Assembly: GCF_902771435.1 (NCBI RefSeq)
Contig: NZ_CACXXB010000008.1
Span: 1-64,000, forward strand
Direction of reading: 5' to 3'
Source of the DNA: an uncultured Methanobrevibacter sp.
GTDB taxonomy: Archaea; Methanobacteriota; Methanobacteria; Methanobacteriales; Methanobacteriaceae
Length of the DNA stretch: 64,000 nucleotides
In this document: positions 1 to 64,000 of the stretch, in pieces
Layout of the letters: each line of letters begins with the position of its first letter
Numbering within the stretch: the first letter of the stretch is position 1
Notes under the pieces: generated by a model
What the model saw: the letters and a program-made list of their open reading frames with translations, nothing else
Told to the model about the DNA's origin: nothing
The model's database searches: none
Made by a program: the position numbers and the translations under genes

Positions 1-183
1 AGCAGAAACGACACGGCTTTTAATGGTAGACGATGATATTTAATTGAGGACATTAAAAGAAGCGGTGAAACGGCCATTCCGTAGGATGCAAGAGCAAAGT
101 TGCCGATGACAACCTGTAAGAGGCAAGGTAGCACGCTAAGATGAATGCTGTTAAACAGAAGGTGGGTTACTCTTAACAGGCCA
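1..183 (+). ncRNA. rnpB: RNase P RNA, 3' part (5' end lies outside the window)
   Basis: Catalytic RNA of ribonuclease P, which removes 5' leaders from pre-tRNAs. The visible part holds the conserved blocks of the family in order: AGAGCAAA followed by GCCGATG at 91-107, AGATGAATG at 139-147 and the ACAGAA-N3-GG-TTAC block at 155-170, which forms one strand of helix P4 in known RNase P RNAs. The 5' half, including the other P4 strand, is upstream of base 1. The exact 3' end is not certain; it is placed near 183 because the sequence turns AT-rich there. The last part of the gene (161-199) is repeated at 587-625, described separately. Confidence 0.85.
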
Positions 184-199
184 TGAATATTAATTATTT
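161..199 (+). repeat. Direct repeat, copy 1 (3' end of rnpB)
   Basis: These 39 bases, beginning GGTGGGTTACTCTTAACAGG, recur at 587-625 with a single difference (G at 185, A at 611). Copy 1 is the genuine 3' end of the RNase P RNA gene plus about 16 AT-rich bases. Repeats of the 3' end of an RNA gene are a classic sign of site-specific integration, but no integrase gene is visible. Confidence 0.9.
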
Positions 200-208
200 C
201 TTATTTTT

Positions 209-460
209 TCACAATCTTTTAAAAACTTGTAATTTTTGTGATTTATCGTGGTAACTATTTGGATTTTGTAGGCAATCAGAAGTTCTTGCAGGTTCAAATT
301 GACTGCAACTATCCGTTGGATTAGTGTGTCCATTACCTAAATGACAAATAACGCCATCTGCAGCACCTTTTAATTGTATATTAGCTTGCCAATGCACACA
401 ATTAAGACAAACTCTATCTGGGTTCAATTCTGAAATATTAATTCCATCAATTTCATACAT
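209..460 (-). CDS. Small Cys-containing protein of unknown function
   Basis: A protein of about 83 residues, not recognised. It holds a CxxC pair (CLNC) near residue 20 and two further cysteines about 18 and 31 residues later, spaced as in small proteins that bind zinc or an Fe-S cluster; metal binding is inference. The ATG at 460 is preferred over the in-frame GTG at 469 because a GTGGT purine-rich stretch lies at a suitable distance before it. The gene runs against rnpB and is the only gene between the two 39-bp copies of the rnpB 3' end, so it may be cargo or remnant of an inserted segment. No signal peptide or membrane segment is seen. Confidence 0.6.
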   Translation of the reverse strand: MYEIDGINISELNPDRVCLNCVHWQANIQLKGAADGVICHLGNGHTNPTDSCSQFEPARTSDCLQNPNSYHDKSQKLQVFKRL

Positions 461-568
461 TTTAACCACTTTTTCTAATTAATTTTATTTTGCATTAATC
501 CTTTAATATTTTTCTTTTTTAAATTTTAAATGTCAAAAATTGAGGTTGGATTTGCTTATTTTTGATAG

Positions 569-596
569 GTAACCCACCAGATTTTTGGTGGGTTAC
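569..596. repeat. Perfect 10-bp inverted repeat
   Basis: GTAACCCACC (569-578) and GGTGGGTTAC (587-596) are perfect complements separated by 8 bases. The right arm is the start of the second copy of the rnpB 3' end. It is not followed by a T tract in either direction, so it is not an obvious terminator. Confidence 0.8.
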
Positions 597-625
597 TCTT
601 AACAGGCCATAAATATTAATTATTT
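587..625 (+). repeat. Direct repeat, copy 2 (duplicate of rnpB 3' end)
   Basis: A 38-of-39 match to 161-199. The upstream conserved blocks of RNase P RNA are missing here, so this is only a fragment of the gene. Together with copy 1 it brackets a 387-base segment with one small minus-strand gene, the layout expected of attL/attR around a decayed integrated element. Confidence 0.85.
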
Positions 626-706
626 TAGTTTGTTTTTTGAAATTTAGTTCATACTTAAAAAAAAATTAAAAAAGATTTTTAGATATTTAATCTAAAAATC
701 ATATAT

Positions 707-1294
707 TTACTTGTTTTCGATAGGGCCAATACTGTTAATAATGCCGTCTATTTCCGGAGTGTATAAACTAGCAGTCTTATTATTTGTGAAAATAAGTAAT
801 TTATTTTCTTTTCCATCTTTGATGAATGTAACTGCTCTGAAATGGTCAACAGGGTCATCGAAAGGTGCTGCAATCTCTGGTGGGAATGTTATTGTTGCGG
901 AATCACTTCCTTCAACTACTGTTGGTGCAGTTAAATTTTTGAGTTTGTCACAATGTGCTGCAAAATCATATACTTTATATCCGTTTATTGTTTTGTTTGT
1001 TACGTTTTCATATCCCGCATCTTTACCATATTCTTTAACAGCGCCAAAGAATTCCTGTTCAAATTTCTCATCTGAGTGTCTTTGTGCGGTAAATGATATA
1101 TTTATGTCTTTTCCGGTTGCAACTATCTTTTTGTCGTCAAGGGAATATGTACCTGGTATTTTAACCTGTGCACCGTCCCCTTCCAGATATTGGTCGCCTG
1201 ATAAAAAATCAAACAATCCTGCACTCACAGCATTTAAACAGCTAAATACTGCCAAAACTACTATAGCCAATGCAATTATTTTTTTGATATCCAT
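707..1294 (-). CDS. Exported protein of unknown function
   Basis: A 195-residue protein with a clear N-terminal signal peptide (Lys-rich start, hydrophobic core at about 6-20, cleavage expected after SAG/AVSA near 25). The mature part is hydrophilic with several N-glycosylation-type Asn-X-Ser/Thr sites, ending in a segment that speaks of a compact beta-rich domain (the 'FTNNKT...IINSIG' type ending seen in small exported proteins of Methanobrevibacter). Start ATG is preceded on the minus strand by GGGAG at good distance. Single gene, transcribed away from the M50 protease. The long + strand reading frame over the same stretch is a shadow: it lacks a ribosome site and this frame has the signal peptide. 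Function unknown. Confidence 0.8.
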   Translation of the reverse strand: MDIKKIIALAIVVLAVFSCLNAVSAGLFDFLSGDQYLEGDGAQVKIPGTYSLDDKKIVATGKDINISFTAQRHSDEKFEQEFFGAVKEYGKDAGYENVTNKTINGYKVYDFAAHCDKLKNLTAPTVVEGSDSATITFPPEIAAPFDDPVDHFRAVTFIKDGKENKLLIFTNNKTASLYTPEIDGIINSIGPIENK

Positions 1295-1603
1295 TTTAAT
1301 CTCCCTTTATTTTTTTAATAAATGTTTTTTTTTCTTTTATTTTGGGCAGTAAGCTATGAAGACAATTTTAACAGTCATGTTAAAAAAATATGTCATTAGC
1401 AAACTAAAATGCCCTATAATCAAGTCTTTATGAATATTTGTATATATAATTTACTAAACTGGAACCAATTGAGGTATAATTTACATAAATGCTGATTTTT
1501 CAATAAATGATTTTGAAATATTATGTAAACTATTCAAAATTTTTTTGCTTGATGCAAGGTTTTAAAGAAAAAAATTTAAATGTGAAACTAGATATTAATA
1601 TTC
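1295..1603. other. Intergenic region between divergent genes
   Basis: About 310 AT-rich bases between the exported protein (minus) and the M50 protease (plus). It should carry both promoters. Candidate TATA stretches such as TATATATAA near 1441-1449 are visible, but none can be assigned firmly. No RNA gene or repeat was recognised. Small open frames here look non-coding. Confidence 0.5.
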
Positions 1604-2245
1604 ATGTTGATATACACAAAGAAAGAACTACGGGATTTAATAATTGCATTTATTGTGCTTACAATCTGTTTTTCAATAGCAACCGCTGGATTTAACACCC
1701 ATAGAATCCTTTCACTTTTGCCTATTATTATTATTGGTGTGGTAATGGGATCTGTATCACATGAGCTCGGACACAAATATATTGCAACTAAATATAGTTG
1801 TGATGCTGAGTTTAAATTGTGGCCTCTTGGATTAGCAATAGCATTTGTTACATCATTTTTCGGTTTTGTATTTGCATCCCCTGGTACAATTCAGATTCAT
1901 CCGGAAAATCGCAGTGATGAAATAAACGGCAGAATTTTAATTGCCGGACCAATGACTAATATGGCACTTGCGTTAGTATTTATAGCTATTGCGGCTTTAA
2001 TATATCCTTTAAGATTTTACTCAAATATTATTAATTTAATATATTTAATTTGTGTTGTCGGATATTCTGTCAATAGCTTTTTAGCGACATTCAACCTGTT
2101 TCCTCTTTACAGCTTAGACGGAACCAAAGTTTTAAAGTGGAGCGCCAAAATTTGGTTTATTGCTATTGCAATTGCAGGAATCATGATGCTGGGGTCTATT
2201 TTTATAGGCGCTGAACACATGATCCAAATACTCATGGGATTGTAA
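1604..2245 (+). CDS. Site-2 protease family (M50) membrane metallopeptidase
   Basis: A 213-residue intramembrane zinc metalloprotease. The HELGH zinc-binding/catalytic motif is at about residues 53-57 at the edge of a membrane segment, and the third zinc ligand motif of the family, N-x-x-P-x-x-x-LDG (NLFPLYSLDG), is near 164-173. Around five to six hydrophobic segments are visible and there is no PDZ or CBS domain, so this is the short, minimal form common in archaea. Natural substrate unknown; the family cleaves membrane-bound regulators or signal-peptide remnants. The ATG at 1604 has no clear Shine-Dalgarno sequence, so a leaderless or weakly initiated message is likely. Confidence 0.85.
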   Translation: MLIYTKKELRDLIIAFIVLTICFSIATAGFNTHRILSLLPIIIIGVVMGSVSHELGHKYIATKYSCDAEFKLWPLGLAIAFVTSFFGFVFASPGTIQIHPENRSDEINGRILIAGPMTNMALALVFIAIAALIYPLRFYSNIINLIYLICVVGYSVNSFLATFNLFPLYSLDGTKVLKWSAKIWFIAIAIAGIMMLGSIFIGAEHMIQILMGL

Positions 2246-2417
2246 ATCACAGATTTTTGTCATATTGTCCAAATGATGCCCTAAATATTATTATTATTTC
2301 AGTTCGTTGTGTTATTGTCCAAATTTCAAAAGATTTAATAAGGACTCCAATAATATAATTATTAGTATTAAATATTTCGACTTGATAGTTGTTTTGTAAT
2401 TAAAAGGAGGTTTGCCA

Positions 2418-2747
2418 ATGAGTGAACTTACATGTGATGATGTTTTGGAATATCAGGATCTTTTAAAATTGGCACCGCTATTCATATTGAAAAGGATGGC
2501 CAGAAAAAGATCCAATTTAGTAAAAAAGTTTGAATCACAAGTTAAAGACTATATTGAAAACATGGATAGTCGTCATCAGGAAAAACTACATATTCTGTTG
2601 AACAGCAATATTGATGATTTGCAGACTTTAATGGATGAGGCTTACAGAAAAACAAATAATAAGCAATTTAAGATATTGGCGGATTCGAAAAATAAAGAAT
2701 TTATCAATATCAATATTGAAGAATTAAAAAAATTAGTTAACTTTTAA
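2418..2747 (+). CDS. Small helical protein of unknown function
   Basis: A 109-residue soluble, charged protein predicted to be almost wholly helical, with Lys/Glu-rich heptad-like stretches in residues 25-75. Not recognised; it looks like a conserved Methanobrevibacter hypothetical. The ATG at 2418 is chosen over the in-frame TTG at 2412 because GGAGG at 2406-2410 sits 7 bases before the ATG but only 1 base before the TTG. Its stop overlaps the stop of the convergent dihydrouridine synthase gene by 4 bases (2744-2747). Confidence 0.7.
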   Translation: MSELTCDDVLEYQDLLKLAPLFILKRMARKRSNLVKKFESQVKDYIENMDSRHQEKLHILLNSNIDDLQTLMDEAYRKTNNKQFKILADSKNKEFININIEELKKLVNF

Positions 2748-3739
2748 TCGTTTTTTCTATGTTGCCTATATGATGTAAGATACTCATCTAATAGGCTGAA
2801 CAATTCTTCTTTAGTGTTTGCTTTAAAAATTCTCGGTTTGATTTCAAAGCTTCCCGGAAGATTTTTCAGATAATAGGCGGCATGACTTCTCATTTCGGGA
2901 ATTGCTACTTCTTCACCTTTAAGGTCAATCAGTAACTCGGCATGTTTTTTTGCCATACTTATTTTTTCTTCGGCGCCCACTCTTTCAGGCTCTTTTCCAT
3001 CTTCCAGATATTCGATGCACTGTTTAACAAGCCAAGGATTTCCCCTGATTGCCCTACCAATCATTATTGCATCGCATCCTGTTTCATCAAGCATTCTTTT
3101 CGCATCGTAACATGTCCAGATATCGCCATTGCCTATAACTGGTATTGAAACTTCTTCTTTTACTTGTTTTATCAGTGACCAATCTGCCGGCGTGTCGTAT
3201 CTGTCTTCTCGGGTACGCGGGTGTACGGTTATTGCTGATGCACCTGCATCCTCAACTATTTTTGCCATTTCAAGTGCATTAATACTGTTTTTACTCCATC
3301 CACTTCTGATTTTCACAGTAACTGGAATTGGCACGGTATCTACAACTGCCCTAACTATTTCTTCTGCCTTTGTAGGATTTTTTAAAAGGGCACTTCCTGC
3401 CTTGCTTTTAACAGCAACTTTTTTTACAGGACATCCCATGTTAATGTCAATAATGTCCGGCTTCATGTTTTCATGAATGAATTTTGAAGCTATTTTAAAG
3501 GATTCTGCTTCCGCTCCAAAAATCTGCTGGGAAATCGGCCGTTCTTCTTCGGTCATGTAAAGCATTTCTTTTGTCTTGTAATTGTCATACATTATGGCTT
3601 TGTCTGAAACCATCTCTGTTTCAATCAGCCCGCAGCCCATGGATTTAACTATCCTTCTGAATGCAGAATCACATATTCCAGCCATTGGGGCCAAAACAAC
3701 CTGGTTATCGATTTTTACATTGCCGATTTTCCATTTCAT
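2744..3739 (-). CDS. tRNA-dihydrouridine synthase (Dus family)
   Basis: FMN- and NADPH-dependent enzyme that reduces uridines in tRNA D-loops to dihydrouridine. The 331 residues fit the family length. Visible: the N-terminal 'LAPMAGICDSAFR' FMN-binding start, the substrate-handling Cys in 'DINMGCPVKKV' near residue 100, 'TVKIRSGW', 'ITVHPRTRED', and 'IPVIGNGDIW' with 'DAIMIGRAIRGNPWLV' for phosphate binding, all in TIM-barrel order. It resembles bacterial DusB/NifR3 more than the eukaryotic forms. Monocistronic, convergent with the small helical gene. Confident in family; which uridine it modifies cannot be said. Confidence 0.9.
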   Translation of the reverse strand: MKWKIGNVKIDNQVVLAPMAGICDSAFRRIVKSMGCGLIETEMVSDKAIMYDNYKTKEMLYMTEEERPISQQIFGAEAESFKIASKFIHENMKPDIIDINMGCPVKKVAVKSKAGSALLKNPTKAEEIVRAVVDTVPIPVTVKIRSGWSKNSINALEMAKIVEDAGASAITVHPRTREDRYDTPADWSLIKQVKEEVSIPVIGNGDIWTCYDAKRMLDETGCDAIMIGRAIRGNPWLVKQCIEYLEDGKEPERVGAEEKISMAKKHAELLIDLKGEEVAIPEMRSHAAYYLKNLPGSFEIKPRIFKANTKEELFSLLDEYLTSYRQHRKND

Positions 3740-3812
3740 AAATACACTTCAATAGATTAAATTAAAAATAGGTTGGTTATTTTTCGAATAAAATAAAAAA
3801 ATGTATGGACTA

Positions 3813-4664
3813 TCATTTAAATAGTCCATCAAACAATCCTTTAACGGAATTTGTATCAACAGTGGTGTTGTTAAACATGCCTGACACTTCTGAAGTGTAG
3901 TTGTTTATGTCTCCTTGCACATTTTGTATTTGCTCAATACTTGTTGCAAGGTTTTCCACATCACTGTTTGTAATGTTAATATTGTTAACAACTGTGTAAT
4001 TATTGATAATATTTACAATAGTTTGGTGATCTGTAACATTTTCTTCTTTTACTGTTTCTTTCACGTCATCAACTAAATCTGATAATTCGTCAGCACTGAC
4101 ATTTGAATTTTCAACAATTTCCGCTTGTGTGTAGATTTCGTTGTTTGCTGCTTCTTTTACAGGTTCTGGAATTTCAACATTTGTAATCTCTTCATAGGAA
4201 TTCATTATTCCTGCAAGGGCTGATTCGCCGGTTGCAGTTATTGGACTTGTTACATAAACATGTCCTGCGGTGATTCCTGCGGATTTCAATGCTGAAATGT
4301 ACATGTCTCCGGTTATTGTGGTAATTTTGGATTTGTCCACACTAACTTCAAGATTGTCATTTTCATTTAAATCAACGAGTGCTGATGAAAATATTTGGTC
4401 TGAACCGTAAGTTTTACCAGTTATTGAAGTTGAAATCTTATTTACTTGATCAGCAGTAATTATTTTTGATTTTATGTTGTGCATGTCAACGTGTGCTTGC
4501 TGTACAAAAAAGTCATCTACAATATTCTTATAATCTGCATTGTGGTGAGTTGTTTCACCATAAGTTATCACTACTTGGTTATCATTGGTTGAAAAGCCTG
4601 CTGGGATAACCATTCCGACTAAGATTATAGATAATATAATCATACCTATCATACTCTTTTGCAT
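3813..4664 (-). CDS. DUF1002 family exported protein
   Basis: A 283-residue secreted protein: signal peptide (hydrophobic core about residues 5-20), then a DUF1002 domain. The hallmark segment 'VTSPITATGESALAGIMNSYE' begins near residue 138 (only its first part is quoted as evidence here: VTSPITATGESALAG). The C-terminal third is Asn/Val-rich and repetitive and looks like an extended wall-spanning or coiled stalk. DUF1002 function is unknown. The gene is divergent from the exported CobN-like chelatase gene, 225 bases apart, so the two may be co-regulated (inference). Confidence 0.8.
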   Translation of the reverse strand: MQKSMIGMIILSIILVGMVIPAGFSTNDNQVVITYGETTHHNADYKNIVDDFFVQQAHVDMHNIKSKIITADQVNKISTSITGKTYGSDQIFSSALVDLNENDNLEVSVDKSKITTITGDMYISALKSAGITAGHVYVTSPITATGESALAGIMNSYEEITNVEIPEPVKEAANNEIYTQAEIVENSNVSADELSDLVDDVKETVKEENVTDHQTIVNIINNYTVVNNINITNSDVENLATSIEQIQNVQGDINNYTSEVSGMFNNTTVDTNSVKGLFDGLFK

Positions 4665-4841
4665 ATTATCACCTCAATATAATAGCAAATTTTATTTGTA
4701 CATTTAAGTATTTAAATGTATATTATTTGAAGTTGTAGTTTTTCTTAAATTTACATAAATTCAGCAACTTTTATATGTTTTCAAATTAAATTTAAACTTA
4801 TAGTAAATAATTATTACTATTACTTTATAACTAATCAGTTA

Positions 4842-4859
4842 AAAGGAGGTGAAAATACG
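4842..4859 (+). promoter_or_regulatory. Strong ribosome binding site followed by ACG
   Basis: AAAGGAGGTGA (4842-4851) is a near-perfect Shine-Dalgarno sequence. The in-frame codon at the right spacing is ACG at 4857-4859, not ATG. Reading on from it gives TAKLNNQIIFALMM, which would complete a textbook signal peptide with a positive N-region. The first ordinary start codons, TTG at 4890 and ATG at 4893, lie about 40 bases away. Confidence 0.7.
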
Positions 4860-4889
4860 GCAAAGCTTAATAATCAAATAATATTTGCA

Positions 4890-7800
4890 TTGATGATTTC
4901 TATATTGCTTCTGGTATCTGTAGGTTGTGTATTTGCAGAAACCAACGAGACAATATCTGGAGTTGCTAAAAATACTACTGCTGTGACGCACGATGTGGTT
5001 TTGACGTCAAGTGCTGATAATCAGATATTGGCAGCCAACGACAATGTCATTAATATTAACGTAAAGGATTCATACATCAAGAACAGTAGCACTTGGGATG
5101 AAGATGGTATTAACCTAGCTGGGGCTACCGTCAAGGTCTTTGATTCCAATAATAAATTGGTTTCAACACAAATTACCGATTCAAACGGTAATGCAGTGAT
5201 TAAAAATCTGGGTTCAAAGGTTTACTCACTTGAAGTTTCCTATTCAACTTATGAACCTATAAAATTGACTGATTTGGACTTCACTAAAAAGAGCGGAACC
5301 TTGAAGATTAATGATGTGATTTTCGTTCCCGACATATTGCTGCTTGTGGATTACAATTCTCACAACGAGAAGGTCGACATATTGATGAACATGTCAAAAA
5401 GGGTAGCTTACATAAGCACTACAGATTTTGACAAGTCCAGAGCATGGTTAGTTGAATATGCCAAGTTCATGCATATTGACATGTTTTCAGAATCCGCATA
5501 CAGCGTTCTTACAGGACAATACTTAAAAGAACTTTTGGCAAAATCTCCAGCTAATGCGAATTATAATGTAGCGTATACGTTCAGTGTCTTTTCACAGCAA
5601 ATATTGAACAACACTGGTTTGCATATAGTAGGTGCTTCTCCAAAGAACAATACCTACGATACAATTGAAAATACCTACATAGGTTCTTATTTCCAGGCTA
5701 GAGATATTGAAGAGTCAGATATTCTGCAGAGCAATATGAAAAATTATTTTGATTATGTTCGTTATTTGATTAATCCTTCAAAATATTCTAATCCAACTCT
5801 TGATGAGAATAATGCTCCGCTAATGTCACCGGAATGTGGTTTTTATCATCCTGATTTGGGAATGTATACACTTGTTCCCGAAGGAGTTCTGATTAATTCA
5901 TGGATTCGTGAAAATCCTGGTTACACTCACAGTTCCGATGGTAGTTTAAACTGGATGACCGAAAACTATGTGGAATGGTTGACTAGGGTATTGGATCCGA
6001 CAGCATTGTTCAAAAAGTTTGAAAGTGATTATATCGCTAAGTTTCATCCTGATAAATCTTTCATAGCAATCGCTTCTTATTACGGTGGTGAAGAGGTATC
6101 CGATGCATTGATTAGAGGTTATGAGGCAAACGGCAGACCTGCATTCAATGTATTTAAAACTGGTACCCAGCCTCCAATGTCTTCAATTTTAAATAAGATA
6201 GCTAATCTTTCAACTGTTGGAATATCTGCCATAAATTCATTATGCAGCTGGTCATTGGATTATGCCAACGGTACTGCAGAACCTGATTTGACAGATATTG
6301 ATTTGCATGTTTTAAAAGGAATCGTTGAGATTTCAGAATACAGTTACAACAGCGAATTGGGACCTCAAGTTGAATGGACATATATGGTTACCTATCCAAG
6401 TTTCGAGGGTGTATTCGGTCAGGTCGCATTGTCTTGGGTTGACAGTTTGGGAAAATCCCATGTTATTCAGGACGGTGTGGATAAGATGGTTCAGTTAAAC
6501 TGTAAATGGGCCGATTTGCATGATTTGAATAATTCTGATAAAAAGGTAGCCGTAATGCTTTATAATTACCCTCCAGGTAAAGCTGAGATAGGTGCATCTT
6601 ATTTGGATGTATTTTACAGTGCTTATGAGTTGCTTGTCCAGTTATATATTCAGGGCTATGATATTGGCGGGTCTGTAGAGTATTTGAATTACTACAATAA
6701 TACCTATGAAATACTTATCAATTCAACTACCGGCTACAAAATCAATGGAACTATTGCAAATTTCATTTCATTATATAATTTGACTCAAATCATATTTGAC
6801 ATGAACAACAAGGGTTCATGGGCAAGCGGTCTGCTTGAAAAATATGTAGAAGAAAACTGGGATACATTAATGAAGCATCATCAACTGATATCCCTTGAAG
6901 ATTTCGAATATCTGACTTCAGACATTAGGGATAAGTTGTACAATGATCTTATGAGTTATTGGGGAGACAATTTGGGTCCTGCAATGGTATATAAGAACAA
7001 ATACATTGTAATTCCAGGGGTCTGGTTCGGTAATGTGTTCATTACTTTCCAACCAAGTAGAGGTTGGGAGGAAGTTCAGGACTATCACAGTTTGGTAATT
7101 CCTCCTCACCAGCAATATGTGTCATTTTATAAATGGATGGAAAAAACTGCAAAAATTAATGCTATTGTGAGTATGGGAACTCACGGAACTTTGGAATGGT
7201 TGCCGGGTATTAACCTTGGTGCATTTCCTGGGGACTGGACTTTTGAATTGTCCCTGATTCCAACAGTATATCCATACATTGTATCAAACCCTGGTGAAGC
7301 TATGGTTGCTAGAGATAGAAGTTCCGCTTTACTGATTACTCACATGACTCCTGCAATGGTATCATCTGAGTTATATGGTAACTATACCACATTGAAAAAC
7401 TATATCAATTACTATAAGGAGCAATTGAGCTTAAATGTAACTTCCAATGCGGAAGCATATAAGAACATGATTTTGGAATTGGCTCCTGAATTAGGTTTCA
7501 GAAATCTCTCAAGCAATGAGACCTTCCAGGATTGGATTGATGAATTGCACCATTATCTGGATGATATGGAAGACGATTTCAATACATTCGGTCTTCATAC
7601 TCTTGGTAAGATATTGGCAGGATATGAATTGACCGAAGAGGTTGTCACAATTGTCACTTCCCAAACAAAAATCTATGATCAGTTGATAGAATTCCTGTAT
7701 CCTAAATTGGCTGGTTTGAGTTTCTATAAGGACATGCAAAAGGATTTCAGGTATACTAATGAAGTTGAAAAGATTACTTCCTTCTTAAAAGACTATGTTT

Positions 7801-9746
7801 CCAAGTTGGTCAACGGCACTTCAGCCATTGATTTGAATAAGCAATTGGGCATTAAAAAAGGCACTGCCTTATATAATTCCACAACTTACTGTGAAGACAT
7901 CATTGCCAACATTCAGAGGAATAATGAATGGAATGCGATAATGCGTTCATTAAATGGGCAATATGTGAAATCAGGATTATTTGCCGACCCTTCCTATGGT
8001 GATTCAATACCTACAGGATATGACGGTTATGCATCCGACCCAACAAGAATGCCGTCTCATGCAGCATATGAGTCTGCAGTCACTATTGTTAACATGCTTT
8101 TAACAAGTTACTATGAGCAGCATGGCAAATGGCCGGAACTTACATCATTAATCCTCTGGGGTACTGAAATATCAAGGACAGAAGGTATAGGCGTTGCGGA
8201 ATTCATGTATCTTTTAGGTTGCAAACCTGTATGGGCGGACAACGGTAAAGTTCTGGGTGTAGAGCAATTGCCTCTTGAGAATCTGACAGTAACATTTGAA
8301 AATGGAACTGTTATGAACAGACCTAGAATCGATGTATTCGCAAGTATGGTTACAAACAATAAGGATTGGATTACTTGGATGTTGACTTCAGTCAATTTGG
8401 CTTTAAATGCTACCGGTGAAGATGCAACTAACAATTACGTTAAAAAACATTATGCAGAAAATCCTACTTTAGATAGATTATTTGGTCTTCCAGGTAATGT
8501 ATTAGAAGGAACTGGAATGTCAAACCTTATTCCAAACACTGCAGATTGGAGTATATCATCTGTTAATGAATATGCTATGGATATTTATTTAAGTAAAGTA
8601 TCATATTCATGGACTCTCGATGAAAAGGGCAATATTGTAGTTAACAATCAAAAGGAAAACTATAAATATCTGCTTGAAAATGTTGATGTTATTACACAAA
8701 ACTTCGACAGTTCATGGAGACTGTTCGATTCAGATGATTACTATGACTGGTTTGGTGGTTTGTATAATGCAGCAAATGTTTTGAAAAATCAATCCGGTAA
8801 AGAAAGGCCTGATACATCATTTTTCGATATCAGGAACAAAAACAATTACATCTCAAGAACTTACGAGGAAGAAATAGAATTTGAAGTCAGAAGCATGCTA
8901 TTGAATCCACAATATTACAATGCATTGGTCAATACTCCTGGAGGAATGAACTCATATGCTTCAAGATTCCAGAACTTCTATGCAAGTACTGTAATAGGTG
9001 GAGGAAACTTAAATAAGCAATTAGGTAATCAATTAGCTGACACCATAATGAAAATTGATTCAGGCGTAACCAACTCCCAGCTTGCTGCGGGAGCACAATC
9101 TTCCACTGCTTGGATGATTTACATGGCTCAGCAAGGCATATGGGACGGAGATTCAAGCACAGTGCAGAAATTGGTCGACACTTACATGCAAAGTGTTATT
9201 GATTATGGTGTTGCATGTTGTCACCACACATGTAAAAACCTTGCTTGGAACTCAGAAATTATCCAGTTAAGTTCTCTGACTCCTGCTCAAAAGCAAAAAT
9301 TCGCAGAAATTCTTGCTCAGGCAACTAACACTGATCCGTTATATCAGGCTGAAGATAATTCAGGAGGTAATCAGGGTCAATCAGGCAATGACAATGGACA
9401 GTCTGACAATGGCAATAAAAATGCAGATACATTGGCTAACAATACATCTCAACAAAAATCCGATGGATCCAACAACGGCGGTCAAACCGCTTTTGGTGCT
9501 GAACCATCTGCAGCTGGAGATGCTAAAACTGCAGCAGATTCACAATCTTCTCAAGATTCATCTTCAGGAGAGTCCGGTGCTAGCGGTGCTAAATCTTATG
9601 AGCTTTCTCAAAAATCAACATCCAAATCAGCTAGTGCAACTGAATCAAGCATGCCGATATTTGTTGTTATTGCAGTAATTATACTGATTGCAATATTCTT
9701 AGCAGGATACTGGCGTAATAATAATGACGAATACGATGATTATTAA
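4890..9746 (+). CDS. Exported, membrane-anchored CobN/Mg-chelatase H-like surface protein
   Basis: A giant (about 1618 residues) secreted relative of cobaltochelatase CobN and magnesium chelatase H. Order: signal peptide (1-17); a CarboxypepD-regulatory/Ig-like domain (about 30-130); the CobN-type core (about 150-1460) with the family motif THGTLEWLPG near 760 and 'YPYIVSNPGEAMVARDRS' about 30 residues later; a Cys/His cluster (CCHHTC) near 1443; a Ser/Asn/Gln/Gly-rich linker (about 1475-1585); and a C-terminal membrane helix with a charged tail (NNNDEYDDY). Cytoplasmic CobN inserts cobalt into a corrin; here the domain should face outside, so a chelatase role is not established. It could bind or scavenge tetrapyrroles, or serve as an adhesin. 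The probable natural start is upstream at the ACG at 4857 (see separate site); 4890 is the first accepted start codon. The gene is divergent from a DUF1002 gene. Confidence 0.85.
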   Translation: MMISILLLVSVGCVFAETNETISGVAKNTTAVTHDVVLTSSADNQILAANDNVININVKDSYIKNSSTWDEDGINLAGATVKVFDSNNKLVSTQITDSNGNAVIKNLGSKVYSLEVSYSTYEPIKLTDLDFTKKSGTLKINDVIFVPDILLLVDYNSHNEKVDILMNMSKRVAYISTTDFDKSRAWLVEYAKFMHIDMFSESAYSVLTGQYLKELLAKSPANANYNVAYTFSVFSQQILNNTGLHIVGASPKNNTYDTIENTYIGSYFQARDIEESDILQSNMKNYFDYVRYLINPSKYSNPTLDENNAPLMSPECGFYHPDLGMYTLVPEGVLINSWIRENPGYTHSSDGSLNWMTENYVEWLTRVLDPTALFKKFESDYIAKFHPDKSFIAIASYYGGEEVSDALIRGYEANGRPAFNVFKTGTQPPMSSILNKIANLSTVGISAINSLCSWSLDYANGTAEPDLTDIDLHVLKGIVEISEYSYNSELGPQVEWTYMVTYPSFEGVFGQVALSWVDSLGKSHVIQDGVDKMVQLNCKWADLHDLNNSDKKVAVMLYNYPPGKAEIGASYLDVFYSAYELLVQLYIQGYDIGGSVEYLNYYNNTYEILINSTTGYKINGTIANFISLYNLTQIIFDMNNKGSWASGLLEKYVEENWDTLMKHHQLISLEDFEYLTSDIRDKLYNDLMSYWGDNLGPAMVYKNKYIVIPGVWFGNVFITFQPSRGWEEVQDYHSLVIPPHQQYVSFYKWMEKTAKINAIVSMGTHGTLEWLPGINLGAFPGDWTFELSLIPTVYPYIVSNPGEAMVARDRSSALLITHMTPAMVSSELYGNYTTLKNYINYYKEQLSLNVTSNAEAYKNMILELAPELGFRNLSSNETFQDWIDELHHYLDDMEDDFNTFGLHTLGKILAGYELTEEVVTIVTSQTKIYDQLIEFLYPKLAGLSFYKDMQKDFRYTNEVEKITSFLKDYVSKLVNGTSAIDLNKQLGIKKGTALYNSTTYCEDIIANIQRNNEWNAIMRSLNGQYVKSGLFADPSYGDSIPTGYDGYASDPTRMPSHAAYESAVTIVNMLLTSYYEQHGKWPELTSLILWGTEISRTEGIGVAEFMYLLGCKPVWADNGKVLGVEQLPLENLTVTFENGTVMNRPRIDVFASMVTNNKDWITWMLTSVNLALNATGEDATNNYVKKHYAENPTLDRLFGLPGNVLEGTGMSNLIPNTADWSISSVNEYAMDIYLSKVSYSWTLDEKGNIVVNNQKENYKYLLENVDVITQNFDSSWRLFDSDDYYDWFGGLYNAANVLKNQSGKERPDTSFFDIRNKNNYISRTYEEEIEFEVRSMLLNPQYYNALVNTPGGMNSYASRFQNFYASTVIGGGNLNKQLGNQLADTIMKIDSGVTNSQLAAGAQSSTAWMIYMAQQGIWDGDSSTVQKLVDTYMQSVIDYGVACCHHTCKNLAWNSEIIQLSSLTPAQKQKFAEILAQATNTDPLYQAEDNSGGNQGQSGNDNGQSDNGNKNADTLANNTSQQKSDGSNNGGQTAFGAEPSAAGDAKTAADSQSSQDSSSGESGASGAKSYELSQKSTSKSASATESSMPIFVVIAVIILIAIFLAGYWRNNNDEYDDY

Positions 9747-9768
9747 TTAATCATCATCTTTTTTTATT
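9735..9768 (+). terminator. Hairpin and T-tract overlapping the chelatase stop
   Basis: GATGATTA (9735-9742) and TAATCATC (9748-9755) form an 8-bp stem with a 5-base loop, followed by TTTTTTTATTTTTT. The stop codon (9744-9746) lies in the loop. Confidence 0.65.
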
Positions 9769-9922
9769 TTTTAAATTTAATTTTAATTCAGAATTTTTAA
9801 TTTTTCAGTAATTTTTAAATATTATATCTTTTTATAAATAATGTCATAATAGATAAATTTTAAAGTTTAATTTAGTTAGGCTTTTTAAATATATTATAAT
9901 ATGATTTTGATGAGGTATAATA

Positions 9923-12900
9923 ATGATTAAAAAAATTAATATTTTTTTAGTGTTATTGCTGCTGGTCGTTTCTATTGGTGTGGTTAGCGCTGCAGATGAT
10001 GGAAGCATGGCAGAATTAAGCAGTAATGAAGCTATTCAGGATACTGTTAGCGTATCCATTGATAAGGATATTAGTTATGGTTCAAATAGTTTGGATGATG
10101 CCGTATCTGTGGAGAATGTTTCCGACATTAGGGCATCATCACATACTATCACAGAAGATAATTACGGCCAATATTTCAGTACAGTTGATGGAAAGGCGAT
10201 ATCTTCAAAAATAAACTCTGGAGACACAGTTTTACTTGATGGAAGCTTTTCAGGTAAAACATTTGTTTTTGACAAGTCAGTAAATATTGCCGGAACATCC
10301 ACCAACTCCTTGAAAAATTCAATGGTTTCTTTATTGGGCGGAGCTTCTGGAAGTTCTATAACTAATTTGAATATTGCAAATACAAAAGGCGAAACATATG
10401 GTATATTCTTAAACTCAGCAAGTAACTGCACAATCAGCAATTGTAATATAGATAACACCGGAAGGTCATCATATTGTATTTGTTTGGCAAATGGTGCTAA
10501 TTACAATAATGTAACAGACAATAACTTAAAGGCATATGGTATTACTTATGGGCATGGTAGTTTTACAAGGTCTACACCTCCGCTAATTCTCAGCGGTTCC
10601 CATTATAATTATGTGGCAAATAACCATGTTGAAGCCGATGATGCAAACGGAATTTATTTATCCAGCTATTCTGGTGGGCCTTTGAAAGGCGGTGAATCAA
10701 ATTATAATACTATTTTCAATAACACTGTTCATTATAATGTATTGCCAACTTCATGGGCATACGGTATTCAGGTAATGGGCGGAAAAAACGTAATCAAATC
10801 CAATACAGTTATTGGAGGTTATAGAGGTGTTTCCACTGCAGGTGTTGGAAATACAATAATTGATAATATGATTATTAATCTTACCGGAGCCGATTATAAT
10901 AATCCTGGTGTCGAATCCGGAGGGGAATACGGTATTGTAGCTTCATACAATTCAATAGTTTCAAACAATCGTGTCATTGGAGCTAAAGTAATATCCACCG
11001 GAGCAGGAATCACTGCCATTGATGATTCTGTTGTGGAAAACAACTGGGTTAATGTAACCGAAAAAGGAAGAGGAATTGTAGCTGGTGGTTCCAATGTTAT
11101 CATAAGAGATAATGTTGTTTTCACAGAATCCGGATCAGGGGTTTATGAAAAAGATGAAGGTTCAGGCTTGCTGGTTGACGGTAACAACATTACTTCAGTT
11201 TCAGGAGTAGGTGTTTTGATTGAAAAACTAAGTTCAAAAAGAATGCCAAAAAATGTAACTGTTGTAAACAATGTCATCACTACAAATAACAAATATGCAA
11301 TAGATGCTGCTGGAGTTCAACAGGACACATCTGAAATCGATGTCGCTTCCAATATAATTATAGGTGGAGGCCTTATCAATTCACCTGCAGGTGTAATTGA
11401 TTCATCAAAACCGACCTATATCTATAAAGGAACAGTCCATACAATCACTCCGGAAAATATTCGTGATTATATTAATGACAATGGTGGTTTGACTTCTGAA
11501 ATTAAAGATAATGATATTTTAAACTTTAAAGGAACCTTTTCCAATGAAGTGATATACATCACAAAAGCGGTTAAAATAACTGGTCAAAATCCGATATTTT
11601 ATAATTCCACTTTCAAAGTCACTTCAGGTAATGTATTGATTGAAAATTTAACCATAATAAATAAAAAGGCTGAAAGGGTAAATGCCTGGGGTATCTTTGT
11701 AAATCAGGCTCCCGGTGTTAGGATTACCAATAACAATATTACTGTCAGCGACCCTAAAGCGGCTTATGCAATTTATGTTTTACAATCCAGCGATATTGAT
11801 GTTATAAATAATGTATTGGCTTCTGAAGGAGATTATCTGACTTTCACATTGCTTGCATACTCCTGTGAAGACTGTAATTTTGCAAATAATATAATTCACA
11901 CAACAGGAACTGGCGAATCTTATAAATTCTCCCCTGAAAAATGTATTGACGGCAATGAACTGGTAATCAATGGCAGATCCTATTGTCTGGATGGTAATGA
12001 GCTTGTTATTGATGGTAAATCTTACTGTTTGGATGGTAATGAGCTTGTTATTGATGGCGAATCTTACTGTTTGGATGGTAATGAGCTTGTTATTGACGGC
12101 AGATCCTATTGTTTGGATGGTAATGAGTTTGTAATTGACGGAACTAGCTATTGCATTGACGGCAATGAATTTGTCATTGGTGGAACACGCTACTGTTTGG
12201 ACGGCAATGAATTGACCATCGACGGTAAATCCTATTGTTTGGATGGTAATGAAGTTGTTATTGATGGTAAATCTTACTGTTTGGATGGTAATGAAGTTGT
12301 TATTGATGGCAGATCCTATTGTTTAGATGGAAATGAATTGACCATTGATGGAAATGCCTACTGTTTGGATGGTAATGAGCTTGTTATTGATGGTAAATCT
12401 TACTGTTTGGATGGTAATGAGCTTGTTATTGATGGAAATAGATATTGTGTTGACGGTAATGAATACTGTATGGATGGCGCACACGTAGTTTCAGAAATTT
12501 ATCAGACCTATGGAATCTTATTATTATACTCATCTAACAATATGGTTTCTGGAAACGATGTAAACGTTACTTCAAAATTAACCGACCAGCAATCCACTAC
12601 CGGAAACAAATCATCTCAAAATTCACTTGTCGGTATTGACTTATACTTCAACTGCCACAACAACACTATTTCAAACAATAATGTATTTGTAAAATCCAAA
12701 GACAACTACATTTATGGAATGGGAGTATTGGGATATTTCACAGGTCACAGCGCTCCTCAAGGTCAGGGTGCAACCAACAATGCATTCATTGGAAATCAGA
12801 TTACTCTTGATGGAATTTACTGTGTTGAAGGAATTATCATCGGCGATGAATCAGAAGACACTACAGTTGAAGGCAATGTTATAAATATAGATTCAGATGC

Positions 12901-14467
12901 GGCTGCATATGGTATCTACTTCGAAATGTCTCAAAAGTCAACTGTCAAAAACAATAACCTTACTTTGAACTCCCAGGCCATTTACGGAATTGAAGGGTAC
13001 GGTTCAAATGATAATGTCGTATGGAACAACATCATAAATGCAAATGGTAAAGATGTATACGGAGTAATTTTCTTAAATGGTAACAAAAACAGCATTAAAA
13101 ACAATAAAATTAATGCCAAAGGCAGTGGAGAAGAACTTACTGTTAGAATTTTAGATTCCATCGGAACAGGCAATGCGGGAATTTATCTGATGTCCAATTC
13201 AACCGGAAATTACATTGAAGAAAATGAGGTAACTTCCACTAAAGGCTATGCAGTACAGCTGGATGATGATGCAATTGAAAATGTAATATCTGACAATTAT
13301 TTGGACAGTGAAAAAGGCATCGGAAACAAGGCAGTTTCCAATTCTGCAAACAATAACGTTTCAGACAATTACAAATATGTTGCAAATCCAAAAGTTAACG
13401 AGATTAATGTTCCTTACAGAGGCACAGCAAATATTGTCATAACTCTCGGCAATGACTTAAATGGTGCAACTGTGGACTTTTACGATGTTGACGGTGTATT
13501 CTTTGGCCAGTCAACAGTATCTGATGGTGCTGCTACTATTGAATACAAACTTGATGAGTCTTACGCTCCTTCCCAATATCCGTTTACTGCAAAATTGTCC
13601 AAGGAAGATTATAAGTCCGAAACAATTAATGTACCGGTCACAGTATCCAATGGAAATATTGTAATTGATGTGCCTAATGTTTCTATTCAGCAAGGAGATA
13701 ATGGAAATATAACTGCAACTGTTGTGGATGAACTTGGAAACAAGATCAACGGTGCTGTCGTTCAATTTAACAGACTTAATTCTGCTGGAAGAGCAACACC
13801 AATGGGTACAGCGATTGCTGTTAATGGTGTGGCAACACTTAATTACGCAGTTCCTGTTACATTGGAAGGTGGAAATCATATCATAACAGCAGTAGTCAGC
13901 GGTGTGGAAAACTATAATGATGCTAACGCCTCTTCAATTCTTGAGGTAATCCAAAAGCCATTGCTGACCGGAGGTAAAGATTATTCAGTGTACTATGGAA
14001 ACACTGTAAAATATAAGGTTCGTGCCTTGGATGTTGATGGAAAACCAGTTTCAGGACAATATGTATACTTTAAGCTTAGTAATGGAAATTCCAAGAATGT
14101 AACAACCAATTCTAACGGATATGCAACATATTCCGTTAAAAAAGTAGGTACATATACCGTTAAGGCTACATTCGACGGTTACACAAAATCAAATAAAATT
14201 GTGATTAAACCTACACTGATAGCTAAAAACATTTCCAAGAAAAAAGCCAAAACCACTAAATTCACTGTTAAGCTGGTTGATAAAAAAGGTAAAATCTTGA
14301 AATACAAGAAAATTACCTTTAAAATGAAAAACAAAAAGTACACTGCCAAAACCAACAAGAAGGGTATTGCAACTTTATCCCTTAAGAACTTAAAAGTGGG
14401 TAAATATACAATAACTTCAAGTTATGGTGGTTGTACCATTAAAAATACTATTAAAATTAAAAAATAA
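9923..14467 (+). CDS. Adhesin-like surface protein with beta-helix and 14-residue repeats
   Basis: A 1514-residue exported protein. Order: signal peptide (1-23); right-handed beta-helix made of 'NNTISNNNV'-type repeats (about 60-670); a block of twelve 14-residue repeats of the pattern YCLDGNELVIDGKS with one Cys each (about 673-853); a second beta-helix section (about 860-1150); Ig-like/Big_3_5 domains (about 1160-1430); and a very Lys-rich Ig-like end domain (last about 85 residues, ending IKIKK). Such proteins are thought to mediate binding to other cells or host material; the ligand is unknown. ATG at 9923 follows GAGGT at suitable distance. It lies between two other large surface-protein genes on the same strand but has its own spacer upstream (9747-9922). 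Confidence 0.85.
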   Translation: MIKKINIFLVLLLLVVSIGVVSAADDGSMAELSSNEAIQDTVSVSIDKDISYGSNSLDDAVSVENVSDIRASSHTITEDNYGQYFSTVDGKAISSKINSGDTVLLDGSFSGKTFVFDKSVNIAGTSTNSLKNSMVSLLGGASGSSITNLNIANTKGETYGIFLNSASNCTISNCNIDNTGRSSYCICLANGANYNNVTDNNLKAYGITYGHGSFTRSTPPLILSGSHYNYVANNHVEADDANGIYLSSYSGGPLKGGESNYNTIFNNTVHYNVLPTSWAYGIQVMGGKNVIKSNTVIGGYRGVSTAGVGNTIIDNMIINLTGADYNNPGVESGGEYGIVASYNSIVSNNRVIGAKVISTGAGITAIDDSVVENNWVNVTEKGRGIVAGGSNVIIRDNVVFTESGSGVYEKDEGSGLLVDGNNITSVSGVGVLIEKLSSKRMPKNVTVVNNVITTNNKYAIDAAGVQQDTSEIDVASNIIIGGGLINSPAGVIDSSKPTYIYKGTVHTITPENIRDYINDNGGLTSEIKDNDILNFKGTFSNEVIYITKAVKITGQNPIFYNSTFKVTSGNVLIENLTIINKKAERVNAWGIFVNQAPGVRITNNNITVSDPKAAYAIYVLQSSDIDVINNVLASEGDYLTFTLLAYSCEDCNFANNIIHTTGTGESYKFSPEKCIDGNELVINGRSYCLDGNELVIDGKSYCLDGNELVIDGESYCLDGNELVIDGRSYCLDGNEFVIDGTSYCIDGNEFVIGGTRYCLDGNELTIDGKSYCLDGNEVVIDGKSYCLDGNEVVIDGRSYCLDGNELTIDGNAYCLDGNELVIDGKSYCLDGNELVIDGNRYCVDGNEYCMDGAHVVSEIYQTYGILLLYSSNNMVSGNDVNVTSKLTDQQSTTGNKSSQNSLVGIDLYFNCHNNTISNNNVFVKSKDNYIYGMGVLGYFTGHSAPQGQGATNNAFIGNQITLDGIYCVEGIIIGDESEDTTVEGNVINIDSDAAAYGIYFEMSQKSTVKNNNLTLNSQAIYGIEGYGSNDNVVWNNIINANGKDVYGVIFLNGNKNSIKNNKINAKGSGEELTVRILDSIGTGNAGIYLMSNSTGNYIEENEVTSTKGYAVQLDDDAIENVISDNYLDSEKGIGNKAVSNSANNNVSDNYKYVANPKVNEINVPYRGTANIVITLGNDLNGATVDFYDVDGVFFGQSTVSDGAATIEYKLDESYAPSQYPFTAKLSKEDYKSETINVPVTVSNGNIVIDVPNVSIQQGDNGNITATVVDELGNKINGAVVQFNRLNSAGRATPMGTAIAVNGVATLNYAVPVTLEGGNHIITAVVSGVENYNDANASSILEVIQKPLLTGGKDYSVYYGNTVKYKVRALDVDGKPVSGQYVYFKLSNGNSKNVTTNSNGYATYSVKKVGTYTVKATFDGYTKSNKIVIKPTLIAKNISKKKAKTTKFTVKLVDKKGKILKYKKITFKMKNKKYTAKTNKKGIATLSLKNLKVGKYTITSSYGGCTIKNTIKIKK
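11939..12484 (+). repeat. 42-bp in-frame tandem repeat
   Basis: Twelve full copies and one partial copy of a 42-base unit, each encoding (Y/K)C(L/I)DGNE-x-x-I-x-G-x-x. Several units are identical or nearly identical at the DNA level while others differ at silent and replacement sites, as expected from repeated copy-number change. The reading frame is kept throughout. Confidence 0.95.
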
Positions 14468-14601
14468 GGGTTTAACTAACCTTTATTTTACTCTTTTTTC
14501 AAGTTTTATTTAATTAAGTTTAAATATATTTAAAATATAACTAATTATCATATAGTCGACTTACTTTACATTTTTTCAAGACTATTGTTTATTTATCATA
14601 T

Positions 14602-17600
14602 ATGTTAAATAGAGGTGAAATTATTAAGACAAAAACTTTACTTATTTCATTAATCATGCTTAGTTTAGTAATGTTGTCTGTGGGTGTTGCATTTGCTGCA
14701 GACGATATCGCTGATACTGTGGCAGCTGATGAAATAGCTGTTGATGATTCACTTGCTGTTGAGCAGGATGTTCAGGCAGTAAGTGATAGTTCAGGTTCTC
14801 AAATTGTTATAACTCCTGAAAATGTCGGAGATTATATTGAGGATTCTGGTAAAATTAAAGAAAATGTCACTGCTGATGAATTAGTATTCGACGGTGATTT
14901 TGACAGTTTAAATATAGTTGTTGAACGTCCTATGACATTAACTGGGGGAAATGTTTCCTCTTTCATAAATCCAAATATTGAAATTTATGCAAGTAATGTT
15001 ACCTTACAAAATTTTATTATTAATCAAGAAAAAGGTGTGAATTCTATCTTTGTTGGAGGAGTTGATGAAAACCGCACTTCTGATGTATCCATTTCAAATG
15101 TGGCTATTACATTTACTGATGACCAAAGCGGTGCAGGTGCAATTCCTATTCAAGTAGTTAACTCTGACAATTTTGTTTTAAAAGATTCTTATATTGCTTA
15201 CACTGGTAAAACCCTCGGATATTATCTAAACAATGCTATCCGTGTAGTCAATTCAAGAAATGCTGAAATATATAACAATAGGATATCTGCTGAACTTATT
15301 TCTGTTCCTGTTGGCTGGTCTGAAGAGCCTGCAGGAAGTGGACAATGGGTAAGCAGTCCTATGAGTGAAGCAGTTGTAATTAAAAATTGTGAAAATGCTA
15401 CTTTTGATAACAATATTGTAACCGTTTTATGTACAAATGCATCAGGTAGTTATGACACAATTTATGCTGTGGATGTCTCAGGATCAGGCGCTACAGTTAC
15501 TAACAACAATATTACAGCTAACGGTAACACTTACATTTACGGTATTATTTTGACAGGTGATGATTTCATAATCAGAGCTAATGATATTACTTCCTTTGGT
15601 GTATACTATGCTAACGGTATTGACATTGAAGGTCCTGCTACCGGTGTAGTTGAAGACAATAATATTGATGTGGAATCTGAATCTTCCGTTTATGGTATCT
15701 ATTCAGGTATGAACGGTCAAGACGTTTCCGCAAGTTATTCTGGCAATAATATTTCAGGTAGTGCCTACAACGTCTTCGGTATGTCTGTTGGTGATGTTAA
15801 TGCTAATGTTTCTGACAACTTTATTGATCTTACTGGAAATTACACTACTGGTTTAGCATACAGAGGTACTCTTCTATTTTTAAACAACAATAACATTGTT
15901 TTAACTTCTTCTGAAGTAGGTAATGAAACTATTTGGGAAGGATTTGGCGTTGAAGCTGTCGGTGTTAAAGTCATTAAAGGTACTGGTTATTTAACTAACA
16001 ACACTATTGCTACTCAAGGTAAAGGTGTTTCCTTAACCACTAATGAAACTTCTGCTTATTTAGAAGGCAACTTTATAAATGTCGTTGCTAATGATGATAA
16101 GGATGCTTATGCTATTTATGCTGTAGATGCTTCTTCTGTAATTGCTGTCAATAACACTATTGATTATCAGGGTGCAACTAAAGGTGTTGGTAAAAACAAA
16201 GCTGTTTATCTAAAAAATTTAACTGGCGCCGTATTAACTGAAAACACTTTTGATTTAGATTTAGTTTCAGCTGCTGTTCCTTGGGAAGAGGTTCCTGCCG
16301 GTTCAGGTAACTGGGTTTCCTCACCTGTTTCTGAAGGTATTGTTATTGAAGATTCAAATGGTGCGATTTTTGGTGAAAATGTTGTCAATGCCACTTTCGG
16401 TGATGTTGTAGGCTTTTATGATACTATTTATGTCGTTGACATTAAAGGATCTGACAATGCTCATATTATATCTAATGATATAAAGGCTAAAGGTAACACT
16501 TACATCTATGGCATTATTGCATCAGGTAACAACCTCCATATTACCGATAATTCCATATTCTCAGAAGGTAATTATTATGCTAATGGTATCGACATTGAAG
16601 GCCCTGCTACTGCTGTAGTTGAAGACAATTTTATTTCTGTGAGTGCTGAAACTTCCGCTTATGCTATCTATTCCGGTATGAATGGTCAAGACGTTTCCGC
16701 TAATTACACAAACAATCACATTATGGGTGAAGCTTACAACTTCTTTGGTATGTCTATTGGGGATACTGTAGCAAATGTGGCTGGCGGTCGCATGGATCTT
16801 ATTGGTAATTACACTACTGGTATTGCATATAGGGGTTCCAATCTTACTGTATCAGATGTCGTAATTCTGCTTGTAGCTTCAAACAAAGGTAATGAATCTA
16901 TTTGGGAAGGATTTGGTGTAGAAACAATCGGTATCAAAGTTGTTAAAGGAAATGCTCAAATTACTAATAACCACGTTGTAGGTACAGGTAATTACACTGT
17001 TGATGTAAAAGATACAAAATCATCCGTACATGACAATTACTTGAAAGCTGATACATTATTCGGTGATGCAAGTGTAAACAACATGTCTGCTGATGCAGAG
17101 GTTTACAACAACACTCCAATAGTATCCACAGGTATAATCAATATCATTGAAGTGGATGGTGACGGTACAATCATTGCAAGTTTAACAGATACTGAAGGAC
17201 ATGCTGTTCCTTGGGCATTTGTCAGTTATTCATTCAATAACACAACTGTATTTGCAGTAACTGAGGATGATGGTACTTTTAAATTAGAAAACTTATCCAA
17301 TGGTAAGATTGACATATCATTTGACGGTAATTTCCACCTGGCCCCATATAAAACTTCCATTACTTTAAAAGATGTCGGTCCTGTAGCTCCTGTAAAAGTC
17401 ACTTCAGCATTCAATATCACTAACCGTGCAATAACCATTAAAGGTTATGCCGTTGACGGTCCTGCTGGTGAACAAGGAATCTACTATGCAACCGAATTGT
17501 TGGATGAAAATGGAAACCCTATTCAAAACGTATTCATCGAATTTGCTGTAAACAACAAAATCTACAACAGAACAACCGATGAAAACGGTTCATTTACTCC

Positions 17601-18006
17601 ATACAAACTCAACATGGTAAGAGCTGGAAGATACACAATGGCATTCAACTTTGCTGGTGATGAAAACTATACCAATGCATTTGCATGTGTATGTGTTGAC
17701 TTGGATAAAAAACCTATGAAAATCAAAGCAAGTGATAAGTCATACAAAGTTTCCACTAAGACCAAAAAATACACAGTTACCTTATCCACAATCAAAGGAT
17801 TAGACGGTAAAATGTATTTAAGTCCTAAGAAAGTATCTTTAACCATTAATGGTAAGACTTACACTGCTAAATCCAACAGTAACGGAAAAGTAACATTTAA
17901 AATCACTAATTTAACTAAAAAAGCTAAATACAAAGCTAAAATTAGTTATGAAGGAGATAAAACTTACGAATCCGCTACTAAAACCGTAACTATAACTGCT
18001 AAATAG
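14602..18006 (+). CDS. Adhesin-like surface protein with duplicated beta-helix
   Basis: A 1134-residue exported protein. Signal peptide (about 8-33), right-handed beta-helix (about 60-830) containing an internal duplication of about 260 residues, a carboxypeptidase-regulatory-like domain (about 850-925), and Ig-like domains ending in a Lys-rich domain (about 1035-1134). The ATG at 14602 lies before, not after, the Shine-Dalgarno sequence GAGGTG (14612-14617). The codon at ideal spacing after it is ATT at 14623, giving (M)KTKTLLISLIMLSL, a typical signal peptide start. Either ATT is used or the message is translated from 14602 in another way. Function: surface adhesion is inference from family. 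Confidence 0.85.
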   Translation: MLNRGEIIKTKTLLISLIMLSLVMLSVGVAFAADDIADTVAADEIAVDDSLAVEQDVQAVSDSSGSQIVITPENVGDYIEDSGKIKENVTADELVFDGDFDSLNIVVERPMTLTGGNVSSFINPNIEIYASNVTLQNFIINQEKGVNSIFVGGVDENRTSDVSISNVAITFTDDQSGAGAIPIQVVNSDNFVLKDSYIAYTGKTLGYYLNNAIRVVNSRNAEIYNNRISAELISVPVGWSEEPAGSGQWVSSPMSEAVVIKNCENATFDNNIVTVLCTNASGSYDTIYAVDVSGSGATVTNNNITANGNTYIYGIILTGDDFIIRANDITSFGVYYANGIDIEGPATGVVEDNNIDVESESSVYGIYSGMNGQDVSASYSGNNISGSAYNVFGMSVGDVNANVSDNFIDLTGNYTTGLAYRGTLLFLNNNNIVLTSSEVGNETIWEGFGVEAVGVKVIKGTGYLTNNTIATQGKGVSLTTNETSAYLEGNFINVVANDDKDAYAIYAVDASSVIAVNNTIDYQGATKGVGKNKAVYLKNLTGAVLTENTFDLDLVSAAVPWEEVPAGSGNWVSSPVSEGIVIEDSNGAIFGENVVNATFGDVVGFYDTIYVVDIKGSDNAHIISNDIKAKGNTYIYGIIASGNNLHITDNSIFSEGNYYANGIDIEGPATAVVEDNFISVSAETSAYAIYSGMNGQDVSANYTNNHIMGEAYNFFGMSIGDTVANVAGGRMDLIGNYTTGIAYRGSNLTVSDVVILLVASNKGNESIWEGFGVETIGIKVVKGNAQITNNHVVGTGNYTVDVKDTKSSVHDNYLKADTLFGDASVNNMSADAEVYNNTPIVSTGIINIIEVDGDGTIIASLTDTEGHAVPWAFVSYSFNNTTVFAVTEDDGTFKLENLSNGKIDISFDGNFHLAPYKTSITLKDVGPVAPVKVTSAFNITNRAITIKGYAVDGPAGEQGIYYATELLDENGNPIQNVFIEFAVNNKIYNRTTDENGSFTPYKLNMVRAGRYTMAFNFAGDENYTNAFACVCVDLDKKPMKIKASDKSYKVSTKTKKYTVTLSTIKGLDGKMYLSPKKVSLTINGKTYTAKSNSNGKVTFKITNLTKKAKYKAKISYEGDKTYESATKTVTITAK
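14612..14625 (+). promoter_or_regulatory. Ribosome binding site inside the reading frame, followed by ATT
   Basis: GAGGTG (14612-14617) is followed 5 bases later by ATT AAG ACA. The equivalent place in the surface-protein gene at 40272 reads GGAGGTGAAATGATG, so ATT stands exactly where ATG is found in the sister gene. Confidence 0.6.
15205..15981 (+). repeat. Internal duplication, copy 1
   Basis: Encodes about 260 residues that recur about 966 bases downstream (16171-16950). Shared landmarks are PAGSG-WVSSP (15328 and 16294), GNTYIYGII, YYANGIDIEGPAT, IYSGMNGQDVSA and IWEGFGVE (15931 and 16900). The copies have diverged in sequence, so the duplication is not recent. Confidence 0.85.
16171..16950 (+). 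repeat. Internal duplication, copy 2
   Basis: Second copy of the 15205-15981 unit. The offset changes by one codon between the first landmark (966 bases) and the last (969 bases), showing a one-codon insertion in one copy. Confidence 0.85.
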
Positions 18007-18038
18007 TGGGATTTCAATTCTCACTATATTTTTTTTAT
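18004..18038 (+). terminator. Hairpin and T-tract after surface-protein gene
   Basis: TAGTGGGA (18004-18011, starting on the stop codon) pairs with TCTCACTA (18019-18026) with one G-T pair and a 7-base loop, followed by TATTTTTTTTATTTTTTT. Confidence 0.7.
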
Positions 18039-18230
18039 TTTTTTAACATACATCATTTGTTACATGTAGATGTCTTTATTTTTATAACTAATTTTATAGT
18101 TCAACACTTGTTTTAATAAGAAATAGCTTAATTTATTTTAATAAATTTTATCTTAACTATAATTTAATTAATCATTAATTCAATTAAATCATGGTTAATT
18201 TTCATGGTGATTTTTGGTAAAAATTGAATT

Positions 18231-18270
18231 TTTAAAAAAAGTGGGATAAATTAGCATGAAGCTAATTTAT
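18231..18270 (-). terminator. Terminator of the grpE-dnaK-dnaJ unit
   Basis: ATAAATTAGC (18246-18255) and GCTAATTTAT (18261-18270) are perfect 10-bp complements around a 5-base loop, overlapping the dnaJ stop codon. On the minus strand the stem is followed by CCCACTTTTTTT. Confidence 0.7.
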
Positions 18271-19409
18271 TTCATTGCATCTTTGACTCTGTCAAAGAGT
18301 CCTTTTTCAACATGTTTAATTTCGTCCCCGCTTACTTCAGCGAATTTGTTAAGCAGGTCTTTTTGTTTTGAGTTTAATTTTTTAGGAACTACAACAGTTA
18401 CTGTAACATACATGTTTCCTCTGCTGTTATGTCTGACAGAGTTCATACCTTGTCCTCTTAATTTAAAGACAGTTCCGCTTTGTGTTCCTGCAGGTACTTT
18501 AAACTCAACTTCATTTCCTTCAATGGTCGGGATGCTTATCAAATCACCCAATGCAGCTTGCGGGAAACTGATTTGCTGTTCAAGGTATAAGTGATCGCCT
18601 TCACGCACGAACTTTTTATGTTTTTTGATATGTACTGTAACAATCAAGTCCCCTTCAAGGCCGGGAGCTTCGCCACAGTTTCCTTCACCTGAAACTCTCA
18701 AGTGGTTGCCCTCATTGACACCTTCTGGAATTTCAATTTTGATTGTTTTGCTTTTTCTTTTGCTTCCTTTACCATGACAGTCTTCACATGGGTCAGTAAT
18801 GATTTTACCGGTTCCGCCACATTGTCTACATGGTCTTACATTAACCATTTGACCTAAGATTGTGTTACTAACTTCCTTGATTTGTCCTGTTCCTCCACAT
18901 GTTGGACATGTTTTAGGATCAGAACCCGGTTTGGATTTGGAACCGTTACATGTTGGGCACAATTCACTTCTTGTAATCTTGATTTCTTTGTCACAACCTT
19001 CATAAGCCTCTTCTAATGTAATTGGAACTTCTGTATAAATGTCAGAACCTCTTTGTGGTCCTGTTCTTCCACGGCTGCGACTTCCACCACCAAAACCGAA
19101 CATTTCGAATATGTTTCCTATATCGAATCCCTGGAAAATATCTTCAAAGTTCACGTTTTGATAGAAATCTTCTGCAGTAAATCCATCCATTCCTGCATGA
19201 CCGAATTGATCATATCTGTGACGTTTATCTTCATCAGACAAGACAGCGTAAGCTTCACTTACTTCTTTAAACTTATCTTCAGCATCGGGTTCATCACAAA
19301 CGTCTGGATGGTATTTTCTGGCTAATTTACGATAAGCTTTTTTGATTGTCTTTTCATCCGCAGTTTTATCTACTCCAAGAACTTCATAATAATCTCGCTT
19401 GTCTGCCAT
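18267..19409 (-). CDS. dnaJ: Co-chaperone DnaJ (Hsp40)
   Basis: J-domain co-chaperone that stimulates the DnaK ATPase and delivers unfolded clients. All domains of a full-length type I DnaJ are present in 380 residues: J domain (1-70) with the HPD triplet near 34 (KYHPDVCD), a Gly/Phe-rich linker (about 75-120), a zinc-binding region with four CxxCxGxG repeats (CPTCNGSK, CPTCGGTG, CRQCGGTG, CEDCHGKG; about 140-215), and the C-terminal substrate-binding domains. Start ATG follows AAGGTGA. It is last in grpE-dnaK-dnaJ. The 135-base gap from dnaK contains an imperfect hairpin with T-tract, so dnaJ may be made at a lower level than dnaK. DnaK systems in archaea are of bacterial origin. Confidence 0.97.
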   Translation of the reverse strand: MADKRDYYEVLGVDKTADEKTIKKAYRKLARKYHPDVCDEPDAEDKFKEVSEAYAVLSDEDKRHRYDQFGHAGMDGFTAEDFYQNVNFEDIFQGFDIGNIFEMFGFGGGSRSRGRTGPQRGSDIYTEVPITLEEAYEGCDKEIKITRSELCPTCNGSKSKPGSDPKTCPTCGGTGQIKEVSNTILGQMVNVRPCRQCGGTGKIITDPCEDCHGKGSKRKSKTIKIEIPEGVNEGNHLRVSGEGNCGEAPGLEGDLIVTVHIKKHKKFVREGDHLYLEQQISFPQAALGDLISIPTIEGNEVEFKVPAGTQSGTVFKLRGQGMNSVRHNSRGNMYVTVTVVVPKKLNSKQKDLLNKFAEVSGDEIKHVEKGLFDRVKDAMK

Positions 19410-19544
19410 TTATTCACCTTAAAAAAATAATTTAAAAAATAGATAGAAAAAATAATAGTTTTATCTATTGTTAGTTTATTTGATTGATTCTGATTTCTGA
19501 TTTTAATATTTACCTAACAATATAATAAAACTTTATTATTTAAT

Positions 19545-21422
19545 CTAATCGTCTTTTACTTCATAGTCTGCATCAATTGTGTCATCATCGTTGTTGTCTT
19601 GAGCACCTGCATTAGGGTCAGCTCCAGCTTGTTGTTGAGCTTGTGCTTCTGCTTGTGCCTGTTGGTAGATTTTTGCACCAATTTCCTGAATTACATTGGA
19701 TAATTCATCAGACTTTTCTTTAATGGCAGCAATATCATCGCCAGCTATAAGTTCTCTTAATTCAGCTACAAGTCCTTCGACTTTAGATTTTTCATCGTCA
19801 GATACTTGATCTTTGAGTTCATCTAAAGTTTTTTCTGAAGTGTAAATTAATGAGTCTGCGTTGTTTCTGATTTCGATTTCTTCTTGTCTTTTAGCATCTG
19901 CTTCAGCATTCATTTCTGCTTCTTTGACTTTTTGTTCGATTTCTTCATCAGACAATTTGGTTGAGGAAGTAATGGTAATAGCTTGTTCTTTACCGGTTCC
20001 TTTGTCTTTTGCAGTTACATTTATAATACCGTTAGCGTCAATATCGAAGGTTACTTCAATTTGTGGCACTCCTCTTGGTGCAGGTGGGATTCCTACAAGT
20101 TGGAAACGTCCAAGTGAGGTGTTGTCTGCAGCCATTTTTCTTTCTCCTTGCAATACGTTAATGTCTACAGAAGGTTGGTTGTCTGCAGCAGTGGAGAATA
20201 CTTGGCTCTTTTTGGTAGGAATAGTTGTGTTTCTTTCAATTAAAGTGGTTGATACTCCACCTAAGGTTTCAATACCTAATGATAATGGAGTTACGTCTAA
20301 AAGAACGATGTCTTTAATTTCACCAGCTAATACTCCTCCTTGAATAGCAGCACCCATGGATACACATTCCATTGGGTCAATACCACGTTCTACTGGTTTT
20401 CCTATGAATTTTTCCACGTATTTTTGTACGATAGGCATTCTGGTAGGTCCACCAACTAAGATAATTTTATCAATTTCAGATTTGCTCATTTTAGCATCAT
20501 CTAATGCTTGTTGCATTGGTTGTCCGGATTTTTCTACAATGTGGTCAACCAATTCTTCTAATTTTGCTCTTGTAAGTGAGATAATTAAGTTTTTAGGAGT
20601 TCCATCGGTTCCCATTGCGATAAATGGCAAGTTTACTTCGGTAGTTGTGGTAGTGGATAATTCTATTTTTGCTTTTTCAGCAGCTTCTCTTAATCTTTGT
20701 ACTGCTTGGTCATTATCCATAAGGTCAATGCCTTCCTGTGCTTTGAACTCATCGGCAAGGTATTTGATTAATACATTGTCCATGTCGGTACCACCAAGTT
20801 GGGTGTCTCCGCTGGTGGATCTTACTTCAAATACTCCTCCACCGAATTCCATAATGGTTACATCCAAGGTACCTCCACCTAAATCGTAAACCATGATGTT
20901 CATGTCATCTTCTTCAGCTTTGTCAAGTCCGTAAGCTAAACTTGCTGCGGTTGGTTCGTTTACAAGTCTTACTACGTCAAGACCTGCGATGGTTCCTGCA
21001 TCTTTGGTTGCAGTTCTTTGGTTATCGTCAAAGTAAGCAGGTACGGTAATTACAGCTTTTTCGATCGGTTCGCCTAAAAATGTTTCTGCATCTTTTTTAA
21101 TTTTTTGTAAGATGAATGCAGAGATTTCCTGTGGAGAATATTGTTTTCCGTTTACAGTTACTTTGTGATCAGTACCCATACTTCTTTTGATTGCACTAAT
21201 AGTGTTTTCAGGGTTGGTAACTGCTTGTCTTCTTGCAGGTTCTCCAACTAACATTTGACCATCTTCAGTAAATGCAACATAACTTGGGAAAGATTTACCA
21301 TATTGACTTGCACCTTCAGCGGAAGGGATTGTGGTTGGTTTTCCTCCTACAAGTACAGATGCTGCTGAGTTACTTGTACCTAAATCAATTCCAATAATTT
21401 TTTCTTTTTTAGTATCAGACAT
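19545..21422 (-). CDS. dnaK: Molecular chaperone DnaK (Hsp70)
   Basis: ATP-driven chaperone of the cytoplasm working with DnaJ and GrpE. About 625 residues. N-terminal ATPase domain with '[14 protein letters not shown]', '[13 protein letters not shown]' (about 190) and '[13 protein letters not shown]' (about 325); substrate-binding domain with '[13 protein letters not shown]' (about 385); C-terminal helical lid with a Gln/Ala-rich tail ending in Asp-rich residues. The start at 21422 (MSDTKKEK) is chosen over the in-frame codon four residues upstream because GGTGA at 21428-21432 is spaced correctly for it. Second gene of the grpE-dnaK-dnaJ run, 46 bases after grpE. Confidence 0.97.
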
Positions 21423-21468
21423 AATTATCACCAATTTTTTTTTATTATATAATTAAATAAACGTAATC

Positions 21469-22020
21469 TTATTTTTTGCAAACAATGACTTTTGAGTATT
21501 TGAGAACTTTATCCTTATACATGTAGCCTTTCATTAGCTCTTCAATAACATATCCGTTTTCAACATCATCGGATTCCTGAACCATCAGTGCTTCATGTTT
21601 GTTCAAGTCAAATTTTTCGCCTTTTGCGTGTATTTCTTCAACTCCCTCTTTTGTCAGGATGTCTTTGAATTTATTATATGTAAGTTCTATTCCTTCTCTT
21701 AAATTTTCATCGTTTTCAACTTCCAAAGCTCTACCGAAGTCTTCATAACAGTCTAAAAATTCTTTAATAATGTTTTCATTAGCGAATTTTATGATTTCTT
21801 TGTTTTGTTTATCTGTTATTTTTTTGAAGTTTTCAAAATCCGCCTGAAGTCTTTGTGATAGTGAAATGTATTCCTGGGTTTCAGCTTCTTGCTTTTCGAG
21901 ATCTTCTTTGAGCTTTTCTATCTCTTCGTTTTTCTGATTGACTTCCTCAAGAAGCTCATCATATTCCTGTTGAAGATCTTTTTGTGTAGCTTCAGTTTCA
22001 CTTTTCTTTTCGTCAGTCAT
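21469..22020 (-). CDS. grpE: Nucleotide exchange factor GrpE
   Basis: Homodimeric co-chaperone that releases ADP from DnaK. 183 residues: a long Glu/Lys/Gln-rich N-terminal coiled coil (about 10-80), a four-helix-bundle section, and the C-terminal beta domain ending 'KDKVLKYSKVIVCKK', close to the family's 'GR-LRPA-V-V' end. First gene of the chaperone run. Its message should start near 22210, giving an untranslated leader of nearly 190 bases, and the promoter carries two copies of a palindromic operator (described separately). Confidence 0.93.
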   Translation of the reverse strand: MTDEKKSETEATQKDLQQEYDELLEEVNQKNEEIEKLKEDLEKQEAETQEYISLSQRLQADFENFKKITDKQNKEIIKFANENIIKEFLDCYEDFGRALEVENDENLREGIELTYNKFKDILTKEGVEEIHAKGEKFDLNKHEALMVQESDDVENGYVIEELMKGYMYKDKVLKYSKVIVCKK

Positions 22021-22187
22021 GGGTACACCTTTTTTAGGTTTTTTTTGAAAAACTTAGTAATAACTCTCTGTAGAGAATTAATCCTTTAAGTTCTTTAATA
22101 TTGGTTTTTGGGAATTTATGGACATATAGGAAAATGGTTCATCATACTGAGTTATTACATCAAGTTTTTCTAAACCAAATATTAAAG

Positions 22188-22248
22188 TAACAAAAAGTTA
22201 TCTTTCTCCTACATTATTATAGTAACAAAAAGTTATATAAATCTTTCG
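22188..22248 (-). promoter_or_regulatory. grpE-dnaK-dnaJ promoter with two palindromic operators
   Basis: On the minus strand a BRE-like CGAAAG (22243-22248) precedes the TATA box ATTTATATA (22234-22242). Two identical 13-base palindromes TAACAAAAAGTTA (TAAC-N5-GTTA) lie at 22223-22235, touching the TATA box, and at 22188-22200, just after the expected transcription start near 22212. Centres are 35 bases apart. The layout suits a repressor that blocks promoter access. The divergent HTH gene at 22487 is the natural candidate. Confidence 0.7.
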
Positions 22249-22486
22249 ATAATTTGAGTTTTCATTACCGAATGTTATTGTAATGGAGAAGGGCCCAATA
22301 AGTTAAAATTTTGTTGATAATCATTAATTTGTCAAATATGTTATTTTAAATAATTCATATTTTTTGATTCTGATTTATTAATCTTATTTTTTAATTTTAT
22401 AAGATATAATCAAAAATAAAATTTTTCTTACATGTTGTAACAAAAACATAATGTTTTATATAATAGTGTTAATATAATCTATAATC
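22249..22486. other. Regulator side of the chaperone intergenic region
   Basis: AT-rich. TTTTATATA at 22453-22461 is the TATA box for the HTH gene, about 28 bases before its ATG, so that message is probably leaderless. GTAACAAAAACATAA (22437-22451) just upstream of it matches the first half of the grpE operators (GTAACAAAAA), suggesting a weak autoregulatory site. No RNA gene seen. Confidence 0.5.
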
Positions 22487-23062
22487 ATGACTAATTCAGA
22501 AGACATTAGAAAAAATGATAAATATCATAGAAATGTCAATTCTTCTAATGGCCACATAGAAATTAGAGGAAATTACAACGACCAATTAGGAGATATTGAT
22601 AAAGAAGATATACTTGATGTAATGGGTTGTAAGACTAGAAGAGATATCATAAACCTTTTGAGAGAGGAGCCGATGTTTGTCAGTGAAATCTCAAACGAGC
22701 TCGACATTGGTCAGAAGGCTATCATAGAGCACTTGCGCGCTATGGAAGAAATAGGTATTTTGAACTCTTCATATAAAAAAATCTTAAGAGGTCGTCCGCG
22801 TAAATATTATGATTTGCAGCATGAGGTCAATATTCACATCACAATCAATAAAAATACATTTGATGTTAACCTTTCAGAAGACATGTTCAACACTCTTCAG
22901 CTTCCTTCAGGTGACGAATGGTCAAAACTTTTAGACATTGAAAAAAGAATAGATGCAGGTCAGCTTGAAGCTATTGATGAGTTGAAAAATCAGATAAGGC
23001 TATACGGCAATCTTAAGGAAAGGGCTGAATATATCCTTGAGAGAACATTAAGAAACAGATAA
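22487..23062 (+). CDS. ArsR-type winged-helix transcriptional regulator, probable heat-shock regulator
   Basis: A 191-residue DNA-binding protein. The HTH spans about 40-105: 'MGCKTRRDIINLLREEPMF' is a helix followed by 'VSEISNELDIGQKAIIEHL' (helix-turn-helix with recognition helix) and a wing 'ILRGRPRKYYDL' typical of ArsR/HTH_5 proteins. The C-terminal third is helical and charged and probably dimerises. It is divergent from grpE-dnaK-dnaJ, and a regulator in this position is known next to dnaK in related Methanobacteriales; archaeal heat-shock repressors such as Phr of Pyrococcus belong to the same broad fold. The control of the chaperone genes is inference, supported by the paired palindromes at their promoter. 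Confidence 0.8.
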   Translation: MTNSEDIRKNDKYHRNVNSSNGHIEIRGNYNDQLGDIDKEDILDVMGCKTRRDIINLLREEPMFVSEISNELDIGQKAIIEHLRAMEEIGILNSSYKKILRGRPRKYYDLQHEVNIHITINKNTFDVNLSEDMFNTLQLPSGDEWSKLLDIEKRIDAGQLEAIDELKNQIRLYGNLKERAEYILERTLRNR

Positions 23063-23116
23063 CTAAGCATTTCGTGGTCATTAATTTAAAGGCTTAATTA
23101 GTCTTTAAACCTTTTT

Positions 23117-25357
23117 TTATATTTTTTTAGCAATTATTGCCTGTCCAAGAGAAACAGAACCATCCCCCGCACAGGTATTTGTGTGTTGTATGAATTCATA
23201 ACCATTGTCCATTATATGATTTTTGACTGTGTCGGTAATGGCCTCATTGTAGAACACTCCTCCTGTGGCGCCGATTTGTCCAATGCCTTTTTTGTCAGCC
23301 GCTCTGATTGCAAGTTCTGCAAGACCTTTTGCAACTGCATTTTGACCGGCACAAGCAATATCCGCCTTTTTTTCACCATTCTGGTATAATTTAACAACTT
23401 CCTTTAATATTTCAGTGGTGTTTAATGTGTTGTCTTCGATGGTGAAAGGGATTTCCAGATCATTGGTTGCATAATAGGCACATGATTCGAGTTTCATGGA
23501 GCATTCTCCCTCATAGGTTCTCACATGTGCAACTTCAAGTGCAACGGCCATTGAATCAAGAACCCTTCCGGTACTGGTGGTCTTGCCCACATTGATTCCT
23601 GAGGCCAGCTGTTTAAAGATATTTTTAATTTCAGTTTCCCCATATTTGAAGTATTTTGAATAATTTCGGATTAGATTCTCGTCATTTAAAATGCTTGCAA
23701 GCATTCTTGCAGGATATTTTGTTGCCATATCTCCGCCTGGCATTAACTGAGTTTGAAGATGAGCCAATCTCTCAAAACTGTTGACATTGGTGTAGAGTAT
23801 CTCTCCGCCCCAGCTGGTACCGTCACTTCCGTATCCAACTCCATCTGCGGCAATAACAATCATTTCCTCAAGCCCGTGGTCGTTGGCAAGGGCAATGGAA
23901 TGGGCATGATGGTGTTGAACAGGCAGAACTTTTGCATCATATTTTTCAGCCATTTCGTGAGCCAGTCTTGTTGTAAAGAAATGCGGATGCATATCACAGG
24001 CAATAACGTCAAATTCGTCAATCTTTGTGATTCTTTGCATATTTTCGATAGCCTGCTTTAAAAAAGTCAATGTTTTTGGTTTGTTTGTATTTCCGATATG
24101 CTGTGAAGGGTATACTATGTTGTCCTTTGCAATGGAAAATGTCACGTCAAGTTCCGGACCCAACGCAATGACATTGGAGTCATTAACGTCATAATTTATT
24201 GTGTACGGTTCGGGAGTGTAGCCCCGTGATCTCCTGATGAATGACAGTTCATTATTTCTAAATCTAATCACTGAGTCATCGCACCTGTTTAGAATCTTAC
24301 GGTTGTGAACTAATGAATAATCATTAACGCCACCAATGATTTCTTCATTTTTAATCATCATTGGCTCTCCGGGAATATTTGCTGATGTCATTACATATGT
24401 ATCAATATCTCCTTCATCAAAAAGCAAATAATGCATTGGGGAGTATGGAAGCATCACTCCAATGTTGTGCAATCCTGGAGACAAGCTGTCAGGGAAAGGA
24501 TAATAGTCGTTTTTCTTCAGAATAACGATTGGTCTTTTATTTGATGTGATTGTTTCTATTTCCTTTTCGGATATCTCAGCATAATTTTGAACGGACTTCA
24601 AATCCTTGGCCATAACTGCAAATGCCTGATTCGGACGATTCAAACGGTTCCTTAACTCTTTAATTGCTTCATCGTTATACGCATCAACAACCAAGTGGGT
24701 TCCGCCGATTCCCTTGATGGCCAGTATTTTTCCCTCTTTCAGCTTTTCAGCACCTAATCCTATAGGATTGTCGGTGTCAATTTTATTTTGACCTTCATAT
24801 ATTGCCATTTGGGGTCCGCAATCACCGCAGCATATGGCCTCTCCGTGATACCTCCTGTTTAACGGTTCCTTATATTCTATCAGGCAGTCATCACATAGCG
24901 GGAATTCATCCATTGATGTTCGGATTCTGTCATAGGGGACACTTTCAATCACTGTAAATCTTGGTCCGCAATCAGTACATGCATTAAAGGGATATTTAAA
25001 GCGTCTGTCTTTAGGATTTCTTATTTCCTCCAAACACTTATCGCAAATAGCAATATCCGGTGGTATAACACTAACGCCTGAATATGAATCGCCGCTTTCA
25101 ATAATTTTAAAATCAGAATAATTGTTTTCGCTGATTTCTTCCACAATAACTGAATCTATCTTTGCTATCGGAGGCAATTCCCTTGGCAATCTTTCAATAA
25201 ACAAATCAGCATTTTTACCTTCGATTATGATTTCAACAACATTTCCAAGGTTTCTGACATAACCATTAAGATTCAAATCAGTTGCAAGTCTGTATATGTA
25301 CGGTCTGAATCCTACGCCTTGGACTATTCCTTGTGTCAAAATCTTTCGGGCTTTCAT
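23117..25357 (-). CDS. hypF: [NiFe]-hydrogenase maturation carbamoyltransferase HypF
   Basis: Makes the thiocarbamate from carbamoyl phosphate and ATP on HypE that becomes the cyanide ligands of [NiFe]-hydrogenase. 746 residues, normal length. Order: acylphosphatase domain (1-90, 'GVGFRPYIYR'), two Cys4 zinc fingers (CDKC...CTDC about 105-135; CDDC...CCGDC about 155-185), YrdC-like domain (about 200-380), and Kae1/TobZ-like carbamoyltransferase domain (about 385-746) with the metal-binding HHHAHS near 480. All key motifs are present. Methanogens need it for F420-reducing, MvhADG and Eha/Ehb hydrogenases. Divergent from larB with 53 bases between, so promoters overlap. Confidence 0.96.
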   Translation of the reverse strand: MKARKILTQGIVQGVGFRPYIYRLATDLNLNGYVRNLGNVVEIIIEGKNADLFIERLPRELPPIAKIDSVIVEEISENNYSDFKIIESGDSYSGVSVIPPDIAICDKCLEEIRNPKDRRFKYPFNACTDCGPRFTVIESVPYDRIRTSMDEFPLCDDCLIEYKEPLNRRYHGEAICCGDCGPQMAIYEGQNKIDTDNPIGLGAEKLKEGKILAIKGIGGTHLVVDAYNDEAIKELRNRLNRPNQAFAVMAKDLKSVQNYAEISEKEIETITSNKRPIVILKKNDYYPFPDSLSPGLHNIGVMLPYSPMHYLLFDEGDIDTYVMTSANIPGEPMMIKNEEIIGGVNDYSLVHNRKILNRCDDSVIRFRNNELSFIRRSRGYTPEPYTINYDVNDSNVIALGPELDVTFSIAKDNIVYPSQHIGNTNKPKTLTFLKQAIENMQRITKIDEFDVIACDMHPHFFTTRLAHEMAEKYDAKVLPVQHHHAHSIALANDHGLEEMIVIAADGVGYGSDGTSWGGEILYTNVNSFERLAHLQTQLMPGGDMATKYPARMLASILNDENLIRNYSKYFKYGETEIKNIFKQLASGINVGKTTSTGRVLDSMAVALEVAHVRTYEGECSMKLESCAYYATNDLEIPFTIEDNTLNTTEILKEVVKLYQNGEKKADIACAGQNAVAKGLAELAIRAADKKGIGQIGATGGVFYNEAITDTVKNHIMDNGYEFIQHTNTCAGDGSVSLGQAIIAKKI

Positions 25358-25410
25358 AAATATATTATTTAAGTTAAATTTTATATAAAATTTTATCTTA
25401 ATATTATATT

Positions 25411-26172
25411 ATGAAAGATACTCTTGAAAGATTAGTCAAAGGTGAACTCAGTATTGATGAGGCGGAAAACGTTTTGAAGTCTGAAAGCATTTTGGAATTC
25501 GATGAAATTGCTAAGCTTGACATCAAACGCAGCGAGAGGGCAGGTTTTCCGGAAGCTATTTTTTCACCCAGCAAGGATTATGAGGATTTATTGCTGATAA
25601 TTAAAAAATACCTTAAAAACAATGATGATGATTTAATCATTACTAAATTGTCTTTGGAGCGTTATGAAAAAATTTTAGATGATTTGGGTAAGGATTCATT
25701 TATTTTTGATTATAACAGGCGAGCTCAAATATTGGTCATTAGAAAAGAAATCAAAGAGCAGAAAAAAATTGCAAAAATAGGAATTATCACTGCAGGAACA
25801 TCAGATATCAATATTGCAGAGGAAGCTCGTGTCATTGTTGAGGAAGGTGGCTGTGAAGCAATCGCCTCCTATGATATTGGCGTTGCAGGAATCCACAGGC
25901 TGTTTCCGCAAATTGCTCATATGGTTAAGGAAGGCGTTAGGGCATTTATAGTATGTGCAGGCATGGAAGGCGCTCTTCCTTCAGTTGTTGCTGGTCTTGT
26001 GGATGTTCCGGTCATCGGAGTTCCGACTTCAGTAGGATATGGTGTCGGTGAAGGTGGAAGAGTGGCTCTTGATGCAATGCTTCAGTCCTGTGCACCAGGA
26101 ATAGCTGTCGTTAACATTGACAATGGATTTGGAGCGGGAGTTTTTGCATTAACTATTGTAAACAGTGATTAA
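25411..26172 (+). CDS. larB: Nickel pincer cofactor biosynthesis protein LarB
   Basis: Carboxylates and hydrolyses nicotinic acid adenine dinucleotide to the dicarboxy-pyridine precursor of the nickel pincer cofactor. 253 residues: an N-terminal helical part (1-115) and a PurE/AIR-carboxylase-like domain (about 120-253) with '[17 protein letters not shown]', '[10 protein letters not shown]' and '[16 protein letters not shown]'. No larA, larC or larE is in the window. TTTTATATAA about 28 bases before the ATG indicates a leaderless message. It is divergent from hypF; both serve nickel-dependent enzymes, so shared nickel control is possible but unproven. Confidence 0.93.
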
Positions 26173-26187
26173 GGTACAATATGGTGT

Positions 26188-27795
26188 TTAGGCTCTGGAC
26201 GGGAGCTTTTTGATGGTTTCGTGCACTCTTTTACAATTGTTTTTATCGGTGTAGAGATAGAATTCATTGACACGTTTGATGTATTCATCTTTCATTTTAC
26301 AGTCATTTTTCATATAATCCTCTATTAAATCAATAAGTTCATCTTCACTTCTAGAGACTTCTCCAAAACCCATGGTTTCATAATTGAAATATGCGTTTTC
26401 AACATCAAAGTGATAATCGTTGCTGTATTGGTAATATATAACCGGTTTTTTAAGATATGCAAAATCAAAAACAACTGATGAGAAGTCGGTGATTAATAAT
26501 GATCCGTTATTGAATAGCTGCTGGTACTTTGTTTCCTGCGGTTCGATTCGGATATAATCATTTATTTCAAACAGGTCAATAAATTTATAGATGTGATAAT
26601 GTGGCCTGAATATTATTTCATAATCATTTTCCTTAGCTATCTTAACCAGTTTTTCGTTATTTAGAAGAGAATTAAATCTTTTGAATAATTCACTTTGAAC
26701 AATCTCTTCAGATGGTTTGTCTTTCAGATAGTTTCTCCAGGAAGGCATTATTAATATCTGCTTTTTATTTTTTTCATTTTTCAGACTGTCGAATCTAGGC
26801 ATCCCTGTTAATTTAATGACATTTTCATCGTAATTGTATTTATGTTGAAAAACCGATTCATATTCTTTCTTTGCACTTGTTACAAACATGGATAAATTCA
26901 TCTCTGACTTATTTAACCAAGGTGAAATGTCATCCTTGATAATCCCATGCTGCAGGAATGTGGTGCTTGATTTTAAAATGCCTGCATAATATGGAAAACT
27001 GTTCCAAAATGGGTAGATGACTGAATTTTCCGGATGGGATGAGATGATATTTTCTGCAAACAATGTCAAATACCTGTGCTTTAATGATTGGAATGCTATT
27101 ACATTTCCGATTTTTTTCATTTCAGGATAGTCTGGACTGTCCTGGTTTATGATAAAATATTTTTTGATTTCGGGGTCCTTGTTGACTGCATATTTGAATA
27201 AATGCATTCCATTGTCATCGGCTATGTTTGGCCGGTCCATATAAAACCAGATTTTTTTGTTTTTTAGGAAGGGATATCCTAAAAGGTAAGCAATTCTAAA
27301 AGGGATTACTATAATTGTTTGTCTGTTTTTTCCTTTTAGCATATTAAAAATAGCTTTGGCTTCCTGTTTGAGCCACTTCAAGGTTGTTTTCTTTTGGATG
27401 GTTATGGTATTGCCCTGTAAAATGCTTATATATTTTTTGGTCATTGAATATCCAACAACTCTTGAAAAATTGCAATGTTTTGAAAAGGCAATATCCAATT
27501 TTTCTGAATTTTCGCTTTCAAATTCGATATCATATGTTTCATTTTCAGATATTGGAAATTTGAATTCAAAATAGTGGCTGGTAATATTGTTTTCTTTCAA
27601 ATAATCTTTTTCATGAAAATATAATTTGTTTACGTTAATTTTAGCATGGTTTATTTTAACCTCAATGTCTTCATCGCCATTTCTGGTCTTTATGCTTCCT
27701 AAAACGTAAAGCTCATCATTAATGATTTCAAAAATGTCAATGAAAAACTTATTAGATAATTCTTTTATATTGATTTTTTCAGAAGAATCATCCAT
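26188..27795 (-). CDS. CDP-glycerol glycerophosphotransferase family protein (TagB/TagF-like)
   Basis: A 535-residue peripheral membrane glycosyltransferase-like enzyme that transfers glycerol phosphate, or a related polyol phosphate, from CDP-glycerol to a growing polymer. The catalytic half starts near 165; the essential histidines are seen in 'FLQHGIIKDD' (about 282) and 'FRPHYH' (about 396), and the CDP-binding 'ITDFSSVVFDFA' near 435. The first 150 residues are an extra, beta-rich domain. It is last in a run with TagG/TagH-like exporter genes, which argues for a teichoic-acid-like surface polymer. The exact substrate is not shown. Ten bases separate it from the gene upstream. Confidence 0.88.
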   Translation of the reverse strand: MDDSSEKINIKELSNKFFIDIFEIINDELYVLGSIKTRNGDEDIEVKINHAKINVNKLYFHEKDYLKENNITSHYFEFKFPISENETYDIEFESENSEKLDIAFSKHCNFSRVVGYSMTKKYISILQGNTITIQKKTTLKWLKQEAKAIFNMLKGKNRQTIIVIPFRIAYLLGYPFLKNKKIWFYMDRPNIADDNGMHLFKYAVNKDPEIKKYFIINQDSPDYPEMKKIGNVIAFQSLKHRYLTLFAENIISSHPENSVIYPFWNSFPYYAGILKSSTTFLQHGIIKDDISPWLNKSEMNLSMFVTSAKKEYESVFQHKYNYDENVIKLTGMPRFDSLKNEKNKKQILIMPSWRNYLKDKPSEEIVQSELFKRFNSLLNNEKLVKIAKENDYEIIFRPHYHIYKFIDLFEINDYIRIEPQETKYQQLFNNGSLLITDFSSVVFDFAYLKKPVIYYQYSNDYHFDVENAYFNYETMGFGEVSRSEDELIDLIEDYMKNDCKMKDEYIKRVNEFYLYTDKNNCKRVHETIKKLPSRA

Positions 27796-27805
27796 TAAAC
27801 CACCA

Positions 27806-28324
27806 TTATTTTTCTTTTATTTTATAATCGAGTCTTATTGTATCAATTACGTATGCCAAATCTTCTGATTGGGAAGTATCATTATTGTAATTGTACGTGG
27901 TAATAATAAACGTTTTATTTAATTTATTGATGAAATTCATTGTATAATTTACAGGAGTGTCTGAAGTCACATTCTGATAACTAATTGTATATGTGGTAAT
28001 ATTGGATATTTTTTGTGTATGATTTTTTACATCTTTCACACAGTCATCTGAGTCTAGTTCTTTCAACTTACTCTTCATTAGCATATTTGCTCTGTTTTTC
28101 TGTTTGATCAATTCTATTTTAATTCTTTCGTCAGTATTTCTGTTCATCAGTTCAACAGATGTTTGGGTTTTTTCCCCTATTTTAAAGTCGGTTGGTAAAG
28201 TTATAATTACATTATCAATTGTATCAATTGCCTTTCCCAATCTCATGGAGTCATTAACGATGAAATATAATGAACTAACTCCTACAATCAATATTATGAT
28301 AATTATTATCCATCTTTTATCCAT
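27806..28324 (-). CDS. Small membrane-anchored exported protein
   Basis: A 172-residue protein with one N-terminal hydrophobic segment (about 5-23, Ile-rich) and an outward-facing remainder with several Asn-X-Ser/Thr sites. The form (anchor, then a single compact domain ending in strands such as 'DLAYVIDTIRLDYK') resembles the small exported protein at 707-1294, but the sequences are not clearly alike. Not recognised. It lies between the TagH-like ATPase and the glycerophosphotransferase in the same run, which suggests a part in the surface polymer pathway (inference only). Confidence 0.7.
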   Translation of the reverse strand: MDKRWIIIIIILIVGVSSLYFIVNDSMRLGKAIDTIDNVIITLPTDFKIGEKTQTSVELMNRNTDERIKIELIKQKNRANMLMKSKLKELDSDDCVKDVKNHTQKISNITTYTISYQNVTSDTPVNYTMNFINKLNKTFIITTYNYNNDTSQSEDLAYVIDTIRLDYKIKEK

Positions 28325-28356
28325 TTTATAACCTGCAATTAGTATTTATCTTAAGA

Positions 28357-29364
28357 TTAATTCTTTTCTTCATCAGTTTTGCCTTTGGTTTTTTCTTCTG
28401 ATTTTTTGTTGTCCTCAGATTGTTTATCTTCTGATTTTTTATCAGTTTTTTCTTCTGATTTTTTGTTGTCGTCAGATTTGTCTTTTGATTTTTTATCATC
28501 AGACTTTTTGTCATCATCTGATTTTTTATCCTTAGACTTTTTCTTCTTAGATTTCTTCTTATCATTATTAGCATTTTTCTTATATGCTTTGACTACTTTT
28601 TTAGTTTCGCCTTCCATTAATAATTTTCCGTCTTCAATCCAAATGCATCTATCACAGATTTCTTTGATTTGCTTTAATGAATGGGTAACTAACAGTACGC
28701 TCACTCCCTCTTCCATCATTGATTTAATTTTTTCATTACTCTTTTTCTTGAATTTAATGTCTCCAACACCAAGAATTTCATCAATGATGAGTATGTCAGG
28801 TTTGATTGTGGTAGCTATTGAAAAGCCCAATTTTGATTTCATACCTGAGGAGTAGTTTTTAACAGGGTAATTAATGGATTCTCCAAGCTCAGAAAATTCG
28901 ACGATTTCATCAAAGTGTTCGTCAATGTAATCTTCGGTCATGCTTAGAAAAGCTCCATTAAGATAAATGTTATTTTTTCCACTATAATTTTTATCAAAAC
29001 CGGCAGATAATGCAAGCAATGGTGCGATTTTGCCGTTTATTTTTATTTCTCCTTCTGTCGGTTCGTAAATGCCTGAAATAATTTTCAATAAGGTACTTTT
29101 TCCTGCACCGTTAAATCCTAAAACGCCTAACCTTTCGCCTTTATACACTTTAAATGATATGTCATCCAATATTCTGACTTTTTTAGGAGGAACCTTATTT
29201 CTTTTAAGAGTTCTGATAATGTATTCTTTTAAAGTATCGATTTTATCCTTTGAAACCTTAAATTCCATGGTCAGATGTTCTACACTGATAGCAATTTCTC
29301 TACCATCTTCATCTTCCATATAATTTCTGTTTTTTGAATTGTTTTTATTTTTAAATAAGTTCAT
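28357..29364 (-). CDS. ABC transporter ATP-binding protein, polysaccharide/teichoic acid export (TagH-like)
   Basis: ATPase subunit of an exporter for a lipid-linked surface polymer. 335 residues; Walker A 'GFNGAGKST' near 88, signature 'NYSSGMKSKLGFS' near 168, Walker B 'ILIIDEILGVGD' near 188 and H-loop 'LVTHS' near 222, in the ABC-2/TagH/RfbB pattern. After about residue 262 comes a 70-residue low-complexity tail of Lys, Ser, Asp and Glu in repeated KKSE/KSDD steps; this tail has no counterpart in ordinary ATPases of the family. It is paired with the permease gene directly upstream (13 bases apart). Confidence 0.93.
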   Translation of the reverse strand: MNLFKNKNNSKNRNYMEDEDGREIAISVEHLTMEFKVSKDKIDTLKEYIIRTLKRNKVPPKKVRILDDISFKVYKGERLGVLGFNGAGKSTLLKIISGIYEPTEGEIKINGKIAPLLALSAGFDKNYSGKNNIYLNGAFLSMTEDYIDEHFDEIVEFSELGESINYPVKNYSSGMKSKLGFSIATTIKPDILIIDEILGVGDIKFKKKSNEKIKSMMEEGVSVLLVTHSLKQIKEICDRCIWIEDGKLLMEGETKKVVKAYKKNANNDKKKSKKKKSKDKKSDDDKKSDDKKSKDKSDDNKKSEEKTDKKSEDKQSEDNKKSEEKTKGKTDEEKN

Positions 29365-29377
29365 GATAAAACCTTAA

Positions 29378-30142
29378 CTATAATTCTAATGATAATTTCT
29401 TCTCGTACATTCTAAATAGAATAATTCCGATAATCAGCACTGTAACTGCAAACACTCCCAGATATGCAAGTGAAAGGAAATCAGGAACGACTCCGTAAAC
29501 GCATTCCCTGAATGTTGAAATTGCAGTATAAACAGGATTTAATGTAAATAATATCTGCACTCTTACAGGCACAACTTCAATCGGATAGAACAATGCTGAA
29601 GCATACATCAGTATGAGTGTAAACACGTTGTAGAGATATCCGATATCTGAAAAGTATGTGTTGCACACTGCCAATATTAATCCCAGACCAAATACCAGCA
29701 TAAACAACAATCCAATAGGTATTAATGATAAGATCAGTGTTGGGTGGAATTCGGCACCAGTAACTATCATAACTCCAAATAGGATTGCAAATGAAATTAA
29801 AAAGTTGACAAATTCATAACATACTGCACTAACTGCAAACATATATTTCGGCACATAAATCTTTTTCAGGATTCCTGAATTCTTCTTAATGGAATTCATA
29901 GCTCCTTTTGATCCGGAACTAAAGAAATCATATAATAATCTTCCGGATAGGAAGTATACCGGATAATTGTCAATGTTTCTTCCGAACAGCATTGAAAATA
30001 TCGCAGTAAAAACAATCATGATTAAAAGAGGATTGAAGAAACTCCACAAAATACCAAGTACAGAATCCTTGTATTTTGAGGTTAAATTCTTTTTAACCAG
30101 TTGTTTTAGTAAAAATTTTTTCTCCGCAAAAGTGTCGAACAT
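29378..30142 (-). CDS. ABC-2 type permease, polysaccharide/teichoic acid export (TagG-like)
   Basis: Membrane subunit of the exporter whose ATPase is encoded next. 254 residues with about six membrane segments and the family signatures 'KYKDSVLGILWSFFNPLL' in the cytoplasmic N-terminal part (about 23-40) and 'LNPVYTAISTFRE' near the C-terminus (about 212). It would move a lipid-linked polymer to the outer face of the membrane. In run with hisE upstream (26 bases). Confidence 0.92.
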   Translation of the reverse strand: MFDTFAEKKFLLKQLVKKNLTSKYKDSVLGILWSFFNPLLIMIVFTAIFSMLFGRNIDNYPVYFLSGRLLYDFFSSGSKGAMNSIKKNSGILKKIYVPKYMFAVSAVCYEFVNFLISFAILFGVMIVTGAEFHPTLILSLIPIGLLFMLVFGLGLILAVCNTYFSDIGYLYNVFTLILMYASALFYPIEVVPVRVQILFTLNPVYTAISTFRECVYGVVPDFLSLAYLGVFAVTVLIIGIILFRMYEKKLSLEL

Positions 30143-30168
30143 AATGAACCACTAAATCTTTATTTTAT

Positions 30169-30459
30169 TTATTTCCTTCTTCTTTCGAACTCATCAAAAA
30201 CTTCATCAAGCTCTACACCTTTGTAGGCCAATAGTAATAATGTATGAAAAATCAAGTCAACAGATTCATATACTAAATTTTCGTCATTTTTGGAGGCTAT
30301 TAGAACTTCTCCAGCTTCTTCAGCAATTTTTTCAAGAATTTTGTCTTCAGCTTTTTTATCGCTGTCTTTCATGATGTTTGATGTATAGGAATCAATAGGA
30401 TTATCGCGTCTGGATTCCAGGACCTCATAAACCTCTCTGATAATCTTGTCATCTGCCAT
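30169..30459 (-). CDS. hisE: Phosphoribosyl-ATP pyrophosphatase
   Basis: Second step of histidine biosynthesis: hydrolyses phosphoribosyl-ATP to phosphoribosyl-AMP. 96 residues, the normal length for a free-standing HisE. The MazG-like metal-binding helix is clear in '[14 protein letters not shown]' (about 45-58) and '[13 protein letters not shown]' (about 66-78). Its ATG shares its A with the stop codon of the CBS/ParB gene (TAATG at 30457-30461), so the two are translationally coupled. No other his gene is nearby. Confidence 0.95.
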
Positions 30460-31265
30460 TAGTCATCACCTTTAGATTCCTGATCCTGCATGCTTTCAGT
30501 AATTGCAATTAATGGATGTTTATCGTCATCAATGATTTCAATATCATCAAAAGTTCTAATTCCAGCCTTATCAGCGGTTTTTTCCATTCCTAATTTGATG
30601 TCCTGACCTAAATCAATAACATATGAGTCAACAGTTTCATATCCTCTTTGTGCTGAAGCTACTGCTCTGTGATGTCCGTCAACCAGAATCCATCTGTCTC
30701 CGGTTTTCACCACGATGGCAGGTTCGGCCAATCCTTTCTCAAGCTCGTATGCTCTGCCTTCAAGTTCGTCAGCATAGACTCTGTCCTGTGTAGGTCTCAA
30801 TTTGTTGGTTTCAACACGCATATGTCTTAAGGTAGTGTGAATTCCGTATAACTGTTCCATTGTTTTTTTGAAGTATTCTACTTTATTCGGAGTTGATCTT
30901 TCAATATGGGACCTCACCATATCAGTGTTTGTGATAATTCCAACAAGCGCTCCGTTTTCATCAACAACAGGCATTCTGGATATTCCACGTCTAAACATCA
31001 CTCTGGATGCATCGTTAATTGATAAGTCTTGATTGGCTACAACCAATTTTTTTGTCATTATTCCTTCAACAAATTCGCAATGTTTCTTAGCGACAAGGTC
31101 AAAAGCGGTTACCATTCCAACTAGCTTGTTATCTTTAACTACAGGATAACTGTTGTGGTGGCTTTTTCTCATTAAATTGATGACTTCCTCTGTTTTGGTC
31201 TCTGGTGAAACACTAATAACATTTTTTGTCATGTAATCTTTAACAAAGGATTTATTTCTTCCCAT
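30459..31265 (-). CDS. CBS-pair protein fused to a ParB/sulfiredoxin-like domain
   Basis: A 268-residue soluble protein. Two CBS motifs (about 8-60 and 68-120; '[16 protein letters not shown]', '[17 protein letters not shown]') form a nucleotide-binding Bateman module. The second half has a ParB/Srx-like fold with '[19 protein letters not shown]' near 198-216, the G-H-H-R motif typical of that group. Such fusions occur in methanogens; function unknown, perhaps AMP/ATP sensing coupled to nucleotide or DNA binding. It sits between gatB (8 bases away) and hisE (1-base overlap). Confidence 0.85.
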
Positions 31266-31273
31266 GGTTTCAC

Positions 31274-32620
31274 CTATTCAATGCTTTCTTTTAAGAGTTT
31301 AACAGTTTCACCAGGGTCTGCTTTTCCACGGGTTATTCTCATTACTTGTCCTACTAAGAAATTAAGGGAAGCTTTTTGTCCAGCTAAATAATCGTCAACA
31401 GCTTTAGGATTTTCTTCAATTGCTTGTTTTACTGCAGCTTTAACTTCATCATCTTTTACAACACCAAGCAATCCTAATTCTTCAGCGATAGCTTTAGGTG
31501 ATTTTTCATTGTTTGGCATTTGTTCAACGATTCTTTGACCTGCTTTAACAGTAATTTCTTTGGATTGGAGCATGTTTAATAATTCAACAATGCTTTTTGG
31601 TGAAATTCCGCTATCTGCATAATCTAATTTATTGTATGTTAAGACTCTTTTGAGTTCGTCTCTCATCCATTGTGCAGCGTATTTTGGGTCAACTTCTTTT
31701 ACAACTTCTTCATAAGCGACAGCCAAATCAATTTCTGAAGTTAATACTTTAGCGGTTTCATCGTCAAGTCCATAATCTTCTATAAATCTTTTTACTTTAT
31801 TGTGTGGCGCTTCAGGCATTACATTTAAAACCTTTTCAATAGTTTCATCAGCGATTTGCATAGGTGGCAAATCAGGGTCGGTTATGAATCTGTAATCGTC
31901 AGCATCTTCTTTCAATCTCATAGGTTTGGTTGAACCGCCTTTAAATGCACGAGTTTCTTGTACAACAGTTCCTCCCCTTTCCACAAGTTTGGATTGTCTG
32001 AAGAGTTCATATTTTAAAGCTTTATATGCATTGGTAATGGAGTTGATGTTTTTCATTTCCACTCTGTTTCCACCATTGATGGAAATGTTTACGTCTGCTC
32101 TCATTGTACCTTCACCACGTGCTGCACCACTGTACTGTAAAACACGAATCAATTCTTTTAAGAAAGTTCTTGCTTCTTTTGGGGATTTTATATCAGGTTC
32201 TGTAACAATTTCCACTAAAGGAATTCCGGAACGGTTGAAGTTTACAATACCTTGGTTTGGTTTGTATTGGCCAGGGTCTTCTTCAACGTGTATTTCTCTT
32301 ATTCTAATTCCGTTTAATTCTCCATTTATTCCAATAGGTACTGAAGTTCTTTGATAACCTGATGGCAAATCAGGATAATCGTAATGTTTTCTCATAAAGT
32401 AAGTAACGTCTTGATCTATATCACAGTTGAGCATTAAAGCAATCATTAAAGCATTTTCCAATGCTTGCTCGTTGGTTGGGTGTGGTTTTGCACCTGGTTG
32501 GTTTAAGCAAACCGGACAGATATTTGAGTTTGCAGGTGCATCCTGATAGTTTGTAGGACAATCACAGAATAATTTTGATTTTGTTTCTAGTTGTACGTGG
32601 ATTTCAAGTCCACACATCAT
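31274..32620 (-). CDS. gatB: Asp-tRNA(Asn)/Glu-tRNA(Gln) amidotransferase subunit B
   Basis: Part of the GatCAB enzyme that amidates misacylated Asp-tRNA(Asn) (and in some organisms Glu-tRNA(Gln)). 448 residues; cradle domain with 'CGLEIHVQLETKSKLFCDC' at the N-terminus, CxC...CxxC zinc site ('CDC', 'CPVC'), 'HYDYPDLPSGYQ' near 93-104 and the helical GatB/YqeY tail (about 310-448). In Methanobacteriales Gln-tRNA is mostly formed by GatDE, so GatB here likely serves Asn. GGAGG lies 18 bases before the ATG, farther than usual; the in-frame codon at ideal spacing is ATT, so the true start may be some residues upstream. First gene of a seven-gene minus-strand run. Confidence 0.95.
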   Translation of the reverse strand: MMCGLEIHVQLETKSKLFCDCPTNYQDAPANSNICPVCLNQPGAKPHPTNEQALENALMIALMLNCDIDQDVTYFMRKHYDYPDLPSGYQRTSVPIGINGELNGIRIREIHVEEDPGQYKPNQGIVNFNRSGIPLVEIVTEPDIKSPKEARTFLKELIRVLQYSGAARGEGTMRADVNISINGGNRVEMKNINSITNAYKALKYELFRQSKLVERGGTVVQETRAFKGGSTKPMRLKEDADDYRFITDPDLPPMQIADETIEKVLNVMPEAPHNKVKRFIEDYGLDDETAKVLTSEIDLAVAYEEVVKEVDPKYAAQWMRDELKRVLTYNKLDYADSGISPKSIVELLNMLQSKEITVKAGQRIVEQMPNNEKSPKAIAEELGLLGVVKDDEVKAAVKQAIEENPKAVDDYLAGQKASLNFLVGQVMRITRGKADPGETVKLLKESIE

Positions 32621-32731
32621 ATCGACATCGCTAATAATAATTCCTCCAAATCGCTAATTTTTATATTATAATAGTATTTGTTTAATGGGATTTATAAAGA
32701 TTTTTGAAATTGGGGGTTTTTTGCAAAAAAA

Positions 32732-33712
32732 TTAGTATTTATTTTTTAATGATTCCTTTACATATCTTTTAATAAACTTGTTCAGTTCAGGTGAAATTTC
32801 ACTTTCCTGCGGCCCTAACATGTTTTTGTCAGTGAATGTTCCTTTTAGTTCACGTCCTGCCCATTTGACTTCTTCTTCAACTCTTTTTCCATATTTGGTT
32901 CCAAACATTTTAAAAAGAGGGAATTTTGTAATTCCGTTGGCTCCGCTTAAAATCAATATTCCTATATTTGCAAGATTATCAATCCAAGTTCCGCAGATAA
33001 TTTCAATTTCCGGAAAAGTCAATCTTACTCTGGCTACGACTTGAGCATAATAAAGTGAAGCCGGCTGTGAAGAGTTTGCATAAATTGTTTCTTTGTGGGG
33101 ATTTAATGAATAGAAAATGACTCTGTCAATTTCATGGTCTTTGATGTAATCTATGATATAGTCGGTATCTTCCAAGGTTTCTCCAAGACCTAAAATTATT
33201 GTTATCGCTTTTTTGTATCCAAGATCTCCTGCAACATCCAGCATGTTGCTTATGTCACTTAATTTTTTGGATGGACAAACCCTATTGTGGATTTCAGGAT
33301 TTGCAACTTCAACGGCACCGGTGATTCCTTTTATTTCAGAACCGTATTCTCCTAATTCATCGGTAATTCCAGTATTTAACCAAACTCCATCACCGGTAAT
33401 GTCCTTTATTGTTGTGGCTATTGTCTTAATTTCCTGTGTTGTGAATGACTCGTATCCTCCGGATAGGAATTCGATATTCCAGTCAAGACGTTTGCACATT
33501 TCAGCTTCTGCATAAATGTTGCTGATGTTTCGTCTAGCCTTTTTAGGATCTTTGATTTTATCTTTTTGAGTGGACATATAACAAAATGCACAGTCTCCCT
33601 TATCGCACCACCATGATAGAAACATGGCCCTTTCAAGGGTAATTAAATTTCCATGGTTTTTTAGAGTAACGTCATTAGCTTTTTTAATAAGGTCAAATAT
33701 GTTGGAATCCAT
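32732..33712 (-). CDS. Radical SAM protein (BioB/HcgA-like)
   Basis: A 326-residue radical SAM enzyme of unassigned reaction. The [4Fe-4S]-binding cysteines are in 'WWCDKGDCAFC' (about 30-40), spacing CX4CX2C rather than the usual CX3CX2C. Further conserved parts are 'FLSGGYESF', 'EVANPEIHNRVCPSKKLSD', 'ITIILGLGETLEDT', 'FYSLNPHKET' and 'GANGITKFPLFKMFGTKYG', in the order of BioB/HydE/HcgA-type TIM barrels. It could act in cofactor biosynthesis. No partner genes are nearby. The start at 33712 gives a complete barrel. Confidence 0.8.
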   Translation of the reverse strand: MDSNIFDLIKKANDVTLKNHGNLITLERAMFLSWWCDKGDCAFCYMSTQKDKIKDPKKARRNISNIYAEAEMCKRLDWNIEFLSGGYESFTTQEIKTIATTIKDITGDGVWLNTGITDELGEYGSEIKGITGAVEVANPEIHNRVCPSKKLSDISNMLDVAGDLGYKKAITIILGLGETLEDTDYIIDYIKDHEIDRVIFYSLNPHKETIYANSSQPASLYYAQVVARVRLTFPEIEIICGTWIDNLANIGILILSGANGITKFPLFKMFGTKYGKRVEEEVKWAGRELKGTFTDKNMLGPQESEISPELNKFIKRYVKESLKNKY

Positions 33713-33811
33713 GGTTGTATATAAGTTTCTTAAAGTTTATATATTAGTTCGTCTAATTTAATTTATAGCATTTATTCATTTTTTTGGATAAATTTACTAA
33801 AAACCAAAAGC

Positions 33812-33819
33812 TTTATATA
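33812..33819 (+). promoter_or_regulatory. TATA box of the tRNA cluster
   Basis: TTTATATA within GCTTTATATACTAT. The same arrangement with a downstream TATTACTG is seen before tRNA-Trp (34921), showing a shared strong promoter type. The transcript would start near 33842. Confidence 0.7.
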
Positions 33820-33907
33820 CTATCAAAATAATAATTATTATTACTGTTTAAAGTCTTTTGATTTTTAAACATGGGTTTTATTTGGTTAAGTTAGATGGGT
33901 GTCTCAT

Positions 33908-33977
<70 letters not shown>

Positions 33978-34034
33978 AGGTAGAGCGTCCGGCTCATAAC
34001 CGGAAGGTCATGGGTTCGAAGCCCATTGGGCCCA
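33978..34034 (+). tRNA. tRNA-Met (CAT), 5' end lost
   Basis: Begins in the D-loop (AGGTAGAGCG) and continues with anticodon arm CCGG-CTCATAA-CCGG, T-arm (ATGGG-TTCGAAG-CCCAT) and 3' acceptor TGGGCCC-A. The 5' acceptor strand and first D-stem strand, expected as GGGCCC(A/G)TAGCTC, are absent; no copy lies just upstream. The anticodon-stem sequence fits elongator tRNA-Met; tRNA-Ile2 is less likely. Confidence 0.75.
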
Positions 34035-34061
34035 TGTTAATTAATTTATTTGTATATGTAT

Positions 34062-34139
<78 letters not shown>

Positions 34140-34194
34140 TAAAAATTTGTTAAGATTTTTCATGGTTTCTATGTATCCTTTGTTTTTTTCATAA

Positions 34195-34277
34195 GCGGGG
34201 GTGCCCGAGAGGCCAAAGGGGACAGGCTTAGGACCTGTTGACGCAGGTCTTCCAGGGTTCGAATCCCTGCTCCCGCA
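34195..34277 (+). tRNA. tRNA-Leu (TAG)
   Basis: Type II tRNA with long variable arm: acceptor GCGGGGG/CTCCCGC, anticodon stem ACAGG/CCTGT with loop CTTAGGA (anticodon TAG), T-loop TTCGAAT, discriminator A. Confidence 0.95.
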
Positions 34278-34308
34278 TTTTAACATATTTTTAGTTATTT
34301 GTATTTCT

Positions 34309-34385
<77 letters not shown>

Positions 34386-34500
34386 TTATAAAACTGTTTT
34401 TTTAAAATATTACTCATCAAATGCTCTTGCTTGTTTTTTATATACTATTAAATAAAAATTATTAATTGTAAAAAAATTTTTTTAGATATCGAGTGTTATT

Positions 34501-34911
34501 ATGGCTAAGAAAGGATCTGCTGAAGAAAGGGATTTGGTACATAAACTTTGGGAAAGGAATTTTGCGGCAATGAGGGCTCCAGCTTCAGGTGGCGCTACTA
34601 AAAATCCACTTCCTGATGTTGTGGCTGGAAACGGCAAGTTATATTTGGCTATTGAAGTTAAAACAACCACTAAAGATAAGGTTTATATCGAGGAGCCTCA
34701 AATTTCAGCATTGTGTGAATTTTCTAAAATATTTGGAGCCAAGCCTTATATTGGAGTTAGGTTTAAATACACTAAATGGCTTTTTTTAGAACCTGAAAAT
34801 ACTCCTAGAACAAGAAACGGCAATTATAAAGTTGAAAAGGATTATGCACTTGAAAAGGGTTTGGAAATTGATGAAATAGCTGGTATTGACAGGCAAATGA
34901 AATTTGAATAA
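34501..34911 (+). CDS. hjc: Holliday junction resolvase Hjc
   Basis: Archaeal structure-specific endonuclease that cuts four-way DNA junctions during recombination. 136 residues, the usual length. The nuclease core shows 'GSAEERDLVHKLWERNF' (catalytic Glu), 'PASGGATKNPLPDVVAG' (Asp) and 'AIEVKTTTKDK' (E-x-K), the active-site triad of the family. A TATA box (TTTATATAC at 34437-34445) lies 56 bases upstream. Between two tRNA loci. Confidence 0.94.
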   Translation: MAKKGSAEERDLVHKLWERNFAAMRAPASGGATKNPLPDVVAGNGKLYLAIEVKTTTKDKVYIEEPQISALCEFSKIFGAKPYIGVRFKYTKWLFLEPENTPRTRNGNYKVEKDYALEKGLEIDEIAGIDRQMKFE

Positions 34912-34920
34912 ATGGTAATC

Positions 34921-34928
34921 TTTATATA
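34921..34928 (+). promoter_or_regulatory. TATA box of tRNA-Trp
   Basis: TTTATATA directly after hjc, in the context CTTTATATATTATTAAAATA...TATTACTG, which closely resembles the promoter of the tRNA cluster at 33812. Transcription expected near 34950. Confidence 0.65.
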
Positions 34929-34963
34929 TTATTAAAATATATTTATTACTGTATGTTATATGT

Positions 34964-35111
34964 GGGGTTATGGTGTAACCTGGCAGCATCGGGGACTCCA
35001 GTTGTCTTTGAAGAAATATACGCGTAACTGAACAGTATCCGTTGTGATGATCAATTGGAGTACTGAGACAAGAGAAATCCCCGGATTGGGGTTCAAATCC
35101 CTATGACCCCA
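34964..35111 (+). tRNA. tRNA-Trp (CCA) with intron
   Basis: Exon 1 (34964-35001): acceptor GGGGTTA, D-arm, anticodon stem GGGGA and anticodon CCA at 34998-35000. Exon 2 (35077-35111): stem TCCCC, T-arm TGGGG-TTCAAAT-CCCTA, acceptor TGACCCC, discriminator A. The 75-base intron after position 37 (35002-35076) can form the bulge-helix-bulge stem cut by archaeal splicing endonuclease (TTGTCT with AGACAA). Confidence 0.93.
35002..35076 (+). ncRNA. tRNA-Trp intron: box C/D 2'-O-methylation guide
   Basis: Box C-like TGAAGA (35009-35014), D' CTGA (35028-35031), C' GTGATGA (35044-35050) and D CTGA (35063-35066) are in proper order. The ten bases before box D pair with exon 1 around the anticodon (ACTCCAGTTG, one G-U pair), placing C34 opposite the fifth base upstream of box D, the rule for guided methylation. 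The D' guide (AATATACGCGTAA) does not match exon 2. Confidence 0.85.
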
Positions 35112-35169
35112 TTTTCATATTAAACTTTTTTTCAAAACTTTTAATTACTTTTAAATTATATTATTTTTC

Positions 35170-35775
35170 ATGTCAGACATTGTTTTTATTATAGGATTTA
35201 ATTACGATTCAAATTGCTTTTTAATCAATAAGAATATTTTAGTGGATACCGGTGCAGGACACAATAAGGATTATCTGTTTTCCAAACTTCGTGAAAATGA
35301 TGTTGAACCGGAAGACATAGAACTGGTGGTCAATACCCATTGCCATTTTGACCATATTGGAGGAAATCACTTTTTCCCTGACGCTAAAATTGCCGTTCAC
35401 AGGCTTGATGCAATTTCCATGAAAAATGAAGATACCTTGGGCACTTCCATGTCTGCTTTTGATGGTGCTGATAACTCAAGAGTTGATATTGAACTTGAAG
35501 ATGGTGACGAAATAGCGGATTTCAAAGTTATTCATACTCCGGGCCACACTAAAGGCGGAATATGTCTTTGGGATGGTGAAAACCTGATTAGCGGCGATAC
35601 AATATTTGCCGGTGGCGGAGTTGGCAGAATGGATATCGGCGGTGACTATCAGGACATGAAAAATAGTGTTGAAAGGTTAATGGAACTGGATGTTAAAAAT
35701 ATCTATCCCGGACACGGTCCTATAGTGGAAAAAAATGGAAAAGACCATATTAGATTGTCTTATTCCATGTTATAG
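35170..35775 (+). CDS. MBL-fold metallo-hydrolase
   Basis: A 201-residue metallo-beta-lactamase-fold enzyme resembling small glyoxalase II/hydroxyacylglutathione hydrolases. The dinuclear metal site is complete: 'THCHFDHIGG' (about 57-66), 'HTPGHTKGG' (about 121), 'SGDTIF' (about 140) and 'YPGHGP' (about 180). Its natural substrate is not known; archaea lack glutathione. Convergent with trkA-like gene (2 bases between stops). Confidence 0.88.
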   Translation: MSDIVFIIGFNYDSNCFLINKNILVDTGAGHNKDYLFSKLRENDVEPEDIELVVNTHCHFDHIGGNHFFPDAKIAVHRLDAISMKNEDTLGTSMSAFDGADNSRVDIELEDGDEIADFKVIHTPGHTKGGICLWDGENLISGDTIFAGGGVGRMDIGGDYQDMKNSVERLMELDVKNIYPGHGPIVEKNGKDHIRLSYSML

Positions 35776-35777
35776 CT

Positions 35778-36428
35778 TTATTTTTCTAACTTTTTAGATA
35801 CTTTTTTCAGGGTTCCTCTTTTAACAAGGATGGATACCTTTTCTCCCCTTGCAATGGTATTGTCCGGTTGAGGAATCACCAATTTTCCATTTTGATAAGT
35901 GGCAATGATGATGAAATCTTTAGTAGGAGATATCTCTTTAAATCGTTTTCCAACAACCTTGTCATTTGTTATTGTCAGTTCTATGATTTCAGCATCTCCC
36001 TCGCCCAGAGTTGTTAATTTTGATACTCTAGGGTTTGTAACGAATTGAGCCAGATCTCTGGCGGCACTTATTTCAGGGCTGATTACACGGTCAATGCCCA
36101 CTTCTTTAAATGCTTCTTCGTGGTCTGGATTACTTACACGAGCAATGATGGTTTCTACATTGTATTTCCTCACAAGGATACATGAAAGTAAGTTTGCCTC
36201 GTCGTTACCTGTTGTTGCTATAAAATAGTCTGCGTCTTCAATATTTGATTCTTCAAGTAATTTTGAACTGGTACCGTTACCGTGGATAACAAGTGCATCA
36301 AGTTCTCCTGCTACTTCACTGCATAATGCCTCATCACTTTCGATTAAAGTTATGTCAAATCCATTATCAATTAATAAATTTGCAAGAGCAAGTCCTACAC
36401 GACCTCCTCCCATAATAATTGCATACAT
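35778..36428 (-). CDS. trkA: TrkA-family potassium uptake regulator
   Basis: Cytoplasmic NAD(H)-binding gating subunit of the Trk potassium transporter. 216 residues: RCK-N Rossmann domain (1-130; 'IIMGGGRVGLALANLL', acidic end of strand 2 'LIESDE') and RCK-C domain (140-216). ATG at 36428 is preferred over the TTG one codon upstream because GAGG precedes it at good distance. Directly downstream of the trkH-like gene (55 bases), its membrane partner. Confidence 0.9.
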   Translation of the reverse strand: MYAIIMGGGRVGLALANLLIDNGFDITLIESDEALCSEVAGELDALVIHGNGTSSKLLEESNIEDADYFIATTGNDEANLLSCILVRKYNVETIIARVSNPDHEEAFKEVGIDRVISPEISAARDLAQFVTNPRVSKLTTLGEGDAEIIELTITNDKVVGKRFKEISPTKDFIIIATYQNGKLVIPQPDNTIARGEKVSILVKRGTLKKVSKKLEK

Positions 36429-36483
36429 CAAATCGCCTCATTTAACATTTAATAATCAATATTTATTTTTAAATATTATAAAT

Positions 36484-37917
36484 CTATCTTTTAAAAATTT
36501 CGAAAAATGCACGAAGGGTGATCAATACAGGATATATTTCCAGTCTTCCTGTCCACATGTCGAACATGCTGACAATTTTAAGTACCGGGTCAAGTGAAGG
36601 GGTGATTATTCCGAGCTCCAGACCGTTATTTCCCTGAAGTGACATTGCCGCAAATAAGCTTTTAAACGGATCGTAGCCGTATAGACAGAATAATGCCCAT
36701 GTAAACATTATAAACATCATGTAAAGTGTTATGTAGTTTCCTGCTTGTGATATTGCTTTTTCAGGTATTTTACGTCCCTGCAATTGGACGGGAACAACCC
36801 TTCCTTCAGGAGACATTATTTCACGGACATGCCTGTATATTCCCTTAAAGAAGGTAATCATTCTCACAAGCTTGATTGCACCTACTGTAGACCCTGTTGA
36901 TCCTCCGGTCAACATCAGACACATTAGGCATATGTTAACAAATGAAGGCCAGTTTCCCATTGCTGTCGGGCTTGCAACACTTGCGCCTGTTGTTGTGATT
37001 GCGGAAACCACTGTAAACAGCAGGTCCATCGGAACGATGTTGGAGACAAAATAAAGCAGTACTGTAACGGCTGAAACAACGGTAATTATGATTTTAAATT
37101 GCAGGTCTTCAATCATTGACCTTCCTCTTGTTTTGATAATATTGTAGTGTACCAAAAAGCTTGTAGCACCTAAAATCATCAGGACAATTGATATGAAATA
37201 GATGAGGTCGTTATGGTAGTATCCCATATTTGCATTCTTAATGCTCATTCCCCCTGTTGAGACAATCGAAAGGGTGCTGCAAATGGAATCAAATAGGGGC
37301 ATTTCTGCAAGAAGATATAAAATAATTCCTCCGAGTGTATATATTCCATAGATTATCAATGTTTTTTCCAGGGTTGTTTTAACACTCGGTTTTATACGTT
37401 CGTCACGTGCTTCTGACTGGTATAGTTTTGAAGATATTGACCCGGGCTTTGCCAGAACGCTTATAATCATAACAACCACTCCTAATCCTCCAACCCATTG
37501 TTCTAATGCTCTGAAGAACAGGACGCTGTGTGGTAATATTTCAACATCGGGATATAGGGTCATTCCATTTCCGGTCAAAGCGGACATGCTTTCAAAAACG
37601 GCATCGATTGGAGCCATATTTGTTGCAAGCATGAAAACAACTCCTCCGATTATGCTCGCCCATAGCCAGGCAAATGACGACAGAATCATACCATGTTTAA
37701 GGCGTACTTTTTTATTCTCATGGTCTTTGAGGTATACTCTAAAAAATAGTCCCAATAATATTGAAATTGCTGCAGGTATGACGAAACTTATTATATCAAA
37801 TTCAAAATAAATTAAATCGAAAATCAGCGGTATCAAGCACATTGCACCGATTCCAATCATTAAATTTCCAGAATTTAATGCAACTACTACTAAATCTGAT
37901 TTTGTTATATACCTCAT
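36484..37917 (-). CDS. trkH: TrkH-family potassium uptake protein
   Basis: Membrane subunit for potassium entry. 477 residues with about ten to twelve membrane helices and four pore-loop repeats of the family ('SMSALTGNGMTLYP', 'STLSIVSTGGMSI', 'VVSAITTTGASVA' and 'AAMSLQGNNGLELG'). 'GGLGVVVMIISVLA' is also typical. A TATA box on the minus strand (ATTTATATAG near 37940-37949) about 28 bases before the ATG points to a leaderless message. Partner of the trkA gene that follows. Confidence 0.92.
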   Translation of the reverse strand: MRYITKSDLVVVALNSGNLMIGIGAMCLIPLIFDLIYFEFDIISFVIPAAISILLGLFFRVYLKDHENKKVRLKHGMILSSFAWLWASIIGGVVFMLATNMAPIDAVFESMSALTGNGMTLYPDVEILPHSVLFFRALEQWVGGLGVVVMIISVLAKPGSISSKLYQSEARDERIKPSVKTTLEKTLIIYGIYTLGGIILYLLAEMPLFDSICSTLSIVSTGGMSIKNANMGYYHNDLIYFISIVLMILGATSFLVHYNIIKTRGRSMIEDLQFKIIITVVSAVTVLLYFVSNIVPMDLLFTVVSAITTTGASVASPTAMGNWPSFVNICLMCLMLTGGSTGSTVGAIKLVRMITFFKGIYRHVREIMSPEGRVVPVQLQGRKIPEKAISQAGNYITLYMMFIMFTWALFCLYGYDPFKSLFAAMSLQGNNGLELGIITPSLDPVLKIVSMFDMWTGRLEIYPVLITLRAFFEIFKR

Positions 37918-37998
37918 TATTGTAATAATTTGAATAAAATTCTATATAAATTTATAAGTAATTAGGAATTAATAGATAAATATATAATAGTTGATATT

Positions 37999-39060
37999 AT
38001 GGACCGTAAGACAATTTTACTATTGGGAATAAGTGTCATTATTTTGCTTATAATGCTGTGGTTTGTAGGAATCGATCAGGTAATTGATGCTTTAAAACAG
38101 GCCAATATGTGGATTATAGCTCTAGCTATTGTAACTCAGGTCTTTACTTATTTTTTATATACTTTGCGTTGGCAAATCCTTAATAAACTGGCGGGTATGG
38201 ATGCGAGCATTAAAAAATTGCTCCCAATGGTTTTGGTAAGTCTTGCCGTCAATAACATCACTCCATCCGGACGTGGTGGCGGAGAACCTGTAAGGGCATA
38301 TCTGTTATCCCAATCCGATGAAAACTATCGTTTTGAAGATTCCTTTGCGACTGTTGTTGCGGATAGGGCTTTGGACACATTTCCTTTTGTTGTTCTGGCT
38401 GCGATTACAATCGCATCAATGGCGCTTTTTTTCAGTTTTGATTTATGGCTCATTATCGTAATGGTTTTGGCAGTCATTGCAATTGTTGCAGTATTGATAA
38501 TCCTTATTTATATGTGTATTAATCCAGGTTTTGGACTAAGAGTTGATGGATGGATTATAGGGCTTGTCAGAAGATTTTACAAGAAAAATTCAGAAGAGCT
38601 TGAAAATCAAATTCATAATTCCATTAAAGGTTTCCAAGAGACAATGAAGATGTTAATGTCAAATAAGAAAGGTCTTGCTTATACTCTCACATTGTCATTT
38701 ATAATTTGGATTTTTGAAATTTTCAGGGTTTATTTGGTATTTTCAGCTTTTGGAGCAAGTGTAAATCCAATAATCATTGGGGAAGTATTTATTGTGGCCT
38801 GTCTTGTCGGTATGATTCCTCTTCTTCCGGGAGGTCTTGGTGCTATTGACGGGTTGATGATTGTATTTTATTCAGCTGCAGGGATTCCTGCTTCAGTCAG
38901 TGCGGCAGCAACCGTTATTGAAAGGCTGATTTCATTTTGGATGACTACAATAATCGGTTTGGTCATAATGCCTTACTATGGATCTGCAGCCTTAGATAAG
39001 ATTTCATCCAAGTCTTCAGACGAGATTGAAGAAATGGTTGAAAATGATAATGCCGATTAA
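37999..39060 (+). CDS. Lysylphosphatidylglycerol synthase TM-region/flippase-like protein (UPF0104)
   Basis: A 353-residue integral membrane protein with about eight helices of the LPG_synthase_TM family. Family motifs: 'NNITPSGRGGGEPVRAYLL' near 85-103, 'ATVVADRALDTFPF' near 122, and 'PLLPGGLGAIDGLMIVFY' near 273. No catalytic aminoacyl-transferase domain is attached, so it is a flippase-like or unknown-function member, not a complete MprF. Charged C-terminal tail. Divergent from trkH (81 bases) with overlapping AT-rich promoters. Confidence 0.85.
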   Translation: MDRKTILLLGISVIILLIMLWFVGIDQVIDALKQANMWIIALAIVTQVFTYFLYTLRWQILNKLAGMDASIKKLLPMVLVSLAVNNITPSGRGGGEPVRAYLLSQSDENYRFEDSFATVVADRALDTFPFVVLAAITIASMALFFSFDLWLIIVMVLAVIAIVAVLIILIYMCINPGFGLRVDGWIIGLVRRFYKKNSEELENQIHNSIKGFQETMKMLMSNKKGLAYTLTLSFIIWIFEIFRVYLVFSAFGASVNPIIIGEVFIVACLVGMIPLLPGGLGAIDGLMIVFYSAAGIPASVSAAATVIERLISFWMTTIIGLVIMPYYGSAALDKISSKSSDEIEEMVENDNAD

Positions 39061-39284
39061 ATTTATCTCTTTTTTATATTTTCCTTTGTTTTGATTGTGT
39101 GTTGCCTACATTAACATTGAGCCTTTTAATTTATGATTTGGTTTTTTCTTGGGGATATATATGGTGCTGTTTGGTTTTAACTGATTTTCAAATGGCAAAA
39201 CGTTAATGTTATTTCACATTTTTCAAACAATTTTGAATCAAATAGAAAACTTTATTTTAATTTATAATCATAAATTTTATTATC

Positions 39285-39304
39285 ACAAAAAATTAATTTT
39301 TTGT
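39285..39304. promoter_or_regulatory. Perfect 20-bp palindrome before ftr
   Basis: ACAAAAAATTAATTTTTTGT is fully self-complementary. It lies 18 bases before the ftr start codon, about where transcription should begin if TTTATAAT (39261-39268) is the TATA box. Could be an operator; AT-rich chance is possible. Confidence 0.45.
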
Positions 39305-39322
39305 AAAATTTATGGTGAAAAT

Positions 39323-40210
39323 ATGCAAATTAATGATGTAGATATTAAAAATACCTATGCAGAAGGTTTTGGAATTAAAGTAACTAGAATTTTAGTTACA
39401 GCAGCAACTCAAGAATTAGCAAAAATCGCAGCAACCGAAGCAACCGGTTACGGAACTTCTGTTATCGGATGTCCTGCAGAAGCAGGTATTGACTGTTTTG
39501 TACCAGCTGATGAAACTCCTGACGGAAGACCAGGTTACGCAATCATGATTTGTCACGCTGGCAAAAAAGCACTTGATCATGAATTAATGGAAAGAATTGG
39601 TATGTGTATTTTAACTGCTCCTACTGCAGCAGCATTCAACTTACTTGATTCAGAAGACGTCTTAAAAACAGGTTTCAAACTCAAATACTTCGGTGACGGA
39701 TTTGAAAAAGACCTTGAAATCGCTGGTAAAACCGTACATTCCATTCCAATCATGTCCGGTGACTTCTTAGTAGAATCAACATTCGGATTCAAAGATGGTG
39801 TAGCTGGAGGAAACTTCTTCATTTTAGCTAAAGACCAAATGACTGGTGTAAAAGCAGCTCAATTAGCTGTTGCAGCAATTGCTAATGTTGAAGGTGTCAT
39901 CACTCCATTCCCTGGTGGTATGGTTGCATCCGGTTCCAAAGTAGGATCCAACAAATATTCATTCTTACCTGCATCTACTAACGAAAAAATGTGTGTAACC
40001 TTAAAAAATGAAGTAGATTCAGATATCAGGGAAGATGCTGACGGTGTATTTGAAATTGTTATTGATGGTATTGATGAAGAATCTGTAAAAGCAGCTATGA
40101 AAGCTGGTATCCAAGCAGCTTGTGCTGTTGACGGAGTACTTGAAATTTCCGCAGGTAACTTTGAAGGTAAATTAGGTTCTTACATCATGAACTTACACGA
40201 TTTATTCTAG
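39323..40210 (+). CDS. ftr: Formylmethanofuran:tetrahydromethanopterin N-formyltransferase
   Basis: Second step of methanogenesis from CO2: moves the formyl group from methanofuran to tetrahydromethanopterin in the cytoplasm. 295 residues, the normal length. '[19 protein letters not shown]', '[18 protein letters not shown]', 'MSGDFLVES' and '[16 protein letters not shown]' are classic Ftr segments. The start at 39323 follows GGTGA at right spacing; the open frame reaches 39 codons farther upstream but that part is not Ftr-like. Codon choice is more uniform (many AAA, GAA, TTA, GCT/GCA) than in neighbouring genes, as expected of a highly expressed gene. Stands alone. Confidence 0.97.
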
Positions 40211-40250
40211 AGAGTTTTCACTCTCTTCTCTTAATTTTTTTTAAATCGGA
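40209..40250 (+). terminator. Terminator of ftr
   Basis: AGAGAG (40209-40214) and CTCTCT (40221-40226) form a stem around TTTTCA, overlapping the ftr stop codon, followed by TTCTCTTAATTTTTTTT. Confidence 0.65.
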
Positions 40251-40271
40251 GGTATATTGGGAGGTGAAATG

Positions 40272-42197
40272 ATGCTTAAAAGAAATTTAATTATCATTTC
40301 CGCAGTCTTGTTTTTCATATTAAGTTTTGGTGCTGTATATGCTTCTGATAATGTAACTGATATGTCTCTTAATTCAGATGCTATTTTAGAAAATGAGATT
40401 TCTGTTTCTGATGATTTTTCACTTGAAGATTCTCATCAATCACTAAACGATGAGAAGGTCAATACTAAAATAGAATCCGTGAACATTAGTTCATATTATA
40501 AGGAGAATAACGTATTGGTTTCATACTTGAAGGACGACAGTAATGGTCCTATTCAAAATAAGAGTTTATCCATATTTTTAAATGGAAAAACATATAATGA
40601 AACTACTGATTCTGACGGCAGTGTGAAATTGCCGCTAAATTTAAAGCCAGGTAGTTATAATGCGTTAATTAATTTTGCAGGTGATGATGTTTATGCAAAT
40701 TCGGCCATGAATGCCAATATAGACATTAAAAAAATACCTGTAGTCATTAAAACTAGTGATTATTCAACATATTTGGGCTCTGATAAATTTTTTACAGCAA
40801 AAGTATATAATAAAGTAACTAACACTCCAATTAATGGTATTAAAGTATTATTTAAAGTATATTCTTATAAAACAAAAAAATATAGGCAGTATTATAGGGT
40901 AACTAACGAAAACGGAACAGCTACGTTGAATAAACATTTAAAAATAGGACTGTATAAAGTTTATACTCAAATTGAAGATTCAAAAAATAAGAAATTTATT
41001 TCAAACAAGAATTCTAAAAGTAAAGCAACCTTAAAGGTTAATTCTTCAACAGATGAGGATTGCTGTTCTTTTTATGTTCAGGTAAGTAAATATGAATCAG
41101 TTGGCGGTTTCAGACGTGATAATACTGGTTCAGCCCTTATTCAGGTCAATACTGAAAAATGGTATGGTAGAACTGCAGTTAAACATTTCAAATATTCTGG
41201 AGATTATTTCTGTCATTTGATAGCTACTTCTGACGGCTGGATGATGGGTAATGGAGGCCTTGACGGAGGAAGCTCCATTCGCGATATGGAAAGGCTCGCA
41301 GCCGACATGATAAAGTCAAACAAAATCAAAATGGAAAACTTAAGAAAGATTCAAAGATATAAAATTTGGGCTAACTTCGGACACTTTTCCATTAAGGCTC
41401 CAGATGGACGCTTTGCAGTAATATGGCAGGGATCTATCATAACAGGTAAATTGAAACCTGGTGAATATTTATGTAATCCAAATTTCCAATCTTATCATCG
41501 TCGTGGAACTTATGCGCAGTTCGGAACAAATCCTGCTAAAGTTGCAATCAAAGTAGGTGCAACTGACCACTATGGAATATATAGAAGACAAATTGTAGTT
41601 TTCCATTGGAAAGCTGCCACATCTAAAAACTTTGAAACAACTTCCAGAATAACTGTGCATGCTGCAAATGATAATGGAAGGTACGTTGGAGTATCGTCTG
41701 CATCGTATGTGGATAGTATCAAGTTTGTAAATAATCATATACCGGGATATAAGCTTCCTAAATGTCCTAACTCAATGCGTTTAGGATCTTTTTACTTTGG
41801 AAACATTGATAAGCTAATCAAGACTCCAACTACGATAAAGGCTCCAACTGTAAACAACACGGCTAATAAAACCATGTATTTCAAAGTAAGTGTCAAAAAC
41901 AAAAAAACAGGAAAAGCGATTTCCAATCTTAGAATTAAGGTTAAAGTTTACAAATCAAAGTTCTTAAAGGTTTATACGATTAAAACAGATAAGAATGGTG
42001 TTGCAAAGCTTAATACTAAGAATTTATTAGCTGGTGAATATAAGGTTGCCATAAATCCGGCCAATAACAAGTATCTGATTTCTGCTAAAAGCAATATTAT
42101 TATCTATGCGCCGCCGGAACCCGTAGAACTGCAGCCGAGTGAACCTCAAGCTGAGGAAGGCGAACTTGAAAATGCCACAGCTGACCAAAATATATAG
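40272..42197 (+). CDS. Exported surface protein with Ig-like domains and an unassigned central domain
   Basis: About 641 residues. Signal peptide (1-24), acidic linker, two Ig-like/Big domains (about 60-265), a central Trp/Tyr/His-rich domain (about 275-515), another Ig-like domain (about 525-615), and a Pro/Glu-rich end. The central domain starts with 'EDCCSFYVQV', contains 'DGWMMGNGGLDGG', 'WANFGHFSIKAPDG' and 'WQGSIITGKL', and looks like a folded enzyme-like module, not a repeat; I could not assign it. An Ntn-type or Cys hydrolase is possible. Start: GGAGGTGA (40260-40267) favours the ATG at 40272, though ATG at 40269 and TTG at 40257 are in frame. No membrane anchor at the C-terminus. Confidence 0.75.
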   Translation: MLKRNLIIISAVLFFILSFGAVYASDNVTDMSLNSDAILENEISVSDDFSLEDSHQSLNDEKVNTKIESVNISSYYKENNVLVSYLKDDSNGPIQNKSLSIFLNGKTYNETTDSDGSVKLPLNLKPGSYNALINFAGDDVYANSAMNANIDIKKIPVVIKTSDYSTYLGSDKFFTAKVYNKVTNTPINGIKVLFKVYSYKTKKYRQYYRVTNENGTATLNKHLKIGLYKVYTQIEDSKNKKFISNKNSKSKATLKVNSSTDEDCCSFYVQVSKYESVGGFRRDNTGSALIQVNTEKWYGRTAVKHFKYSGDYFCHLIATSDGWMMGNGGLDGGSSIRDMERLAADMIKSNKIKMENLRKIQRYKIWANFGHFSIKAPDGRFAVIWQGSIITGKLKPGEYLCNPNFQSYHRRGTYAQFGTNPAKVAIKVGATDHYGIYRRQIVVFHWKAATSKNFETTSRITVHAANDNGRYVGVSSASYVDSIKFVNNHIPGYKLPKCPNSMRLGSFYFGNIDKLIKTPTTIKAPTVNNTANKTMYFKVSVKNKKTGKAISNLRIKVKVYKSKFLKVYTIKTDKNGVAKLNTKNLLAGEYKVAINPANNKYLISAKSNIIIYAPPEPVELQPSEPQAEEGELENATADQNI

Positions 42198-42200
42198 TAA

Positions 42201-42235
42201 AGAGTAGTTTTCTACTCTATTATTCTTTTTTTAAT
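42201..42235 (+). terminator. Terminator between convergent genes
   Basis: AGAGTAG (42201-42207) and CTACTCT (42212-42218) form a 7-bp stem with a TTTT loop, followed by TATTATTCTTTTTTT. It lies right after the surface-protein stop codon. Confidence 0.75.
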
Positions 42236-43364
42236 TTTCAATGTTTTTACTGGTCATTTTAGCTATTTCTTCATTGGATAAATTTATTCCTATAATCTCT
42301 TCTACTTTCTCCAAATCTCTTGTTAATTTATCAAAAGTGTGTTTATCGGGTCCTGAAATTAAATGGGAATGGATATTGTTTGTGTTTTTGTATAAGTTGT
42401 CCAAGGCCTGTTTCTGGTCATCATGTGTTTTCAAATAATTTTGATATTTCATACCGTCTGTCAGACTCATTGTTTTGATTTGGCGGATAAGGGGAGTTTC
42501 AATTCCTGGAAGATGATATTCAATGTTTTCCAGGGTACATCCGTGTTTGGCTATTATTTTAAATTCATCAAAAATTTCATCTGAGGTGTGTTTTACAGTT
42601 ATTTTCAATAGGTGGGGTCTTGTGGATTCAAAATAAAGGTCCTGTCCTCCAATTATTTCAGGAGATACTATTTTATCGGCCCCTGCTTTTCTGAGTTTTG
42701 AAATATTTTCAACTTTGCTAGCACGTGCAACAATCCATGCATCGGGATTGGTTTCACGTATTGTCAATACAATAAATAAGTTGGTTACATCATTTCCGGT
42801 ACATAAAATAACGCTATTGCATTGTTCATTAACAAATTTTGTAATATAATCATTTTCAACTGCATCTTTATTAATCACAACAACATTATTCTTCTCCTTA
42901 ATATTTTCACAAACCTCTTTGTCCTTGTCAATTACAATAACGTTCTGATTTCTTTGCATTAATTCATTAAGAACTACTTTTCCCACTCTTCCATAACCGC
43001 AAAGAATAAAATAATCGTCCATATTTTTTATAGTTCTCATTTTTATAGCTCCTTTTGAAAATTGTTCCATTCTCTCTTGGAAATTTGTCAGGATAATATT
43101 AAATACATAAGCAAGCAGTGCAACGCCTCCAATAGCTAATGTTGTTGCAAATATCTTTTGGGGGCCAGTTTTTGGAATATAGTCTCCATAACCCACAGTT
43201 GCCATTGTACTCACTGAATAATAAATTGAATCGAGCAAATTCAAATCCATTACTAGATATGACCCGACAATTCCATAAATGAACAGCCCAATAATTAATA
43301 GGACTCCGCTTGTCACGTATTTTGTTGCTAATTTTTTCAGGAATTTCAATGTTATTTTTCTCAT
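42231..43364 (-). CDS. Potassium channel with RCK domains (MthK-like)
   Basis: Ligand-gated K+ channel of the cytoplasmic membrane. 377 residues: two membrane helices (about 15-35 and 75-95) around the pore with selectivity filter 'TVGYGD' near 58-63; a linker; RCK-N domain (about 110-235; 'FILCGYGRVGKVVLNEL', 'VIDKDKE'); and RCK-C domain (about 245-320). The order equals MthK of Methanothermobacter, a calcium-gated channel. The last 55 residues are an extra helical tail. Calcium gating is not provable from sequence here. Confidence 0.9.
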   Translation of the reverse strand: MRKITLKFLKKLATKYVTSGVLLIIGLFIYGIVGSYLVMDLNLLDSIYYSVSTMATVGYGDYIPKTGPQKIFATTLAIGGVALLAYVFNIILTNFQERMEQFSKGAIKMRTIKNMDDYFILCGYGRVGKVVLNELMQRNQNVIVIDKDKEVCENIKEKNNVVVINKDAVENDYITKFVNEQCNSVILCTGNDVTNLFIVLTIRETNPDAWIVARASKVENISKLRKAGADKIVSPEIIGGQDLYFESTRPHLLKITVKHTSDEIFDEFKIIAKHGCTLENIEYHLPGIETPLIRQIKTMSLTDGMKYQNYLKTHDDQKQALDNLYKNTNNIHSHLISGPDKHTFDKLTRDLEKVEEIIGINLSNEEIAKMTSKNIEN

Positions 43365-43489
43365 GTAATTTTTCCTTAAGTTAAGATTATTTATATTTAT
43401 ATGAAATGATTTAATTTAAAGGTATAGACAATTTTGAAAAAATAGTATATGATTTGTGATTATAAAAAAATAAAAAAAGAGTGGTTTGA

Positions 43490-44206
43490 TTATACGTCAG
43501 AGTATAATAAACCAATAGCTCTGTGGCAGAAGAATATTAAGTAAACTAAAGCGATACCGAATAATATGTCGCCGACTAAATCATTTACAGTGGCAATAAA
43601 ACTAACAATAAACATAATGACTATTGCTATAATAAAAACAAGAATGACAGTCACAATAAGTTTAATAATACCTACTCTGGATATGTCTCCGATAGCTTCT
43701 CCTATAGCTAAAGCATCACCTAACTTGTCGGTTTTTGCTAATCTGCATCTGGCCATGAAGTTTGCTAAAGCAAATACGATAAGTAAGATTATGCTGATTA
43801 TGCTTAAAATCCACTCTTGGAATATAAATCCTAAAACAAAAATGATAACCGCTGGGACAATGTAGTATACAATATCAACAGCAATTAATTTGATAGCATT
43901 TGAAACTTGTCTTCCTATATCAATTCCCGGACCGTCAACTCTTCTTTCAATACCAAATTTAACAATGTCCAGTGCATATCCTTCAATCAGGAACAGCATT
44001 ATAATGAAAATGATGGTTCCAATAAGTCCTATCCCACCAAGAGCAAAACTGGATAATCCTTTTGTACCTACAGCACTTACAAGACTAATGGCTGTTGTTC
44101 CTCCGATAATTGCAGCAATAATTCCTAAAACTATATATAAAACTAAAGCTTTAATGTTATGAAATGGGTATGCTAATGCATCTCCAATTATTTCTCCTAT
44201 ATCCAT
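43490..44206 (-). CDS. DUF4013 family membrane protein
   Basis: A 238-residue integral membrane protein with about six hydrophobic segments, beginning 'MDIGEIIGDALAYPFHNIKA', the hallmark start of DUF4013 proteins of methanogens. Function unknown. The ATG at 44206 is chosen over the in-frame ATG 15 codons upstream because GGTGA lies 5 bases before it. Followed on the minus strand by ACTCTTTTTTTATTTTTTT, a likely terminator. Confidence 0.8.
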   Translation of the reverse strand: MDIGEIIGDALAYPFHNIKALVLYIVLGIIAAIIGGTTAISLVSAVGTKGLSSFALGGIGLIGTIIFIIMLFLIEGYALDIVKFGIERRVDGPGIDIGRQVSNAIKLIAVDIVYYIVPAVIIFVLGFIFQEWILSIISIILLIVFALANFMARCRLAKTDKLGDALAIGEAIGDISRVGIIKLIVTVILVFIIAIVIMFIVSFIATVNDLVGDILFGIALVYLIFFCHRAIGLLYSDV

Positions 44207-44545
44207 TTGATTCACCTTTTTTTGTTTATTATTCAACTCAATATGAGTCATTATTATTTTTTTTTAATAATATTAATATAAATATTGCTATAACTTACAT
44301 TAACTTCAAAATATTTTTAGAGGATATTCAATTTCAAAAAACTTAAATCTAATCATAGGTTATCTTAAAAATGCAATAATGTCATAACTTCTATAAGTTA
44401 GGGATATTGCACAAAGGTGTATTGCTTACCGATTGGTCTCTGATGAACTTTAAATAGAAACAATGCCTAAAATAATAAATGGAAATGAGAAGGTTAAAAC
44501 TTTCTTTTCAATGATAAAAAGGAAAAACATTTATATTGTAAAATT
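44207..44545. other. Gene-free stretch before the omega-RNA-like element
   Basis: AT-rich. It holds the DUF4013 promoter on the minus strand and, at 44529-44536, the TATA box TTTATATT of the downstream RNA. A small hairpin, TAACTT-CTAT-AAGTTA (44385-44400), resembles the larger one at 44623-44640. No remnant of a tnpB coding sequence could be recognised. Confidence 0.5.
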
Positions 44546-44652
44546 GCCTGAACCTTTGGGGCGAGGGGATAGCACACTAACCCTATGCTCATTAGAGTAT
44601 GCGGCCTGGGAAGTAAGAATCATCAACTTCTAAAAGTTGAGGTAGTTCTACA
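44546..44652 (+). ncRNA. Structured RNA resembling the 3' end of a TnpB omega-RNA
   Basis: A G-rich structured stretch in an AT-rich setting, preceded by a TATA box at 44529. It contains hairpin ATGCTC-ATTA-GAGTAT (44585-44600), then GGGAAGTAAGAATC (44608-44621), hairpin TCAACTT-CTAA-AAGTTGA (44623-44640) and GGTAGTTC (44641-44648). The order GAAG(C/T)AAGAA - hairpin - GTAGTTCAC is the usual 3' end of IS605/IS1341-type tnpB elements and of their omega-RNAs. No tnpB is present. Alternatively it is a cis-acting leader of the NAD(P)HX repair gene 40 bases downstream. Confidence 0.55.
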
Positions 44653-44691
44653 TACAAGATTTTGTGGAATGGAGTAAAAGTGGGGGATATT

Positions 44692-46233
44692 ATGAAACCC
44701 ATTGACATGATGGTAACGGATTATAATTGTGAATATTTAGGATTGTCTAGATTATGCTTGATGGAATCTGCCGGAAAATCTCTGGCCGAAGAAGTAGGTA
44801 AAATTGCTGTTTATACATTTTCAAAACCTGTTAAAGTCGTGATTTTTACAGGTTCCGGTGGAAATGGTGGAGACGGTTTTGTTGCTGCAAGATACTTGCT
44901 CAATAGGGGTTATGATGTTGACATTTACATGTTGAAGGACAACATTCACTCAGAAGAGGCAAAAACAAATTTGGAAATCTTGAGAAATATGAAACCACGT
45001 CTGTCACGTTTGAACATCTATAATCTCAAAACATTGGCTGACATTAATGACTGTGAAGTTGCCAAAAGCGGACATAATGAATTCGTTATTGTTGATGGGC
45101 TTTTGGGAACTGGAATTAAGGGCAAACTTCAAACAAATGTCAGAAGAGCTATTGAAGTCATCAATGATTCCAAGGGAATTAAGATAAGTGTTGATGTGCC
45201 TTCAGGAATGGATCCCTTAACAGGCAATGTTGATGATTTGGCTGTCATTCCGGATTATACAATAAGTTTTCATAAAATCAAAAATGGGGTTAGGGATGCT
45301 GAAGAGGAAGTTGTTGGGGGTCTTGTAACTGCAGATATCGGAATTCCATTTGAAGCTGAATACTTTGTTAATTATGGTGACTTTTTAAGACTTAAAAACA
45401 GACCTGTAAATTCTCATAAGGGCAATAATGGTCGGTTGTTGATAGTTGGTGGAAATAAAGATTATTCCGGTGCCCCTGCTATTGCGGGAATGGCTGCAAT
45501 TGGTGCAGGTGCAGATTTGGTTTATGTGGCTTCACCTGAAAAGGCGGCACAAGCCATAAAATCAACATCTCCTGATTTAATTGTAAAGGAACTGCCTGGC
45601 GATAAATTATCTCTTGAACATGTCGATGAAATTATAAAACTGGCTGAAAATGTAGATGCTTTACTGATTGGCCCCGGTGCCGGAATTGATGAGGAAACCT
45701 CTAAATTATTCAATGTTCTTGTAACCAAGATTAAAAAACCAATTGTTTTGGATGCTGATAGCCTGAAACAGGTTGAAATGTCATTGATTAAAAATCGTGA
45801 TGACATTGTGCTTACACCACATATTTTTGAGTTCAAATCATTTTTCAATGTTGATGATGATTTAAAGTTGGATATTGATTCCTATGACTTTAAAAAAGTG
45901 GATGAAAATATTACTTGCTTCCAGCAGATTTCCCGACAAATTAAGGCAACCGTCATTGTTAAGGGCCAGTATGATTTGATATTGTCCGGAACCAAATTCA
46001 GAATAAATAAATCCGGAAATCCTGGAATGACTGTTGGTGGAACTGGCGATGCACTTGCCGGAATTACAACAAGTTTGCTCTCACAGGGTTTAAATACTTT
46101 TGACAGTGCTTGTTTAGGCGTTTTCATCAATGGACTTGCAGGCGATGAAGCATATAAAGTAAAAGGAAACGGATTTTCAGCATCAGATTTGGTATCCTAC
46201 ATTGGAACTGTGATTAAAAATGGATTACGTTAA
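44692..46233 (+). CDS. nnr: Bifunctional NAD(P)HX epimerase / ADP-dependent NAD(P)HX dehydratase
   Basis: Repairs hydrated NADH and NADPH: the N-terminal YjeF_N domain interconverts R and S forms, the C-terminal ribokinase-like domain dehydrates the S form using ADP. 513 residues. Visible: 'GSGGNGGDGFVAARYL' (about 50-65) and 'VDVPSGMDP' in the epimerase half; 'HKGNNGRLLIVGG' (about 243), 'LIGPGAG' (about 325) and 'GNPGMTVGGTGDALAG' (about 443-458) in the dehydratase half. ATG at 44692 follows GGGGGAT. It overlaps sfsA by 14 bases. Preceded by the structured RNA described above. Confidence 0.93.
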   Translation: MKPIDMMVTDYNCEYLGLSRLCLMESAGKSLAEEVGKIAVYTFSKPVKVVIFTGSGGNGGDGFVAARYLLNRGYDVDIYMLKDNIHSEEAKTNLEILRNMKPRLSRLNIYNLKTLADINDCEVAKSGHNEFVIVDGLLGTGIKGKLQTNVRRAIEVINDSKGIKISVDVPSGMDPLTGNVDDLAVIPDYTISFHKIKNGVRDAEEEVVGGLVTADIGIPFEAEYFVNYGDFLRLKNRPVNSHKGNNGRLLIVGGNKDYSGAPAIAGMAAIGAGADLVYVASPEKAAQAIKSTSPDLIVKELPGDKLSLEHVDEIIKLAENVDALLIGPGAGIDEETSKLFNVLVTKIKKPIVLDADSLKQVEMSLIKNRDDIVLTPHIFEFKSFFNVDDDLKLDIDSYDFKKVDENITCFQQISRQIKATVIVKGQYDLILSGTKFRINKSGNPGMTVGGTGDALAGITTSLLSQGLNTFDSACLGVFINGLAGDEAYKVKGNGFSASDLVSYIGTVIKNGLR

Positions 46234-46963
46234 AGGAATTTTTAAAAACCGTCCGAACAGGTTCATTGCGGAAGTGGAAGTTGACGGCAGTCTAGAGAAA
46301 GCTCACGTTCCAAATACCGGGCGATGTAAGGAGCTTTTGGTTGATGGGGCTGCAGTTTGGCTCATGCCTTCTGATAATCCTAACCGCAAGACTAAATTTT
46401 CACTTCATTTTGTTGAGAACAGGGGTGAGTTGGTATCACTTTACTCGCAGCAAGCTAACAGTATTGTATATGATGCAATCAAAGATGGCAAAATAAAGGA
46501 ACTTTCCGGATATTCTCATCATCAAAGAGAAAAAACTGTAGATAACTCACGAATTGATATATACTTGGCTAATGAAGAAGATGATTGTTGCGGAATGAGC
46601 TTTTTAACAGAACCTTGTTATGTTGAAGTCAAAGGTGTAACATTAATAGTCGATGGTGAAGCAAGGTTTCCCGATGCTCCGACAGAAAGGGGAGCAAAAC
46701 ATTTAAAAGAACTGATTAAGCTTAAAAAACAGGGAAACAGATGTGTTGTGTTTTTCCTGATTCAGCATCCTCTTGGCAGTTTCTTCAGACCAAACTGGGA
46801 AAATGACCCTGTATTCAGCCAGACATTAAATGAAGCTTACGATGAAGGTGTGGAAATCCTTGTTTATAAATGTGACAATCGTTTAGACGGTATTGACTTG
46901 GTTCCCGAATCACTGGACTTTGATTTGGGAAAGAGTTTCGCCAATGGCATCGTTAATGACTAA
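46220..46963 (+). CDS. sfsA: SfsA family protein (sugar fermentation stimulation homologue)
   Basis: A 247-residue member of the SfsA family, with an N-terminal OB-like DNA-binding part ('NRFIAEVEVDG', 'HVPNTGRCKELL') and a C-terminal nuclease-like domain with 'YVEVKGVTL' and 'FPDAPTERGAKHL'. The D-x-n-E-x-K pattern suggests a PD-(D/E)xK-type site. Its biological role is not well known even in bacteria. It starts inside the end of the NAD(P)HX repair gene (14-base overlap) and so is co-translated; its last 54 bases overlap the convergent sir2 gene. Confidence 0.92.
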   Translation: MDYVKGIFKNRPNRFIAEVEVDGSLEKAHVPNTGRCKELLVDGAAVWLMPSDNPNRKTKFSLHFVENRGELVSLYSQQANSIVYDAIKDGKIKELSGYSHHQREKTVDNSRIDIYLANEEDDCCGMSFLTEPCYVEVKGVTLIVDGEARFPDAPTERGAKHLKELIKLKKQGNRCVVFFLIQHPLGSFFRPNWENDPVFSQTLNEAYDEGVEILVYKCDNRLDGIDLVPESLDFDLGKSFANGIVND

Positions 46964-47638
46964 TGTTGCAGCATTGTCGTAAGGTGTTTCACTTTTATTA
47001 ATCAGGACAAGATTTTTCCCGTTAAAGTAATTAATCAGGCCAGCGGCAGGATATACGACAAGTGAAGTTCCTCCAATGATTAATGTTTCCGCATTTGAAA
47101 TATAGTCAATTGCAAAACTCAAAACTGCATTATTCAGGGGTTCTTCGTATAATACGACATCAGGTTTCACAATTCCTCCGCATTCACACCTTGGAATGCC
47201 GTCACTTTCTAGAATGTAATCCAGATCATACTCTTTATTGCAAATCTGACAATAATTTCTGTGAATTGATCCATGAAGCTCCATCACTTCTTTGCTTCCT
47301 GCTTTCTGGTGAAGTCCGTCGATATTTTGAGTAATGACTGCTCTTATTTTTCCTGCTTTTTCAAGTTCCGCAAGTTTCAAATGAGCAGGATTGGGTTCAG
47401 CATCCTTAAAGACAAGGGTGTCCTTATAATATTCAAAAAATTCTTCAGTATGGTCTAAATAGTAGCTATGTGAAATTAAATTCTCTGGGGTATCCCCATA
47501 TTTTTCCAAACTCTTAAAGATTCCGCTTTCGGATCTGAAATCGGGAATTCCGCTTTCTGTTGATACTCCGGCTCCTCCGAAAAATACGATGTTGTCTGAA
47601 GAGTCGATGATTTCCTGTAACTCGTTAATTTTGGACAT
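46910..47638 (-). CDS. Sir2-family NAD-dependent protein deacylase
   Basis: Removes acetyl or other acyl groups from lysines using NAD. 242 residues. NAD-binding 'FFGGAGVSTESGIPDFRS' near 23-40, catalytic 'TQNIDGLHQKAGS' and 'ELHGSIH' (His), zinc site 'CQIC...CECGG', and 'IGGTSLVVYPA'. The start at 47638 (MSKINELQ) is preferred over one 14 codons upstream, which would add a sequence outside the family. In archaea a target is the DNA-binding protein Alba. The last 54 bases lie antisense to the end of sfsA. Confidence 0.93.
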   Translation of the reverse strand: MSKINELQEIIDSSDNIVFFGGAGVSTESGIPDFRSESGIFKSLEKYGDTPENLISHSYYLDHTEEFFEYYKDTLVFKDAEPNPAHLKLAELEKAGKIRAVITQNIDGLHQKAGSKEVMELHGSIHRNYCQICNKEYDLDYILESDGIPRCECGGIVKPDVVLYEEPLNNAVLSFAIDYISNAETLIIGGTSLVVYPAAGLINYFNGKNLVLINKSETPYDNAATLVINDAIGETLSQIKVQ

Positions 47639-47722
47639 GATTAATTGTATGTGATAAACTTTTAAATATTTTTTCAACATAATAGTTATTATAAAGTTGT
47701 TATTAAAATTGTGGGGATTTAA

Positions 47723-49366
47723 TTGGAAAACATTAATTCAAATCTTGATTGGATGGTTTACTGGTCGCTTAAAGGACATTACCCAAGAAATAGCCAAATC
47801 AAGCTTATAAATAAAATCAATTGGGCTATTGGTGAGGGATATAAATATATTATTCTTGAAGCAGGAACCGGTATTGGAAAATCTGCAATCGCTACAACGC
47901 TTGCAAATATGTATGATGATTCATATATCCTTACAATGACAAAACAACTTCAGGAACAGTATCTTGATGATTTTGGAGATATGCTTGTTGAAATAAAAGG
48001 TCGTGGAAACTACAAATGCAACTATAAGGGCAACTGTGACTTCTGCATTAAGGCGGAATATAATTTAAGGAAATGCAGTGACTGCGACTATAATATGGCT
48101 TTTAAAAAAGCGGTGGAAGCTAAAAATGTAATTACAAATTATGATTATTTATTCTATGCAGGTGTAGCAAATCCCCTTTTGGATTCTCGTGAATTGCTTA
48201 TTTTGGATGAGGCACATAATCTGGAACGTAAAATGTTGATGCTGTCATCATCTGAATTGAACAGGGAATATATTTCAACCAAATTCGGTATTGATATTTT
48301 TGAACCGTTGATGTATGGTACAAAATCAATCAACGAATTGAAAAGAAATCCTGATTACTGGATTGAATTGTGTGACGATTTGATTAAGGAATGTAAAAAA
48401 AGAATTAAAAAAATTGAAGGCGATGCCGATAAGTCTGTTCAGGTCACTTTGGATGAATTTGAAAGCAATCCCTCCAAATATTCTAATTTTGACTATATTG
48501 AAAAGCAAAATCTTGAGCAGGACATGAAGTCTTTTGCATCTATTTCTTTGGGACTGTTGCATAAGGAGCTAATAATTGACCTGCCAGATAAAAACACCAT
48601 TGTAAATAATGCCATGGATATTTCGGCCGAATTTAAACCATATTCTGTTTTGGATGATACTCAAAATCTATTGAAATTGGGAAATGTCTGCATATTTTTA
48701 ACCGGAACTCTTGGAAGCAAGGATAAGTTTTGTGAGTGGAATAACATAAATCCTGATGAAACTTATTACATTTATGAAAAAAGTCCCTTTGATGTGGCTA
48801 AAAGACCGATATATGTTGATTTTGTAGGTAGAATGAGTGGATTTAGGCGAGGAATTCCAAAATGGAAAAATAAAAGAGCCATCGAAAAAATTAAAGAAAT
48901 ATTGAATATGCATAAAAACGAAAAGGGAGTAATACATACTTCAAGTAATGAGCAGGCATTTTGGATTATTGACCAGTTAAGGGAGTATAATCTCATGTTT
49001 GTCGGTGGTGAGGATAGAAATCGCACTTTAAAGGAATTTACAGAATCGAAAGAAAATATAATTCTTATTGGGGCCTCCATTAAAGATGGTGTTGATTTCA
49101 AGGGTGATTTGTGCAGATTTCAGATAGTATTTAAAGTTCCTTATCCTCAATTAAATGAGCAGGTAAAATACAGGAGGGATTTGGACCCCAAATGGTTTTA
49201 CTACCAGACGGTAATGGCACTGATGCAGGCTTATGGTAGGGGAATTCGTGACAGTGATGATTACTGTGTGATGTATATTATAGATTCAAGTTTCAAACAG
49301 CTGTTTGACTATAATCGAGGATTTTTCAATGAATATTTCGCAGAAGCGATACAAAAAAAGAAGTAA
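47723..49366 (+). CDS. DinG/XPD-type Fe-S DNA helicase
   Basis: Superfamily 2, 5'-3' type helicase of 547 residues. Walker A 'EAGTGIGKSA' near 47-56; four cysteines ('YKCNYKGNCDFC...KCSDC', about 95-117) for a [4Fe-4S] cluster as in XPD/DinG; DEAH box 'LILDEAHNLE' near 160-169; motif VI region 'MQAYGRGIRDSDDY' near 505-518. Start codon is TTG at 47723, 4 bases after GGGGATT; no ATG is better placed. Possibly in DNA repair. Divergent from sir2. Confidence 0.9.
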   Translation: MENINSNLDWMVYWSLKGHYPRNSQIKLINKINWAIGEGYKYIILEAGTGIGKSAIATTLANMYDDSYILTMTKQLQEQYLDDFGDMLVEIKGRGNYKCNYKGNCDFCIKAEYNLRKCSDCDYNMAFKKAVEAKNVITNYDYLFYAGVANPLLDSRELLILDEAHNLERKMLMLSSSELNREYISTKFGIDIFEPLMYGTKSINELKRNPDYWIELCDDLIKECKKRIKKIEGDADKSVQVTLDEFESNPSKYSNFDYIEKQNLEQDMKSFASISLGLLHKELIIDLPDKNTIVNNAMDISAEFKPYSVLDDTQNLLKLGNVCIFLTGTLGSKDKFCEWNNINPDETYYIYEKSPFDVAKRPIYVDFVGRMSGFRRGIPKWKNKRAIEKIKEILNMHKNEKGVIHTSSNEQAFWIIDQLREYNLMFVGGEDRNRTLKEFTESKENIILIGASIKDGVDFKGDLCRFQIVFKVPYPQLNEQVKYRRDLDPKWFYYQTVMALMQAYGRGIRDSDDYCVMYIIDSSFKQLFDYNRGFFNEYFAEAIQKKK

Positions 49367-49382
49367 AAGGATAGCATAAAAG

Positions 49383-50561
49383 CTATCTGTTTAATTTTTG
49401 ATAATTTGCAGCTTGAAGACCGTGGTATCTAATCATACCTTCAACGTCTCTCTGGTCAGTTTCTTTGTCTTCAAATGTAATTTGTTCTATGCTGTGTAAG
49501 CTGAATGGAGATTTTCTGGATATTGGTTGGATTGAACCTTTGAACAGTTTCATTACAACTTCTCCACTTACTCTTTCTTGCATATTGTCGATTGCTTGGT
49601 CAAGGTCTTCTCTTAAAGGTTCTTGCCAGAGTGCTCTGTAAACAAGGTCTGCGTAGAGTCCGGACATGTATTCTGCAAATCTTAACTCATCAGTAGTTAA
49701 AACCAGTTCTTCTAATGCTTGGTGAGCTGCAATCAATAATTTTGCACCAGGGGTTTCATATATTTCCCTACTTTTAATACCAATCATTCTGTTTTCAATT
49801 GTGTCTACTCTACCGATTCCGTGGGATCCTGCAATTTCATTTGATTTGATGATGATATCTATCAATGGCATCATTTCGCCGTTAATGGCTACAGGAACAC
49901 CTTCTTCAAATTCGATAGATACTTTTTCCGGTTCATCTTTAGCATCTTCCCAAGAGGCGGTCCATTCGTAGATATCTTCCGGAGGTTCATTTGCAGGGTC
50001 TTCTAAGACATCCCCTTCAATTGCTCTTCCCCAGAGGTTTTCATCGATACTGTAAATTTTATCATAAGTTAACTCGATTCCTTTTGATTCGGCATATGCC
50101 TTTTCTTCGGTTCTTGTTAAGTTCATTTCTCTGATTGGTGCAATGATATCCAAATCGGACATTGCAAGGATAATTGCTTCAAATCTGAATTGGTCGTTTC
50201 CTTTTCCAGTACAACCATGAGCAATTGCAGTTGCTCCTTCTTTTTCAGCTAATTCTACAAGTTTTTGAGCAATTAATGGTCTTGCAAAAGCAGTACTTAA
50301 TGGGTATCCTTCATATTCGGCATTTGCTTTGATTCCACGTGCGATGTATTCGTTGGCGAATTCTTCTTTAGCATCTATATTGTAGTGTTTTAATCCTCCA
50401 ATTTTAGCTGCACTTTCTTTTGCTTTTTCCATTTCTTCTTCGCCCTGTCCAACATCTACGCATGCGGTAATAACTTCTACATTGTATTTTTCTTCTAATA
50501 ATTTAACACAAACGGAGGTGTCAAGTCCTCCACTGAATGCTAAAAGTACTTTATCAGTCAT
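49383..50561 (-). CDS. argG: Argininosuccinate synthase
   Basis: Joins citrulline and aspartate using ATP, penultimate step of arginine synthesis. 392 residues, the usual length. PP-loop '[11 protein letters not shown]' near 6-16, '[15 protein letters not shown]' near 113-127, and the multimerisation C-terminus '[17 protein letters not shown]'. Start ATG follows GGTGA. Stands alone; its 3' end is convergent with the helicase gene (17 bases between). Confidence 0.97.
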
Positions 50562-50678
50562 AAAATCACCATAATTAATTCCAATAAAAATGAATTATCA
50601 AGATATATTTATATGGTTAATAGTATTTAAAATTTTTAAAAGCGCATTGCTACTGCAAAAATGTTTATTTAAATAAAA

Positions 50679-50712
50679 AAAGTAATGAAAGTCTCGCCAG
50701 TCAAAGGCGAGA
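50679..50712 (-). terminator. Terminator of the large surface-protein gene
   Basis: TCTCGCC (50692-50698) and GGCGAGA (50706-50712) form a perfect GC-rich stem with a 7-base loop, just past the stop codon of the minus-strand gene; on the minus strand it is followed by CTTTCATTACTTTTTTTATTT. Confidence 0.75.
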
Positions 50713-50719
50713 AGTCCAT

Positions 50720-53700
50720 TTAAGTAAAGTATACAAGTTTGTCTTCATTTTGGTAATGATCCGCAACGGATTTAAGGGAATTAACTCCTTTTGCTGCTGT
50801 TTTAGTATAAAGTTGATTTAATGCAATCTTTATGTAATTTCCTGCATTAATTCCGCTGATACCATTCATTGCACCGCCTAATGGTGTGAATTGTATTCCG
50901 CTTCCGATACCTTTCAATACATGGCTCCAGAAGGTACTGTAATCCTGATGGTCACTTGAATATATTAAACCATAAGCTCCACCTAAAACCCCTCCGACAA
51001 CAGCGTTGATGCCCATTGAAATTATTGGGGCTGCCACATACTCTGCAGCTGCAAAATACCATCCGGTTCCTAAACTGGCTGACAGGATAAGTAAGGTAAA
51101 ACCACTTTCCGTCACATCCCTTACCCATGAAGCCATTGGATGGTTTTCATAGTTGTTGTGTTTATTTCCAAATATGACGACGTCTTCAAGGGAACCGTCA
51201 TTATTGTAAATGTCTATTTTTGTTTTCAAATTAGGGACTGAAGAATAACCGGTATTGTCCTTAAATATGGACATGATGACTTTAGCGGATCCGGTGGTAT
51301 ATATTGCTCCACCATATTTGGCGTAATTGTTTGTGAATGTGGAGTTAAATACGCTCAGTAAACCGTTATTTACTATTGCACCTCCATAATCTGACTTGTA
51401 TTTATAGTCAACTTTATTATTGTTGAATATGGAGTTTGTAATTGTTAGTTTGCCCTTATTTTCAATGGCAATGTTGAATCCTTCCACGGTCAGATTATTG
51501 ATTTGGACATTTGCGCGGGTAGTTGTTGTTAGGAATTGTGTGGTGTCGTCATCTTTTTGATTTTGAACAAATACTCTAGCGCCTGCTCCATTAATAATCA
51601 GTAGTCCGTAATCTACCTTGAATAAGCTTTGGGAGTTAGGTACGGTACCGTAATCTCCTTTAACCAAGGTAATGTTCATGATGTCATATTTGGTATTTCC
51701 ATTAACTACTTTAGAAGCTCTCATCAGGGACGCCAAATTATCCACAACCACATTGTAAACTGTATTGTTGAGGCTTTCCCTAAGCAGGTATATTCCTTCA
51801 TCTTCAGTCTTTATTGTAGATGGAGACAATCCTTTACAGTTGACCAGCCTAGCTACGGATAACATTTCAATATCAAAATCATTTTTGTCATTGTTTTTCC
51901 AAACTAAATTTGATTTGATTACATTTCCTGTGAACTGGCAATTGTAGAATACTCCCTTTGCAGATTTTCCAATACTGTAGTAAGCTCCACCCTTATTGGC
52001 CCCATTGTCCTTGAATAGTGAATCATAGCAGTACACATTACCAAAGTTTCTTATTGCACCTCCATAGTCTCCAATTTTTATTTTATGATGTATTATGTTG
52101 TCTTTAAAGGTACAGTTGATAGCTGTGAATGTACCGTAATTCAGGATGGCAGTATTGAATCCGGACAGGGTCATATTTATCAAGGTTAGGGAACCGTAGT
52201 TTGGAACGTATGCGAAATGATAATCATCAGATGCATCGTTTCCGGTCAGTTTTATTGTAGCTCCATTACCGTTAATGATTACAGGTTTGGATTTGATGTC
52301 CAAATAGCTGCGGTCCCATACAATCATTATTACTGAAGGATCTGATATTGCACTGCGCCAGTCATATTTGTCTCTATATTTTTTAAGTTCATCAGCAGAT
52401 ATAATGTATTCTCCTTTATCTAATGTCACGTTGAACAATGTTGCATCGTTCGAACCGTCCAGCCATTCCCTGAAATTATTAAATCCATTCATATCGGAGA
52501 TATGGAAAGTTTTAGTCATATTTTTGGTTAAACTATTTAGTGTCATTTTGCATAGGGAAGCATTATAATCAAAGTAACCGTTTTTCTCAACATGTTCAAA
52601 TGCATTCCAGTCATCGTCATAAATGACAACCATACTCTTTGCAACTGCACGAACATTATCGTCTTTTGTTTTGAAGCTGCATTTGATGAAGTCTGTCAAG
52701 GAATTTGTATCCGCATATAAAACTCCTCCATCATTGTATTCGCGGTTTCCACCGTTGTCGTTTCCATTGAATATGCAATTATTGAATGTTGCCTTATTCA
52801 TGTTGTGGATTACTGAACCCCGAGTTTTAGTGGCCCAGAATTTAGCATTATTTTCTGTGTATGTACATTTTTCACTATACACTTCCCCTGCATTTGCAAA
52901 TACTCTGTAGAATTTTTTGAATTCAAGATTATCTACCATGACTCTTGTATTTGAATCCAAACTCATGAAATTGTGTTTATAGTTATCCTCAATTGTTGCA
53001 CCGTTACCGTGAATGATTAATGAACCGTGGGTCAAATGAACAAGGTAATACCATTCGCTGTCTCTCCAGAAGTTCTCAGTTACCTTATATGTGTTCTTTT
53101 TGAGATTTATGGTGGTAACGTCCACCTTGTAGTCTGAACTTGCCATTTTTCTTAAAACTTCAGTAAGTTCCTGTGAATTGGAAACTGTGACATTATACAG
53201 AATAAATGCTTCACCAGTTCCCATAATATATCTGTAGGTATCCTTGCCAAGAACGGAATACATTGCAGCATCGCTTGCCTTAGTAAATGTTTCATTTGCA
53301 TACACTGGCAACAATGCACCGTAGGATGTGCCTTTAAGGCCCAAATCTAGGATTGCATACTTATTGGTTACAGTAATGAAATCCTTAAAGGTTTTTCCTG
53401 CAAATGTTGTTTCAACAGTGTAGTTGCCTGCTGTCACATTCAATATGAAGTGTGCTAAACCTTCTTTGGTGGTAAGGCCTGTAAATGTTTTTCCTCCAAC
53501 CTTGAATGTTACAGTTTTGTTGGCTGAAGCATTGAGCTGTATAATGTATGGGTCATAGATGTTGTATATTGCATTTCTTTTAGATACTGTAATCTTATTT
53601 GTGTATGATTGGCCAGTAACATTGTTTATTGCTTTAACTGTGTATTGGCCAGGCTCCAAATTAGCATTCAATATCGCAACACCATCATTGTCTATAATTT

Positions 53701-55909
53701 CACGGACATGGTTGGCATTGTTAACGTTAAAAGTCACTTTGGTTCCTTTAGGTAAATATTTGCCGTTTTTGTCTTTGAATACTGCGGAGTATAGCTGATT
53801 ATCACCATAGATTTTTTGAATGTCATAACCGTAAACGCTGATGTAGGTAACATTCAAGTCACATGATAGCTTTTGTGAGTTGATTGTGAAATCGATTTTA
53901 TGGATTCCGTTCTCATTTGGAACATAAATCAATTCCAATGAGTCTGAATTGATTTTTTTGGTTATGAATGTTCCGTTTTTGTTTGATGAATATTTTAATG
54001 TGTCTAAAACATAATATGGGGCAGCACCAGTAAATGAAACCTTTATTGTGGTCTTGATGCTGCTGTAAATGTTTTTATCGGCAACCAGAGAAACTACAAG
54101 TGGTTTTCCGTCGTTTTTATCTGAGTTGCTTCCAACGGTGTGGTATTCTTTTAGCTGGTTTCCGATTTTAGCTCCATTCATGCCCCACCAGTTATTTGAA
54201 ATGTCATCATAGTAACCGCTATGGAATACTGAAACACCTTGGTCGCTAGCTGAATTTTCAATGAATGCATTGTTTGTCAATTTCAAATGGGCATTTTTGG
54301 AATCGGTATAGAGAACTCCTCCACGTGATCCTCCACCGTTCTTTTCGAAATAATTTCCGGAAATTGTCATGGTGCATGCATTGTTGACATATATTGCTCC
54401 TCCGTAACGGGTTCCACCATTTTTAACCTGATTTGAAAGGAATACTGAATTTTTAATCTCATTTATTGTACTTGTATAAATTGCTCCGCCATAGTTTTCA
54501 GCCCAGTTGTCCTTGAATGTACAGTTATTCACTTTGACATTGCCGCAGGAACGTACAGCTCCTCCGTAACGTTTCTCTTTTCCGCCTGCTGCATAGTTTG
54601 ATGCAAAAGTACAGTTGTAAAACTCGAGATTTGTTGAACTGCTGTCTGAGTATATGGCTCCTCCGTCACCTGCATTTGCATGGTTGTTTGTAAATATGGA
54701 TGATGAGAATTTCACGTTACCTGATTTCTTGTTGATGTAGATTGCACCACCAAAATCTTTGTCTGCATGGTTTCCGTTAAATATAAGATTATTATTGGTG
54801 TCACCAATTTTATCAGTGTAGACTGCACCACCGTGATCGTTTGCGGAGTTGTTTATGAATCTGTTTGTTCCGCTGAACTGGATGTAATCGGTTTCAATGG
54901 CGCCTCCCTTATTGTTTGCAGTGTTTAGTTCAAAAATGGAATTGCCTATATGTATCCATTTGTTTGAGTATATTGCTCCTCCGCCATTTGATTTTGCAGA
55001 GTTCTGTTTGAATGTTGTGTTTTCAATATAGATGTGATTATCATTACCTGCTTTGATTGCTCCTCCTTGATTTGCAGTATTTTTAATGAAATGTGAATTT
55101 TCAATTATGAAATCAGAAGAAGAATAAATTGCACCTCCTTTGGTTGCACTATTTTCTCTAAAAGTACAATTATCAAAAAATGAATCTTTTTTCGCATAAA
55201 CTGCTCCACCATATGAGTCCATCCTAAAGTCTACTACTTTATTTGATGTGAATACTGAATTTGAAATTTCTGCTGATTTTTCACATGAAATGGCTCCTCC
55301 ATTGTCTTTTCCATGATTATTTTCAAAAACAGATTTGTCAATGACCATATTTCCTTTGGAATATATTGCCCCTCCATATGAGTTTGCTTCATTACCTGTG
55401 AACTTACAGTTTGTGATAGTCAATGTATCAACGACATTATTGTATATTGCTCCTCCAAAATTGTTTACCTTGTTGTTTGTGAAAGTACAGTTTATAATGG
55501 TGTATTTAGCCGAACCTGTAATGTATATTGCTGCACCATTGTCTGCATTTCCATTTGCAAACTTCAAATTCTTTAGGGTGATGTGTCCGCTTGATGACCT
55601 GACTGAAGCTTTACTGCAGTCTATTGTGTTTCCACCACCATTAATGGTTACTGACTTATCAATGTTTATGCGATTTGATATGGTGTAACTTTTGTTTAAA
55701 GTCACTGTTGAACCATCGGATGCGGAATTTATAATTTTTTGAAGATCGTCTGAGGTGTCCATCAGTATTGCATCTTCGCTTGCTTCCAAATTATCAAGCG
55801 CATTATTTTCCTGCATTATTTGAGTGTCATTAGTATTTTCAGCATATACTGTTGAAATTGAGCATAAAATAAATAATAACAAACAAATAACTGCTAATTT
55901 TCCTTTCAT
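50720..55909 (-). CDS. Large adhesin-like surface protein with beta-helix and hydrophobic C-terminal module
   Basis: A 1729-residue exported protein. Signal peptide (1-23); beta-helix of 'GGAIYS...NCTFTNN' repeats resembling chlamydial Pmp-type repeats (about 60-590); three Ig-like/Big-type domains (about 600-860); a second, irregular beta-helix part with 'GGAIRN', 'GGAIVNN' and 'YGGAIYTTGSAK' (about 900-1555); and a C-terminal region (about 1580-1690) starting 'HPMASW' with two Gly/Ala-rich hydrophobic segments and 'IYSSDHQDYSTFWSHVLKG'. The tail of about 45 residues is hydrophilic. A closely related C-terminal half is encoded at 62835-64000. Unlike other surface proteins here it has no Lys-rich Ig end domain. 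Function: attachment is usual inference; an effector-like role for the C-terminus is possible. Confidence 0.85.
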   Translation of the reverse strand: MKGKLAVICLLLFILCSISTVYAENTNDTQIMQENNALDNLEASEDAILMDTSDDLQKIINSASDGSTVTLNKSYTISNRINIDKSVTINGGGNTIDCSKASVRSSSGHITLKNLKFANGNADNGAAIYITGSAKYTIINCTFTNNKVNNFGGAIYNNVVDTLTITNCKFTGNEANSYGGAIYSKGNMVIDKSVFENNHGKDNGGAISCEKSAEISNSVFTSNKVVDFRMDSYGGAVYAKKDSFFDNCTFRENSATKGGAIYSSSDFIIENSHFIKNTANQGGAIKAGNDNHIYIENTTFKQNSAKSNGGGAIYSNKWIHIGNSIFELNTANNKGGAIETDYIQFSGTNRFINNSANDHGGAVYTDKIGDTNNNLIFNGNHADKDFGGAIYINKKSGNVKFSSSIFTNNHANAGDGGAIYSDSSSTNLEFYNCTFASNYAAGGKEKRYGGAVRSCGNVKVNNCTFKDNWAENYGGAIYTSTINEIKNSVFLSNQVKNGGTRYGGAIYVNNACTMTISGNYFEKNGGGSRGGVLYTDSKNAHLKLTNNAFIENSASDQGVSVFHSGYYDDISNNWWGMNGAKIGNQLKEYHTVGSNSDKNDGKPLVVSLVADKNIYSSIKTTIKVSFTGAAPYYVLDTLKYSSNKNGTFITKKINSDSLELIYVPNENGIHKIDFTINSQKLSCDLNVTYISVYGYDIQKIYGDNQLYSAVFKDKNGKYLPKGTKVTFNVNNANHVREIIDNDGVAILNANLEPGQYTVKAINNVTGQSYTNKITVSKRNAIYNIYDPYIIQLNASANKTVTFKVGGKTFTGLTTKEGLAHFILNVTAGNYTVETTFAGKTFKDFITVTNKYAILDLGLKGTSYGALLPVYANETFTKASDAAMYSVLGKDTYRYIMGTGEAFILYNVTVSNSQELTEVLRKMASSDYKVDVTTINLKKNTYKVTENFWRDSEWYYLVHLTHGSLIIHGNGATIEDNYKHNFMSLDSNTRVMVDNLEFKKFYRVFANAGEVYSEKCTYTENNAKFWATKTRGSVIHNMNKATFNNCIFNGNDNGGNREYNDGGVLYADTNSLTDFIKCSFKTKDDNVRAVAKSMVVIYDDDWNAFEHVEKNGYFDYNASLCKMTLNSLTKNMTKTFHISDMNGFNNFREWLDGSNDATLFNVTLDKGEYIISADELKKYRDKYDWRSAISDPSVIMIVWDRSYLDIKSKPVIINGNGATIKLTGNDASDDYHFAYVPNYGSLTLINMTLSGFNTAILNYGTFTAINCTFKDNIIHHKIKIGDYGGAIRNFGNVYCYDSLFKDNGANKGGAYYSIGKSAKGVFYNCQFTGNVIKSNLVWKNNDKNDFDIEMLSVARLVNCKGLSPSTIKTEDEGIYLLRESLNNTVYNVVVDNLASLMRASKVVNGNTKYDIMNITLVKGDYGTVPNSQSLFKVDYGLLIINGAGARVFVQNQKDDDTTQFLTTTTRANVQINNLTVEGFNIAIENKGKLTITNSIFNNNKVDYKYKSDYGGAIVNNGLLSVFNSTFTNNYAKYGGAIYTTGSAKVIMSIFKDNTGYSSVPNLKTKIDIYNNDGSLEDVVIFGNKHNNYENHPMASWVRDVTESGFTLLILSASLGTGWYFAAAEYVAAPIISMGINAVVGGVLGGAYGLIYSSDHQDYSTFWSHVLKGIGSGIQFTPLGGAMNGISGINAGNYIKIALNQLYTKTAAKGVNSLKSVADHYQNEDKLVYFT

Positions 55910-55919
55910 ATTAATGACC

Positions 55920-58127
55920 TCATTTAATAGTTATTTTAACCTTTTTACTTGTGCCTTTGTAATATTTGGTAGCTTTAAAAGTAATTTTGCCTGTAAATTT
56001 ACCTTTTTTATTAAGTTTGGTAATCTTAAAGGTTGCTTTTCCTTTTGAATTGGTCTTTGCACTGTAAGTTTTTCCTTTTACTTTTAAGCGAACCTTAGCC
56101 TTTTTAATGACTTTATTTTTGCTGTTCTTCAATGTTATTGTATACTTTTTGGTTTTGAGTGACTTTTTAAATGTTTTCTTTTTAGCAACAACTTTTGTCT
56201 TTTCTTTATTGATGGTTACCTTAACTGATTTGGAATTTGGATTGTAATTATTTGACATGGTAACTTTCAATGTCTTTTTACCTGCCTTAAGTGATTTCAA
56301 GTTACTTGCAGTGATTTTTACTGTTGCAACACCATTTTTATTGGTAGTTGTTGTTTTGATTTTTTTATTGCTAATGTAAACTTTCACTTTTTCGCCGGCA
56401 ATGGCTTTTCCATTTTTGTCTTTAACAGTTATGCTGTACTTTCCAGCATAATTGATTACAAAGCTTTTTTTACCCGCACTGATAGTCACATTCTTTTTCA
56501 ACACGACTGCCTCATTTTTTGACATTGGGGTATTGTAGTCACTGCATTCATAACTCACCAAAACAGTATAGTTTCCGCTGTTCAAATTGGAAACGGTCAC
56601 GATTGTCTGATTGCTTGTCAGGTTGACGTTATATGTCTTGCCGTTTACCTTAACTCTAACATTTCCGTTTGTAATATTGTCCGGCATCAAAATCTTGACT
56701 TTCAGGTTTTCACCATAGGTGATGTCTGCAATATCTACTGAGATGTCCAGGTTTTTTGAAATAAGTTTGGTGTCGCTTGTCACGTTTGCTGTTGCCAGTT
56801 CGCCGCCATTTAAGTAAATATTATTGGATCCGTCACCTGCAGTGTTTTTTGTAAAATCAGTTTTATTTACATTAAGTTCACCTGCAACGGATATTGCTCC
56901 TCCGGATTCGTTAGCAAAGTTATTTGTAAATGTTGAGTTGACGATTTCACCGTCATACATTGCTATTGCTCCGCCCTTGTCTGCCTTATTGTTGGCAAAT
57001 GTTGAATTGCTGAAGTCAGTTTCACTGTCGGAGTATACTGCACCACCGATTCCTCCACTGTTATTGTCAAATGTTGAATTGACAATGTTTGCATATTCAT
57101 CAATCATTATAGCTCCACCATGCTCTTTAGCTGAATTATTATTGAATTTTGAGTCATATACAAACAAATTATCATTCACATCACTATAAACTGCTCCGCC
57201 CACTTTTGCGGAGTTGTTTGTGAATATGGACTTTTTTATTGTATTGTTGTCTGATGAAGAATAAATTGCACCTGCAGTGTCATCGGCACGATTGTCTGTA
57301 AAATTGCATGAACTAATTAAACTTGGGTAAGCTATTGTGTAAACTGCACCTCCGTTTTCTGCAACATTATTTATAAAATTGCTTTCTGACAATATAAAGT
57401 TAAGTCCATCTGCATATATCGCTCCTCCCATGTCGTCAGCAGCATTATTTTCAAATTTGGAACAGTCCAGTTTGACGTTTCTTCCTGTAATGTATGCCGC
57501 ACCGCCTATCTCTGCAGTGTTGTTGATAAAGATACAATTTGCTATAGTGCCTTCAAGTCCATACCAGTACAGTGCACCGCCGTTTATAGCAGTGTTATTG
57601 GTAAAAGTACAATTGATTAAAAAACCATTGACTCCAGTCCAGTCAAGAGAACCTCCATAAACTGCAGTGTTTTTGATAAAAGTACAGTTTCTCATCTCAC
57701 CATTGCTGCCTATCCATTCAATAAGGTTGTATGAATAATCCATGTCCCAGTTGGCAAATATAATATTCTTTAAAACAACATTATTTCCATGAATTCTAAG
57801 GAAAAATGGCGCACCGCTTGAATTTCCATCAATCTTGTGGCCATGGCCATCTAAAATTATTCTTTCAGATATCTCGATGCCTTTGCATTTGGTATCTTCA
57901 TTGACAAGGATATCCTTTTCTAAATTAATTGTTGTATTGGCAGTTGCATTTTGAATTTCACTGTCCAATTCCTCGATTGTTTCAATACTCTTTGAAACTT
58001 CCAGATCAATTTCTTCATTGACCACACTGATGTTTTCCATGCTTGCATTATCACTTGCCGATACGCTTGCAAGTGAAATGAAAAAACATAAAAACATCAG
58101 TATGACTGCCATATGCTTGAATGTCAT
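55920..58127 (-). CDS. Adhesin-like surface protein with beta-helix, Ig-like and Lys-rich end domain
   Basis: A 735-residue exported protein: signal peptide (1-25), beta-helix of 'GGAIYS/GGAVYS' repeats (about 100-430), Ig-like domains (about 450-640), and a strongly basic Ig-like end domain (about 645-735, Lys about every third residue, ending KVKITIK). This end domain is homologous to those of the surface proteins ending at 14467 and 18006. It lies 10 bases upstream of the 1729-residue surface-protein gene, so the two may share a transcript. ATG follows GAGGT on the minus strand. Confidence 0.85.
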   Translation of the reverse strand: MTFKHMAVILMFLCFFISLASVSASDNASMENISVVNEEIDLEVSKSIETIEELDSEIQNATANTTINLEKDILVNEDTKCKGIEISERIILDGHGHKIDGNSSGAPFFLRIHGNNVVLKNIIFANWDMDYSYNLIEWIGSNGEMRNCTFIKNTAVYGGSLDWTGVNGFLINCTFTNNTAINGGALYWYGLEGTIANCIFINNTAEIGGAAYITGRNVKLDCSKFENNAADDMGGAIYADGLNFILSESNFINNVAENGGAVYTIAYPSLISSCNFTDNRADDTAGAIYSSSDNNTIKKSIFTNNSAKVGGAVYSDVNDNLFVYDSKFNNNSAKEHGGAIMIDEYANIVNSTFDNNSGGIGGAVYSDSETDFSNSTFANNKADKGGAIAMYDGEIVNSTFTNNFANESGGAISVAGELNVNKTDFTKNTAGDGSNNIYLNGGELATANVTSDTKLISKNLDISVDIADITYGENLKVKILMPDNITNGNVRVKVNGKTYNVNLTSNQTIVTVSNLNSGNYTVLVSYECSDYNTPMSKNEAVVLKKNVTISAGKKSFVINYAGKYSITVKDKNGKAIAGEKVKVYISNKKIKTTTTNKNGVATVKITASNLKSLKAGKKTLKVTMSNNYNPNSKSVKVTINKEKTKVVAKKKTFKKSLKTKKYTITLKNSKNKVIKKAKVRLKVKGKTYSAKTNSKGKATFKITKLNKKGKFTGKITFKATKYYKGTSKKVKITIK

Positions 58128-58475
58128 AAACTTTTTACCTCATTAACTATTATATTATTAAATTATTAAAATTCGTAAATATAAAGTATTTGTTCATTTT
58201 TTCAACAGGGTGAATAAAATGTATTACATTAATGATTAATAAAATATGTTCTAGGTATTGTCTTGACGGAATTTCTTTAAATGTTGAAATCATGTAATTC
58301 TTGTGGTAATTAAAAAAATAAGGCAGAAGAAAACTCTTAATTAGGGAATATAATTGAGGTTGAAAGTTATGGGCTTTAAAATGAAAATCCCTATTAAGAG
58401 TTTAAAAAGTATTATTTCATACTTCAATTAATATGTTGTATTTTATAGTATATAAAGTTTAGGCATGCCTAAAAA
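58128..58475. other. Intergenic region with a long inverted repeat
   Basis: About 350 AT-rich bases between a surface-protein gene start and the end of the helicase gene. It contains AAACTCTTAATTAGGGA (58331-58347) and TCCCTATTAAGAGTTT (58388-58403), an inverted repeat of 16 matching pairs with one unpaired base and a 40-base centre. No open frame of interest. The surface-protein promoter lies near 58140-58200. Confidence 0.6.
58331..58403. repeat. Inverted repeat, 16 pairs, 40-base spacer
   Basis: Arms AAACTCTTAATTAGGGA and TCCCTATTAAGAGTTT. As RNA it would make one long hairpin; as DNA it could be a small palindromic mobile remnant (MITE-like). No T tract follows on the plus strand, so a simple terminator is less likely. 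Confidence 0.65.
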
Positions 58476-60398
58476 TTATAGTGCAATTAAAACATCATTG
58501 TCCCTTGCAAACTCAATCAGTCTGGCATATGTGGGATTGGTTTTTAGAGTGTTAATGTTTCCTATGATGATTAGTTTACGTTTGGCGCGTGTTATCGCAA
58601 CATTTAATCTTCTTAAATCTCTTAAAAAACCAATATTTCCATCTTCATTGCTCCTGACTGTTGAAATTATAATGATTTCCTTTTCTCTTCCCTGAAAACC
58701 GTCAACGGTTTTGACTTCAACGGGTGTTCTGTCCTGGATAATTTTTACCTGATCGGCATAGGGGCTGATAATTCCAATGTCTGTTTCCTCAAGACCCAGT
58801 TTCAAATAGTCATTAGCTAATTTAACTGCAATATCTGCTTCCAGTTGGTTAATGATGGATTTGGAATCCTTGAGATGTTTTTCACCAATATCATCTACAT
58901 TTGAAGTGTCAATAAAAAGCATGGCATCCTCCTCATCATCACTATTTATGATGTCGTTAATGTTGATGTCATCAACTGAGGAATCGCTTTTTAAATTGTT
59001 GTTGTAAAATTCTGAATTTGGAAATTTCATTAAAAGGGAATTCACACGATATTGGACATTCAATAGCTGTGATTTGAATGGATATATTCTAATAAGCTCT
59101 TCAAATAATGTTTTTTCCAATCCCTGTGCTTTATCGCTAATTATTGTTGGGGGAAGCTGTTTGTGGTCTCCTGCAAGGATAAATCTGTGCGCTTTGGCTA
59201 TTGGGATTAAAACACTTGGGATTGTTGCCTGGGATGCCTCATCAATGATTGCAACATCAAATTTTGTTCTTGCAATGGACTCCAGGGCGGCTGAAGAGTT
59301 TGTTGAGAGAATGACGTCGCTGGTTTCGATAATATCTCGAATCATTTTGTTTTCGACTCTTTTAATCTCATCGTGAAGTTCATCGATTTGCTGATTGTAT
59401 TCAATCCATTTGGCCATGGATTTCATTTTTTCAGCTGAAATTCCACGTCCTCCTTTACCTTTTGAAGCATTAAAAAGTATGTCATAGTCGCCATATCCCC
59501 TCCGGTACTGTGGTGTTGGCTTGGTGTAGACCTTTCGTTTTTCAATCAAATTGTCAATCTTTTTGTGGATTTTTGAAATTTTTTTATTTAACTTGTGGTT
59601 TTCGACTTTATATGCCAAAGTTTGAGATATGTTGTGTTTTGAAACCCTTTGCGGATGACCAAGCCTTGTAAGGTTTAGTTTTTTATTTTCCATCAGTCTT
59701 TCTAAGATGTTGTCAACTGCAGCATTACTTTCAGCTGTAGCCAACACCTTATGGTTCTGGCGTGTCTCTTGGGATATCAGCTCAACCAAAGTTCTGGTTT
59801 TTCCGGTTCCAAAAGGTCCATGAATCAAATAAAAGTTTTCGCAGGATAATGCATTTTCAATAGCTTTTTTCTGTGATTCATTTAAATTCTGGTCAATATA
59901 ATCGATGTAGGGAACTGGTTTATTTTTCTTAGGGTTCCTGTCACTTAGCATGTATTCAAGGGCATTTTTTCCTTTTAAGCTCAAATGCTTTAGATTGTCT
60001 TCCATTCGTCTAAATGTAATGTCATTTGCATATAAGTCAAGTCTCACTTTCTTTTTCACAACCCATCTCGGGATTCTTTTGTCAAAAGCAACCTTGATAA
60101 ATCTTGCACCCTTTTCTGTGACTGTTCCTGTAAAATCACTGCTCAGGGGATTGGCAGTGCTGACAAGTACCATATCTCCAACGGAGATTTCCGTATCGAT
60201 AATTTCTGATCTGCCGAATTGAACTATTTTAAGGCCTAACTCTTCACCGACATATTTTCCTTTAACTTTATTGATGGCACGGCCCAATTCCTCCCTTTTT
60301 TGACCGGACATATGGGCAATTTCAAAACGCATCAGCTCAATTTCGGCATCTCTTTCATAATTGACTAATTTTATTAAATTTTTAATATATTTTTTCAA
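58476..60398 (-). CDS. Superfamily I DNA/RNA helicase (Upf1/IGHMBP2-like)
   Basis: A 640-residue SF1B-type helicase. N-terminal beta-barrel-like part (about 1-150); P-loop 'IHGPFGTGKTRTLVEL' near 191-206; Walker B 'VAIIDEASQATIPSV' near 380; 'LAGDHKQLPPTI' (motif III) near 405; 'VQYRVNSLLMKFPN' (motif IV) near 450; 'VKTVDGFQGREKEIIIIS' (motif V) near 575; 'LNVAITRAKRKLIIIG' (motif VI) near 605. Such archaeal proteins are annotated as DNA2/NAM7-type helicases; whether DNA or RNA is the substrate is open. Divergent from the aspartoacylase-like gene. Confidence 0.92.
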   Translation of the reverse strand: MKKYIKNLIKLVNYERDAEIELMRFEIAHMSGQKREELGRAINKVKGKYVGEELGLKIVQFGRSEIIDTEISVGDMVLVSTANPLSSDFTGTVTEKGARFIKVAFDKRIPRWVVKKKVRLDLYANDITFRRMEDNLKHLSLKGKNALEYMLSDRNPKKNKPVPYIDYIDQNLNESQKKAIENALSCENFYLIHGPFGTGKTRTLVELISQETRQNHKVLATAESNAAVDNILERLMENKKLNLTRLGHPQRVSKHNISQTLAYKVENHKLNKKISKIHKKIDNLIEKRKVYTKPTPQYRRGYGDYDILFNASKGKGGRGISAEKMKSMAKWIEYNQQIDELHDEIKRVENKMIRDIIETSDVILSTNSSAALESIARTKFDVAIIDEASQATIPSVLIPIAKAHRFILAGDHKQLPPTIISDKAQGLEKTLFEELIRIYPFKSQLLNVQYRVNSLLMKFPNSEFYNNNLKSDSSVDDININDIINSDDEEDAMLFIDTSNVDDIGEKHLKDSKSIINQLEADIAVKLANDYLKLGLEETDIGIISPYADQVKIIQDRTPVEVKTVDGFQGREKEIIIISTVRSNEDGNIGFLRDLRRLNVAITRAKRKLIIIGNINTLKTNPTYARLIEFARDNDVLIAL

Positions 60399-60441
60399 TT
60401 TAATCCCTAATTTTAAATATAGCGTTAATGTAATTAAACAT

Positions 60442-61182
60442 ATGGAATTTGTGAAAGTTAATCAATTTGATAATTTGGAAATGAGTTATATTTGTGATTT
60501 TTCAGGAGGTTATGTTTCCCGAAATTATAAATTGTTTTCACAGATTGAACTGACTGATTTGAACAGATTCATTTTGGAGAAATCTGTTTTTGGAACACCT
60601 ATTTTTAAAATGGGTGATGGCGGAACCAAATTGCTTATTATTTCAGGCATCCATGGAAATGAACTGCCTCCGCAAATTGCAAACTTGAGGCTTATGAATG
60701 AATTGATTGGCAGCAAACTGTCAAATACTCTTTATTTCATTCCGTTTGCAGCTCCAAAATCCACAATGAATATTGAAAGAAAATTCAACTCCATGGATTT
60801 GAACAGGTCAACACATATTAAAAACTCTTTAAGCAATCTAATTCTGCAGGCGGCATTGGATTTAAATGTAGATTTTGTAGGGGATTTCCACTCAACTGCA
60901 TTTAACTCAAATCCTGGTTTCGAATCCATATTCTCATCAAAGTCCCCATCTCCCGAAAGCTTTTTGATTGCAAATTATATCTCAAGGGATGTCGGTTCCG
61001 AGGTAATTTCATTCGATTTTGCAGGATCAACTTATAAGGGTGCCGTTGAAGATGTTTGCAATTTAAAAGGAATTCCTGCCGTTACCTGCGAAGTTCTATG
61101 TCCTTTTGGTAATGTTGCCGAGGGCAGCGCTGAAAAATCCCTATCTCAGATGAAGAGCTTTTTGGAATATTTCGGATTTTAA
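60442..61182 (+). CDS. Succinylglutamate desuccinylase/aspartoacylase family protein
   Basis: A zinc-dependent M14-like carboxypeptidase/deacylase of 246 residues. Zinc site: 'ISGIHGNELPPQ' (H-x-x-E) near 70-81 and a further His in 'VGDFHSTAFN' near 151; 'PAVTCEVLCPFG' near 215 supplies the catalytic Glu region. Substrate unknown. The ATG at 60442 is chosen over the frame's earlier start at 60361, which would overlap the divergent helicase gene; TTTAAATAT about 28 bases upstream suggests a leaderless message. Confidence 0.8.
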   Translation: MEFVKVNQFDNLEMSYICDFSGGYVSRNYKLFSQIELTDLNRFILEKSVFGTPIFKMGDGGTKLLIISGIHGNELPPQIANLRLMNELIGSKLSNTLYFIPFAAPKSTMNIERKFNSMDLNRSTHIKNSLSNLILQAALDLNVDFVGDFHSTAFNSNPGFESIFSSKSPSPESFLIANYISRDVGSEVISFDFAGSTYKGAVEDVCNLKGIPAVTCEVLCPFGNVAEGSAEKSLSQMKSFLEYFGF

Positions 61183-61363
61183 CTATTTTGTCATCTAGGC
61201 TATTTTTCATAGGATATGTGCATATATTCACAAATTATATTACATTACCATTTAAATAAATATCAATTAGTTTAGTTAAAATGTATAGGATTATCGCAAT
61301 GCAGCGATTTAATTTATTTTTCCAGATTTGGTTCATAGAAAAAAAGGTTTTTGATGGGGTAAT

Positions 61364-62767
61364 ATGAAAAAAACAAAAATAATATGCAGTATTGGTCCGG
61401 CAAGTGATTCTGTTGAGGTTATGAGTGAAATGGTTGATAATGGCATGGATTGTGCACGTATCAATCTCAGTCACGCTACTCATGAGGATATATTGAAAAC
61501 AATAGAAGTCATTCGCGAGGTGCGCAAGATAAACAATGTTCCTATAGCTATTATGTATGATACTAAAGGGCCTGAGTTTAGGACTTTAAAATTTGATGAT
61601 GGCGGTGTTGCTCTTCAAAAGGGAGACACCATTAAAATGTCTAAGGATTGTTTGCTTGGCAATGAAGAAAGGTTTGGAGTTAATCACAGCAATGCAATTG
61701 ACTTTATCAAAAAAGGGGATAAGGTACTGATAGATAATGCCCTGCTTGAATTGTTGGTTGCAGATAAGAAAGATGGTTATGTTAAGCTGGAAGCTCTGAA
61801 TAATGGTAAAATCGAGAACAATAAAACAATCAACATTCCCGGTGTCCCACTGAAGCTGGATTTCATGAGTGATGTGGATAGGGAAGATATTACTTTTGCA
61901 GTGCAGCATGCCTGTGATTATTTGGCATTATCTTTTGTAACCAAAAAAGAGGATGTTCTTGAAGCTCGTGAAATTATTAAGGAAGCCGGCGGTGATGTCC
62001 TTATAATTTCAAAAATCGAAAGCCAGTTGGGAATTAAAAACATAGATGAGATAATCGATGTGTCTGATGGAATAATGGTTGCTCGCGGAGACTTGGGTGT
62101 TGAGGTTCCATTGGAAGAGTTGCCAATGCTTCAAAAAAAGATTATTAGAAAATGCCGTGAAAAGGGCAAGTTTGCCATTGTCGCTACTGAAATGTTGGCT
62201 TCCATGTATGATAGTCCTAGACCTACAAGAGCGGAGGTTTCAGACATTGCCAATGCAATATTGGACGGTACCGACTGTCTGATGTTGTCTGGAGAAACCA
62301 GTATTGGAAATTATCCTATACCGTCAGTTGCGATAATGAGTCGGGTATGTGAATATGTGGAGTCCACCATCGACTATTCAAAGCATGTCGCCTACAAGGG
62401 AATATTTGGTGTCAGCGACACGATTGCTAAATTGGTTGTGGATGCCGTTGAATACTCGGATATCAAACTGATAGTTACACCTACTATGACGGGTTTTACA
62501 GCTCGTATGATCAGTAATTTCAGACCGAACTCCATAATTTTGGCTTGCTGTCCTTCAAATCATATTGCTGAGAAGGTCGCTTTAAACTTTGGTGTTAAAG
62601 CTATAATAACTGATATATATGAAAACACTGATGAAATGGTTGAGAATGCAAGAGATATGGCTCAATGGGAATTTAATTTAAACAAAGGGGATTTGATTGT
62701 AGTCACTGGAGGATTTCCATTAGGTGAGGCAAGAAAAACCAATTATTTAAGGATTGTGGAAATATAA
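61364..62767 (+). CDS. pyk: Pyruvate kinase
   Basis: Transfers phosphate from phosphoenolpyruvate to ADP. 467 residues. 'KIICSIGPASDS' and 'CARINLSHATHED' at the N-terminus, 'MYDTKGPEFRT' near 65-75, 'IISKIESQLGIKNIDEI' (catalytic Lys) near 213, 'DGIMVARGDLGVEVP' near 233, and 'TRAEVSDIANAILDGTDCLMLSGET' region near 280 (first part TRAEVSDIANA). C-terminal allosteric domain complete. A hairpin ATCGC-N6-GCGAT (61293-61308) followed by a T-rich run lies in the leader. In methanogens pyk mainly serves biosynthesis from stored or imported carbon. Confidence 0.96.
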   Translation: MKKTKIICSIGPASDSVEVMSEMVDNGMDCARINLSHATHEDILKTIEVIREVRKINNVPIAIMYDTKGPEFRTLKFDDGGVALQKGDTIKMSKDCLLGNEERFGVNHSNAIDFIKKGDKVLIDNALLELLVADKKDGYVKLEALNNGKIENNKTINIPGVPLKLDFMSDVDREDITFAVQHACDYLALSFVTKKEDVLEAREIIKEAGGDVLIISKIESQLGIKNIDEIIDVSDGIMVARGDLGVEVPLEELPMLQKKIIRKCREKGKFAIVATEMLASMYDSPRPTRAEVSDIANAILDGTDCLMLSGETSIGNYPIPSVAIMSRVCEYVESTIDYSKHVAYKGIFGVSDTIAKLVVDAVEYSDIKLIVTPTMTGFTARMISNFRPNSIILACCPSNHIAEKVALNFGVKAIITDIYENTDEMVENARDMAQWEFNLNKGDLIVVTGGFPLGEARKTNYLRIVEI

Positions 62768-62834
62768 GTTTTAAAAAATTAAAAATAGGGAAGAATAAAT
62801 TTGGCTATTCATTCTTCCATTAAATGTATTTTTA

Positions 62835-64000
62835 CTATAGTTCATTTGAAAATTTAAAGGAATCATCAGCGGCGATTATGTTATCAATATCGTGGAAGCT
62901 GACTCTTTCGTTATATAGGAATTTTTGAGCAGCATTATACTCTGCTGAACTTAAAAACTCATGCACTGATACATCTGTTTTTTCGATAAGTGCTTCATCT
63001 GTATTTGGCACATGTGAGCCATAAGTTATAACATTGTTTATGGCCATACCTAATGTGGCTGCACGGATTCCGATTAAAACGCCGTCTTTAACTCGATTTA
63101 AAAATTGCCCGTAATCCTGATTATCATTCGAATAGATGAATGCATCTAATGTTCCGCCCATAGCACCTACGCCAATACCTATTGCCAAACCTACAAGTTG
63201 TGCGCCTGATGCTACTGCTGCAGAAACTCCTAATCCTGCACCTCCCGATACTACAGCCACAGTAGTCATTATAATCGCAGTAATTGCCTTCTGCTTCCAA
63301 GCAGCCATTGGGAAATGATTAATCACATTAGGTGAATCTCCAATAGTGATAATTGATACGCTGGCGTTATGGTTATAAATATCCACATTGATGTTTTTAT
63401 TATCATATCCTTTATTATCAACAAACATGCAAGCAAGTACCTTTGCGGTTCCTAAATTGTAAATAGCTCCGCCATATTTGGCATAGTTGTCCTTGAATGT
63501 TGTATTATAACCAGTTAATAAAGCACCTTTATTATTAACAATGGCACCGCCGTAATCCTTTTTCTTTATATAATCTACTCGATTATTAATGAAACTGGAA
63601 TCAACAATATTTAAAGCACCTTTATTTTCAATTGCAATGTTAAATCCTTCAATAGTTAAGCCGGTGATTATGACTGATGAACGTGAAGTGGTAACCAGGA
63701 ACTGTGTTTCATCATTATCCTTAGGAGAATTAACAAAGACTCTAGCACCATTACCTGAGAATATCAATTCACCATAATCTATATCAAACAAGATTTTTGA
63801 ATTTGAAAAAGTGCCATAATCCCCTTTTACAAATGTAACATTAATTATGTCGTAGTCATGGTTATTGTTAACTAGATTGGATAATTTCATTAAAGAATAA
63901 AGGCTATCTACAGTGTAATTACAAATGGTTACATCAATAGTGTCCCTATATAAAATTAAAGCATCTTCACTTTTTTTAATAGTGGAGTCCCTAATTCCAA
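62835..64000 (-). CDS. C-terminal part of a large adhesin-like surface protein (N-terminus outside window)
   Basis: The frame is open from the stop at 62835 to the window end, so the gene begins beyond 64000; the internal ATG at 63890 is not the start. The visible about 388 residues are beta-helix ('YGGAIVNN', 'YAKYGGAIYNLGTAK') followed by 'HFPMAAW', a long Ala/Gly/Val-rich hydrophobic stretch of about 70 residues, 'IYSNDNQDYGQFLNRVKDG', and a hydrophilic tail of about 70 residues. It is paralogous to the end of the protein at 50720-55909 up to and including the hydrophobic module, but the final tail differs. Confidence 0.8.
   Translation of the reverse strand, partial: GIRDSTIKKSEDALILYRDTIDVTICNYTVDSLYSLMKLSNLVNNNHDYDIINVTFVKGDYGTFSNSKILFDIDYGELIFSGNGARVFVNSPKDNDETQFLVTTSRSSVIITGLTIEGFNIAIENKGALNIVDSSFINNRVDYIKKKDYGGAIVNNKGALLTGYNTTFKDNYAKYGGAIYNLGTAKVLACMFVDNKGYDNKNINVDIYNHNASVSIITIGDSPNVINHFPMAAWKQKAITAIIMTTVAVVSGGAGLGVSAAVASGAQLVGLAIGIGVGAMGGTLDAFIYSNDNQDYGQFLNRVKDGVLIGIRAATLGMAINNVITYGSHVPNTDEALIEKTDVSVHEFLSSAEYNAAQKFLYNERVSFHDIDNIIAADDSFKFSNEL

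Follow-up and report, generated by a model that had tools for sequence, protein, structure and literature searches.

In Methanobrevibacter, the 3' end of the RNase P RNA gene (rnpB) is probably the attachment site (attB) of an integrative element with a tyrosine recombinase and, via that enzyme, a platform for integrase-less cassettes of one gene. One such unit lies directly behind rnpB at the beginning of the DNA analysed here, a stretch of 64,000 nucleotides from an uncultured Methanobrevibacter sp. (genome G000; hereafter the window). The following features are concerned:

1-181, plus strand: 3' part of rnpB, the attachment gene (RF00373; the 5' part is on contig C57)
161-199, plus strand: proximal copy of the direct repeat, RNase P RNA end and A+T-rich trailer
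167-178, plus strand: TTACTCTTAACA, putative strand-exchange zone from the comparison of flanking bases (distal counterpart at 593-604)
167-592, no strand assigned: 426-bp gene cassette, cut at the cores (counterparts in G035, 100% identical, G058 and G015, and a partial one in G014)
209-460 (212-460 from ATG), minus strand: cassette gene for an 83-aa protein with four invariant Cys (ORF, homologues)
542-625, plus strand: att site, consisting of arm, core and trailer (att profile, 75.7 bits)
569-578, plus strand: left arm of the inverted repeat, GTAACCCACC (hairpin z = -3.7 as single-stranded DNA)
587-596, plus strand: right arm of the inverted repeat, GGTGGGTTAC, overlapping the core (hairpin fold)
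587-625, plus strand: distal copy of the direct repeat, presumably the cassette-borne left half and the displaced native rnpB end
707-1294, minus strand: secreted-like protein, the first gene of the flank beyond the cassette (707-4664)
1604-2245, plus strand: M50 peptidase (Pfam)
2418-2747, plus strand: 109-aa protein of the same flank
2744-3739, minus strand: Dus (Pfam)
3813-4664, minus strand: a protein which we take to be DUF1002-like

The 39-nt direct repeat reported in the initial annotation (161-199 and 587-625, 38 of 39 positions identical, spacing 426) is far above chance expectation. With up to three mismatches allowed, its 24-nt core has no third place in the 64 kb beyond the two copies, and it did not occur in any of 100 dinucleotide-preserving shuffles. 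The proximal copy had been taken for the true end of rnpB, and this was borne out by the Rfam model of archaeal RNase P (RF00373), which scored 106 bits over positions 1-181, truncated at the 5' side. Positions 161-181 are the 3' end of rnpB (about 21 nt of RNase P RNA), and the repeat extends about 18 bp further, into the trailer. The remaining part of the gene is located on contig C57, whose final 89 bases correspond to positions 1-89 of the window. The single minus-strand gene of about 83 residues described between the copies was likewise recovered, as an ORF of 83 aa with four Cys. The proximal copy presumably came in with the cassette. The copies differ at a single position (CATG versus CATA), and since the empty site of G018 likewise reads GGCCATAAATATT, this mismatch would fit a distal copy that represents the former native rnpB end, although it does not discriminate.

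A perfect inverted repeat, GTAACCCACC (569-578) and GGTGGGTTAC (587-596), which was absent from the initial annotation, begins ahead of the second repeat copy and extends into it. In about 20 of the 67 Methanobrevibacter genomes, the units end in a common site of about 85 bp, composed of GTAAC-N18-GTTAC, the rnpB 3' end TTACTCTTAACAGGCC and an A+T-rich trailer. Most further core copies are preceded by a shared arm (roughly GTAGTTTTTNNCTATTTTTGATAGGTAACCCAC, a spacer and GTGGNTTACTCTTAACAGGCCATGAATATTAATTATT), and the GTAAC-N18-GTTAC spacing holds even at one G021 site whose palindrome differs. A profile built from cassette arms only gave 51.9 bits at 542-597 in the window, the identical G035 site being part of its training set. 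Among 139 genomes of the family, the exact 16-nt core was confined to Methanobrevibacter, where it lies either in rnpB itself or in the island that follows. The bases to the left of TTACTCTTAACA are specific to the cassette or element (ATGTAGC in the G015 and G049 elements, GTGACC in both LtrA cassettes), and those to its right are rnpB-like. The single-strand hairpin z is about -3.5 to -3.7 at two att sites and -1.0 at the element site. Two-sided changes in the palindrome occur mainly in two inner pairs, and the covariation exceeds that of all but 1 of 500 shuffles; symmetric protein binding could be an alternative explanation for it. Among the viral contigs, one match to the att pattern (L207) falls within an ORF, on a contig that is unrelated, and was discarded as chance. 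The G021 site with the deviating palindrome, GTAACATGG...ATATGTTAC (L173, contig C18, 4081-4145; 18-base spacing retained), is flanked by a pair of very long adhesin-like ORFs; Dus and a 283-aa flank gene at 10.5-12.4 kb assign it to the rnpB island of that genome.

The region behind rnpB was oriented in about 53 genomes of the genus, and contigs with further core copies were added; most of the genomes compared are metagenome bins. Units were defined by cutting the DNA at the cores, and gene families were taken from Pfam. One or more att-ended units were present behind rnpB in about 20 of the 67 Methanobrevibacter genomes. Most of them are 0.4-1.4 kb long and contain one gene or a toxin-antitoxin pair, and no integrase fragment was found in any unit listed as a cassette:

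Cys protein unit, 419-430 bp: G000, G035, G058 and G015
2TM protein unit, 463-464 bp: G038 and G058
MntA-HepT unit, 792-818 bp: G005, G016, G021, G065 and G041, some copies being broken
DUF2115 unit, 760-771 bp: G015 and G023
TfoX-N unit, 586 bp: G060
radical SAM unit, 1140 bp: G060
LtrA unit, 1357-1367 bp: G060 and G028

Arrays behind rnpB hold two to four units, and units shared across species stand at differing positions, as in an integron-like array with one entry site. The order is radical SAM, TfoX-N and LtrA in G060, and a 14.4-kb element, Cys protein, DUF2115 and radical SAM in G015. All att sites found in the arrays have one orientation. The cassette genes occur in both orientations and, therefore, the cassettes probably carry their own promoters. 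The last site had the lowest att-profile score in four of the five multi-unit arrays, a pattern that entry of new units at the rnpB side would produce. Empty sites, with a flank gene 61-142 bp behind rnpB, were found in G001, G018, G026, G031, G032 and G048, and homologues of the genes at 707-4664 of the window sit close behind rnpB in empty genomes. Thus, the single-copy site in relatives that the initial annotation had proposed as a check of insertion does exist, and the opposite outcome, two copies in all relatives, was not seen. In G008, a weak att-like remnant (L086, 15 bits) lies roughly 840 bp downstream of rnpB, with the M50 peptidase gene on one side and Dus on the other; judging by this remnant, native-looking flank genes may be old fixed cassettes. 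Contigs of G036, G037, G053, G010, G033 and G058, as well as the window at position 1, break in rnpB or within about 550 bp of its 3' end, which could reflect mixed cassette content in populations or merely the conservation of this gene.

The third codon positions of cassette genes are 79-95% identical between species, and those of neighbouring genes mostly 45-68%; the gap is smaller in closer pairs (G015 with G000 or G060). The LtrA unit is 93.6% identical versus 73.3% for the upstream DNA, and the 2TM unit 97.1% versus 80.6%. In the sister species G000 and G035 the cassette is identical over 337 of 337 bp against an upstream divergence of 4-5%, an identity with a chance of about 1e-7 if the cassette evolved at the upstream rate. 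The DNA beyond the cassette is unrelated between these two genomes, and in G035 more than 12 kb, partly common to G041 and G056, separate the cassette from the Dus gene. The recurrence of units at different array positions, together with the excess of third-position identity, indicates that the cassettes move horizontally between species.

Larger elements with the same core, which the initial annotation had suggested looking for, were found as well. A 590-aa tyrosine recombinase starts 82 bp behind the rnpB core in G015, G044 and G049; it keeps all of the catalytic residues (R, K, HxxR, H, Y), has a long C-terminal extension and matches Pfam PF00589. Against NCBIfam it matched no integron-only model, and its matches to XerA/XerC-type models were weak and below cut-off. 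The full element (14-15.6 kb) is present in G015 and G049, and its left end alone in G044. It encodes a P4-type primase-helicase, a methyltransferase-like ORF and, at the right end, an MNT-HEPN pair. With its integrase, attL and attR sharing the core with the rnpB 3' end, and empty relatives, it corresponds to an integrative element of an RNA gene; the unit in the window, having no integrase, does not. The left border reads GTGGGTTACTCTTAACAGGCCATGTAAAATTATGTGGGTTACC and the right one GGTAACCCACATGATTTAATGTAGCTTACTCTTAACAGGCCATG, which suggests an attP with inverted arms around the core. The profile from cassette arms only detected the right ends of elements in G004, G015, G049 and G062 (E 2e-8 to 2e-5) and the left arm, inverted, in G015 and G049 (E 3e-5); the cassettes are without this left arm. 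Decayed elements occur in G004 (2.5 kb, with integrase and primase fragments), G062 and G036, and because G004 is a single-contig genome the element cannot be put down to binning. In G062 (L119), the stretch 0-1.8 kb behind rnpB contains a tandem pair of integrase remnants, both of which start immediately after a core copy; the large element seems to have been inserted there twice. A second integrase of the same family (G015:C56:13674-14984, 43% identical, a 598-aa open frame) is present in G015, which has an intact element. Some related integrases of other genera are located near tRNA genes. No relative of the integrase was found in viral contigs, and no close one in most carriers, including the window genome, which has only distant recombinase relatives (about 27-32% identity).

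The mechanism proposed here starts from a cassette circle with one att site (arm GTAACCCAC, spacer, GTGGNTTAC, then TTACTCTTAACAGGCC), which would recombine with rnpB within TTACTCTTAACA. From then on the cassette-borne version of the RNase P RNA end (about 14 nt) and of the trailer would serve as the working end of rnpB, and the old end would be displaced to the far side of the cassette. Repeated insertions adjoining rnpB would give rise to arrays, and recombination between any two att copies might remove units or carry them off, alone or with the element. The tyrosine recombinase of the element would act on the cassettes in trans, and the element would ferry them between species. As far as can be judged from sequence, an element that possesses a recombinase and the same arms at the rnpB site points to such mobilisation in trans and to this enzyme as the one responsible. 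In G015 the element is located directly ahead of the Cys cassette, the layout that ferrying would leave. In many genomes rnpB starts with CATGGCAAGTTAAAG and ends with CTCTTAACAGGCCATG, so the terminal helix of the RNA would have its 3' strand in the part brought by the cassette, and insertion would rebuild rnpB. Covariation of the terminal helix is present in the genus. Helix mismatch was considered as a mark of a foreign end and rejected, as genomes with and without arrays score alike (6.55 versus 6.61 of 7 pairs). The displaced rnpB end of G058 is one case that fits the mismatch idea.

The small units might instead be independent, immobile remnants, left when successive integrase elements at rnpB each shrank to the gene at the right end. 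Genuine remnants of this kind are known in G004, G062 and G036, and MNT-HEPN genes, which close the intact element on its right side, occur on their own in G053. However, equal lengths and two exact ends in distant species are unexpected from independent decay, third-position identity of about 90% over backgrounds of about 55% is left unexplained, and the units listed as cassettes contain no integrase fragment; serial decay is therefore considered unlikely. Homologous recombination appears less likely still. Neighbouring DNA could have been taken up by crossovers in rnpB and behind it with no site-specific enzyme, the similarity of rnpB and att would suffice for crossing over, and rnpB itself constitutes the proximal copy. 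But the DNA just outside the unit is only 73-80% identical or unrelated in species sharing a cassette, so both crossovers would be needed within tens of bases of the core every time, and the conserved palindromic arm shared with the integrase element would have no explanation.

The least probable reading, to which we give very little credence, is that the arrangement arose in assembly, or that the repeat is nothing more than a terminator-like or processed-RNA sequence downstream of rnpB. In its favour, the first 89 bp of the window contig, which opens within rnpB, overlap a second contig, and terminators can be mimicked by a hairpin with T-rich sequence after it. Against this, the two-copy unit of the window recurs mid-contig in G035 with rnpB upstream, the remnant in G004 is on a single contig, and the content behind rnpB varies among genomes, empty sites being common. 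A site-specific platform at rnpB thus remains the preferred reading. The initial annotation regarded the insertion in the window as decayed or non-autonomous; it is indeed an insertion without an integrase, but not a mere remnant, since its cassette family recurs in arrays, in varied order and across species.

The cysteines of the 83-aa protein (18, 21, 39 and 52) are invariant across 18 homologues, and the protein has no match in Pfam, NCBIfam, PHROGs or PADLOC. Its AlphaFold model was not usable (mean pLDDT 37). Homologues with 52-71% identity occur in many species at a conserved chromosomal locus outside the rnpB island (L039-L053), near a gene that is presumably TatD-like, and therefore the cassette gene seems to derive from the chromosome by capture or relocation. 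The 426-bp unit was recently exchanged and is now probably stranded, because no close integrase relative was found in G000. A 2-kb cassette considered in G014 was rejected: the segment resembles G011 DNA at the equivalent place, and its second core is without an arm.

Integrons and dif modules are the main systems in which gene cassettes are known to be captured. If the proposed platform is real, it would be a third version of cassette capture, in gut and rumen methanogens, using an essential ribozyme gene, and it would show a cassette system arising from an ordinary integrative element. It would also give methanogens a route for sharing single genes, toxin-antitoxin pairs included, and an entry point for genetics. 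The trade-off would be that the RNase P RNA has its terminal helix partly exchanged with every cassette that enters. Slightly less than even weight is given to the further, tentative reading of an independent archaeal analogue of integrons, in which rnpB is the dock, ordinary chromosomal genes serve as cassettes, the recombinase of the element acts in trans with the element ferrying them, and the end of RNase P RNA is swapped.

Among known systems, integrons, archaeal integrons and CALINs (PMC9668308) are the gene-cassette systems for comparison. Integrons share with the units described here tandem one-gene units, each with a terminal palindromic recombination site, one primary entry site, exchange across species, frequent stranding without an integrase, and a tyrosine recombinase. 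They differ in that the recombinase here is a large integrase of an integrative element and matched no integron-only model of NCBIfam, that the platform is the rnpB 3' end instead of attI beside intI, and that cassette genes occur in both orientations. The core consensus of attC is GTTRRRY / RYYYAAC; the core here, GTTACTC, lacks R at positions 5 and 6 of that consensus (25 sites). The integrase of integrons is IntI, which has an additional domain, and attC works as a folded single strand. In its presumed working the rnpB platform resembles integron cassette arrays and sets of dif modules, but it is not classed as an integron because its recombinase matches no integron-only model and its core misfits attC.

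Integrative elements and islands at RNA genes (archaeal review PMC8371274, thaumarchaeal elements PMC6563490) likewise have a tyrosine integrase, the 3' end of an RNA gene as attB, a gene rebuilt by the incoming DNA, a displaced fragment at the far end and tandem insertions, but here the target is rnpB and most units are single-gene and integrase-less. RNase P RNA is not mentioned as a target in either the archaeal recombinase review (PMC8371274) or the thaumarchaeal survey (PMC6563490). In the open-access literature, rnpB together with integrase or attB was found only as a source of promoters, and RNase P together with attB, integrase and tmRNA gave nothing, although an earlier description elsewhere is possible. 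The dif modules of Acinetobacter plasmids (PMC13141974) are also small, integrase-less and often of toxin-antitoxin type, bounded by recombinase sites and served by an enzyme encoded elsewhere. Those modules, however, rely on XerCD and dif-like plasmid sites of alternating orientation, whereas the sites described here follow an RNA gene of the chromosome, all point the same way and look like the borders of an integrative element.
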